A DNA stretch of 36,117 nucleotides from a virus, in IMG/VR virus record IMGVR_UViG_3300025133_000331, positions 1-36,117 of that record. One strand, given 5' to 3'. Made by a program: the position numbers and the translations under genes. Numbering within the stretch: position 1 is the stretch's first letter; each line of letters begins with the position of its first letter. This document shows, piece by piece, positions 1 to 36,117 of this stretch. The notes under the pieces are model-generated. The model was not told the DNA's origin. It ran no database searches and saw nothing but the letters and a program-made list of their open reading frames with translations.

Positions 1-465
1 GGTAGGTAACACCCCACCATGTACTGAGTCAGATGAGATACGGACAACGGCATTCGGTATGCGTGCTATATGTAGCAGTGCTTTGTTGATGTCCTTGTCC
101 TTATGCGATCGGGTGGGTAGCCAATGCTTAGTGTTGAAGGTGCGTATAATCACACGCTCAATTTTGTAGGCAAGCTCAGCGCAGTAGACATCACCGCTGT
201 CGAACCACCTGAAATACTTATCATTACCTATCGCCTTGACCATGGCATCCTCCCAATCGGGGAGTTGCCAGTCCGTCATGTTGTGTTCTCGTGCCGCCTT
301 CACGACACCGAACCTGTACATACCTTGTCGAGCATAGCAATGTGAGCATGCTGCGACGGCAGTACCATCGTCCTCCTTAGCTCCAGGACATGTGTCCCAT
401 GCGGGGAGTGACCACGATTTGCAGGGCATCTTGCCTGTCTTACTCAGCTTCGGGCTTGCTCTCAT
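1..465 (-). CDS. GP88-family phage protein (3' end cut by window edge)
   Basis: The first 155 residues are present; the C-terminus lies beyond the left edge. The start MRASPKLSKTGKMPCKSWSL, the segment WDTCPGA followed by CSHCYA, then KAAREHNMTDW, FRWFDSGD, HWLPTRSHK and VRISSDSV match what I know of the phage GP88 family (gene product 88), whose biochemical role is not established. The cysteines (one in CPGA, a CxxC shortly after) suggest a metal or Fe-S site, which is inference. The ATG at 465 gives the characteristic N-terminus and overlaps the upstream gene by 26 bases, like its tightly packed neighbours. It is the last gene of the leftward early cassette visible here. Confidence 0.75.
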   Translation of the reverse strand, partial: MRASPKLSKTGKMPCKSWSLPAWDTCPGAKEDDGTAVAACSHCYARQGMYRFGVVKAAREHNMTDWQLPDWEDAMVKAIGNDKYFRWFDSGDVYCAELAYKIERVIIRTFNTKHWLPTRSHKDKDINKALLHIARIPNAVVRISSDSVHGGVLPT

Positions 466-667
466 TAGCTTTATCTCTTTGTCTTTCGGAGAAGGTATCC
501 ATCCAGTGTTGGAGTATATCGCAGGCTTCGCCCGGCATCAAGCCGTCGAACTGCTCTAGAAGGGGGCGGGCGGCGCCGAACATGTTCGTGATGCCACTCT
601 CTCGGAGGTCATCTAGGAACGTAAGGTGCTCGGGCTTAAGGGCATCGGGTGTCTTTTTGTATTGCAT
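440..667 (-). CDS. Small conserved phage protein, 75 aa
   Basis: A 75-residue acidic, soluble protein with the segment HLTFLDDLRESGITNMFGAA, which I recognise as recurrent in small hypothetical proteins of tailed phages infecting Gram-negative bacteria; no function is known. The second half (EACDILQHWMDTFSERQ) is a predicted helix. The start ATG shares one base with the stop of the upstream 158-aa gene (TAATG), indicating translational coupling. Its 3' end overlaps the GP88-like gene. No transmembrane segment or metal-binding motif is visible. Confidence 0.8.
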   Translation of the reverse strand: MQYKKTPDALKPEHLTFLDDLRESGITNMFGAARPLLEQFDGLMPGEACDILQHWMDTFSERQRDKANESKPEAE

Positions 668-1143
668 TAGAATAATTCCTTTTGCTTGTAGAGTTTAAGG
701 AAAGCCAAGGGCGTGATGCCCCTCTTGCTTCCTTCCGGGTGTTCATACTGGTTGTCCTCCGGCATGATGTTGTCGTAGTCTCGGACTAGTTCGCAGGGTA
801 TGTTCCACCTCATCTCGCAGTTGGGGCAGGCATGTGTCTCGAACTCGTCGCAGTAGTCGCCGTCCTCATACTCGAGGTTGCCTTCGCAGCATTCCTCGTA
901 GTGTGCCTGCACCTTGGGTGGCATCTCGTATAGCAGAGTAGCAACCACGTCTGTCCCGTCGTCGTCGAAGAGGGGCTCATCCCAATCGTGCTTGTTGAAA
1001 TCGTCAAGCGTCATGGTCCAGCAGTAGTCATCGTCCCGCTCGGCCTCAACATCTTGCCCATCCGATATGCGTATCCGGCTATACGAATGCACCCCCATGC
1101 CAACCTGTTGGGTCAGCTTCACACTTACGTAGCGTAGTATCAT
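667..1143 (-). CDS. Acidic cysteine-containing early protein, 158 aa, unknown function
   Basis: I do not recognise the family. The protein is strikingly acidic through residues 30-105 (runs such as ERDDDY, FDDDGTD, EYEDGDYCDEFE). Cysteines sit at about 41, 85, 86, 98, 106, 109 and 117, including a CPNC knuckle, so zinc binding is plausible. A strongly acidic small early protein could be a DNA mimic, but that is only inference. The start ATG overlaps the stop of the upstream ribbon-helix-helix gene as ATGA, and its stop overlaps the next start as TAATG, placing it in a coupled early operon. Confidence 0.75.
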   Translation of the reverse strand: MILRYVSVKLTQQVGMGVHSYSRIRISDGQDVEAERDDDYCWTMTLDDFNKHDWDEPLFDDDGTDVVATLLYEMPPKVQAHYEECCEGNLEYEDGDYCDEFETHACPNCEMRWNIPCELVRDYDNIMPEDNQYEHPEGSKRGITPLAFLKLYKQKELF

Positions 1144-1364
1144 GCTCCGTCCTCCTCAATATTGGTGCAGTTAGAGCACCCTTCCCATGTTGCAGCTGCA
1201 GGCCGTCCGCAGTAGTCACACTCTGGGAGGGGCTCGGGATGTTGGAGGCACTGTCGTACCACCAGTTCAGTAATCGTCATGCTCTCAGTGTCGGCTTGCT
1301 CCCGCAGGTCAGCCTTCTCTTGAGGGGTCAGACGAATCTCTAATCGTTCTGTTCTTTTTGCCAT
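1140..1364 (-). CDS. Ribbon-helix-helix / zinc-ribbon putative DNA-binding protein, 74 aa
   Basis: Residues 1-42 (KRTERLEIRLTPQEKADLREQ, then the helix ITELVVRQCL) resemble a ribbon-helix-helix fold of the Arc/MetJ type: a basic beta strand followed by two helices, which binds DNA as a dimer. Residues 49-66 add a CxxC...CxxC zinc ribbon (C49, C52, C63, C66). It is the first gene after a 210-base non-coding gap, so it may regulate its own promoter there; this is inference. The ATG at 1364 is the only suitable start after the gap. It overlaps the next gene as ATGA. Confidence 0.75.
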   Translation of the reverse strand: MAKRTERLEIRLTPQEKADLREQADTESMTITELVVRQCLQHPEPLPECDYCGRPAAATWEGCSNCTNIEEDGA

Positions 1365-1556
1365 GTTTCTAATAACAACCTTTCGACGTATTCAATCGTC
1401 GCAAACCCCGTCGAATCAAAGGCTTACGTCATTTCAATTAAAAATCGTTTCTTCCGCAGAAATTGCAACTCATCCCGGAGAAAAAATCCCCACAAAAGAA
1501 ACGAAAAAACTCTGCAATCAACCGAAGTCGTTGCAAAATCAAGGGCTTAGACAAAT
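1365..1556 (-). promoter_or_regulatory. Non-coding gap upstream of the RHH gene, probable regulatory region
   Basis: An AT-richer stretch without a convincing ORF on either strand, lying between the 38-aa membrane protein gene and the RHH/zinc-ribbon gene. Two near-identical 13-mers sit at 1414-1426 and 1537-1549 (AATCAAAGGCTTA and AATCAAGGGCTTA on the plus strand; TAAGCC..TTGATT on the transcribed minus strand). Both place a TTGATT hexamer in -35-like orientation toward the RHH gene. No good -10 hexamer is seen at the correct spacing, so promoter activity is plausible rather than shown. Confidence 0.4.
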
Positions 1557-1582
1557 CGAATAGGTCGAAACCTTTCTATTCG
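1557..1582 (-). terminator. Stem-loop at the stop codon of the 38-aa gene, possible weak terminator
   Basis: On the minus strand CGAATAG (which includes the stop codon) pairs with CTATTCG. Inside it GGT pairs with ACC around a TTCG loop, with a three-base AAA bulge on the 5' side. The following bases (ATTTGTC) are only mildly T-rich, so it may be a weak terminator, a processing site or an mRNA-stabilising hairpin. It precedes the 1365-1556 gap, which fits a break between two transcription units in the early cassette. Confidence 0.4.
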
Positions 1583-1692
1583 TCGCCGTCGTTAGCTCGC
1601 AGTATCAGCACCAACATCGACGCCAGCATGAGCGGCACGTTGTTGTGGTAGCAGCCGAAGGCGAACAGGATTACCGCCGCGATCGAGAGCAT
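1576..1692 (-). CDS. 38-aa single-pass membrane microprotein
   Basis: A 38-codon frame starts at an ATG that shares its A with the TGA stop of the 130-aa gene, the same coupling used throughout this cassette. The product begins MLSIAAVILFAFGCY, continues NNVPLMLASMLVLILR and ends RANDGDE. It is two hydrophobic stretches split by a short polar YHNN turn, so a membrane protein or short hairpin is likely. The family is not recognised. Possible roles (superinfection exclusion, membrane anchoring of replication) are speculation. A stem-loop begins in its stop codon. Confidence 0.6.
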   Translation of the reverse strand: MLSIAAVILFAFGCYHNNVPLMLASMLVLILRANDGDE

Positions 1693-2084
1693 CACTCTAC
1701 TGCGTCCCCCATCCCGACCAACCTCTTGACGAGGCTAGTAGGAAACACGTGGTCCGCCCCTGTATCTAGGTTATGGCACACGATAGGTCGCTTCTTTGCC
1801 CTAGTCTTGTAGCCTGTAACCTTGAACCTCATGCGGTTATAGGGGAACTCTTCGAACAGCTCGAGCCCTGTCTGCTCATGCATTCTATAGGTTCGGTACG
1901 CTACCGCTTCCTTGGTCATAACGTTGCCGCCTACCATCTGTGAGCCCTCAATCTTAAGGGTAAAATTGTTGTCGGAGAACGTGGCGTTGCCCGTCTCCAG
2001 GATAACTCCGTGCTCTTCGCCAAGGTCTGCAATAGCCTTGTCAATAGAGTCACGCAGTATACGTAGTAGTTGTCTATCAATCAT
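1692..2084 (-). CDS. Early phage protein, 130 aa, unknown function
   Basis: A 130-residue soluble protein. Its N-terminal helix (residues 1-22, IDRQLLRILRDSIDKAIADL) is followed by GNATFSDNNFTLKIEG and a basic C-terminal half with TGYKTRAKKRPIVCHNLDTG and FPTSLVKRLVG. I believe similar small proteins with the ATFSDNNFTLK segment occur in other marine phages, but no role is known to me. The basic KTRAKKR segment could contact nucleic acid. The start overlaps the stop of the 67-aa zinc-ribbon gene (ATGA), and the stop overlaps the start of the 38-aa membrane microprotein. Confidence 0.75.
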   Translation of the reverse strand: MIDRQLLRILRDSIDKAIADLGEEHGVILETGNATFSDNNFTLKIEGSQMVGGNVMTKEAVAYRTYRMHEQTGLELFEEFPYNRMRFKVTGYKTRAKKRPIVCHNLDTGADHVFPTSLVKRLVGMGDAVE

Positions 2085-2284
2085 TGTTCTTGTTCCCTCT
2101 CTTCGGGGGAGAAGTTGAGCGGGTCATCCTTGTAGACGATGCCCAAGTCAGACTCGCAGCACATCTTGCACCACGTGTCTGTTGTACTAGTGTCGAAGCT
2201 CACGTCGGCTCTTCCCGTATTCGGGTTGACCCAATCCTGAACCTGAACCTCTTCGCTGTCGCATTCTTTGCAGTGATACGGCAT
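2081..2284 (-). CDS. Zinc-ribbon microprotein, 67 aa
   Basis: The sequence has two CxxC knuckles, C5/C8 (HCKECDSEE) and C39/C42 (WCKMCC), separated by 30 residues: a classic small zinc-ribbon layout. An acidic tail ends EEREQEQ. The frame is open to an ATG at 2293, but I chose the ATG at 2284 because it forms a TAATG overlap with the upstream stop, the junction type used by neighbours. Function is unknown; zinc ribbons of this size commonly bind nucleic acid or proteins. It is one of several such proteins in this phage. Confidence 0.7.
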   Translation of the reverse strand: MPYHCKECDSEEVQVQDWVNPNTGRADVSFDTSTTDTWCKMCCESDLGIVYKDDPLNFSPEEREQEQ

Positions 2285-2496
2285 TACTTCCACCCCTGTC
2301 GTTGTATAGTTAACACGGGGTGTCGCTTGCCCTTAATCTTGATGGGTCGCTTGCCGTAGTCTACTAGGCAACCGTCGCACCAAATCTCAGAGACTATGTC
2401 GCCCTGTAACATGGCAGCCAAGTCGATTCTAATTGACTCAGCCCCATGGTATCTCACATAGTTACAGTGAGCGCAGGTGTACTTAGTTCTTACCAT
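2284..2496 (-). CDS. Zinc-ribbon microprotein, 70 aa
   Basis: Two CxxC motifs, C8/C11 (YTCAHCNY) and C40/C43 (WCDGC), about 30 residues apart, indicate a zinc ribbon. The C-terminus is basic (KRPIKIKGKRH), compatible with nucleic-acid contact. The reading frame extends upstream to 2574, but that would bury 90 bases in the preceding gene and adds a low-quality basic N-terminus. The ATG at 2496 (MVRTKYTC) leaves a modest 14-base overlap and is preferred. It resembles the 67-aa neighbour in layout, so the two may be diverged paralogues. Confidence 0.7.
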   Translation of the reverse strand: MVRTKYTCAHCNYVRYHGAESIRIDLAAMLQGDIVSEIWCDGCLVDYGKRPIKIKGKRHPVLTIQRQGWK

Positions 2497-2740
2497 AAGT
2501 ATCGTGCCCCTTGCACATGGCATTGAGTTCCTTCTTGATGCGACGGGCATCCTCGCCCCGCCAACCCTGTGCATTGCTTAGGAAGTACAGCAGTGTCATC
2601 TTGCAGTCGGGCTCGTAGTAGTACGGCTCTTCTATCTTGTTCATCTCGAGCATCGCATCTAGATACGGTCGAGCATGGGGGCTGATGTTCTTCCAGTTGA
2701 ACTCTACGTCCAACGCTATCACGTTAATCGGACGTGCCAT
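2483..2740 (-). CDS. Small conserved phage protein, 85 aa
   Basis: An 85-residue soluble protein beginning MARPINVIALDVEFNW. The core segment SPHARPYLDAMLEMN, followed by YYYEPDCKMTLLYFLSNAQ and WRGEDARRIKKELNAM, is a pattern I recognise from small uncharacterised proteins of many tailed phages. The helical C-terminal half carries a basic ARRIKKELN face. The start ATG forms a TAATG junction with the upstream 73-aa gene. No function can be assigned. Confidence 0.8.
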   Translation of the reverse strand: MARPINVIALDVEFNWKNISPHARPYLDAMLEMNKIEEPYYYEPDCKMTLLYFLSNAQGWRGEDARRIKKELNAMCKGHDTYGKN

Positions 2741-2961
2741 TACTTGACCCCCGATTGTGTTATGCAGAAGTCGAGCAGTTCCATGTCCGCCTTCATATTA
2801 TCCTCGAGGAGGTTGCTTATCTTCTCCCACTCGTCGTCCGAAATCCGGCGACCGACGTGGTTCTCGATGTCATACCTACTCCACCAATCTACGGCACAGA
2901 TGTTAGCCGAGTCGGACAGTAGCGTACGCCCATCGTTCTTGTTATTACCTATGTTCACCAT
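2740..2961 (-). CDS. Small early phage protein, 73 aa
   Basis: The frame is open to 3069, but the ATG at 2961 forms a TAATG junction with the upstream gene stop and gives the natural-looking start MVNIGNNKNDGRTLL, so it is preferred. The product is acidic, with DIENHVGRRISDDEWEKI followed by SNLLEDNMKADMELLDF, a helical pattern seen in small phage proteins of unknown function. The internal DDEW segment and trailing amphipathic helix suggest a protein-protein interaction role, which is inference only. Confidence 0.75.
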   Translation of the reverse strand: MVNIGNNKNDGRTLLSDSANICAVDWWSRYDIENHVGRRISDDEWEKISNLLEDNMKADMELLDFCITQSGVK

Positions 2962-3152
2962 TACTTGAGCCTCGGTATGCCGTGAACAGTGAGTCCGCAG
3001 TCTGCCATGAACAGGTCGCGCTTGAACTTGTCGTTCTCTGACGCACAGTAATTGGCGACGGCTTGACATAGTTCCTTGTAAACTGGTGCGCCTAAGCTAT
3101 CCTTAAGATACCTCAGAACTGATGCTAATGCTATGAAGTGCTTTGCACTCAT
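2961..3152 (-). CDS. Small conserved phage protein, 63 aa, first gene of the 3.1-kb early block
   Basis: A 63-residue protein starting MSAKHFIALASVLRYLKDS and ending with SENDKFKRDLFMADCGLTV. The N-terminal helix and the NDKFKRDLFMADCG segment resemble a family of very small phage proteins common in Gram-negative hosts, in which an Asn/Pro-Arg-Phe-Asp-Arg-(x)-Phe-(x)-x-Ala-Cys-Gly ending recurs; function unknown. It leads a chain of six genes joined by 1- to 14-base overlaps. The bases before the ATG (GATAAGAGGTATAAGC) contain an AGAGG Shine-Dalgarno-like sequence at workable spacing. Confidence 0.75.
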   Translation of the reverse strand: MSAKHFIALASVLRYLKDSLGAPVYKELCQAVANYCASENDKFKRDLFMADCGLTVHGIPRLK

Positions 3153-3345
3153 GCTTATACCTCTTATCGGGTTACGGAATTGCCCACGCGGGGATCGCGG
3201 GAGCGGTGACGGTCAGACAGTCAGACAGTCAGTCAGTTAATAATAATAATAATATATATACAGGAGGAAAGACCATGTAGTAGAGCACCGGTAACACGGG
3301 AGCATGACACTCACAGCAGGCGGTTATTATTCCTGTCTTTTACTA
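3153..3345. other. Non-coding leader with low-complexity repeats
   Basis: I find no credible ORF here on either strand. It contains the GTCAGACAG/TCAG repeat tract and an adjacent (TAA)n-(TA)n tract (3212-3260), which on the minus strand supplies an AT-rich run that could hold a -10 element for the 63-aa gene. On the plus strand a perfect AGGAGG (3262-3267) lies 7 bases before an ATG followed at once by two TAG codons, so it encodes nothing. Confidence 0.5.
3212..3260. repeat. Short tandem repeats: TCAGACAG units then TAA/TA microsatellite
   Basis: Overlapping GTCAGACAGTCAGACAGTC units run into GTCAGTCAGTTA and then (TAA)n and (TA)n. GTCAGACAGTCAGACA recurs at 3556-3571, and GACAGTCAGTCAGTTA (3224-3239) recurs exactly at 30272-30287 inside the last plus-strand gene. 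Such repeats may be slippage products or protein-binding sites in the early leader. Confidence 0.6.
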
Positions 3346-3494
3346 CTACACAGTCAGGTGGGGGTTGCCCCCTGCACAGCTAATGCAGGAGGACTTTACA
3401 TTCATTACAGAATCCGCGACATACTCAACAGCCTCCTTGACCACTCGAGCATCTTCGTTTTTATCTCCCCCATACCACACAGTTCACATGGCAT
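3346..3494 (-). CDS. Putative small zinc-ribbon protein with a broken or frameshifted frame
   Basis: A clearly protein-like frame ends at 3346 (WYGGDKNEDARVVKEAVEY, then VADSVMNVKSSCISCAGGN), but upstream it is closed by a TGA at 3484-3486. It is readable alone only from a GTG at 3480. A strong Shine-Dalgarno (AGGAG, minus strand, 6-base spacing) serves an ATG at 3494 in another frame (MPCELCGMG). A -1 slip on the GGGGG run at 3467-3471 would join the two and give a CxxC...CxxC zinc ribbon like its neighbours. Alternatively, reading the TGA as sense would join it to an ATG at 3516 (MKLVGEVHAM). It may also be a decaying gene or contain a sequencing error. Confidence 0.45.
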
Positions 3495-3686
3495 GGACTT
3501 CTCCTACTAGCTTCATACATACGCCCACTACAGACGTGTGTTGCCATCGAGGATTGTCAGACAGTCAGACAATCAGATTGGGTTTGTGGGAAGCGTACAT
3601 CATCGCATCGACACATTATTGTGGTACTAAATCCACGTATCGCTCAACAGTCAGTCCGCTTAACCCACCGATTACCCCACGTAAGG
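3495..3686. other. Non-coding leader upstream of the small zinc-ribbon ORF
   Basis: Apart from ten codons (MKLVGEVHAM) that read in frame into the small-gene region only through a TGA, I see no coding potential on either strand. It contains the 3552-3574 stem-loop. It lies between the terminator-like hairpin after the first early gene and the next early ORF, so it probably holds a promoter or an RNA leader, but no convincing -35/-10 pair is visible. Confidence 0.35.
3552..3574. repeat. Inverted repeat GATTGTC ... GACAATC
   Basis: Seven perfectly complementary bases flank a 9-base loop made of the same AGACAGTCA repeat unit seen at 3212-3230. There is no T-tract on either side, so it is more likely a protein-binding site or RNA structure than a terminator. 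Confidence 0.45.
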
Positions 3687-3712
3687 GTAAAAGGCACGCC
3701 CCCGTAGGGGCG
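3687..3712 (-). terminator. Rho-independent terminator-like hairpin after the first early gene
   Basis: On the minus strand, 12 bases after the stop of the 103-aa gene, CGCCCC pairs with GGGGCG around a TACG loop and is followed by TGCCTTTTACC. The stem is short but entirely G-C, and the T-run is four bases. It probably terminates or attenuates transcription from the leftward early promoter. Confidence 0.5.
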
Positions 3713-3723
3713 CACCAGTCAGA

Positions 3724-4035
3724 TTACTTAGCCTTAACGAGCTTAGCTTGCTGTGCGCGGAACTCCGCGAGCATAGCCTGCTCATCAACATTCAGTTTCT
3801 CCTTCTTTGCGGAGTCGCTCATTACGTTCATCGTAATACGCGTACCGTCAGGAAGTTTACCGTATGCACCTGCATGTATCAGTGTTGTAGAACCTTCCTT
3901 CTTGCTAAGCGTTCCGCTTGCGTTTAGGTCAATTATTACAGCCACCTGCTTAACAGTCAGCTTTATTGGCTTGTCCGAGTGTGCCACAACTTTACAGTTG
4001 CGAACTTTAATTTGTTCTAGAATATCCTGAACCAT
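3724..4035 (-). CDS. First early gene, 103-aa protein of unknown function
   Basis: This is the first gene downstream of the leftward promoter block. It starts MVQDILEQIKVRNCKVVAHS, has a central hydrophobic strand-helix (LTVKQVAVIIDLNASGTLSK), a segment GAYGKLPDGTRITMN and a Lys/Gln-rich helical tail (AEFRAQQAKLVKAK). I do not recognise the family. The frame is open to a GTG at 4071, but the ATG at 4035 leaves a leader of about 50 bases after the predicted transcription start and is preferred. Neither start has a strong Shine-Dalgarno. A promoter-proximal position suggests an immediate-early host-takeover or regulatory protein, which is inference. Confidence 0.7.
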   Translation of the reverse strand: MVQDILEQIKVRNCKVVAHSDKPIKLTVKQVAVIIDLNASGTLSKKEGSTTLIHAGAYGKLPDGTRITMNVMSDSAKKEKLNVDEQAMLAEFRAQQAKLVKAK

Positions 4036-4087
4036 AGTATTAGAGTTGTTTAGAGCGTGCCGAAATAGCACGTCTTTGTCTCGGACT

Positions 4088-4124
4088 CATTATCAATAGT
4101 CTCAAACGCCAATTTGTCTATAAT
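4088..4124 (-). promoter_or_regulatory. Leftward early promoter-like block (left mirror copy)
   Basis: Read on the minus strand, this 37-base block begins ATTATAGACAAATTG and ends CTATTGATAATG. It matches the block at 4205-4241 on the plus strand at about 31 of 37 positions. TAGACA (one mismatch to TTGACA) lies 16 bases before TATTGATA, giving a plausible promoter aimed at the 103-aa early gene. The first 14 bases form a perfect inverted repeat with 4205-4218. Confidence 0.6.
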
Positions 4125-4204
4125 TTTCTCAAGAAAAAAATAAATACTTTGTAACTCATTGAAAACAAAGGACTTACAACGACCCCAAAATAAATCTCGA
4201 AAAT
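4125..4204. promoter_or_regulatory. AT-rich core between the mirrored promoters
   Basis: Eighty bases with an A-run (AAGAAAAAAATAAATAC) and no ORF. On the minus strand it includes GTAAGTCCTTTGTTTTC, similar to the TAAGCC..TTGATT elements at 1414 and 1537. TTGTTT followed 16 bases later by TATTTA could be a second leftward promoter. AT-richness between divergent promoters would also suit a replication origin or regulator binding, but neither is shown. Confidence 0.35.
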
Positions 4205-4241
4205 ATTATAGACAAATTGCTGTTTTAACCTATTGATACTG
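4205..4241 (+). promoter_or_regulatory. Rightward promoter-like block (right mirror copy) for the sigma-like gene
   Basis: This block begins ATTATAGACAAATTG and ends CTATTGATACTG, the plus-strand counterpart of 4088-4124. TAGACA at 4209-4214 and TATTGA at 4231-4236 are 16 bases apart. Transcription would begin near 4243, which leaves almost no leader before the ATG at 4246 but about 45 bases before the ATG at 4288. Confidence 0.6.
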
Positions 4242-4287
4242 TAAGATGAGTTCTGCCACTTTCGGCACAACCCATAAAGATAAGATA

Positions 4288-4791
4288 ATGAAACAGTTCC
4301 TACTAAATGAAATAGCACTACGCTACGACTCTAAATTACAACGACATGCTAAAGCCCAACTACTAGGCTACAGCTTACGAGATGTTGACGAAAGAGACGT
4401 AGTACAAGACGCTATAGAAATTTTCCTACAGCAAGACGCTACGAGATACAACAACGTAGTGCACGCTGTAAAGAGCCTGTACCAAATAGTAAAGTATCAG
4501 TGTAAGCCTTACATTAAACGCCGACATTTCAACGGCGAGGTTGCAGACGCAACGATAGAAGATGTTGCTAACAACGATGCACTACAACTACAAGTTATAA
4601 AAGATGTCGCACTACGGTGTAGCATTAAAGAACAATTTGCTCTTGAGCGTAAACTCATGGGCGATAAGTTAAACTCAACTCAAAGAACCCAATACGCAAG
4701 TGCCAAGAAGAAAATAGCTAGTTACCTTGAGACGCCACAAATTCACTGTATAAAATCAGACGCTTGGGAACAACTCAAGTGGGCACGATAA
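4288..4791 (+). CDS. Putative sigma-70-like (ECF-type) transcription factor
   Basis: Residues 13-80 follow the pattern of sigma factor region 2. YDSKLQRHAKAQLLGY is followed by DVDERDVVQDAIEIF, comparable with the DxxDVVQEAF signature of ECF sigma factors, and then by SLYQIVKYQCKPYIKRR, comparable with WLYRIAxNxAxxYLxRR. The C-terminal half has a possible helix-turn-helix (KLMGDKLNSTQRTQYASAK, about 122-140) in the region 4 position, but it is divergent. The frame is open from 4246; I prefer 4288 because the promoter block would leave 4246 nearly leaderless. As first gene of the late operon it could direct host RNA polymerase to late promoters. A small terminase, often located before TerL, is the main alternative. 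Confidence 0.55.
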   Translation: MKQFLLNEIALRYDSKLQRHAKAQLLGYSLRDVDERDVVQDAIEIFLQQDATRYNNVVHAVKSLYQIVKYQCKPYIKRRHFNGEVADATIEDVANNDALQLQVIKDVALRCSIKEQFALERKLMGDKLNSTQRTQYASAKKKIASYLETPQIHCIKSDAWEQLKWAR

Positions 4792-4810
4792 CTAGCAAAT
4801 AATCCGCCCG

Positions 4811-4832
4811 TGCGCACCGTAAAAAGTGCGCA
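4811..4832. repeat. Inverted repeat TGCGCAC ... GTGCGCA
   Basis: A perfect 7-bp stem with an 8-base CGTAAAAA loop, 19 bases after the sigma-like gene stop. No T-run follows on the plus strand, so it is not a standard terminator there. It may be an operator or an RNA-processing hairpin between the regulator gene and the structural genes. Confidence 0.45.
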
Positions 4833-4842
4833 TCTGCCCCCT

Positions 4843-4859
4843 ACCCCCTCTCGGGGGGT
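4843..4859. repeat. G-C stem-loop ACCCCC ... GGGGGT
   Basis: A 6-bp stem with a TCTCG loop in a C/G-homopolymer-rich stretch (4836-4876) just before the terminase promoter. The GGGGGG run can also pair with the CCCCCC run at 4865-4870, so alternative folds are possible. No T-tract is present. Confidence 0.35.
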
Positions 4860-4906
4860 CGGTCGCCCCCCGCCCCAAGCCACCGCGCTAAAAAAGACCC
4901 CCTTTG

Positions 4907-4915
4907 TGCTATAAT
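4907..4915 (+). promoter_or_regulatory. Extended -10 promoter upstream of terL
   Basis: TGC immediately followed by TATAAT is an extended -10 element matching the sigma-70 consensus, ending five bases before the first ATG of terL. The -35 position (GCTAAA) is poor, as expected for extended -10 promoters. Transcription would start at about 4921-4923, so the terL message is either leaderless or starts translation at the next ATG. Confidence 0.6.
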
Positions 4916-4920
4916 ACCCC

Positions 4921-6489
4921 ATGCAAAGCGAAGACATACGTAAGAACATAGAGGCAATGTGGCTAGATCCACTCGAATTTGGCCGTGCCCTCGGCTATAA
5001 GGGGGTCGCCGGCCGCAAGCAGTTCGGCCCCTTCCACGATGACATGATGCGCCACGCCTATTCGCAACCGCGCACCAGCACCATCGTCCCTCGCGGCCAC
5101 GCCAAGAGTACCTGCCTCACGGTCATCGACACATGTTGGCACCTCCTCCGACATCCCGAGAGCCGCAACCTCCTGGCCTCCGCCACCCTTGACCTCGCCA
5201 AGAAACTGGTCGGCGAAGTCCGCGACCGCCTGAACGGCGACATCGAACTGGCCCCCGGGGTCTTCCTCCCCGTCCGCGAAGTCTTCCCGTGGATCGCGCC
5301 CACCGGCGACCGCCGCAAGTCCGGCCCTACGGACAAGCTGAACATCTCGGGCCGCGCCGGCACCGGCCGTGAGCCCTCCGTCTTCGCCGCCTCGGTCGAG
5401 TCCAACCTGGCGGGAAACCACCCGACCCGCGCCGTCATCGACGACCCGGCCAACGAGCAGAACAGCCGGACCTACTCGCGCCGACAAAAAGTAATCGAGT
5501 TCATTGAAACTCTCGAGCCGCTGATGTACGCGCCCGACAGCCCCATCCGCCACATCGGAACCCCGTGGGCTTTCTCCGACGTCACCAACTATCTCACCGA
5601 CCGGCCCGACTGGTCTCAGTTCCGCTACTCCGTCTGGGACGGCGCCAACCCCGACACCGGCGAGAAGGACGGCGCCGGACCCGGCCCTGAAGGGGGGTGG
5701 CCTCTGTGTCCTTCATTCCTAACGGGCGACGAGATAATAGAAAAGGCCGCCGCGCTGTCAAAGCAATTCTTCGCCGCCCAGTACCTCTGCAACCCCGTCC
5801 CCGCCGAGGAAGCCATCTTCGAGCCCGGACTTGTCGAGGCCGCCACCCATACCTACGACACTCCCGCCGACCTGCCCGACGGTCCCGAGATTCTACTCTA
5901 CGATCCCGTTGCCCGAATCAGTGGGGTCACCGGCGACCTCAACGCCATCATCATCTTCAAGGCACTAACAGCACGGGCACTCGGCCTCAAGGGATTCCCC
6001 GACGACCGCAACATCTTCATACCAATCTACGCCCACGAAATAGCAGGCGGCGCAGACCTAGCCGCGCAACATATTGAAGAGCTTGCCGCCGAACGTAAGG
6101 CCCTAAAGAGTATATGGATTGAACAAGTAGCGAGCCAATCTCTCTTCGGTCCGTGGTTAGAAGAAAGAGGCAAAATAAAAGGAGCGAGAATACGGGGGCA
6201 AAAGATAGGAACTTCATCACTTGCTTATCGGCTAATGGGGCTGCAAACTGGAATGCGCAAGGGATATATTCTCTTCCCCAAGAAATTCCCCGGCTCCGAA
6301 CTTCTGCGCCGCCGCCTAATCGAATTCCCCAAATCCGAATCCGATGACCTAGTATCCGCCTTTGCCCTGCTAAGTACCCACCTAGAGCGACGCGGAGCCC
6401 TCCCAGGTGTTGACTATGGCACACCGCTACCGTATAATCTCAACCCTGGTGCCATGACCTCCTCTACCTCCGGAGGTTGGCCCGGCTAA
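4921..6489 (+). CDS. terL: Terminase large subunit (packaging ATPase/nuclease)
   Basis: This is the motor that pumps DNA into the procapsid and cuts concatemers. The ATPase domain has a Walker A variant VPRGHAKST (residues 56-64) and Walker B RAVIDDPANEQNS (170-182, catalytic region D174/D175). The C-terminal RNase H-like nuclease shows LLYDP (D328) and DDLVSAF (D475/D476). The length of 522 aa is normal for T7/podovirus-like enzymes. The first two thirds of the gene is far more G/C-rich than the rest of the window and favours C-ending codons; around 6060-6100 it shifts back to the resident style, suggesting a recombinant gene. The start at 4921 adjoins the -10 box; the ATG at 4957 (MWLDPLEFG) is an alternative. 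Confidence 0.93.
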   Translation: MQSEDIRKNIEAMWLDPLEFGRALGYKGVAGRKQFGPFHDDMMRHAYSQPRTSTIVPRGHAKSTCLTVIDTCWHLLRHPESRNLLASATLDLAKKLVGEVRDRLNGDIELAPGVFLPVREVFPWIAPTGDRRKSGPTDKLNISGRAGTGREPSVFAASVESNLAGNHPTRAVIDDPANEQNSRTYSRRQKVIEFIETLEPLMYAPDSPIRHIGTPWAFSDVTNYLTDRPDWSQFRYSVWDGANPDTGEKDGAGPGPEGGWPLCPSFLTGDEIIEKAAALSKQFFAAQYLCNPVPAEEAIFEPGLVEAATHTYDTPADLPDGPEILLYDPVARISGVTGDLNAIIIFKALTARALGLKGFPDDRNIFIPIYAHEIAGGADLAAQHIEELAAERKALKSIWIEQVASQSLFGPWLEERGKIKGARIRGQKIGTSSLAYRLMGLQTGMRKGYILFPKKFPGSELLRRRLIEFPKSESDDLVSAFALLSTHLERRGALPGVDYGTPLPYNLNPGAMTSSTSGGWPG

Positions 6490-6492
6490 CCT

Positions 6493-8421
6493 ATGCCAAA
6501 GCTAAACGAAGAACAAGCCTCCGCACTCAAGGAACTCGTCCAAAAGGCGATGAAAGATGTGCGACCTAACATTACCGCCAACCAAGAGATAATCGCCGAC
6601 CTCTATACGGGACGCGATCCCGGCGGCAACGAGCGAGCCCTACCTACGGGAGGAGTACCTTGGAACGAGCTACCTGAATTTACGGGAGGGCACGAAGCTC
6701 CCGACACTACAGCCAACCTATTCCTCAGTCGTCTCCGTCAGATTGTAGTCTCTACTACGCCCGGCCGTCCCAACTTTGAAATCAGCCCCCTAGTTCCCGG
6801 CGCCCAACATCTGACAGAAACTCAGCAGACATTGACGGACGTACTCCTACGCCAGTCGAACATCGAAGAAGTATTCGAGCGTGCCGCTTTCCTTGGTCCT
6901 ACTCAGAACTACTTCGGCATTAAACTAGTTCCTAGTCCGGATGCTGAGAGCCCGCTCGACAGAGTAAAGTTCGAGGCAATCGAAGCAGAGTTCTGCGGCT
7001 ACGAACCTCACTCCAAACGTTTCACGTGGCACACATATAACAAGCAGTGGGGCGACGTACCCAAGGCCCAACGCCCGACCATCAAGCCCGGCATGCGCAA
7101 GATGGAGGACTGGGATATGGTTTCGATTACGGAAGTATTCCACGAGGGGCTATCAATGGGCAAGCAGTACAAGTACCCGATGTCTACCTTCGTCAACTTG
7201 GAGGGAATTATTTGGGAGCGCCGCCGCAAGACGCCACGACTTGGCGACTACGTAGGAACACAGGGACTACCTGCTCCTGTCCTAGTCATCGACCGCTACT
7301 TAGACCCGGCACCAAAGGAAGATGTAGCACCTGCCGAAGTATCTTCGTGGGTTCCACTCATGCGTCAGATAGTGCAGGTCCTAGTTCAGATCGTCCGAGA
7401 AATCAATAGCACCAACTCAGAAATTCTGTACGATGCAGATGCAATCCCGGCCGACATCATTGACCACGTTCGTCGTGTAGCGGGAGGCAAGAAGGTTTAC
7501 ATTCCTGTCAACGTCAACGACGCACAGCGCGGCGTGAACAGCACCATGCGCCCTGTCGAGCGCAACACTCCACTAGGAGATTACTTGGCCACGTTGCAGA
7601 TGCTACTCGGGCTCTTCGACGACGTTACGGGCGTAGGCCCGCTTGACCGTGGTGCCCCTACCAATCCCGAGAAGTCTGCGACCGAAGCGGCAAGCCTTAC
7701 AGCCGCAGCCGACCGTCGCAACCAAGACCGCATGCGCGTACTCGCTCGCATGTGGGGCAAGATAGCCGGACTCATGTTCCGTTGGCAACAACCACTCTAC
7801 GGGGAGAGTCTAGAGATTCCGTTGGCGGTAGGCATTACTCGGAACTTCAAAATTCCAAATGCAGACTCGGCACGCTTCGCTTTCCAGGTGGACGTAGCGC
7901 AACTATCGAACAAGTCTAGGGCACAGAGCATGAACACACTGATGACTGCGCATACCCTTCTTGTCAACGACGCATCAAACTTGCAGGACCCGAACGCGCT
8001 TCGTATGGTCAGCGAGTCCCGCCGTCGCTTGCTCAAGGCCATGGGTTGGATTGACGTGGACCTATATGACTCACCAGTCATGGGCGAGACGGGACCACTC
8101 GATCGCTACGTTGACGCCTTGGAAACTGGCAACAGCATTCCTGTCTACCAAGATGACAAGCACGAGGTCTACCTCGCCGCGTACATCCGCATTGCCGAGC
8201 GAGCCCTATCCGCTCAGAACCCTGACGTACCGATTGCTATGTTGCAACTTGCAGTGGAGGAGCATCAGCTATATCTACAGCAGCAACAACAGCAGGTTCA
8301 ACAAGCAGGACCACAGGCCCCAGTTCCTGGCGTCGGCGCAACAGGACAGGTTGACAACCAAGTCGCGGCGCAGATGGCGGCCGGCATGACTCCCGAGCAG
8401 ACCCCACAGACGGTACAGTAA
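6493..8421 (+). CDS. Portal protein
   Basis: This 642-residue protein lies directly after TerL and before scaffold and capsid, the invariant place for the portal, the dodecameric ring through which DNA enters. Typical features are an N-terminal region with long helices (EEQASALKELVQKAMKDV), DTTANLFLSRLRQIVVST, a central segment WVPLMRQIVQVLVQIVREIN, and the region TGVGPLDRGAPTNPEKSATE preceding a long helix of the kind seen in P22/podovirus portals. The C-terminus is rich in Gln (LYLQQQQQQVQQ) and disordered. The assignment rests on context and overall pattern rather than a catalytic motif. It begins 3 bases after terL and its stop overlaps the next start. Confidence 0.8.
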   Translation: MPKLNEEQASALKELVQKAMKDVRPNITANQEIIADLYTGRDPGGNERALPTGGVPWNELPEFTGGHEAPDTTANLFLSRLRQIVVSTTPGRPNFEISPLVPGAQHLTETQQTLTDVLLRQSNIEEVFERAAFLGPTQNYFGIKLVPSPDAESPLDRVKFEAIEAEFCGYEPHSKRFTWHTYNKQWGDVPKAQRPTIKPGMRKMEDWDMVSITEVFHEGLSMGKQYKYPMSTFVNLEGIIWERRRKTPRLGDYVGTQGLPAPVLVIDRYLDPAPKEDVAPAEVSSWVPLMRQIVQVLVQIVREINSTNSEILYDADAIPADIIDHVRRVAGGKKVYIPVNVNDAQRGVNSTMRPVERNTPLGDYLATLQMLLGLFDDVTGVGPLDRGAPTNPEKSATEAASLTAAADRRNQDRMRVLARMWGKIAGLMFRWQQPLYGESLEIPLAVGITRNFKIPNADSARFAFQVDVAQLSNKSRAQSMNTLMTAHTLLVNDASNLQDPNALRMVSESRRRLLKAMGWIDVDLYDSPVMGETGPLDRYVDALETGNSIPVYQDDKHEVYLAAYIRIAERALSAQNPDVPIAMLQLAVEEHQLYLQQQQQQVQQAGPQAPVPGVGATGQVDNQVAAQMAAGMTPEQTPQTVQ

Positions 8422-8762
8422 TGCGTTCTAAGGCCGACTGCGAAACCTGCGAAACTACTACGTCCTTCGAGAAGAAGAGCCTCTACGGCGATTGGGAATG
8501 CCTTCTGTGCTACACCTCGGTCCCTGTCCTACGGAACAGTGCCTCCTCAAATCGGGAGTCATACTCGAACATGGAACACCCCTCACTGCAGGTGGGACAT
8601 CCGGATAAGAAAATAACCTCCCCCTCACACTACAAGGAAGTGTGTGCGCGGGAGGGAATAAATCCAAATACAGGAGAGTTTAACACGCAAGCAGACCAGG
8701 CGAAATCAGTTACAAAGGCTATGTTAAACTCAAAACGTAAGATACACGCCCCGGAAAAGTAA
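8421..8762 (+). CDS. Zinc-ribbon protein in the head module, 113 aa
   Basis: The N-terminus carries two CxxC motifs, C7/C10 (DCETCETTT) and C27/C30 (WECLLC), forming a zinc ribbon. The C-terminal half has HPDKKITSPSHYKEVCAREG and a Lys-rich end (LNSKRKIHAPEK). It is coupled to the portal stop (TAATG) and followed by a new promoter, so it is co-transcribed with TerL and portal. The function is unknown. The ribbon resembles those of the early minus-strand microproteins in spacing class, though the proteins are otherwise different. A role in packaging or DNA binding is possible. Confidence 0.75.
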   Translation: MRSKADCETCETTTSFEKKSLYGDWECLLCYTSVPVLRNSASSNRESYSNMEHPSLQVGHPDKKITSPSHYKEVCAREGINPNTGEFNTQADQAKSVTKAMLNSKRKIHAPEK

Positions 8763-8772
8763 TTAAAATTAG

Positions 8773-8800
8773 TTGCAAATCGACATATCTCTAGTATAAT
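8773..8800 (+). promoter_or_regulatory. Sigma-70-type promoter upstream of scaffold and capsid genes
   Basis: TTGCAA (8773-8778) and a consensus TATAAT (8795-8800) are separated by 16 bases in the gap before the scaffold gene. The predicted start near 8807 leaves a leader of about 57 bases containing an AAGGAG Shine-Dalgarno (8853-8858). It would boost expression of scaffold and major capsid protein. Confidence 0.65.
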
Positions 8801-8863
8801 GTCGAGCGGTAGACCTCCTACCAAATGAAGCCTACGGGTATCTCACTCACAGAAGGAGCCAAC

Positions 8864-9514
8864 ATGACTGAAGAAGTTAACACAAGCGAGTCCCCTGTTT
8901 CGGACGAGCAAGCTACGCCACAGACCACGCCAACGCAGGAAGCACCAGTTGTAGATCCGGCCACCGCAGTCGAAGCACAAGTAGCCGAACAGCAGAGACA
9001 GATTCGTTCTTTGGATGATCTAGACCCTGAAGCCAAGCGCATAGCGGAGGCACACGCAAGTCGTGCTGTCAACGAAGCACTTCGCAACAAGCAGGAGAAA
9101 GGTGATTTCATATCCCGTGCAGAGATGGATAGAGTTCTAGAGCAGGAGCGCAATTCGGTCATTGAAGAAATGGCCGCTCGCGACAGTGCTAGAGATACTC
9201 TTTACGAGCATCTGCATAGCCATGGAATTTCGCCCGGTACCCCTGCGTATTCAGAGTTCGCTCAAGCATCTCAACTTTTCAAACCTGAACAGCTAATGTC
9301 TGCAGAAGGAGTAGCCGCCATCGTGCGTTCTATGCCATCTCAACATAACACTGACCAACAGGTAATGCCAAGCGCGGGTACGGGTTCTTCTCGTATTCAA
9401 GACCTAGTGGCTTCCTCAACTATGGGGGCCGCAGGACTGCAGGCAGAGGAGGCAGATATGAATGTGCGTGCTCACGAATTGTTGCAAGAGGCACATAAGC
9501 AGAAACGCATTTAG
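8864..9514 (+). CDS. Capsid scaffolding protein
   Basis: A 216-residue acidic protein immediately before the major capsid gene, as expected for the scaffold that directs procapsid assembly and is then removed. The N-terminal 60 residues are disordered and rich in Glu, Thr, Pro and Gln (EEVNTSESPVSDEQATPQ). Residues 50-120 are strongly helical and charged (LDDLDPEAKRIAEAHASRAV, EALRNKQEKG, RVLEQERNSVIEEMAAR). The C-terminus ends basic (LLQEAHKQKRI), like capsid-binding scaffold tails. I chose the ATG at 8864 because AAGGAG lies 5 bases upstream; the frame is open from 8825. No protease motif is seen. Confidence 0.75.
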   Translation: MTEEVNTSESPVSDEQATPQTTPTQEAPVVDPATAVEAQVAEQQRQIRSLDDLDPEAKRIAEAHASRAVNEALRNKQEKGDFISRAEMDRVLEQERNSVIEEMAARDSARDTLYEHLHSHGISPGTPAYSEFAQASQLFKPEQLMSAEGVAAIVRSMPSQHNTDQQVMPSAGTGSSRIQDLVASSTMGAAGLQAEEADMNVRAHELLQEAHKQKRI

Positions 9515-9563
9515 GCCTGGACGTCCATTTTAATTTTCTCAGTCTTCTACGGAGGGGACAAAA

Positions 9564-10772
9564 ATGGCTTTACCATACTCTTACTCACGTGACATTGATA
9601 CCTTATTCAGTGTTGCATCGGATACCGTCTCGGGCGATCCGATAAATTTAATTAACGCGGCAGGTGAAAAACTGCTGCCCGAACTTGCAGCGAAAGGCCG
9701 TATCTTTATGGTCAACGATGCTAAGCAAGTATCTCACCCTGTACTTCATACTGATGGTGGCGGCGCCATTGTTGATTACGTCGTTGACGCAAACAACGGA
9801 GGTTCAGCTAGTACAGCGACAGCAGGTCACGGCCTAGACGATCTATCTAACGAAATCTTGAGCCATGCGAAGTTCGATATGATTACATCATCTCGTAACA
9901 TCTCATTTGCACAAGATATGCCTGCCGGCAACCAACTTGATTTTATGGTTAATCTACTGAAATCAAATGCGTTGGGTATCTTCGCACGGGAAGAATCACT
10001 TCTTCTTTGCGGTGGAACTGATGGCACAGGTGCCACTGTATCTTCTAACGCACCTATGAATGGTGATACTAACTTCAAGTCGGGTACAACAACTCGTGCT
10101 CCTATGAGTATTCTTGGTCTTTTGGCCGCAGGTACTGACAAAGGTGGCGATCCTTCTGTTGGTGATGAAACTGCCGAGTCCTTCGCGGGCTTGAAGATAG
10201 CCGACGTACCGCATTGGGCACCACAGCGCATTATTCATTCCGGCACAACAGGTTCAACAGCGGCAGATATAAGCGGAGCTGAATTAGAAGCCTCACTACA
10301 GAAGCTAATTCTTCAGTGTACTTTCTCAGGAATTGAATCTCCGGATACAATCATGCTTGGTACATCTGCCTATGAGCAATTCCTCAAGCAGTACAGAGGT
10401 CGCCTCTCACCTGTCCATTTAGTCGAAGATTCCGGATACGGATCTGAGTCCTTTATGTTCGCGGGCTGTAAAGTAATGCGTCACCGTATGCTTGAAAATA
10501 CAGACGTGAAGTATGACCGGATGGAGGGAGACTCTGAGGTTTACCCGATTCACGTTCTAAACATGAAGTCACTTCGTATGAATATTGTGAAGCAAGACAT
10601 GAACATCGGCGAAGGATTTGGTTTCCTAAGTTCTCCAATCGAAGGAGTATTCCCGCATCCAACTACAACTAACCTCTTCAAGAGAGTTAGCTGGAAGCGT
10701 TGTTACTCACTAGATAATGGTCGCCGTTCATTCGGTTCTGTTGACTTGATTAACGGATTTGACGCGTCATAA
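9564..10772 (+). CDS. Major capsid protein (HK97-fold)
   Basis: The 402-residue length, position after scaffold and sequence pattern (MALPYSYSRDIDTLFSVASD, a Gly-rich E-loop-like region with VVDANNGGSASTATAGHGL, LLLCGGTDGTGAT, and the C-terminal GFGFLSSPIEGVFPHP) indicate the shell protein. The GGAGGGG Shine-Dalgarno seven bases before the ATG is the strongest ribosome-binding site in the window, as expected for the most abundant virion protein. Codon style is that of the resident phage, unlike terL. The MCP stop overlaps the next start (TAATG). The assignment is from context and composition; no enzyme motif applies. Confidence 0.85.
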   Translation: MALPYSYSRDIDTLFSVASDTVSGDPINLINAAGEKLLPELAAKGRIFMVNDAKQVSHPVLHTDGGGAIVDYVVDANNGGSASTATAGHGLDDLSNEILSHAKFDMITSSRNISFAQDMPAGNQLDFMVNLLKSNALGIFAREESLLLCGGTDGTGATVSSNAPMNGDTNFKSGTTTRAPMSILGLLAAGTDKGGDPSVGDETAESFAGLKIADVPHWAPQRIIHSGTTGSTAADISGAELEASLQKLILQCTFSGIESPDTIMLGTSAYEQFLKQYRGRLSPVHLVEDSGYGSESFMFAGCKVMRHRMLENTDVKYDRMEGDSEVYPIHVLNMKSLRMNIVKQDMNIGEGFGFLSSPIEGVFPHPTTTNLFKRVSWKRCYSLDNGRRSFGSVDLINGFDAS

Positions 10773-11590
10773 TGGCTAGTTTTTCTTCACTCAAGACAAG
10801 GTTCTTTGACTGGATGGGCATCGTAGATGTCACCACCTTAGAGACGTCACGGGTGGAGGAAATACTAAATGCATCAGTTGCCTTGGTACTCTCAGAAGGA
10901 GTACCGGGGCTTCAGCAATCCATGTCGGGTTTTACGTACGGTGAACTTAGTGTTACCACCCAAGACCCCACAGCCGCAGGCTCGGCGGACGTTGTATTTA
11001 CCAACGGCTCGGGCAACCTAACGGGCGTATTCCCCAACGACATCTTTGTCGCGGGCGACAACGAATACATTATCCACGAGGTAGTATCCGGCTCTGTCTC
11101 AGACGGAAGCAGTACTACGGCGATCAACTTGGGCGTTCCCGTAACATCCGAAATCAGCGGAGCCTGCACTATCAAGCGCCGCTCACTTGAACTCCCACAT
11201 AACGGGCAGGTAATTACAGTGGCCGACAGCAACGGCGGCAAGTTGGAGTATTCTCCACTGACCCCGGCGGAAGGCCTATACGATAGCAGGCGAGGAGCAT
11301 ACACAATCTCCTACTCATCGAAACTAGCTAAGAGTTTCATTACAATTTATCCGACCCCTACTGCAAGCACGCAGTACACGATTATTCAGAACCGTGCAAC
11401 AGCAGATGACTCCGACTTCGAGGTACCTGATGACCAGGTCTACCCCGTAATGATGCGAGCCATCGGCCTATGGCGCATGGTCAACGACGAGCAGAACCAA
11501 GTAGTGGCCGGCCTAACACACGCAGCTAAGGAAGACGCCGCCGACTTGACTCGAAATAATCCTGGTGCTCAGCAGATAATGGTCCGATAG
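10772..11590 (+). CDS. Putative head-tail adaptor (tail tubular A / neck) protein, 272 aa
   Basis: It follows the capsid gene directly, where podoviruses encode the adaptor that docks below the portal. The N-terminus is helical (FSSLKTRFFDWMGIVDV, TSRVEEILNASVALVLS). The centre is a beta-rich insertion (GSADVVFTNGSGNLTGVFPN ... EYIIHEVVSGS), and the C-terminal part has a helical core (QVYPVMMRAIGLWRMVNDE ... AGLTHAAKEDAADL), the general arrangement of gp4/gp11-type adaptors. It is somewhat longer than T7 gp11 because of the beta insertion. Junctions on both sides are overlaps (TAATG and TAGTG), so it is tightly coupled. The assignment is by context plus fold pattern. Confidence 0.55.
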   Translation: MASFSSLKTRFFDWMGIVDVTTLETSRVEEILNASVALVLSEGVPGLQQSMSGFTYGELSVTTQDPTAAGSADVVFTNGSGNLTGVFPNDIFVAGDNEYIIHEVVSGSVSDGSSTTAINLGVPVTSEISGACTIKRRSLELPHNGQVITVADSNGGKLEYSPLTPAEGLYDSRRGAYTISYSSKLAKSFITIYPTPTASTQYTIIQNRATADDSDFEVPDDQVYPVMMRAIGLWRMVNDEQNQVVAGLTHAAKEDAADLTRNNPGAQQIMVR

Positions 11591-13032
11591 TGCCGATACT
11601 TCCATTCCAACCCGACGTCCTCAAGCATACTGTAACTCGTATTACAGTGGGGCACCGTATTCAAATTGATCCTTCGGCGTGTATAATCTTAAACGCTAGA
11701 CTCGCGGGCGTAGATGGAAATGTAACAGCTATAGTATATACCGACGACGACCCCGACTACGTATCTGATAACCCCGAGACAGCAGCGAGCGAAACCGATT
11801 TAATTGCATTGGCAGCCACTACAGGCGCTTCTGATTCTCAGAATCCTATGGCTCCTCCGACTCGCGCAGACTACGGTATCTTTGTAAAAGCAGAAGGAAC
11901 GGCAGATAAGGAAGCGCTCCTCGAACTTACCTACGTTCATAGGGTTGACTACGAGCAGAGCTTTGAACCAATTAAAGTAGAGACGGTAGAAGGAGGACCG
12001 GCGCTAGGTTTCATTGGGGACTTACCCGGGGGCGAGACGTGGGAAGAAGGAACGGACGGTGATGGTGGCGGCGGCGGCGATACCGGAACAGGGGGAACAG
12101 GCTATAGTAGTGCCGACGGATCGAAGGCACCTATTGGAGAGGACCCTGACCGCCCGCCCCCTAGACCTGCTCCTCCTACAGGACCGCGTACAGGCGGACA
12201 CATTTATTATGAGCCGGATATGATAATAATTATAGAGGGCCAAACAGATACATTTAAGGTACGACTAGACCCTGACTATACTCCACTCAAGGACGTAGTT
12301 ATATCTGTAACTAGTGGTGCTACTGGAGATTTAACTGTGTCGCCTAGCACACTGACCTTCACTCCTTCCAACTTTACAACGCTCCAGGAGGTAACACTTA
12401 CTGCGGTCAACGATTCTGATGTAGAAGATACGGAAGCAGTTGAAGTTACCTTATCTGTATCGGTAGGAGACGATGGCCCTTATGCTGATAATACAACAAC
12501 CGTAGATAGAAAACTAATGGTTAGGGTAGTAGATACCGATTCAGATACGCCGGGGATCAGTCTTAATCAGCACGATATAGCTATAGTTGAGGGAGCCTCT
12601 GCCCAAACACTAAGTATATCTCTAACTAAGCAACCTTCTGCTGATGTTACAGTACAGGTAGGTGATAGCGAAGGCAGCGGTAGGTGGGAAACTGGAGTAA
12701 GCGGTTCCTATGCGGCTACTAAGGATTTAACCTTTACTAATGCTAATTGGCTAACAGCACAAGATGTTACAATAAGAGCAACATCTAATACAGACGTAGA
12801 GGAATTGAATCCTTCTGCCAGTGCTTTTACATACACTGTTACAGCATCTTCAGATTCTAACTATAGTAATTTAATAGGTAGCTATCCTAGTATACCTATA
12901 ATAGTTTACGATAACGATGCCTCCAATTTTGCTGTAGGTATGTTCATTCTCCAAGCTGAGCATGGAGACTACGAAGGCAATCCTCAGTCCCTAATAACCG
13001 AGAGCGGCTCAGCCCTCATAAGAAACGAATAA
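11590..13032 (+). CDS. Virion surface protein with two Calx-beta-like repeats, 480 aa
   Basis: Residues 1-135 form a compact beta domain that probably attaches to the particle. A Gly/Asp-rich hinge (about 153-170) and a Pro-rich linker (188-200) follow. Residues 208-315 and 322-442 are two similar beta-sandwich repeats of the Calx-beta type: each has an IVEGxxxTxxxxL start, a DLTVSPSTLTFTPSN or DLTFTNANW strand, VTLTAVNDSDVE or VTIRATSNTDVE, and a closing DTDSDTP or DNDAS. Such repeats are calcium-stabilised adhesion modules. It is probably a decoration or receptor-binding appendage. The start is a GTG overlapping the upstream TAG. Base composition becomes more A/T-rich across the repeats. 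Confidence 0.65.
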   Translation: MPILPFQPDVLKHTVTRITVGHRIQIDPSACIILNARLAGVDGNVTAIVYTDDDPDYVSDNPETAASETDLIALAATTGASDSQNPMAPPTRADYGIFVKAEGTADKEALLELTYVHRVDYEQSFEPIKVETVEGGPALGFIGDLPGGETWEEGTDGDGGGGGDTGTGGTGYSSADGSKAPIGEDPDRPPPRPAPPTGPRTGGHIYYEPDMIIIIEGQTDTFKVRLDPDYTPLKDVVISVTSGATGDLTVSPSTLTFTPSNFTTLQEVTLTAVNDSDVEDTEAVEVTLSVSVGDDGPYADNTTTVDRKLMVRVVDTDSDTPGISLNQHDIAIVEGASAQTLSISLTKQPSADVTVQVGDSEGSGRWETGVSGSYAATKDLTFTNANWLTAQDVTIRATSNTDVEELNPSASAFTYTVTASSDSNYSNLIGSYPSIPIIVYDNDASNFAVGMFILQAEHGDYEGNPQSLITESGSALIRNE

Positions 13033-13033
13033 C

Positions 13034-13588
13034 ATGGCAACAATTAAAACAAGCGATCTTTCCGCCCTAACTACTCCAGCACAGGGAGACGTTCTACTTA
13101 TCTCAGATGTGTCAGCCAGTACCTCACATAAGGTAACAACCCAAGCACTAGTCGCCCAAGCCTACGCAGATATTAAGTTAGTGGCAGCCTCGGCAGCCCA
13201 AACTTTATCGAGTACCTTTGCTAAGCTTACTGTATTCGATTCTTCTACAGCAGCCCTCAACTGCACAGTTGCAGGAGATAAGGATAGTATTACAGTAACT
13301 AATGCAGGCATTTACTTAATTTGGTTCAATTGTAATTTCTCTTCAGATGCGGCAAAGACAATATCTCTTGCACTATCTGTTGGGGGAACAGAGGACGAAG
13401 ATTCCCAAACAGTCCAGGTAGTACCTAGTTCAGGGGCAACAAACATCGAGTCCTCCTCCTTCTGCGTTCTTAAAAGCTTAGCCGCCGGAGCAGTGTTAAC
13501 AGTAGAGGCTAAGGCTCAGTCGGGAACACCTGCCCTAACATTCAACAACATCGACCTAGTCATTAAGAAAATAGACGCCAGTGCCTAA
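13034..13588 (+). CDS. C1q/TNF-like jelly-roll virion protein, 184 aa
   Basis: The N-terminus (MATIKTSDLSALTTPAQGDV, then LLISDVSASTSHKVTTQALV) is the anchor pattern found at the start of many phage fibre proteins. From about residue 50 the sequence reads as a beta jelly roll of C1q/TNF type: FAKLTVFDSS, GDKDSITVTNAGIYLIWFNC, LALSVGG, SSFCVLKSLAAGAVLTVEAK and a final NNIDLVIKKID strand. Such trimers act as head fibres or receptor-binding tips. It starts one base after the Calx-beta gene and overlaps the giant nozzle gene by 8 bases, so the three are co-translated. The receptor is unknown. Confidence 0.6.
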   Translation: MATIKTSDLSALTTPAQGDVLLISDVSASTSHKVTTQALVAQAYADIKLVAASAAQTLSSTFAKLTVFDSSTAALNCTVAGDKDSITVTNAGIYLIWFNCNFSSDAAKTISLALSVGGTEDEDSQTVQVVPSSGATNIESSSFCVLKSLAAGAVLTVEAKAQSGTPALTFNNIDLVIKKIDASA

Positions 13589-16500
13589 GATACGCCTAGA
13601 TAACCTACCTTTAGACCGACGCCAACAGGCGATGGGGGGTCAGGCTATTGTTAATAAGCGCGAAATAGATCCTAATACACCGGGAGTACTTAAACAACGC
13701 CACGGCTCCGAACGACAAGAGGTTGCGGACACAGCACTCGGATTAATCTCTGAGGGTAAGACTTCGTACATAACTAGCGAGCAGCCCATAGCACTGACGG
13801 GAGACTTCACCGCACTGTTCAATCTTAAGTGGGGTACGTTAGCAGAGGAAGGAGACTACCCCATACTAACATTACGTGCAAGCACCAACGATTCCCACTT
13901 CTATCAGCTATCATTAAACAGAACTGGGGAAAACCTGAAGTTTAAGATAACTGCAGAAGATGGAGACAGTGCAGAGTTTGCTTTATCTAGTGCTTTAACT
14001 GTTAACTCCTCCGGAGGTATAGCTTTTAAGAGAACGTCCAATGCTCTAACTCTTGAGCTGAACGGTACTGATATAGCTACGGAGGCAGATATGTCGGCAG
14101 CAGCACCTACAGGTCCTTTCTTCTTAGACCTACTAGGCACAGTACAAGGACTCAATGGTTTTGCAGATAAGCCTATAATAAGCTCCACCCACCCTGTTCT
14201 AAGTAATCTAAGATTAGACAATACAAATATATCTGTAGCTAGTGGTGATGATGCCGTACGAGAGGCAGGTGACTATAACTATCATTGGAAATTAGACGGC
14301 ACTTATGAGACAGGTTATATTCCTGCTGATACAGGAACAAACCCACTCTTGGGTATTCCTTCTGCCCCTGTAGTTCAAGATAGTGCTCTACGCTTTAATG
14401 GAGTAGCTGGCACTCTAGTAGTAAGACACACTCCGGATTTAGATTACTATTTCGAAACATATGTAAACAACCCTAATACAGGAAAGTTTGGTTTCCAGAT
14501 AGAGGGGACGCGGGCAGTTGAAACTACGCTTAGAGATACAGTACTAATTGACTATGGCGATCTCTGTAAGCTAACTATACTTACTAATGGTAAGGTTGAG
14601 TTTACTATGAATGGTGAGACTGCTACAACATCGTCCGCCCAATTTACATCTACAAGTGCAACCTATGCGTTTAAGATTTTCTGTGGTCGCGCTTCAAGTA
14701 ATTTATATGTTCGCTCCGAAGTAGGGGGCGTGGTACAAGAGGGGGAGAATACCGATGGCGATAACCATATGCCATTCTTAGATTACAATACTATACCTAA
14801 CTTTTTTATAGGTTCCGAATCGAGTTCCAACTCCACGGCTAGATTCAAGGGAAGCCTCACTAAGGTAGCTTTCTATCCTTCATACTACCAAGCGGATGCA
14901 GGCGACACGCTCGCCGAGTTTGCTTTCGATCTGACCTCATCCCTACTAGTGGATAAGTCACCGAAGAATAGAACGGCGGAAACCATGTCCCATTTTACAA
15001 ATGAAAATGTAGACCCTACTTACTCACAAGGAGGGCTGACGGACGCACCGTTCCACTCGGTCGAGGCAGGAGTTGTTTTATCGGCTAGTGGCCCAAAAAA
15101 TTATAATTCTAAACTTACGCGCCAGATTAGTGACGATGTAACTAGCTCCCGCCTTGGCCAGTTATCCTTCCTAGAATCCGAAGGAACTGTACATGTTATC
15201 AATAGAGAAAAAGAGAACGCCAGGACACTTGGAGTTCCCAAGCCAAACAGATTACTTACTCAGACGGCAATAGGAGGAGGAGCACTTAATGGAGCGTACA
15301 GTTATGGGTACCGGTACGTCTCAGACCTGGGGACTGCTGGCCCCGCCTTAAGATTAGATCCTATAAAGACAGGCGCTTCTGCTCGAGTTAAGTTAGGTAC
15401 TCCCGCTGACCCTAGCCTATCTTCGTTGGGAGACACCTATCTCGTAACTCGTAAAGATGAGCAAGACTTTGGAAACCTAAAGGAAACAAACCCCCTAGCC
15501 GCAGGAACAAGTTGGCCACTAGAACTTTATGCACGTTCCGGGGAGTCTTCCGAAGACACAGATTGGAAAGAGACGATATGGCATCGGAGTGCCATGATGA
15601 CACACGGTGGTGGTTGGCGTTCCGCTAGTAATACTATATCAATGCAGTCCCAAGAAAATTGGACTGTGCAGGTGGCCTTCAAGTATCGTAGGGCATGGCA
15701 CTCCAACTACACTGCTATTGTAGGCATGAGTCCTGTAGGTAGTTACTGGCCTCTGTTTGGTACTATAGAAGAGAATGTACATTATCGTAATCCTACCTTC
15801 GCAGCCTATATAGACCACGGTGCCTTTGGCGGTTCGGGAGGTCGCCTTGTAGTATACACGTCGAAAAGAGATAAACCTAAAGCCTACCAATCCGGCCAGT
15901 TTGATATTAGCATAGATTTAAGTGCGTCTTATAAGGCAGGTACATTTGACGACACAGGCTACTGGGAGGAAGATTGCTTCTATAATCTTGTCTTTATTAA
16001 GACAGGAGATAAGCTAGAGGTTCACTGCAATAAGTATGAACACGAGTGGGGCTACGACGACCAATCTACTGAGCCTAGCTCCAAGTGGAGAACTTTTACC
16101 GGCGTGGGTACCGATACTATATTTGCAGGTACTGTAGCTAGAACTGTCACCGGTTTCGGGGTAGGAATGATACCTCGTTACGCAGCATTTAATCTGAATC
16201 TGAATCAGAATGGGCAGATGGTTGACTATGATTGGAATAGTACTGCCAGCCGTTTTATTCGGGATTGGGGGGGCGGCTCCACCGGGCTATGTCATGTCTT
16301 TAGAGTTTGGACAGCCGCCAAGTCTCTTGGTGACATTCGTAGTTACGGCGAAGATAGATTCGCGTGTATAGATGACCCAGACGTAGGAAAACTTCGGCAG
16401 CATCTGCTGTTCGACTTATTCCCTCAGTGTGCCGACGACGAGCAGTCTGCAACAGATGTCCATGCGTATACTCCACCCGGTCTAATGGACATCCTGTTCT

Positions 16501-18737
16501 ACCATAAGATAGGATCTGCAACATATAGTTTTAAGAATGTTGTACTCGCTGGCGACAACGGCCCTGCTTCTAGTTATCATATTCTACGGCCGAAACTTTC
16601 TTACCTTGGTTGTGTAGGCGATAGGGGACTCACTGCTCACCCAGGTGTAACCGGAGGGTTGCCCGCAGGAAAGATATATTTATCTGACATAGGCAACGGC
16701 TCTTTGGTAGTAGTAGTAGGGTCTGAGTACTGGAATCACGAGCATGAAGGTAGGTGGCGTATTATGAATAGAGTATGGAACGAGCCTTACCATACGGCAG
16801 AAAATACAGTAGCTAGGGAATCACTGTCCTTTATTAATGATTGGGATGAGTTCAATTGGATTTCGACTCTACTAAGAATAGATACTAGCGCCGACGCGGA
16901 TGCGGATGCTCGTTCTATTACTTTTGATAGTCTAGTAATAAACGGCAACCAAATATTTAGTAGTAACATAGGTGGGGAAGATACGCAATGGGGACGGATG
17001 ATAACACAAGATACGGGTTATATTCACCTAGGTAATTGGGGACTCCGTAGTCCGGAAGACTTAGGAGCTATGAAGGCTACGGAAGTCCACGTTGGAGAAT
17101 TTAGAATGTGGGATACAGATAAAGGCCCTGACCCTACTCAAGGGACTGGCTATGACTACCTCTTAGGAAGAGTAGGTTCCGACCAGTTCGATTATATGCG
17201 GCACTACTATAAGTTCCAACCTACAGATTTCAACGACCTATCTACGGATACAATAGATGACTATGGGGGAGCCTCAACTAAAGTCGCCTTGGAGTTACTG
17301 GATGGCGCTACACTGAATAGGCTACCGGGTGCTGTGATTTCGGACGTAGGTTTCCCTGACTCTACTCACGAGACGATAGCAGCGATAGAAATATTTCGTA
17401 CTGCCGCTGTCCCTATCAATGACCACGAATCAGAAGATGACGTGCAGGGCGCACTAGATACCGCTCGTAGTGTACAGCAATACTTCCTTGCGCGTGTGCC
17501 TGTTGGAACTACACAGTACATAGATAGTAGCCCCGACTCAGCACTAGGGGAGGGGCTCAACTATACATCAGGTTATGTTCCGGGGGGGATTGTATCTGCT
17601 TTCGTTTGGGACTCTAGACTTGTTCTTATTGACGAGAATAATAGGATGTGGCCGGCGGAACCTGGCCCTCTAAATTGGGAGTCTTTCCCTATCTCAGTAC
17701 CTATTCCAAATTTAGATGCTCCAGTTACAGCTGCGATTAACATACAGGGGGAGCGCAACCAAGCAATGGTCTGCTTACTAGGAAAGTCATCCGGAACCCT
17801 TCTTACGGGGTCACCCGATGCTCCTACTTCTCACGTGCTAGGAGGAGGTGTAGGTGCAGAGAATCAACGCTGCCTCGTACATACTAACGGCATTGCCTTC
17901 GCGTACAACGGAACGCTTTGGGCAATCCAACAAGGTCAGGCCGTAGACTTCGGCGGACCTGTGCAAGAGTTGCTACCTACGCCTGCAAATGCACGGGTAG
18001 CTACTTCTGCCAAACTCAGCTCACTGTTCGTAATAGATAGAGGTTCGGGGACTTGTCTCCGCTTCCACTTTCCAACAAAGCAGTGGACAGTGGAAGAGAG
18101 GTACGCCTTCGCGGTAGGTGATCTTGAAGACGGAACTGACGCTTGGATTTCCAAGTACGGCTCTTGGTCTAAGGGAAGTACTGAGGTCTACGGCGACGAT
18201 GTCCAAGACGATACCGGTTCGTCCAATACGAATACTATTAATACTACCACGAAGATATTTACTACTTCGTCGGATCTATCCTCGACACTACACGTAGGCA
18301 TGCCTGTAAGTATTGTGGATACAGCAAGCACTCCGAATGTAGTAAGCACCCACATTACAAAGGTAGATGGTGCCGCCCTAACAGTAGACTCTGTTTCCGG
18401 ACTAACTGCCGGGTCATCTACTGCAGCTACAATATACTTCGGTGCGGGAGCAACAGGCTTGCTACTCGATACCGGACCTATGGATGTCGGCGACGACTCC
18501 GTAATTTCTCCTAAGTTACTAGTTGATAACTTAACAGGCACAGGGTGGGAGTACGCAGTTCATGCTACGAAACATCCGGGGGATCGAGATGCAACCCCTG
18601 CCCTGACCTACACATCTATGTCTACTGATTCAGGCTACCGAGCCTCCGGAGTACGTGGACGATTCCAACGTGTTGTTATTCGTAATAGAAAGCGAGAGGA
18701 CGCACAGATTCCACTACTCGAAATTGATTTAAAATAA
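13581..18737 (+). CDS. Giant tail nozzle-type protein with LamG-like insertions, 1718 aa
   Basis: The N-terminus (NLPLDRRQQAMGGQAIVNKR, NTPGVLKQRHG) resembles the start of podovirus nozzle proteins (T7 gp12 type), and the C-terminal third fits their beta-propeller: AFVWDSRLVLIDENNRMW, PGPLNWESFP, FAYNGTLWAIQQGQAVDFGG. Between residues about 60 and 455 are two concanavalin/LamG-like sandwiches. The platform domain starts at YSYGYRYVSDLGTAGPALRL (about 575-595) and resumes at AIEIFRTAAVP ... LARVPVGTTQYIDSSPD (about 1265-1320); the roughly 650 residues between look inserted and hold another LamG-like domain (QENWTVQVAFKYRRA, GGRLVVYTSKR). It is over twice the length of T7 gp12. The start is GTG. 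Confidence 0.6.
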   Translation: MPKIRLDNLPLDRRQQAMGGQAIVNKREIDPNTPGVLKQRHGSERQEVADTALGLISEGKTSYITSEQPIALTGDFTALFNLKWGTLAEEGDYPILTLRASTNDSHFYQLSLNRTGENLKFKITAEDGDSAEFALSSALTVNSSGGIAFKRTSNALTLELNGTDIATEADMSAAAPTGPFFLDLLGTVQGLNGFADKPIISSTHPVLSNLRLDNTNISVASGDDAVREAGDYNYHWKLDGTYETGYIPADTGTNPLLGIPSAPVVQDSALRFNGVAGTLVVRHTPDLDYYFETYVNNPNTGKFGFQIEGTRAVETTLRDTVLIDYGDLCKLTILTNGKVEFTMNGETATTSSAQFTSTSATYAFKIFCGRASSNLYVRSEVGGVVQEGENTDGDNHMPFLDYNTIPNFFIGSESSSNSTARFKGSLTKVAFYPSYYQADAGDTLAEFAFDLTSSLLVDKSPKNRTAETMSHFTNENVDPTYSQGGLTDAPFHSVEAGVVLSASGPKNYNSKLTRQISDDVTSSRLGQLSFLESEGTVHVINREKENARTLGVPKPNRLLTQTAIGGGALNGAYSYGYRYVSDLGTAGPALRLDPIKTGASARVKLGTPADPSLSSLGDTYLVTRKDEQDFGNLKETNPLAAGTSWPLELYARSGESSEDTDWKETIWHRSAMMTHGGGWRSASNTISMQSQENWTVQVAFKYRRAWHSNYTAIVGMSPVGSYWPLFGTIEENVHYRNPTFAAYIDHGAFGGSGGRLVVYTSKRDKPKAYQSGQFDISIDLSASYKAGTFDDTGYWEEDCFYNLVFIKTGDKLEVHCNKYEHEWGYDDQSTEPSSKWRTFTGVGTDTIFAGTVARTVTGFGVGMIPRYAAFNLNLNQNGQMVDYDWNSTASRFIRDWGGGSTGLCHVFRVWTAAKSLGDIRSYGEDRFACIDDPDVGKLRQHLLFDLFPQCADDEQSATDVHAYTPPGLMDILFYHKIGSATYSFKNVVLAGDNGPASSYHILRPKLSYLGCVGDRGLTAHPGVTGGLPAGKIYLSDIGNGSLVVVVGSEYWNHEHEGRWRIMNRVWNEPYHTAENTVARESLSFINDWDEFNWISTLLRIDTSADADADARSITFDSLVINGNQIFSSNIGGEDTQWGRMITQDTGYIHLGNWGLRSPEDLGAMKATEVHVGEFRMWDTDKGPDPTQGTGYDYLLGRVGSDQFDYMRHYYKFQPTDFNDLSTDTIDDYGGASTKVALELLDGATLNRLPGAVISDVGFPDSTHETIAAIEIFRTAAVPINDHESEDDVQGALDTARSVQQYFLARVPVGTTQYIDSSPDSALGEGLNYTSGYVPGGIVSAFVWDSRLVLIDENNRMWPAEPGPLNWESFPISVPIPNLDAPVTAAINIQGERNQAMVCLLGKSSGTLLTGSPDAPTSHVLGGGVGAENQRCLVHTNGIAFAYNGTLWAIQQGQAVDFGGPVQELLPTPANARVATSAKLSSLFVIDRGSGTCLRFHFPTKQWTVEERYAFAVGDLEDGTDAWISKYGSWSKGSTEVYGDDVQDDTGSSNTNTINTTTKIFTTSSDLSSTLHVGMPVSIVDTASTPNVVSTHITKVDGAALTVDSVSGLTAGSSTAATIYFGAGATGLLLDTGPMDVGDDSVISPKLLVDNLTGTGWEYAVHATKHPGDRDATPALTYTSMSTDSGYRASGVRGRFQRVVIRNRKREDAQIPLLEIDLK

Positions 18738-19729
18738 TGGTTTGGCAAGCAATAGGCGCGGGGCTTTCTATAGCAGGAGGCATTACATCCGCAAGAGCAA
18801 GAAGAAGAGCTGAAGAAGCAGCTCGTAAGCAAGCACTAGAAAATAGGCGCATAATTGCAGAGGCATCCGAAGAGGCTGCAACTCAGATACAAGCAGGCGC
18901 GAAGCCACTACTAGCTCAGGCGGTAGGACTTGACCGTGCTAGTAGGTTCCGTGACCCGATGGTGGAGCAGGGGCTCGTCGCGGGTCTTAGGCAACAAGCA
19001 GGAGCACAGGCCGCGCAAGACAGACAAGTAGGGCGGGGCGATAGACGTGGCGCAGTAGTGGGCCAACTACTACGTGGACAAGGTCTGCTTGCCGCAGAGT
19101 CACAAAGAATACAGAGATTTACCCAACTGAGTCAAATGGCTGCTGGCTTACGCGGCCAAAGTGCCCAGATTATGGGACAAGCTGCCCAAGCTAGAATGCA
19201 AGGAGCAATAACTATGGCAGGCATTGATATTCCTCAGTCTTCGTACAGCCCACTAGGTGTCGGCTTGACAGCATTGGGTCAGGGTCTAAGCGACCTCGAT
19301 ACAGACACGGATACGGATACGGATACGGAGAATGCTACCCTCGATCCTAACTGGCTCGTAGCAACACCGGACGTTATTGCTCCGGACCCGTTACCTGATC
19401 CTTCTCCTCATGTTTCACCCCCACTCCCTCTTGGTCCTCTGAGCTTGGAGGAAGAACCTTCCTTTGATATACCCTACGGTTCTCCTAGTATGGGAAGTAG
19501 AGGAGACAACAGAAGAGGAGGACCTACTGTTCCTCATTTAAGGCTAGACGCTTCGCGCAGTCCTATTGGTAGGGAAACTTATGACGTTACGGGGTTAGGT
19601 CCTCAATTCGGTCCTCCGTACGAAGAGTCTTGGTTTAAGCCTTCGACTTACAGTCCCACTGACCCCCGAGTCGGAACCTCGCGCTTCGGCAAGATGTGGG
19701 ACCCTATCACCCAAACCTATCGTCGCTAA
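18737..19729 (+). CDS. Internal virion protein (gp14-like), 330 aa
   Basis: It occupies the T7 gp14 position after the nozzle. The N-terminus MVWQAIGAGLSIAGGITSAR is a small-residue membrane-compatible helix, followed by a long Arg/Ala/Glu helix (ARRRAEEAARKQALENRRII) and Gln-rich helices, the pattern of ejected proteins that form a channel in the envelope. The second half is different: a (Asp-Thr)5 run at about 188-197, a Pro-rich linker (PDPLPDPSPHVSPPLPLGP) and a tail ending MWDPITQTYRR. It is longer than T7 gp14 (196 aa) because of this low-complexity tail. Overlap junctions on both sides are TAATG. Confidence 0.55.
   Translation: MVWQAIGAGLSIAGGITSARARRRAEEAARKQALENRRIIAEASEEAATQIQAGAKPLLAQAVGLDRASRFRDPMVEQGLVAGLRQQAGAQAAQDRQVGRGDRRGAVVGQLLRGQGLLAAESQRIQRFTQLSQMAAGLRGQSAQIMGQAAQARMQGAITMAGIDIPQSSYSPLGVGLTALGQGLSDLDTDTDTDTDTENATLDPNWLVATPDVIAPDPLPDPSPHVSPPLPLGPLSLEEEPSFDIPYGSPSMGSRGDNRRGGPTVPHLRLDASRSPIGRETYDVTGLGPQFGPPYEESWFKPSTYSPTDPRVGTSRFGKMWDPITQTYRR
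19298..19327 (+). repeat. In-frame hexamer tandem repeat encoding (Asp-Thr)5
   Basis: Five copies of GAYACR (GATACA, GACACG, then GATACG three times) encode DTDTDTDTDT in the internal virion protein. Unit length is a multiple of three, so copy-number change would keep the frame. Likely origin is slippage in a linker. Confidence 0.7.
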
Positions 19730-20835
19730 TGCCAATCAACGAACTAAGCGAAATCATAACCTACCTAGCAGAGATGCCAGGTAGTGGTGACCTTCGTTTA
19801 TACGCGGAAGATAACTTGGCCGAAGATCGCCGGCAGGGTGAGGAGTACGACGCATCTCGCGACGAGATCAGGCGGGACGAGGGTGGCTTCAAGGCCGAGG
19901 TCTACTTGGACAGTGAGGGCTACCCAACCATTGGAGTTGGTCATAAGCTTACTCAGTCTGAGATAAACGAGTACGGTGCAAAGTCGCAGTACCCATATAC
20001 GGATGCAGGCAAGGCAGCCATGCGCCGCGACTTTACCCGCGACGGAAAGGTAAAGACTTGGTCAGCGCAGAAAGGTGAGGAAGTATTTAGGGCGGACTAC
20101 GATACAAAGTATAGAGACACAATGGCTGCCTACGGTGCCCGCCGGCGCGAGGTGAACGGCATGAGTTGGGACGAGCTTCCCCAAGAAGCACGCTATACCT
20201 TCTTAAATATGGGCTACAATATGGGGGGCGCCGGACTTCGGAACAAGTTTCCGGGCATGCTAAAAGCAGCAGCACGCGGGCAGTGGAAACTGGCGGCACA
20301 CGAGCTAAAGTATAAGAGCGGTGCGCGAGTACTAGGGGGAGGCAACTCACTGTACAGCACTTACTATGCTCAGCTGTCGGGTGGTAGAGTAGGTTGGGAA
20401 CAGAAGGTACATCCCTATTCGGGAAGACCTATCCGCACCATTGAGGAAGTGGGGAAGGACGGCAAGACGTACACATACGAGGCAACCGAGATGCGCGGGC
20501 ACGCGAAAGTAGACGGGCAGTGGGCATCGTTCCCTACACTAGATTGGGACGGCACCCAGTTCGAGCGGAGTGCGGAGGGGTACGGAAAAGCGTATCAAGT
20601 AGCAGCCCAAAACAAAGAGGTAAAGATACACAAGACGGAGGAGGAAGCCCGGAACTACAATATAAAGCACTCGGATATGTTGGGCAAGCAACTAAAGAAG
20701 GCAAGGGAGAACCCAGTACAGGCGGCTAGATCGCGTACCCAGTTTGATAGACTACTTGGTCTGTCAAAACCAAAGCAAAAAACCGACCCGAGCAATACCG
20801 CTAAGGGTCTACAGAACGAATTAAAGGACTACTAA
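19729..20835 (+). CDS. Virion-associated lysozyme (GH24 / T4-lysozyme type), 368 aa
   Basis: Residues 45-200 form a phage lysozyme domain cleaving the MurNAc-GlcNAc bond of peptidoglycan. The catalytic triad pattern is visible: E51 in RDEGGFK, D61 in YLDSEGYPT and T67 in PTIGVGH, with spacing close to that of T4 lysozyme (E11, D20, T26). The later segments FLNMGYNMGGAGLRNKFPGM and AARGQWKLAA match the C-terminal lobe. Residues 200-368 are an extra, charged extension of unknown fold. The frame is open from a GTG at 19696; the ATG at 19729 makes a TAATG junction and is preferred. Its place among internal virion proteins suggests a wall-opening enzyme used on entry. No separate endolysin is seen in the window, so it might also serve lysis. 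Confidence 0.85.
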   Translation: MPINELSEIITYLAEMPGSGDLRLYAEDNLAEDRRQGEEYDASRDEIRRDEGGFKAEVYLDSEGYPTIGVGHKLTQSEINEYGAKSQYPYTDAGKAAMRRDFTRDGKVKTWSAQKGEEVFRADYDTKYRDTMAAYGARRREVNGMSWDELPQEARYTFLNMGYNMGGAGLRNKFPGMLKAAARGQWKLAAHELKYKSGARVLGGGNSLYSTYYAQLSGGRVGWEQKVHPYSGRPIRTIEEVGKDGKTYTYEATEMRGHAKVDGQWASFPTLDWDGTQFERSAEGYGKAYQVAAQNKEVKIHKTEEEARNYNIKHSDMLGKQLKKARENPVQAARSRTQFDRLLGLSKPKQKTDPSNTAKGLQNELKDY

Positions 20836-20836
20836 C

Positions 20837-22849
20837 ATGGCAGACTACAAAGGTATAGCGGGCGCATTTAGCAAAGCAGGTGCCGCTCTGACAGACTCAG
20901 CACAAGGCACTCAATTCTACAAGGAGGCACTGGACCGAGAGAAAGAGGAGCGTGCCCGGGAGTTTGCTCTCGATCAGCTTGCGGAGAAGAAGAAGCAACT
21001 AGATAATGAGAATGCCAAGCAATCTCTGAATAGTTTGGTGCAGGCTTTCGGAGCTAAGTTGCAGGGCATACAAAGCGACCCACTAAACATTAATCCTGGA
21101 CATACTGATGCTATAATGGCGGAAGGCCAAGCTCTTTTGAACCAAGTAGTTAGTAACACAGCACTCTCAGATGTAGATAAGCAGTACGCGGCTGCTATTA
21201 TGAATGCGTATAGGCCACAGATGCAGGCTATTGCGGACAGTGGGGTGATTAATACTATAACTAAGACGGAGAATAGTATTCTAGGCGCCGAGAACTTAAC
21301 TGAAGCTCAGCTTTTTAAATTCTCACAGACACCCGCTGGTGCGGAGGCAATCAATACGGGCGAGCAAGCCTTTAGTGAGTTTACCTCCATACTACCTGAA
21401 GAAACATTACTTATTCCTGCCGGTCCTATGACGGATATTATACGGGCGTTACGTCCGAAGGAGGGCGAGGAGCCTATCGGTTCTTTTAAGCAGCTTATGG
21501 TAGACGATAATGCTATGGCTACTCAGCTTTTAAAGCAAGACCTATCTAAGTTTAAGACAATCAAGGCAAAGTCCCGGTTCATGCGTACAACCATGGAAGC
21601 CGACAGACAAAAAGTAAGCAATCAATTTACAGAACTACATGGTGACCTTCGTACTCTTTTCTCCGACGTAGATATGAGTGCCTTCGACGCAGTATTTGCA
21701 CCTGAGAACTTATATGTGGATGAAGCAGGCGTCGTAAACTACCGCAAAGCTCCTGTTGACGTAGTGTACGAGCAGCTAAGACCAATTGCCAGTAGAATAG
21801 AAAGCGGGGATTTAAAGTTAGAAAGCCTTATTCGTCTGCGTCGCCAAGCCAATGACCTTGAGGCAAGGTTTCCTAGTTCAGGCCTACCTACCGTTATTGC
21901 AGAAGCCTTGTCCCAAGAACTGGGGACTGTGGCAGGCGATGCGGTGGCTGAGGCTGCGGAGAGTACAACGCAGGACAAGCTAGATGCCTTGGATAATTAC
22001 CTAGCAAATAGAAAGACGTTTGGTAGACTACAGTTTCAAAGTCCATCTCAAGATCCGGCGGTAGCGAACTGGTTCTCCTACCTAAATACCTTGGACGGTA
22101 CGGAAGAACAAGAGGAGGAGTTGGCACTAGCTAGACAACTGGGTGAGTTTCCAACGGAAGTTTACGACTCCGCCAAAGAGCAGTTCGACCAATACTCTGC
22201 CCTTAGCCAGGAGATGGGAGGGCGGAATGCGCAGGAAGCCATTCGTCGTACGGTGCAATCCATCTGGAGAAAAGATGATGAGATAGAGTTGCTAGAGATG
22301 AAGAAAAAGCAACTCGATATGATGTTTACTAAGGCAGTGGCTGTTCAACCGGAGGAAGCTGGGTTCTACGCCCTAGCGGAAGGCAGTGTCACGCAAGCGC
22401 TAGAACAAAGGAAGTTTGGCTTGCACGAAATTTACTTAGGCTACCTTCGAGGGGTCCTCGAGGGGGGAGAGGGTGCAGATCCTAAGATGTTGATGCTCGA
22501 CCTAATAGGGAAGACAACAGATCCATCTACCTTGAATCAATCTCAGTTGATAAAAGCGGGCGAAGACCCTTCTTTCCAGGATATTAAAACCCTCTTCATG
22601 GCCAACGCCCTTGACCTAGACATAATGATGCGGGCAGAGGGTATAGGGGACAGGGGGGAGGTACTTAAGGCCGCACTAGACGACTTCGATGATATACTAG
22701 AGACGATGGAACTACGTCTACAAGGGGAAGTACCGGGAAAACAAATGACTAGGATTCAACAGGGCTTCAAGATATTTGGTCTTGAAACTCGTGACGCCCT
22801 TTTCGACTCTGAACTACAGGTAGCGTACCTACTAACACAAATTTTATAA
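20837..22849 (+). CDS. Internal virion / ejection protein, 670 aa
   Basis: It sits between the virion lysozyme and the giant internal protein, as T7 gp15 does relative to gp16. It begins MADYKGIAGAFSKAGAALTD and is almost entirely alpha-helical. It has a coiled-coil-prone stretch at 28-57 (ALDREKEERAREFALDQLAE, KKKQLDNENAKQ) and further helical repeats such as MKKKQLDMMFTKAVAVQ. No enzyme motif, transmembrane segment or signal peptide is visible. Size and helicity match gp15-like proteins that form a periplasmic tube during DNA ejection. The stop overlaps the start of the next gene (TAATG). The assignment depends on synteny. Confidence 0.55.
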   Translation: MADYKGIAGAFSKAGAALTDSAQGTQFYKEALDREKEERAREFALDQLAEKKKQLDNENAKQSLNSLVQAFGAKLQGIQSDPLNINPGHTDAIMAEGQALLNQVVSNTALSDVDKQYAAAIMNAYRPQMQAIADSGVINTITKTENSILGAENLTEAQLFKFSQTPAGAEAINTGEQAFSEFTSILPEETLLIPAGPMTDIIRALRPKEGEEPIGSFKQLMVDDNAMATQLLKQDLSKFKTIKAKSRFMRTTMEADRQKVSNQFTELHGDLRTLFSDVDMSAFDAVFAPENLYVDEAGVVNYRKAPVDVVYEQLRPIASRIESGDLKLESLIRLRRQANDLEARFPSSGLPTVIAEALSQELGTVAGDAVAEAAESTTQDKLDALDNYLANRKTFGRLQFQSPSQDPAVANWFSYLNTLDGTEEQEEELALARQLGEFPTEVYDSAKEQFDQYSALSQEMGGRNAQEAIRRTVQSIWRKDDEIELLEMKKKQLDMMFTKAVAVQPEEAGFYALAEGSVTQALEQRKFGLHEIYLGYLRGVLEGGEGADPKMLMLDLIGKTTDPSTLNQSQLIKAGEDPSFQDIKTLFMANALDLDIMMRAEGIGDRGEVLKAALDDFDDILETMELRLQGEVPGKQMTRIQQGFKIFGLETRDALFDSELQVAYLLTQIL

Positions 22850-25800
22850 TGTCAAAGCGCGACTATCAATACGAAGCAGGGGGCATGGAATGGCTCTACA
22901 ATTCTGTCTTTCCTTTACAGCAAGCAGTATACCGGGGAATCCGCGTGGCGCAAGACGACGAGGTAGACTTTTGGGATAAGGAAGGCTTTGGCGATATGTC
23001 TCTAATTCCTATACTTGGTCTGTGGGATGACGAGCGACACGACGTCAGCGTCGAGGAAATGAAGAAGAGGGTAGGCGTAAAAGGTGGTGGCTTCTGGAAA
23101 GATTTCGGCACTGCGGTCCTTACTGATCCCATGACATACATGAGTGTAGGAGCTGCACCCCTAATGAAGCTAATTTACGGGGGAACTAAAGCGATGCGTA
23201 CTACTGCACTATCAAGTCATCTAAGTAAAGTAGGAATAAGTGCCAAAGCCATAGCTGACGGCTCGGCCAAAATAAGTAATAAGGCACTACTTGAGTCTAT
23301 CGAGCAAGTACTAAAGAAACCGAAGTTAGGTATGGGCAAGGGAGGCAAGAAGTTGTTTTGGCAACGACGTGCACTGAAGAAGGCGAGAAAGGAAATCATT
23401 AGAAACCTGGAGTCGGGTGCAATTAAAGGTGGGGACGATTTTCTAAAGGCATCACAGGTAGCACGGAAGCAGGACGTATTCCTTGGTCTTCCTTTTGGTA
23501 TGGGACCACGCGGAATGCGTCTTGTAATGGATACTGACAAACGCTTTTGGACATCGTACTTGGCTAGTTCGGGAAAGGGCGCTGTTAAAAGCGCGGCGGC
23601 TCCTGTTATTAGAGCGACGGCCCCTGCATTCGCAGGTATAGCCGGCCGCTTCCCTAGTATAGGTAACACATTTGCTCGGGCACACGAAATGGGTAAGGTG
23701 GCTCGTGACTTGGGTGGAATAGGGTGGGCTAAGACGGGAGGCGTAGTAGCCGGTCATCTTGGTGCCGCGGCAGGTGGCTTTAAGGGAGGACGTTTCTCAG
23801 AAACAATGACAACATCAAACTTAGATCCTTCTAAGATGGCGAAGTTACAAGAGAAACTGTACACAGAAGCCAACAACTTGTTCAACGGTCTAATGAATCC
23901 AGAGACGGGAGCAAGTAGGCAGATACGTTCGGTAATTAAAGATTTTAAAACCGTAATAGGGAAGGAAGGAAGGGAGGGGTACAAGCGTGCTTTTCTTAAG
24001 GCAGTTGAAAATAAGTTTGGGGCTAATCCTACCTCAATAGCACAGCCGGCATTAGGTTCTGAGCTACTCGATGAAAAGTTTAGTAAGTATATGCAGGCGT
24101 TACTGGGTCCTATGTCAGCAGAAGACCTGGCAAAGATAGGTCCCGATGATATTGCAGAAATTATAAACGGCAACGTACACCGTTTTCGTAGGGAATGGAA
24201 GAATGCGAGCAAGGCGATGGCTGACTCCTTCGACAAGATAGTAGATTCTTCACACGGTAAGTTTAAGAAAGAGCTTACGGACAGTGAGTTAAACTTTTAC
24301 AAGGTAGGACGCAAAACTAAACAACTAGGTTCAAAGGTATTTAAGGCGTCGTTGGATATTGCGGAGTTAGATGAGGCCAATAGAGCGTTAAACGTACTAA
24401 AGACACAGTCAACGAATCAACTACTATCCGTTGGACAGAAGCTTATGGGAATGCAGGTAGAGGATGCCGTTAAGATGGGCATGGACCCCGAGAAATTTGA
24501 ATCCTTTATGATGGGAGTGGCACAAGGAACGCCACGCATGGAGGAGATAACTCAATTTATTAAGCTAATGAACGGGGGCGAATTATCTCCGGAGGACTAC
24601 ACTAAGGTAGCATCCTCACTGGACAACTTCTTGCACCGCATGACTAGTCTGATAGATACAGGCACCATTCAAGCAGGAAGCGGCCGGGATACTGAAGTGT
24701 GGCGAGAGCTAGTGGCCGAGCTAGGTACTCGCTTTGGCAAAAACATTAAGTACGACGACTTTGACTACACCTCTCCTTTTGCTCGGAACCGGTGGGCTCC
24801 ACCGATAAATAGGTCCGATGCCATGCCGGGCATAGAGAAGAACAAAATAGTAGTACCAAAGGAAGGTGGAAAGCATAGAGGTAAAATGCTAGGTGAGCTT
24901 ACTGATGACGAACTACTTGAAGTCAGTGAGAAACTAAGTTCTAAAATGCCTAGTGCGGATCTGACCCCAGCCAAGTTAGATAAGTTCTACGCAGGAAACC
25001 CGGCAATACGTTCTCTCCAAAATAAATTAGGTCTTAATAGTGACAGCATGCATCGACTATTAGTAAAATCGCAGACGGGATCGCCTACCTATGCGATGCA
25101 GTATTCGGGTATACCCGGCACGAAGCCAAGAAACTTAGGAAAAATTTCAGCCGAAGATACTGTCGAACTACAGAAACTAGCCAAGGGAGAAATTGCACCC
25201 AAATTAGCAAAGGACAAACGTAAACTTCCCACCTGGGCAAAGGTACTTGGAGATGACATAGAGGAAATTCAGAAGTGGCGGGCCGCAGGTACTGAAAGAG
25301 TACGTAAGAATGTAGAGGGGCGTGCGGCAAAGGACCTAGAAGTAGGCACTGCTCGGATACCCGGCGAGATACGTGGAAAGAGTCGGACTACAGGCAAGGA
25401 GGTAGAACTAAACGATCTTGGTCTTGCCGTAGGTAGGCTGAGGGCAATCTCCTCAGAGTTGAAGCGCATCTCTTCCTTAGATGATGCATCAATCGGACCG
25501 AGCTTTATACGTGAACTAGAAAGCAGTCTTGAATTTGTAAGTAAAACGTGGGACGAAGCTACCTATACCATTCTTAAGCCGAAAGGCGCCACCCAGTACA
25601 TAGATTCCATACGTAAGATTCAGCGTGCTACCTTGATAAAGGCAGTAGAGCACGGGAACTTTAAGCTAGGCATGCCTTTCGCCTACGTTGGCCGTATCTT
25701 CTCTAATGCGGACAGTGCAACTCTAAGGGAGATGGTAGTACGTGCCGGCAAGGAAGAGGAAGTACAAGCTATCATTCCTATGTTAAGTAGTAACCTTAAA

Positions 25801-28017
25801 CGAAACTGGGATAGCGCCACATTGGAGGAGTTGAACGACTTCTACTATGCAGTAAAGGCAGGCACACACGGAGAAAGCAAAGCGGTCAACGAGTTTGCTA
25901 AGGCTTTCGAGAAAGCATCCGCAAAGGTTGGGTTTGAGTTGAGTAGTAAGAACAATAAATTTGTAGATACCTTGTTCCACCCCACTGTACACCGGCATGC
26001 GCAGTCTCTCAAGGAGACAGTTAATATTGGCTACTCAACAAGAGCACTGGAGGCGATAACAGAATCTAATTCGGGTTGGGCCGGCAAAATCATTGGTCAC
26101 GTTAGAGACGGCAAGGAGCATATCTTCGGTACAAGTAAGAAGACACGCTCTAAGATAGAGGACTTCGAGACGACAATAGGCATTGAGATAAAAAATATCA
26201 CAGATCAAAGTACGGGTATTCTCGTAGAAGAAATGAGTGGAAAACTTCGCTTCTTACCTATGAATTCTCTTACGGAAGGAGGATACAAAGGAATTCTTCT
26301 AGATGAGGGCGACAACATCGGCGCCGTACTTGGACTACGAGCAACGAAGGGCGCCCTTACGAATGGTGAAGTACTAGCACATAGACTAAGTACAGGAAAA
26401 CTAAAAGACATAGCAGGAAAAAACCTGGTCTTTGGACAGGAGGAGGTGATTAATGGTGTGTTTAATTCCATGGCCCAAATTCATAGGCACAGTGGCGAGT
26501 TCGGCATAATGATGGACCACCTACAGTTTATGATTAAGAAGTTCCAAACTGTCCTACGTCCTGCTTTCACTGTTGCTAACATCGCCTCCCTGCCCTCTCA
26601 GCTTGCGGTTATTGGAGTCAAACCACTAGAGGCAATGGGCGCAATGGCAGACTCGTTCCGTTTCCTTTCAACGGATATGAAAACAATCGGGCGATACGAA
26701 AGAACAGGGCTACACGCAGGCTCAAAGAAAGGATTCTTTTCCACGTCAGATAAGAATATTAACCTACGCTTCTTGGAGGACGTAGATAATATAGGACTAG
26801 ATCAGATTGCTAAGCTAACGCCGGAAGAACTGTTCGCCAAATACGGGGACGACTTTACTCTAGGGGAAATGGAGTGGCACATGGGGAACGGCATGGTCTT
26901 ATCTATGGAGGATATGGTTGAGTCTTGGTCTAAAACTAATATGTTCAGTAACTTTACACGTGAGGGACTTATAGGCAACCAAGGTGTAACGTATGCAACC
27001 ATTCAGATTTGGAACCGGGCACTAGGAAAAGGAGGTTCGGGCACCAGACTTTCGAAGATGGCTGAACTAGGTAAGAAAGTACCTATCGTAGGAAAACCTA
27101 TCGTAGGAGCAGGTGCTTGGTATGGGCGGAACGTAACTAGGATGGCCGAAGCTTCTGAAGTTTTTGTTCGTCTGACTGCGTACTTTGCTGAACTTCGTAT
27201 GGGCAAGACTATGATGGAAGCCGCCGAGAATGCCAAGATTGCGGCAGTTGATTACTCAAACCTATCTCACTTTGAACGTACTGTACTGAAGCGTCTCATA
27301 CCTTACTACACTTTCCCTCGTCACTTCCTTCCTGCGGCGGGCAGGTGGTACGCAGAAGCACCGAGTCGAGTAGCAACTCAAGCGCACCTGATTAACGAGG
27401 GGCCGTGGAGAGAGGAGAGAGGTAGGTTGATGTTCGATGTCAATGCTTTTGGTAATCAGTACACAATGGACGCGACGAGAATGCTGCCACATCTTGAGGC
27501 ACTTAAGACATTGGAGACAGCGGCGGAAATATTTATGGATGTAGGAGACAAGCTGCCTATTGGCCTACCTTTCCTTGAGTCCGGGGTTGTAAGTAGGCGC
27601 GAGAAATTAAAGCAAGGCACACCTTTCCCTATGACAGCCGGTTCCCTGCTTGCTACAGGAATGGTCGCGATTTCCGGGGACATGGATGAGTCTTCGTTCT
27701 CTGAGCTAGCCGATGCCTTTTGGGTTAATCGCTTCGTCTTCTCAGATGATGATGAAGATCCACTCGGCGAGGAAACTTACCTAACTAAGTTCCGCAAGCT
27801 AATGGTACCTGTTCGGGACAAGGACCCGGAGCAGGAGAGAGCTATGGTTCGACGCCGACTTCGACTAATGACTAAGAGGGTAGAGAATAGAATTGCCCGA
27901 GCTACTGCAGACCAGGACTGGGAAGAAAGAGACTCCTTAATGAAAGAAAAGGTACGTCTTGTTAAGATAGCACGTAATCAACTAGTAGACATAACAACTA
28001 GCGAGATTAAAAGATGA
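22849..28017 (+). CDS. Giant internal virion / ejection protein, 1722 aa
   Basis: It occupies the T7 gp16 position at the end of the virion genes and has comparable length (gp16 is about 1318 aa). The N-terminus reads MEWLYNSVFPLQQAVYRGIR and WDKEGFGDMSLIPILGLWDD. Large Lys/Ala-rich helical regions follow. A conserved-looking C-terminal block from about residue 1230 includes FTVANIASLPSQLAVIGV, ATIQIWNRALGKGG, AWYGRNVTRMAEASEVFVRL, AAVDYSNLSHFERTVLKRLI and PYYTFPRHFLPAAGRWY (about 1485-1501), a pattern I associate with very large podovirus internal proteins. I see no clear transglycosylase motif; that activity would be supplied by the neighbouring lysozyme. The stop overlaps the lipoprotein start as ATGA. 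Confidence 0.6.
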   Translation: MSKRDYQYEAGGMEWLYNSVFPLQQAVYRGIRVAQDDEVDFWDKEGFGDMSLIPILGLWDDERHDVSVEEMKKRVGVKGGGFWKDFGTAVLTDPMTYMSVGAAPLMKLIYGGTKAMRTTALSSHLSKVGISAKAIADGSAKISNKALLESIEQVLKKPKLGMGKGGKKLFWQRRALKKARKEIIRNLESGAIKGGDDFLKASQVARKQDVFLGLPFGMGPRGMRLVMDTDKRFWTSYLASSGKGAVKSAAAPVIRATAPAFAGIAGRFPSIGNTFARAHEMGKVARDLGGIGWAKTGGVVAGHLGAAAGGFKGGRFSETMTTSNLDPSKMAKLQEKLYTEANNLFNGLMNPETGASRQIRSVIKDFKTVIGKEGREGYKRAFLKAVENKFGANPTSIAQPALGSELLDEKFSKYMQALLGPMSAEDLAKIGPDDIAEIINGNVHRFRREWKNASKAMADSFDKIVDSSHGKFKKELTDSELNFYKVGRKTKQLGSKVFKASLDIAELDEANRALNVLKTQSTNQLLSVGQKLMGMQVEDAVKMGMDPEKFESFMMGVAQGTPRMEEITQFIKLMNGGELSPEDYTKVASSLDNFLHRMTSLIDTGTIQAGSGRDTEVWRELVAELGTRFGKNIKYDDFDYTSPFARNRWAPPINRSDAMPGIEKNKIVVPKEGGKHRGKMLGELTDDELLEVSEKLSSKMPSADLTPAKLDKFYAGNPAIRSLQNKLGLNSDSMHRLLVKSQTGSPTYAMQYSGIPGTKPRNLGKISAEDTVELQKLAKGEIAPKLAKDKRKLPTWAKVLGDDIEEIQKWRAAGTERVRKNVEGRAAKDLEVGTARIPGEIRGKSRTTGKEVELNDLGLAVGRLRAISSELKRISSLDDASIGPSFIRELESSLEFVSKTWDEATYTILKPKGATQYIDSIRKIQRATLIKAVEHGNFKLGMPFAYVGRIFSNADSATLREMVVRAGKEEEVQAIIPMLSSNLKRNWDSATLEELNDFYYAVKAGTHGESKAVNEFAKAFEKASAKVGFELSSKNNKFVDTLFHPTVHRHAQSLKETVNIGYSTRALEAITESNSGWAGKIIGHVRDGKEHIFGTSKKTRSKIEDFETTIGIEIKNITDQSTGILVEEMSGKLRFLPMNSLTEGGYKGILLDEGDNIGAVLGLRATKGALTNGEVLAHRLSTGKLKDIAGKNLVFGQEEVINGVFNSMAQIHRHSGEFGIMMDHLQFMIKKFQTVLRPAFTVANIASLPSQLAVIGVKPLEAMGAMADSFRFLSTDMKTIGRYERTGLHAGSKKGFFSTSDKNINLRFLEDVDNIGLDQIAKLTPEELFAKYGDDFTLGEMEWHMGNGMVLSMEDMVESWSKTNMFSNFTREGLIGNQGVTYATIQIWNRALGKGGSGTRLSKMAELGKKVPIVGKPIVGAGAWYGRNVTRMAEASEVFVRLTAYFAELRMGKTMMEAAENAKIAAVDYSNLSHFERTVLKRLIPYYTFPRHFLPAAGRWYAEAPSRVATQAHLINEGPWREERGRLMFDVNAFGNQYTMDATRMLPHLEALKTLETAAEIFMDVGDKLPIGLPFLESGVVSRREKLKQGTPFPMTAGSLLATGMVAISGDMDESSFSELADAFWVNRFVFSDDDEDPLGEETYLTKFRKLMVPVRDKDPEQERAMVRRRLRLMTKRVENRIARATADQDWEERDSLMKEKVRLVKIARNQLVDITTSEIKR

Positions 28018-28157
28018 GATACCTCTTACTAATCCTACTCTTATCAGGCTGTGCCGTTCCGACACGCATAGCGGAGGCACACCAAGCCGACTACGATAAG
28101 CACGAACTGACCTCAGAGCAGAAGTGGGATAAGATATATGCAGAGGTCACCAAATGA
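28014..28157 (+). CDS. Small lipoprotein, 47 aa (lysis-cassette candidate)
   Basis: The sequence is MRYLLLILLLSGCAVPTRIA followed by a charged tail (DYDKHELTSEQKWDKIYAEV). MRYLLLILL is a short signal peptide and LSGC (C13) a good lipobox, so the mature protein would be about 35 residues, lipid-anchored in the envelope. It overlaps the giant virion gene (ATGA) and the next gene (ATGA). Both this and the following gene begin with Met-Arg-Tyr plus a lipobox Cys at residue 13, suggesting duplication. It could be an outer-membrane spanin or a superinfection-exclusion lipoprotein; the sequence does not decide. Confidence 0.75.
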   Translation: MRYLLLILLLSGCAVPTRIAEAHQADYDKHELTSEQKWDKIYAEVTK

Positions 28158-28459
28158 GATACTTCCTATTCCTATTACTCATGTCATCTTGTAGTTCATT
28201 AACTCCAAGCTTACCTAATATGTCTACATCTATTGGTTCTTCTACACCGACCACCGCTGTTGGTGCTGTGATGAAGGAGACTACGGATAATATATGGCAA
28301 TGGGTCATACTTAGTATCGTCCTCGTGATGTTTTTCCCAAGCATGAGAGAACCAATTCGTGCTTTCCTATCAGCATTATTTACAGTATTGAGGCTACCGC
28401 TCGATCATATAATTATGCTTTACAACCAAAAGTTTAAGAATGGCAAAGAAGAAAACTAA
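28154..28459 (+). CDS. Lipoprotein with internal membrane segment, 101 aa
   Basis: It starts MRYFLFLLLMSSC, a short lipoprotein signal with the Cys at 13, then a Ser/Thr/Pro-rich linker (SSLTPSLPNMSTSIGSSTPT). A transmembrane helix follows at about 48-64 (WQWVILSIVLVMFFPSM), then an amphipathic helix (REPIRAFLSALFTVLRLPL) and a basic tail. A lipidated N-terminus plus a transmembrane helix is the layout of a unimolecular spanin (u-spanin, T1 type), which links outer and inner membranes. This is a good hypothesis, but the periplasmic linker is short at about 30 residues. It overlaps the 169-aa gene by 20 bases. Confidence 0.7.
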   Translation: MRYFLFLLLMSSCSSLTPSLPNMSTSIGSSTPTTAVGAVMKETTDNIWQWVILSIVLVMFFPSMREPIRAFLSALFTVLRLPLDHIIMLYNQKFKNGKEEN

Positions 28460-28949
28460 AGACTACATACCGTCCGAGGAGGCAACCAAGATTATTGAGG
28501 AACAAGAAGCACCATATAAAGTGCCTCCTCCTCCTAACGGTAATGGAGATAAGGCAGCTAAGGAAGCACAACTACTAGGCTCTACTAAGGAGGCGATCCA
28601 GTTGCGTATGGCTGAGATTCGTGGTGAGCTGCTACTACGCAAGGCGGAGTTGCAAGGTAGGATACGGGAGATTAAAGCAACTGAGTCAGCTAAGGAAGTG
28701 GGAGGCAAACACCTCGCAAAATTTGGCGCATTCTATTTGTGCCTATTAGTTTTGGCCTTCCTCTTCTCTGTGCAGTTCACTAACGGAGAAAACTTAGCGA
28801 TAGTAGCCACATTGATTACACTAGTAGTCACTCAAATATCTTCTATCTTGAAAGGTATTACCGACGTAGCTGAGAAGCGCGACCCCACCGAACTTATGCA
28901 CGACATTGTGCAACAACAACTAGAGAATGAACATGAAGAAAAGAAGTAA
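28440..28949 (+). CDS. Putative holin-like protein with two membrane helices, 169 aa
   Basis: The N-terminal half is cytoplasmic and charged, with a Pro-rich spot (KVPPPPNGNG) and a coiled-coil-like helix (QLRMAEIRGELLLRKAELQG). Two transmembrane helices follow at about 95-113 (FGAFYLCLLVLAFLFSVQF) and 119-140 (LAIVATLITLVVTQISSILK) with a short NGEN turn, then a charged C-tail (LENEHEEKK). A two-helix hairpin next to spanin-like genes suggests a class II-type holin that permeabilises the inner membrane, though the long N-terminal domain is unusual. The following lipoprotein gene starts inside its last 17 bases. Confidence 0.6.
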   Translation: MAKKKTKDYIPSEEATKIIEEQEAPYKVPPPPNGNGDKAAKEAQLLGSTKEAIQLRMAEIRGELLLRKAELQGRIREIKATESAKEVGGKHLAKFGAFYLCLLVLAFLFSVQFTNGENLAIVATLITLVVTQISSILKGITDVAEKRDPTELMHDIVQQQLENEHEEKK

Positions 28950-29085
28950 ACTCTTGGCCATTGCCGCCGCCCTCACTATGCTCGCACTCCTATGTGGATC
29001 GTGTGCAGTTCCGGTCCCGCTAATGATACCTATAGCGGACATCGAACCTCCTCCTCCTATAATTACAGAACCTTTCTTTGTATAA
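28933..29085 (+). CDS. Proline-rich 50-aa lipoprotein, candidate o-spanin (Rz1-like)
   Basis: MKKRSKLLAIAAALTMLALL is a textbook signal peptide (basic start, hydrophobic core), followed by CGSCAVPVP, where either C21 or C24 may be lipidated; the lipobox is imperfect. The mature part is short and rich in Pro (PVPLMIPI, then EPPPPII), as in Rz1-type outer-membrane spanins, which join an inner-membrane partner to fuse membranes at lysis. The gene begins within the end of the 169-aa holin-like gene and its TAATG stop overlaps the next start. An overlapping small proline-rich lipoprotein is typical of spanin loci. Confidence 0.65.
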   Translation: MKKRSKLLAIAAALTMLALLCGSCAVPVPLMIPIADIEPPPPIITEPFFV

Positions 29086-29273
29086 TGCCCAAGACTCAAG
29101 AACAAATGGTCGGCAAATTCTTGCAGGCTGTCACCTCCCTTTCCCTAGCATTGGTAGGCTTCATAGCTATCAGTGCGCTAGATAAAATCTCAGACCTAGA
29201 TGAAAAACTTAATACCCATATCGTGGCGAGCGAACATCGCATCACTATACTCGAACATCGTCCGCAAGACTAA
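29085..29273 (+). CDS. Small membrane protein with coiled coil, 62 aa
   Basis: One transmembrane helix at about 13-32 (LQAVTSLSLALVGFIAISAL) is followed by a polar helix (DKISDLDEKLNTHIVASEHR) ending ITILEHRPQD, similar to the coiled-coil tail of XhlA/hemolysin-type phage membrane proteins or a very short i-spanin. It could partner with the proline-rich lipoprotein upstream. The frame is open from 28992, but the ATG at 29085 shares its A with the upstream stop and gives a sensible N-terminus. A 57-base gap with nothing recognisable separates it from the resolvase gene. Confidence 0.65.
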   Translation: MPKTQEQMVGKFLQAVTSLSLALVGFIAISALDKISDLDEKLNTHIVASEHRITILEHRPQD

Positions 29274-29330
29274 AAGATTTGTGCAGAAATGTAGAAATAA
29301 AATTCATGCTTGGTCGATGAGAAATAAGTA

Positions 29331-29825
29331 ATGAAGGTACTAGGAATAGACCCAGGCTACCGCAACCTCGGACTCACGGTTGTTGACCTTAACTCTATGA
29401 CTATACTACATTCAGAAAATATGACAGTCGGGCACTCCGATAACATCATATCGTTCGTAAAATTTTTATACCCGAAGCTTACCCAACTACATAAGGAGTA
29501 TAACTTTGCGGGCATAGGGGCGGAGTCACCGCCTTTCATCATGCGCCAGATCAAGACAACCGCCGGCCTTTGGTCTGTGGTTTCTATCATCATGTCGTGG
29601 GCTTTCGGGCGGGACATTCCTTTCCGTCACGCATCTCCCATCTCGCTTAAGCGTGCGGTTGTAAAGTACAACGGGGACGTTTGGGATAAAAAGAAGATAC
29701 CAAAGAAAGCTGAGGTTAAGGTAGTAATTAAAAAACTATACGGTACCTGCTGTAAGACATCACACGAAGACGATGCTGCACTAGCTGCCGTCGCAACCTT
29801 CGGAGAGATACATGCCCCAACCTAA
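29331..29825 (+). CDS. RuvC-like Holliday-junction resolvase
   Basis: An RNase H-fold endonuclease that would resolve branched replication and recombination intermediates before packaging. The acidic catalytic residues are in place: D7 in GIDPGYRNLG, E65 in GIGAESPPF, and H145/D148 in SHEDDAALAAVA, matching the D/H-x-x-D end motif of RuvC. PISLKRAVVKYNG and the basic KKIPKKAEVKVVIKK stretch would bind junction DNA. The length of 164 aa is close to bacterial RuvC (about 173). Its position in the late operon beside packaging and lysis genes, not with the replication genes on the other strand, suggests debranching of concatemers late in infection. Confidence 0.88.
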   Translation: MKVLGIDPGYRNLGLTVVDLNSMTILHSENMTVGHSDNIISFVKFLYPKLTQLHKEYNFAGIGAESPPFIMRQIKTTAGLWSVVSIIMSWAFGRDIPFRHASPISLKRAVVKYNGDVWDKKKIPKKAEVKVVIKKLYGTCCKTSHEDDAALAAVATFGEIHAPT

Positions 29826-30246
29826 GCCACAACCCACACCTAGATTGAAGAAGCTAGACACACCCGAGGAGCTGGCCACCGCCCGCTTTGGTAAGACTGA
29901 CGGCCTAGCTATTGTCCAGCAGACCACGCTGGAACTTGCCGAACACTACGCCAAAAGATTTGAGTTGGATGTAAATGATTCGGAAGTATGTTTGATAACC
30001 TCTGCTCTCGCGTTTACACGACACAAAGAATTCCTGTTATTTGTAGAGTGTGAGCGTGATTTGCAGCGGCGAGTACTTGAACATCCTAGTGCGGGGTACG
30101 GAGAGGTATTGTTCTCCCTTACTAGAACGGGGGCGCACAACGACATCCATAAGGAGATCGACCGCCTCCACCTTCGCGCCAACAAGTACATCAAGGAACT
30201 AAAAGTATTACAACGTGAGAACACTGACCATAATAAGCGTAGCTAA
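29812..30246 (+). CDS. Late-operon protein of unknown function, 144 aa
   Basis: It starts 14 bases inside the end of the resolvase gene with a Pro/Gln-rich leader (MPQPKPQPTPRLKKLDTPEE) and then is helical: GLAIVQQTTLELAEHYAKRF, EVCLITSALAFTRHKEFLLF and a long C-terminal helix (IHKEIDRLHLRANKYIKEL). I do not recognise the family. Helical content, a basic C-terminus and coupling to the resolvase would suit a DNA-binding partner or even a displaced small terminase, but nothing in the sequence proves this. Its 3' end overlaps the next gene by 32 bases. Confidence 0.7.
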   Translation: MPQPKPQPTPRLKKLDTPEELATARFGKTDGLAIVQQTTLELAEHYAKRFELDVNDSEVCLITSALAFTRHKEFLLFVECERDLQRRVLEHPSAGYGEVLFSLTRTGAHNDIHKEIDRLHLRANKYIKELKVLQRENTDHNKRS

Positions 30247-30712
30247 CGACGACCAAGACGTCACAAAATTCGACAGTCAGTCAGTTAGTTGGGACGTTGT
30301 TGAACATAAAATTTTAAACACGCGCGGCGGTATCTATGAGAAGCACGCGGTAAAAAACTACGCAATGCAGAGCGCAAAGGGCGACTACATCCTGTGGACG
30401 GACAGCTACTGCACCAACCCCAACATACACACCATCGACGTCACTAGCTACGACAGTCTGTGGACGTTGAAAGACCACCTGAACTCACACCCTGCACGCG
30501 CCTCAATGTTCATCGTGCCCACTGCCGAGCAGAAGCTAGTGGCGTGGCGCAACATTCCTGCAGCCGACTACGACGTACGGCTACGGCTCTTGGACATGGG
30601 GTGCTCACCCCTCATACTCGAGGCCAGGGGTGGTAGCAGGGTTTGGCTAGACAACGCGCTCAGCATTCGGGACGCCTATCGACATCGTGAGACGCTTCCT
30701 CGTGAGTGGTAA
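30215..30712 (+). CDS. Glycosyltransferase family 2-like protein, short (165 aa)
   Basis: The start (GTG; MRTLTIISVANDDQDVTKFD) and the segment KHAVKNYAMQSAKGDYILWTD resemble the nucleotide-sugar-binding half of GT-A fold glycosyltransferases: first strand, then the helix-strand leading to the metal-binding Asp motif (ILWTDSYC, in place of DxD). At 165 residues it lacks most of the acceptor half, so it may be a minimal or degraded enzyme, or only structurally related. It is the last plus-strand gene and converges on the minus-strand HExxH gene, overlapping it by 53 bases. GACAGTCAGTCAGTTA within it duplicates early-leader sequence. Confidence 0.5.
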   Translation: MRTLTIISVANDDQDVTKFDSQSVSWDVVEHKILNTRGGIYEKHAVKNYAMQSAKGDYILWTDSYCTNPNIHTIDVTSYDSLWTLKDHLNSHPARASMFIVPTAEQKLVAWRNIPAADYDVRLRLLDMGCSPLILEARGGSRVWLDNALSIRDAYRHRETLPREW

Positions 30713-31001
30713 GGGGTTCGACCAACCACCTAGCCAACTCCGGATTGTCCACTAGTGTAGCCCACAGCACCTGCGACAGGGCGTAGACAGCGTGGTGCCG
30801 TACGTTCAGCCCGAGCAGGTCGTCAATGCCGTGTATCAACTCATGCAGGAAGGTAATGCGTAGCTTGTGTCCCTCTGCCTTGTCGTTGAGCAGGATAGAC
30901 CCCTCTGCTCCGTCCCATTCTCCCCAAACGTCGTCGCGCTCAGAGGTTACGTTGATTGGAATCTCAGTTCCGAGTACGTGAATGGTGGTGGGGCACTGCA
31001 T
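30660..31001 (-). CDS. Putative zinc metallopeptidase-like protein (HExxH), 113 aa
   Basis: The motif LHELIHGIDD (H53, E54, H57, with D60 as a possible third ligand) is a zincin signature; helices HHAVYALSQVLWATLVDNPE and ELARWLVEPL follow. The beta-rich first half (TTIHVLGTEIPINVTS) and HELIHGID resemble small phage and ImmA/SprT-like putative peptidases. It may cleave a host regulator or simply bind zinc; activity is inferred from the motif only. It is the last gene of the leftward replication operon, and its start codon lies inside an 8-bp inverted repeat. Its C-terminal 17 codons overlap the opposing glycosyltransferase-like gene. Confidence 0.7.
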   Translation of the reverse strand: MQCPTTIHVLGTEIPINVTSERDDVWGEWDGAEGSILLNDKAEGHKLRITFLHELIHGIDDLLGLNVRHHAVYALSQVLWATLVDNPELARWLVEPLTTHEEASHDVDRRPEC

Positions 31002-31024
31002 ACCTTAGTATAGAGCGCCCCACC
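30987..31024 (-). repeat. Inverted repeat GGTGGGGC ... GCCCCACC around the HExxH gene start
   Basis: The 8-bp arms (30987-30994 and 31017-31024) are perfectly complementary and flank a 22-base loop holding TAAGGT and the ATG at 31001. In mRNA the hairpin would frame the ribosome-binding region and could modulate translation. This could also be coincidence in a G/C-rich spot. Confidence 0.4.
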
Positions 31025-31028
31025 TGTC

Positions 31029-31907
31029 TTAGCCCATCGCTTTGCAGGCTTTCTTGAATGGGCAGTAGCCGGGCTTGCCACCCCTACCACAGAAGAAGTT
31101 GGCCTCTGCTCCGTGTCGGATAAGGAACTCCGGACCTGGGTCTTGCAGTTGGGTGGCACTATCGAACGCTCGCTTGAGGCGCTCGACTTCTTTCATTAGG
31201 GTACTAGGTGCTATGAACCTAGGCATGAGGGGTTGCATCAAGCTGTCCCTGTTTATCCCTGCGAGGATCGCGCCACTACCTAGAGTGCCCAACGCCTCAG
31301 TATATACAGCAAGCTGAGCTAGGTAGCCGAAGCCATCCACTGCTCTACTGTAATCAGCCTTGGAGTGTTTCCTGTACGAGAAGCCACCCATTGTCTTGAA
31401 GTCAACAAGCATCTTGGGTTGGTCATTCACTACGGAATCGGGTAGGTACTTACGTGCCTCCTCCTCATCAGTAATGGAGATGAACATATCGACATGCCCA
31501 CTCTGATTGAAGTGCGTCGGCTCTTTGACCCACCACTCGGGCAAGTCTACTGCTTTCTCAGTCTCAACCTTGAACCCAAAGGGCATGGCTGACTTGACTG
31601 CGGCGTACGATACCTCGTGCAACAGGTGTCCTACCGCAAAGGTAGGCCCTATGTTATCAGGCATCTTACCCGGCTCATCACCGGCAAGGAAGTGGTAGCT
31701 TTGTCTAGCGCAAGATAGGAAAGCGGAAGGACGTATGACGTGTGACTCGTTACGTCGTGTCAAGGATTCTAGTATTGACTCGCTCGAATTCTTTACGGCT
31801 TCGGCGGCTATATCTTTATCCATATTGTGGACTGACATCCCGTCGTGCCATACGGCAGCGAGAAATCTAGACCAGTCGGGGTATTTAGTTTGGGGTTTCG
31901 AGAGCAT
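31029..31907 (-). CDS. PD-(D/E)XK exonuclease, RecB/Cas4-like with likely Fe-S cluster
   Basis: The nuclease core is clear: H97 in VGHLLHE, D140 in SGHVDMFI, D169-F-K171 in MLVDFKTM, and the QxxxY motif Q198/Y202 in LAQLAVYTEAL. One cysteine near the start of the domain (C66 in FLSCARQSY) and three at the C-terminus (C273, C282, C288 in FFCGRGG ... GYCPFKKAC) match the 4Fe-4S arrangement of Cas4 and AddB nucleases. It probably degrades DNA 5'-3' for recombination and host DNA breakdown, the counterpart of T7 gp6. It belongs to the leftward replication operon after the ssDNA-binding candidate. It overlaps the upstream 72-aa gene by 23 bases. Confidence 0.85.
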   Translation of the reverse strand: MLSKPQTKYPDWSRFLAAVWHDGMSVHNMDKDIAAEAVKNSSESILESLTRRNESHVIRPSAFLSCARQSYHFLAGDEPGKMPDNIGPTFAVGHLLHEVSYAAVKSAMPFGFKVETEKAVDLPEWWVKEPTHFNQSGHVDMFISITDEEEARKYLPDSVVNDQPKMLVDFKTMGGFSYRKHSKADYSRAVDGFGYLAQLAVYTEALGTLGSGAILAGINRDSLMQPLMPRFIAPSTLMKEVERLKRAFDSATQLQDPGPEFLIRHGAEANFFCGRGGKPGYCPFKKACKAMG

Positions 31908-32103
31908 TGACTATATCTTTTACGGAGTAATCGGTTTGGAAGGGCTTGGTTAAGCCGTGAATGTAAATGACCGCCTTGTCGTCGCGGTCATAGTGGGTTG
32001 TTACTGAGGAGATTTGGCTGATGTTAATCGCACGCCACTCTCTGTCCTGTAGGACTAGGAACGATGTGTTATCTGACAGTATCACGAAGGGTTTTTCTAT
32101 CAT
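31885..32103 (-). CDS. Small replication-operon protein, 72 aa
   Basis: The protein starts MIEKPFVILSDNTSFLVLQD and is beta-rich through SQISSVTTHYDRDDKAVIYI and GLTKPFQTDYSVKDIVNAL, giving a small beta-barrel or PH-like pattern of alternating strands with a final helix. I do not recognise it. The frame is open from a TTG at 32151, but that would run the coding region through a strong stem-loop. The ATG at 32103, 16 bases after that hairpin, is preferred, although it has no obvious Shine-Dalgarno. It lies between the putative ssDNA-binding protein and the exonuclease, suggesting a replication or recombination accessory role. Confidence 0.65.
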   Translation of the reverse strand: MIEKPFVILSDNTSFLVLQDREWRAINISQISSVTTHYDRDDKAVIYIHGLTKPFQTDYSVKDIVNALETPN

Positions 32104-32142
32104 GTTATTAAAGGGAAAGAGGGACAACCGAAGTTGCCCCTC
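32104..32142 (-). terminator. Strong UUCG-tetraloop hairpin, terminator or attenuator
   Basis: On the minus strand GAGGGGCAAC and GTTGTCCCTC form a 10-bp stem (one G-U pair) closed by a C(UUCG)G tetraloop, starting 14 bases after the stop of the ssDNA-binding-like gene. TTTCCCTTTAAT follows, an interrupted T-tract. It could stop part of the transcription or protect the upstream mRNA 3' end so that the abundant upstream protein is made in excess. Confidence 0.6.
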
Positions 32143-32156
32143 AATTACCAAGAGAA

Positions 32157-32567
32157 TTAGTTACTTGGAGTAAACTTGAAGTCTGCCCAAGCACCGTAGT
32201 CTCCGTCTTCATGTGAGACGAATACATCTACGGTTTGACCTACCATATCACGAGGAGTCTTAGTAACTGCCTCGCTCTTGTCCGGCCATAGAGCCTTGAT
32301 TAACTTCATGTAAGTTGAACGAGCGTGGTTGTTGTCCTTGTAATTAAGATACGTAGACAACTCGCCGTCCTTGGAAGGACACTCGAACTTAACACGCAAG
32401 CGTGCTTTAACGCCTTTAGCTTTACCAAACTCGTTCGGCTCGTAAGCTTCAACGTCTTTGATTAGGCAGGCAGGGTATGTTCCTTCAGCGGCCAATGGCT
32501 TCTTGCCATCAAACTCATCTGCGGAAACGGTGGAATTAAGAATTGAATCTGCGTCGAATTCTGACAT
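32157..32567 (-). CDS. Putative ssDNA-binding / replication accessory protein, 136 aa
   Basis: The N-terminus is acidic (MSEFDADSILNSTVSADEFD). The core alternates strands in an OB-fold-like pattern: GTYPACLIKDVEAYE, GVKARLRVKFECPS, DGELSTYLNYKDN, and the end QTVDVFVSHEDGDYGAWADF. Position next to DNA polymerase and before the exonuclease is where T7-like phages encode their ssDNA-binding protein. I do not see a definite SSB signature and the acidic segment is N-terminal rather than C-terminal, so the role is inferred. The frame is open from 32774, but 32567 is the first sensible ATG after the upstream gene, and the extra N-terminus would be an Arg/Cys-rich antisense-like tract. Confidence 0.55.
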   Translation of the reverse strand: MSEFDADSILNSTVSADEFDGKKPLAAEGTYPACLIKDVEAYEPNEFGKAKGVKARLRVKFECPSKDGELSTYLNYKDNNHARSTYMKLIKALWPDKSEAVTKTPRDMVGQTVDVFVSHEDGDYGAWADFKFTPSN

Positions 32568-32571
32568 AGGA

Positions 32572-32799
32572 TTATGTTTCTTTAGGGTTAGTAGTTGAAC
32601 CTTCAAGTGGGCGAGGCCCACGATCCAGGTTAGAAAGTAAAGTGAAGAGGTCAAGGTTATTCTCAGACGCCAATGGCTTGGCCCTAAGAAGTTTCTCAAC
32701 CGCCCCCGCAAGAGCTTCCTTGTCTCGCGGTGGTCTGTCTGCCATCTCCGATAGCATCTCGCGCACTTGCGCATCGATTTGGTCTGTAATCTTTTTCAT
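32572..32799 (-). CDS. Small helical replication-operon protein, 75 aa
   Basis: It starts at an ATG sharing its A with the DNA polymerase stop (TAATG); an ATG at 32814 is also in frame but less likely. The product (MKKITDQIDAQVREMLSEMA, RPPRDKEALAGAVEKLLRAK) is helical and charged with a disordered tail (GPRPLEGSTTNPKET). No known motif is visible. Translational coupling to polymerase suggests a polymerase-associated or regulatory factor. Confidence 0.65.
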   Translation of the reverse strand: MKKITDQIDAQVREMLSEMADRPPRDKEALAGAVEKLLRAKPLASENNLDLFTLLSNLDRGPRPLEGSTTNPKET

Positions 32800-34448
32800 T
32801 ATGTATCTCCCCACGTCTCGCCGTAGGTAGCTTCAGCAGTAAATGATACCCTCCCCAGTGCCCCGGGAAAAGCTTTATTTGCACAATCTTCCATGATTTC
32901 TTTGAGCTGATTGCGGTGGTCACCCTCCACTAGTATCTCATCGTGAACGGATAACATCAGTGGTAGCCCGGCCTCGTGTGCCCCGACTATGGCGTGCCTA
33001 ATTAACTCGGCCGCCGTGCCCTGCACCACCACACTGATTGAGGGACGTGTGCTATCGTCGCCGGCGAACACCCTTGTCCTACCTGACAACGTCCGCACTA
33101 TGCCGAACGTCTCAGCCTGTCGCCATACCCCCTCCATCCAAGCGGACAAGTGGGGTAGGTTGCGTTTGTACTCAGAGAGAAACCTATTGGCCTCATCGTA
33201 GTCTGACTTAAGTTCAATGGCCAGGCGTCGTGCCCCCATGCCGTTGAGGATACCGAAGTTAACAGCTTTGGCTTTGTATCGTTCGTCGGGTGTAATGTCC
33301 TCCACCTTCTTGCCTAGCATCTTGGCGGCTACCTCAGTATGTGGGTCGCCACCATTGGCGAACGCGTCGAGTAGTGTGGGTTCATCCGCCATAGCTGCAG
33401 CCACACGCAGCTCGACCTGCGAGTAGTCGCACGCCGTGACCCCTGTCCCACTGACCGATGTCATGCACCGACGCAGTGATTTACCTAGTGCACCACGCTT
33501 GGGTATCTGCTGTAGGTTGGGCTTGGAGCAGGAGAACCTACCCGTAACTGTCCCCGATATATTTGTTTGGGGGTACAGTACGCCATTCCTAGCTATCTTG
33601 GGTAGCGGCTTGAGGAACGATGAGTCAAGCTTAATCGCCTTGCGATACGCCAGTACCTTGGCAGCTAGGTCGTCGCCCTTGTCCGCCATACGTTGCAGTA
33701 CTAACTTGGACGTACTCACGTTGCCTTTGTCCGTGATGGGTAGCTTCCTACCTTTGCTCATTAGGAACGCGGCCACTTGCTTGGGCGAATTAGGGTCGCC
33801 CTCCATGCCTACATCTCGTAGCTCTTGCAAGGTTTTATCTACGATGCCGAGTAGTTCGGCGTGCGCCTTGCTTAGACGATCGCCCAACAGCCGGACACCT
33901 CTGCTCTCCATACTGTAGATAGCTTGACCTACTCGCATGTCCAACTCCATGTTGGGTTGCCAGTTAATCTTCTGATACATGATGTCCGTGAACCTCACGT
34001 CATCGACCAAGTAGTCGGTCAGCTCCGCTTTGTCCATATACGCAATCTGCCCCTTCTTCAGCGCATCGGGTGTCTCTATCTTGGGGTACCCTAGTCGCTT
34101 GGCTATGCTATCCATGCCTATACGTGATGACGTATTGATGAAGTAACTACCGAGCATGGTATCCGTATAGCCTGCCGGCGTTAAGTTAAGGGCGTGCATG
34201 TCGAACAACAGGTTGTGTCCTATCAAGTGCATCTGCTCTACGATGGGGCGTGCCCACTCATCGAACTCGCGCCGACTAATGACAAAGCAATGCCCTGTAC
34301 CTTGAGGCATGAGCCCAATCCAATGCGCACCATGTGGTGCATCAGTACCTATCACGTCGAGCCCGTCTGTCTCCGTATCTAGTACCCACTTGCGCTGTGG
34401 GTCTGCGTTGACTAATGCTTCAAGCCTTTCCTTAGTCAGTTCTATCAT
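32799..34448 (-). CDS. Family A DNA polymerase with 3'-5' exonuclease
   Basis: This is the phage replicase. The exonuclease domain has DTETDG (D24/E26), HNLLFDMHAL (D83) and YLVDD (Y146/D150). The polymerase domain has motif A DYSQVELRVA (D341), motif B RYKAKAVNFGILNGMG (R390, K394, F398) and motif C VHDE (H502-E504). The residue equivalent to E. coli Pol I F762 is Phe (F398). The position equivalent to Y766 is Asn (N402, codon AAC), whereas nearly all family A enzymes have Tyr there. There is no 5' nuclease domain, as in T7. The 549-aa length is short and compact. It is coupled to the helicase upstream by ATGA and to the small gene downstream by TAATG. Confidence 0.95.
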   Translation of the reverse strand: MIELTKERLEALVNADPQRKWVLDTETDGLDVIGTDAPHGAHWIGLMPQGTGHCFVISRREFDEWARPIVEQMHLIGHNLLFDMHALNLTPAGYTDTMLGSYFINTSSRIGMDSIAKRLGYPKIETPDALKKGQIAYMDKAELTDYLVDDVRFTDIMYQKINWQPNMELDMRVGQAIYSMESRGVRLLGDRLSKAHAELLGIVDKTLQELRDVGMEGDPNSPKQVAAFLMSKGRKLPITDKGNVSTSKLVLQRMADKGDDLAAKVLAYRKAIKLDSSFLKPLPKIARNGVLYPQTNISGTVTGRFSCSKPNLQQIPKRGALGKSLRRCMTSVSGTGVTACDYSQVELRVAAAMADEPTLLDAFANGGDPHTEVAAKMLGKKVEDITPDERYKAKAVNFGILNGMGARRLAIELKSDYDEANRFLSEYKRNLPHLSAWMEGVWRQAETFGIVRTLSGRTRVFAGDDSTRPSISVVVQGTAAELIRHAIVGAHEAGLPLMLSVHDEILVEGDHRNQLKEIMEDCANKAFPGALGRVSFTAEATYGETWGDT

Positions 34449-35557
34449 AGTGGTAACCTCGCTTTAAGTGTTATCGGAATGTGAACACGCTTCCGTGCTC
34501 GTGTCAGCATAACATAGAGTAGCCTCAATGTTTCTGCATCTCGTGTTGCCAATCGTTCAAGGGCAATCTTAGACCACGGTAGTAAGTACACGTCGTCAGC
34601 CTCTGCTCCCTTGGCGGCGTGCCCTGTAGACAGCACCAACTCAGTATCAGCATCAGCAACCTTGGGTACTATGCCTGTATTGCTAAGGTTCCAAGACTTG
34701 AACGCCTTGCCTACCGTGTATCTTGAGTAGCCAAGCACTAGCCCACGCCTCGGTGGTACTACTGCATCCCACCCTAGTATCGTTGTTGCATGGTCAGCAC
34801 GAAACATACTGGCCGGCCTGTCGTAGTAACTGCTCAGCACTCGTGATGCCACACTAGCTACGTTGTCCCCAACACGCCAACCCTTACTGAGTACACGTGT
34901 CTCGGTTGCGGCAACCCATACCGGAGGGAGTTGGTTGCCTGTCATGCCCTTGCTCTGCCCGAAGATAGCCTGCCCGGGATCGCCGTACGCCTCGATGCGA
35001 CCACCGATACTCAGTAGCCCCTGCGCCGCACGCAGTTCTAGCCACGACATATCCTGTGCCTCATCAATGACAAGCAAGTCAACCTGCTCATCGGGATGTA
35101 TGGGACAGCCCGCCGCCACCCACCTTGCAACAGGCAGGAGAAACTTGAGTGCACCCTTGGCTTGCTCTGCATCTAGGTCGAAGGGGGGTGCACCTTCTCG
35201 CCATGCGTGCAACCGCTTGGACATCTCGTCGTACCTATCAATGGCTTTCTTGCCGGGCGCATCCTTCACATATTGTTCAAGGGCAGGGTCGAATATGTGA
35301 TTGACCCTACGCTTTCCGTACGTCACGTTCTTAGTAGAACCCATCGGCTTTGTCTTAGCAAATGGCGAGACGTAGTTCCACGTCAGCGAGTAGATTGTTC
35401 CTGCCTCAATGTCGGGGGCACGTTGTTGCAGTACGTGAGCGGCGTCGTTCGTGTAAGTTACTACCGCCGAACGCTCACCCCACGTTGCTGAACTATCTAC
35501 AATCGTGCGTGTCTTGCCTGTACCTGGAGCACCATCGACTGCTAGTAGCTCGGTCAA
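34445..35557 (-). CDS. UvrD/Rep-like superfamily 1 DNA helicase, compact
   Basis: An ATP-dependent helicase of 370 aa, about half the size of cellular UvrD, so accessory subdomains are missing. Motifs appear in order: Walker A GAPGTGKT (9-16), Ia-like VVTYTNDAA, Walker B/II LLVIDEAQD (161-169), motif III YGDPGQAIFG (191-200), motif V STGHAAKGAEADDVYLLP and motif VI LLYVMLTRARKRV. The final motif VI is close to the C-terminus, as in Dda/UvrD-type phage helicases. Being directly upstream of PolA with an ATGA overlap, it probably unwinds DNA at phage forks or in recombination. It also overlaps the sulfotransferase-like gene by 4 bases. Confidence 0.88.
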   Translation of the reverse strand: MTELLAVDGAPGTGKTRTIVDSSATWGERSAVVTYTNDAAHVLQQRAPDIEAGTIYSLTWNYVSPFAKTKPMGSTKNVTYGKRRVNHIFDPALEQYVKDAPGKKAIDRYDEMSKRLHAWREGAPPFDLDAEQAKGALKFLLPVARWVAAGCPIHPDEQVDLLVIDEAQDMSWLELRAAQGLLSIGGRIEAYGDPGQAIFGQSKGMTGNQLPPVWVAATETRVLSKGWRVGDNVASVASRVLSSYYDRPASMFRADHATTILGWDAVVPPRRGLVLGYSRYTVGKAFKSWNLSNTGIVPKVADADTELVLSTGHAAKGAEADDVYLLPWSKIALERLATRDAETLRLLYVMLTRARKRVHIPITLKARLPL

Positions 35558-36078
35558 TCTAAGAACTCCTTCGCATTCCGTGTCTTGGTTGCATACTTAT
35601 ACGTATGCGGTTCGATTAGGAAGTCAGTCAATGTAAGGAACTTACGTAATGAGAACGGGGTGTGAGGCAACATGTACTTGTGTACCTCTTGCATTGTTTT
35701 CATGTCGTCTAGCATATCGTAGTCCACGAAGAACGCACCATCCATCGTCGCACTGTCGAGATGTGCTTGACTGATGTCCAGTAAGTCGGGGTCTTCCTCG
35801 AACTTATCCATGCCACTGACCATGACTTCCTCTAGATCGCGTTGAACTACGAGCCACTTGCCCATGTCCTTTAGCTTATCGTAGTTGGCTATCAGGTCAT
35901 ACCCTGCAAACACTAGGGGAGCATCCTCCACCACGGAGAACACTTCCTCTAAATGTTCAGGGGGACAGAACCGCAACGGCTCATGCACTACGATAGCACC
36001 GTGTGACATTGCGTAAGTTCCGAGCCACGCTGTCCTACTACGAGGCAACCCCGTAATAAAAGTTACATTACTCATCAT
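35554..36078 (-). CDS. Sulfotransferase-like P-loop protein, 174 aa
   Basis: The N-terminal strand-loop FITGLPRSRTAWLGTYAMSH matches the 5'-phosphosulfate loop of sulfotransferase-like proteins (GLPRSRT instead of the cellular KSGTTW), followed by HEPLRF. Further segments (PLVFAGYDLIANYDKLK, WLVVQRDLEEV with an Arg in the expected 3'-phosphate-contacting strand, FFVDYDML) fit the alternating fold. Similar proteins occur in phage replication operons, but their substrate is unknown; true PAPS-dependent transfer is not shown. It starts MM; the second Met is equally possible. The start overlaps the end of the partial gene upstream. Confidence 0.6.
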   Translation of the reverse strand: MMSNVTFITGLPRSRTAWLGTYAMSHGAIVVHEPLRFCPPEHLEEVFSVVEDAPLVFAGYDLIANYDKLKDMGKWLVVQRDLEEVMVSGMDKFEEDPDLLDISQAHLDSATMDGAFFVDYDMLDDMKTMQEVHKYMLPHTPFSLRKFLTLTDFLIEPHTYKYATKTRNAKEFLD

Positions 36079-36117
36079 TCAGTTCCTTGGTTATTTGCTT
36101 GCGGAGCTGATGCCATA
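36068..36117 (-). CDS. C-terminal end of an unidentified gene cut by the right edge
   Basis: The last 16 codons of a minus-strand gene (WHQLRKQITKELNDE, then TAA) overlap the start of the sulfotransferase-like gene by 11 bases, the coupling typical of this operon. The remaining gene lies beyond the window, so the product cannot be named. The alternative frame MASAPQANNQGTE looks less protein-like. Confidence 0.5.
   Translation of the reverse strand, partial: WHQLRKQITKELNDE

What the first reader, a model, noticed from the sequence alone, without database searches (positions are those of the whole stretch)
4246..4791. A sigma-region-2-like protein heads the late operon
The segment DVDERDVVQDAIEIF followed by SLYQIVKYQCKPYIKRR follows the ECF sigma signature DxxDVVQEAF ... 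WLYRIAxNxAxxYLxRR in order and spacing. The protein has no obvious similarity to known phage late activators (T4 gp55, lambda Q) and lacks a clear region 4. Since no phage RNA polymerase is visible, a phage-encoded minimal sigma could switch host polymerase to the structural genes. The family is recognised by signature; the regulatory role is inference.
Basis: partly seen in the sequence, partly recalled or inferred. Interest (0 to 1): 0.75.

Follow-up and report, generated by a model that had tools for sequence, protein, structure and literature searches.

The report
Divergent phage sigma factor before terminase
A small gene beside the DNA-packaging gene of an uncultured phage most likely encodes a heavily altered sigma factor, the kind of protein that redirects the host's RNA polymerase, and related phages carry very different sigma-like proteins at the same spot.

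Summary
The ORF 4246-4791 (181 aa) and both quoted segments are real (residues 46-60 and 77-93). No Pfam or PHROG family reaches significance. Three lines support a sigma-70-family (ECF-like) protein. First, residues 21-99 align to region 2 of an ECF profile better than 400 of 400 shuffles and better than any other window protein. Second, the gene just upstream of terL in about 20 related phages is a different, mostly unannotated protein; one is a recognised sigma factor (PHROG E 1e-8), and the profile of the largest group finds ECF sigmas first in the whole PDB. Third, a family-guided AlphaFold model matches sigma region 4 over residues 100-171. So a region-4-like part is probably present, but 9-11 residues shorter than usual, which fits loss of one helix of the helix-turn-helix. 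Region 2 has sequence support only. No T7-type polymerase was found in 11 records (positive control rang). The gene is not the head of the late operon: it differs in composition, has its own symmetric upstream control region, and terL has its own promoter-like site. A late-gene switch acting on host polymerase is the likeliest role but is inferred. New variant of a known kind (cf. phiEco32 gp36, 7-11 gp47).

The parts
4246..4791 (+). CDS of the sigma-like protein P0001, 181 aa (a second possible start is Met15 at 4288)
4306..4542 (+). region-2-like part, residues 21-99 (includes both quoted segments)
   Evidence: HHalign to ECF profile, 0/400 shuffles; structure model not confident here
4543..4758 (+). 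region-4-like part, residues 100-171, 9-11 residues shorter than the sigma4 domains it matches
   Evidence: AF2 with alignment A5, pLDDT 72-95 for about 111-160; VIA-align Z 7.6 to sigma4
4088..4134 (+). left arm of an imperfect inverted repeat (38/47 identical), holds CAATTTGTCTATAAT at 4110-4124
4195..4241 (-). right arm of the same inverted repeat, same 15-mer on the minus strand at 4219-4205
4867..4885 (+). conserved GC-rich element (CCCCCGCCCCAAGCCACCG), single copy, between the sigma-like gene and terL in nearly all relatives with that stretch
4905..4915 (+). extended -10-like site TGTGCTATAAT just before terL, no recognisable -35
   Evidence: consensus match only
4921..6489 (+). terminase large subunit, anchor used to find relatives
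   Evidence: phrog_38, E 1.5e-46; 63 relatives

Best explanation
The gene encodes a strongly diverged sigma-70-family protein of the ECF layout: a region-2-like N-terminal half (binding to the host RNA polymerase clamp and the -10 element) and a shortened region-4-like C-terminal half. It is probably expressed with the early genes from the symmetric control region to its left, then competes with the host sigma for core polymerase and directs it to phage promoters, among them that of terL and the structural genes; because the phage has no polymerase of its own, this would be its temporal switch. Shown here: the ORF, the region-2 sequence signal, the region-4 model match, positional orthologs that are sigma-like (one a recognised sigma factor), absence of a T7-type polymerase. 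Inferred: binding to core, promoter choice, timing, and the late-switch role.
For: Region 2. Positional orthologs: L016/L017 hit phrog_1740 RNA polymerase sigma factor at 1e-8 and Pfam Sigma70_r4_2 below its cut-off; core family vs ECF profile E 5e-8; core profile A4 (without P0001) searched against all PDB chains gives E. coli sigma-E 1or7 first (E 0.004), with ECF sigmas on the first five ranks; A3 (with P0001) matches sigma-E over both regions, E 0.0017. Eleven positional orthologs beat all their shuffles against the ECF profile (L075, L014, L016, L053, L048, L051, L044, L041, L043, L087, L046). Structure: Foldseek's first 14 PDB rows for the model are sigma factors (none significant, E 0.65 to 2), and the first 40 VIA rows are sigma chains (one of them titled only RNA-guided transcription complex), residues about 100-171, Z up to 7.6. 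No T7-type RNAP. Function precedent: PMC8948821.
Against: P0001 alone has no significant family, PDB or PHROG hit. The single-sequence model is useless (pLDDT 42). The better model was guided by relatives that carry sigma4, so the match is partly circular, and region 2 stays under pLDDT 50. P0001 does not score significantly against the phage family alone, so kinship with the positional orthologs rests on position and on common similarity to ECF sigmas. The alignment-A5 profile gives only weak PDB hits (best E 0.09). The terL promoter-like site resembles an ordinary host extended -10 promoter, and no motif shared by the late promoters of the window was found.
Confidence: 0.62

Rival explanations
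1. Small terminase subunit: a DNA-binding protein encoded just before terL that recognises the conserved GC-rich element as packaging site and hands the DNA to TerL.
For: Position directly upstream of terL; a conserved, single-copy element lies next to it; one positional ortholog (L014) has very weak small-terminase PHROG hits (E 0.057); no small terminase is recognised elsewhere in the window.
Against: The C-terminal placement of the helix-turn-helix-like part and the region-2-like N-terminus are sigma order, not that of small terminases (established knowledge). The gene is hypervariable (88% identical TerL in L004, yet a non-alignable protein) while TerL and the element are conserved. It lies on the strand opposite to terL in L014, L067 and L075. 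A well conserved 144-aa late protein (29812-30246, 53-63% identity in six relatives) is a better candidate by conservation. L016 is a recognised sigma.
Confidence: 0.12
2. A sigma-like protein that acts on host RNA polymerase mainly as an inhibitor or decoy (host shut-off, or redirection of host genes), not as the activator of late genes.
For: Shortened region 4 and extreme variability fit an arms-race protein; terL already has a host-like extended -10 site; phage sigma factors that redirect host programmes are known (PMC9429907, listed).
Against: The gene is kept at one place beside terL in about 20 phages; no other transcription switch was recognised and there is no T7-type polymerase.
Confidence: 0.14
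3. Another helix-turn-helix regulator (FixJ/LuxR-like output domain or repressor) working with host sigma-70, for example on the symmetric control region.
For: FixJ appears among weak profile and fold hits; the upstream control region is symmetric like an operator.
Against: FixJ ranks below 40 sigma rows (Z 4.4 against 7.6); the N-terminal half shows the region-2 signature.
Confidence: 0.08

Closest known systems
phiEco32 gp36, phage-encoded sigma factor (PMC8948821)
   Same: Phage without own polymerase uses a phage sigma on host core; its promoters have a single element (tAATGTAtA); sigmas of the two phiEco32-like subgroups are only 15% identical, as here the sigma diverges far faster than the rest.
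   Different: There it is a middle gene in the replication cluster of a larger podovirus; here the gene sits beside terL, and region 4 looks shortened.
Phage 7-11 gp47, late sigma factor (PMC8948821)
   Same: Late sigma for host core RNA polymerase, acts on promoters before the late genes.
   Different: Bipartite promoters GTAAtg-(16)-aCTA shown by experiment; no such repeated motif found in this window.
T4 gp55 (from knowledge, not searched)
   Same: Sigma-family late factor lacking a normal region 4 and recognising a -10 element only.
   Different: No sequence link tested; gp55 needs gp33 and the sliding clamp, neither of which was looked for here.
Bacterial ECF sigma factors (E. coli sigma-E, AlgU, M. 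tuberculosis SigL)
   Same: Best matches of the family profile and of the model, sigma2-sigma4 layout, similar length.
   Different: P0001 itself is below every curated cut-off; region 4 lacks 9-11 residues; no anti-sigma partner was looked for.

Membership tests
Sigma-70 family, ECF group | region 2 sequence (DxxDLVQExF ... WLYxIAxNxxxDxxRR) | tested here: met
   Weak but above chance: 0/400 and 0/150 shuffles, best of 35 window proteins, residues 21-99
Sigma-70 family, ECF group | sigma2 helical fold | tested here: inconclusive
   pLDDT below 50 in residues 63-107 and most of 1-60
Sigma-70 family, ECF group | region 4 fold with complete helix-turn-helix | tested here: inconclusive
   Residues 100-171 match sigma4, Z up to 7.6, but that is under the level the aligner's notes trust for helical folds, and 9-11 residues shorter; model guided by relatives
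Sigma-70 family, ECF group | curated family cut-off (Pfam, PHROG) reached | tested here: not met
   No Sigma70 Pfam hit; phrog_12988 (unknown function) at 0.019 only
Sigma-70 family, ECF group | binds core RNA polymerase and directs promoter-specific initiation | not testable with these tools
   needs biochemistry
Small terminase (TerS) | match to a TerS family | tested here: not met
   No TerS family for P0001 in Pfam or PHROGs
Small terminase (TerS) | N-terminal helix-turn-helix | tested here: inconclusive
   The helix-turn-helix-like part is C-terminal in the alignments and in the model, but the N-terminal half of the model is not reliable
Small terminase (TerS) | position next to terL | tested here: met
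   129 bases upstream of terL; but on the other strand in three relatives
Small terminase (TerS) | oligomeric ring that binds the packaging site | not testable with these tools
   needs biochemistry

The most novel reading that the evidence does not exclude
These phages carry a fast-evolving class of sigma factors that have lost one helix of the -35-reading helix-turn-helix and work as -10-only factors, and each phage lineage swaps or remodels its sigma while keeping TerL, so that promoter specificity is re-invented repeatedly at one fixed locus.
Probability: 0.3. Interest if true: 0.65.

Novelty: new variant of a known kind. Interest (0 to 1): 0.5.

Why it matters
It would explain how a widespread, uncultured group of podovirus-like phages without their own RNA polymerase times its genes, and it gives a set of sigma-like proteins that standard annotation misses. 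The series from complete to shortened region 4 within one gene position would be a natural experiment on how much of a sigma factor is needed for promoter recognition.

Tried and rejected
Single-sequence AlphaFold of P0001: pLDDT 42, not used. Direct tblastn and IMG/VR search with P0001: only its own near-identical copy. P0001 against the phage-family profile alone: not significant. Search for a promoter motif common to the window's late genes by pairwise comparison of intergenic stretches: nothing above shuffles; TATAAT is not over-represented (21 found, 18 expected); terL upstream against the inverted-repeat arms: only a marginal match TTTGT(G)CTATAAT in the window, none convincing in relatives. 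The GC-rich element as a repeated sigma promoter: rejected, it is single copy. The 144-aa protein 29812-30246 as recognisable small terminase: no family or PDB match, stays a guess. L087 in a Gemmatimonadota MAG as host clue: rejected, terL is cut by a run of N and the portal lies 0.5 Mb away. No terL-upstream sigma-like gene was recognised in L063-L065, L077/L078/L085, L079, L081/L084, and L004, L005, L012, L023, L035, L039, L042, L061, L067 do not pass the ECF shuffle test cleanly on their own, so for these sigma identity is by position or family only.

Full report
Observation. A second, independent contig carries the gene without a single difference (4 differences in 6444 bases around it). 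P0001 alone hits no Pfam or PHROG family with significance and no PDB chain, and direct searches find only its own copy.

Is the signature more than chance? I made a profile from 21 ECF sigma factors of one bacterial genome found with Pfam Sigma70_r2. P0001 aligns to its region 2 with residues 21-99, in order and without large gaps, score 21.1; none of 400 shuffles reaches it. It is the best of 35 window proteins. Among 268 real ORFs of this phage group it ranks 6th, and six of the top ten are genes upstream of terL. With phage sigma-like proteins added to the profile, the score rises to 23.8, 0 of 150 shuffles. So the signal is real but faint for the single sequence (HHalign probability 4-10%).

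Neighbours in relatives. TerL (phrog_38) finds 17 and then 63 related contigs in IMG/VR. In most of those with enough DNA upstream, about 20 distinct phages by my own grouping, a protein-coding gene of this kind lies just before terL, and its product differs greatly: even L004, whose TerL is 88% identical to the window's, has a protein that does not align. One type (L016/L017) is recognised as RNA polymerase sigma factor by PHROGs (1e-8) and weakly by Sigma70 region 4 models. The largest type (L041-L051, L087 and others) gives, as a profile that does not contain P0001, E. coli sigma-E as the first hit in the whole PDB (E 0.004) with ECF sigmas on the first five ranks, and matches the ECF profile at E 5e-8. 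Eleven of these proteins individually beat all their shuffles; others (L004, L005, L012, L023, L035, L039, L042, L061, L067) do not, or not cleanly, and count only by position or family.

Structure. AlphaFold2 on P0001 alone fails (pLDDT 42). With an alignment of 13 positional orthologs (A5) residues of about 111-160 reach pLDDT 72-95, the N-terminal half stays below 50. Foldseek's first 14 PDB rows are sigma factors, none with significant E; VIA-align places residues 100-171 on sigma region 4 with Z up to 7.6 and 3.2 A over 72 residues, and the first 40 rows are sigma chains (one is titled only RNA-guided transcription complex). That Z is below what the tool's notes trust for helical folds, and the alignment contains proteins with sigma4, so this is supporting, not independent, evidence. 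In the matched ECF chains the domain is 9-11 residues longer (for example 1or7 121-190 against model 108-168; 4nqw 123-185 against 111-162), which together with alignments A4 and A5 suggests that the first helix of the helix-turn-helix is missing in P0001 and in the L041/L044/L087 type, but present in L016, L014, L048, L049, L051 and L075.

Context. No T7-type RNA polymerase is found in the window or ten related records of 39-46 kb; the same search rings at 3.5e-86 in phage PmP19. The gene has GC3 37% against 71% in terL. To its left, between it and the leftward early genes, lies an imperfect inverted repeat (arms 4088-4134 and 4195-4241, 38/47 identical), and the same arrangement with different sequence is seen upstream of the gene in about ten relatives (alignment score 46-86 against at most 28 in shuffles). 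This looks like one control sequence serving both directions, so that the gene would be expressed with the early genes (inference). To its right, 129 bases separate it from terL and hold a conserved, single-copy GC-rich element and, directly before terL, TGTGCTATAAT. In three relatives the gene lies on the strand opposite to terL. It therefore does not head the late operon in the strict sense.

Mechanism. Most likely a sigma-family protein that redirects host RNA polymerase, as phiEco32 gp36 and 7-11 gp47 do by experiment (PMC8948821). That precedent also shows that phage sigmas of one group may share only 15% identity and use unrelated promoters, in one case with a single element. A shortened region 4 would fit promoters without a -35 element, and the terL site has none that I can recognise; but the site is also a good host extended -10 promoter, and no phage-specific motif was found, so the late-switch role stays an inference. 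The main rival, small terminase, is weakened by domain order, variability against a conserved TerL and element, strand changes, and the existence of a conserved 144-aa late protein that could fill that role, but it is not excluded.

Verdict. Sequence observation confirmed; interpretation partly supported; new variant of a known kind.

Noticed in passing
4867-4885; e.g. L044:4894-4912, L010:1-15: Strongly conserved GC-rich element (consensus CCCCCGCCCC(C/A)(T/A)(A/G)GCCACCG) between the sigma-like gene and terL, one copy in each of 47 loci (some are copies of one contig); several contigs (L010, L018, L059) begin inside it or at its edge. Packaging or genome-end site is a guess; an assembly break at a GC-rich hairpin is the alternative.
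   Followed up: partly
4088-4134 and 4195-4241; same place in L012, L023, L035, L041, L043, L044, L046, L049, L051, L087: Long imperfect inverted repeat upstream of the sigma-like gene; arms alike within a phage but different between phages.
   Followed up: partly
29812-30246 (+): 144-aa late protein, 53-63% identical in six relatives, no family or PDB match; candidate small terminase by conservation only.
   Followed up: partly
L023 (7261/7445), L026 (13648/13831), similar sequence in window within 1365-1691: ACCTTTCGACCTATT-type sequence as inverted pairs about 185 bases apart in two relatives.
   Followed up: no
3212-3240, 3556-3571, 30272-30287: Short GTCAGACAGTCAGAC / GACAGTCAGTCAGTT repeats in and near intergenic stretches.
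   Followed up: no
L087 (CP070815.1): Pieces of a related phage scaffolded with N runs into a Gemmatimonadota MAG, terL cut and portal far away; the host cannot be inferred from it.
   Followed up: partly
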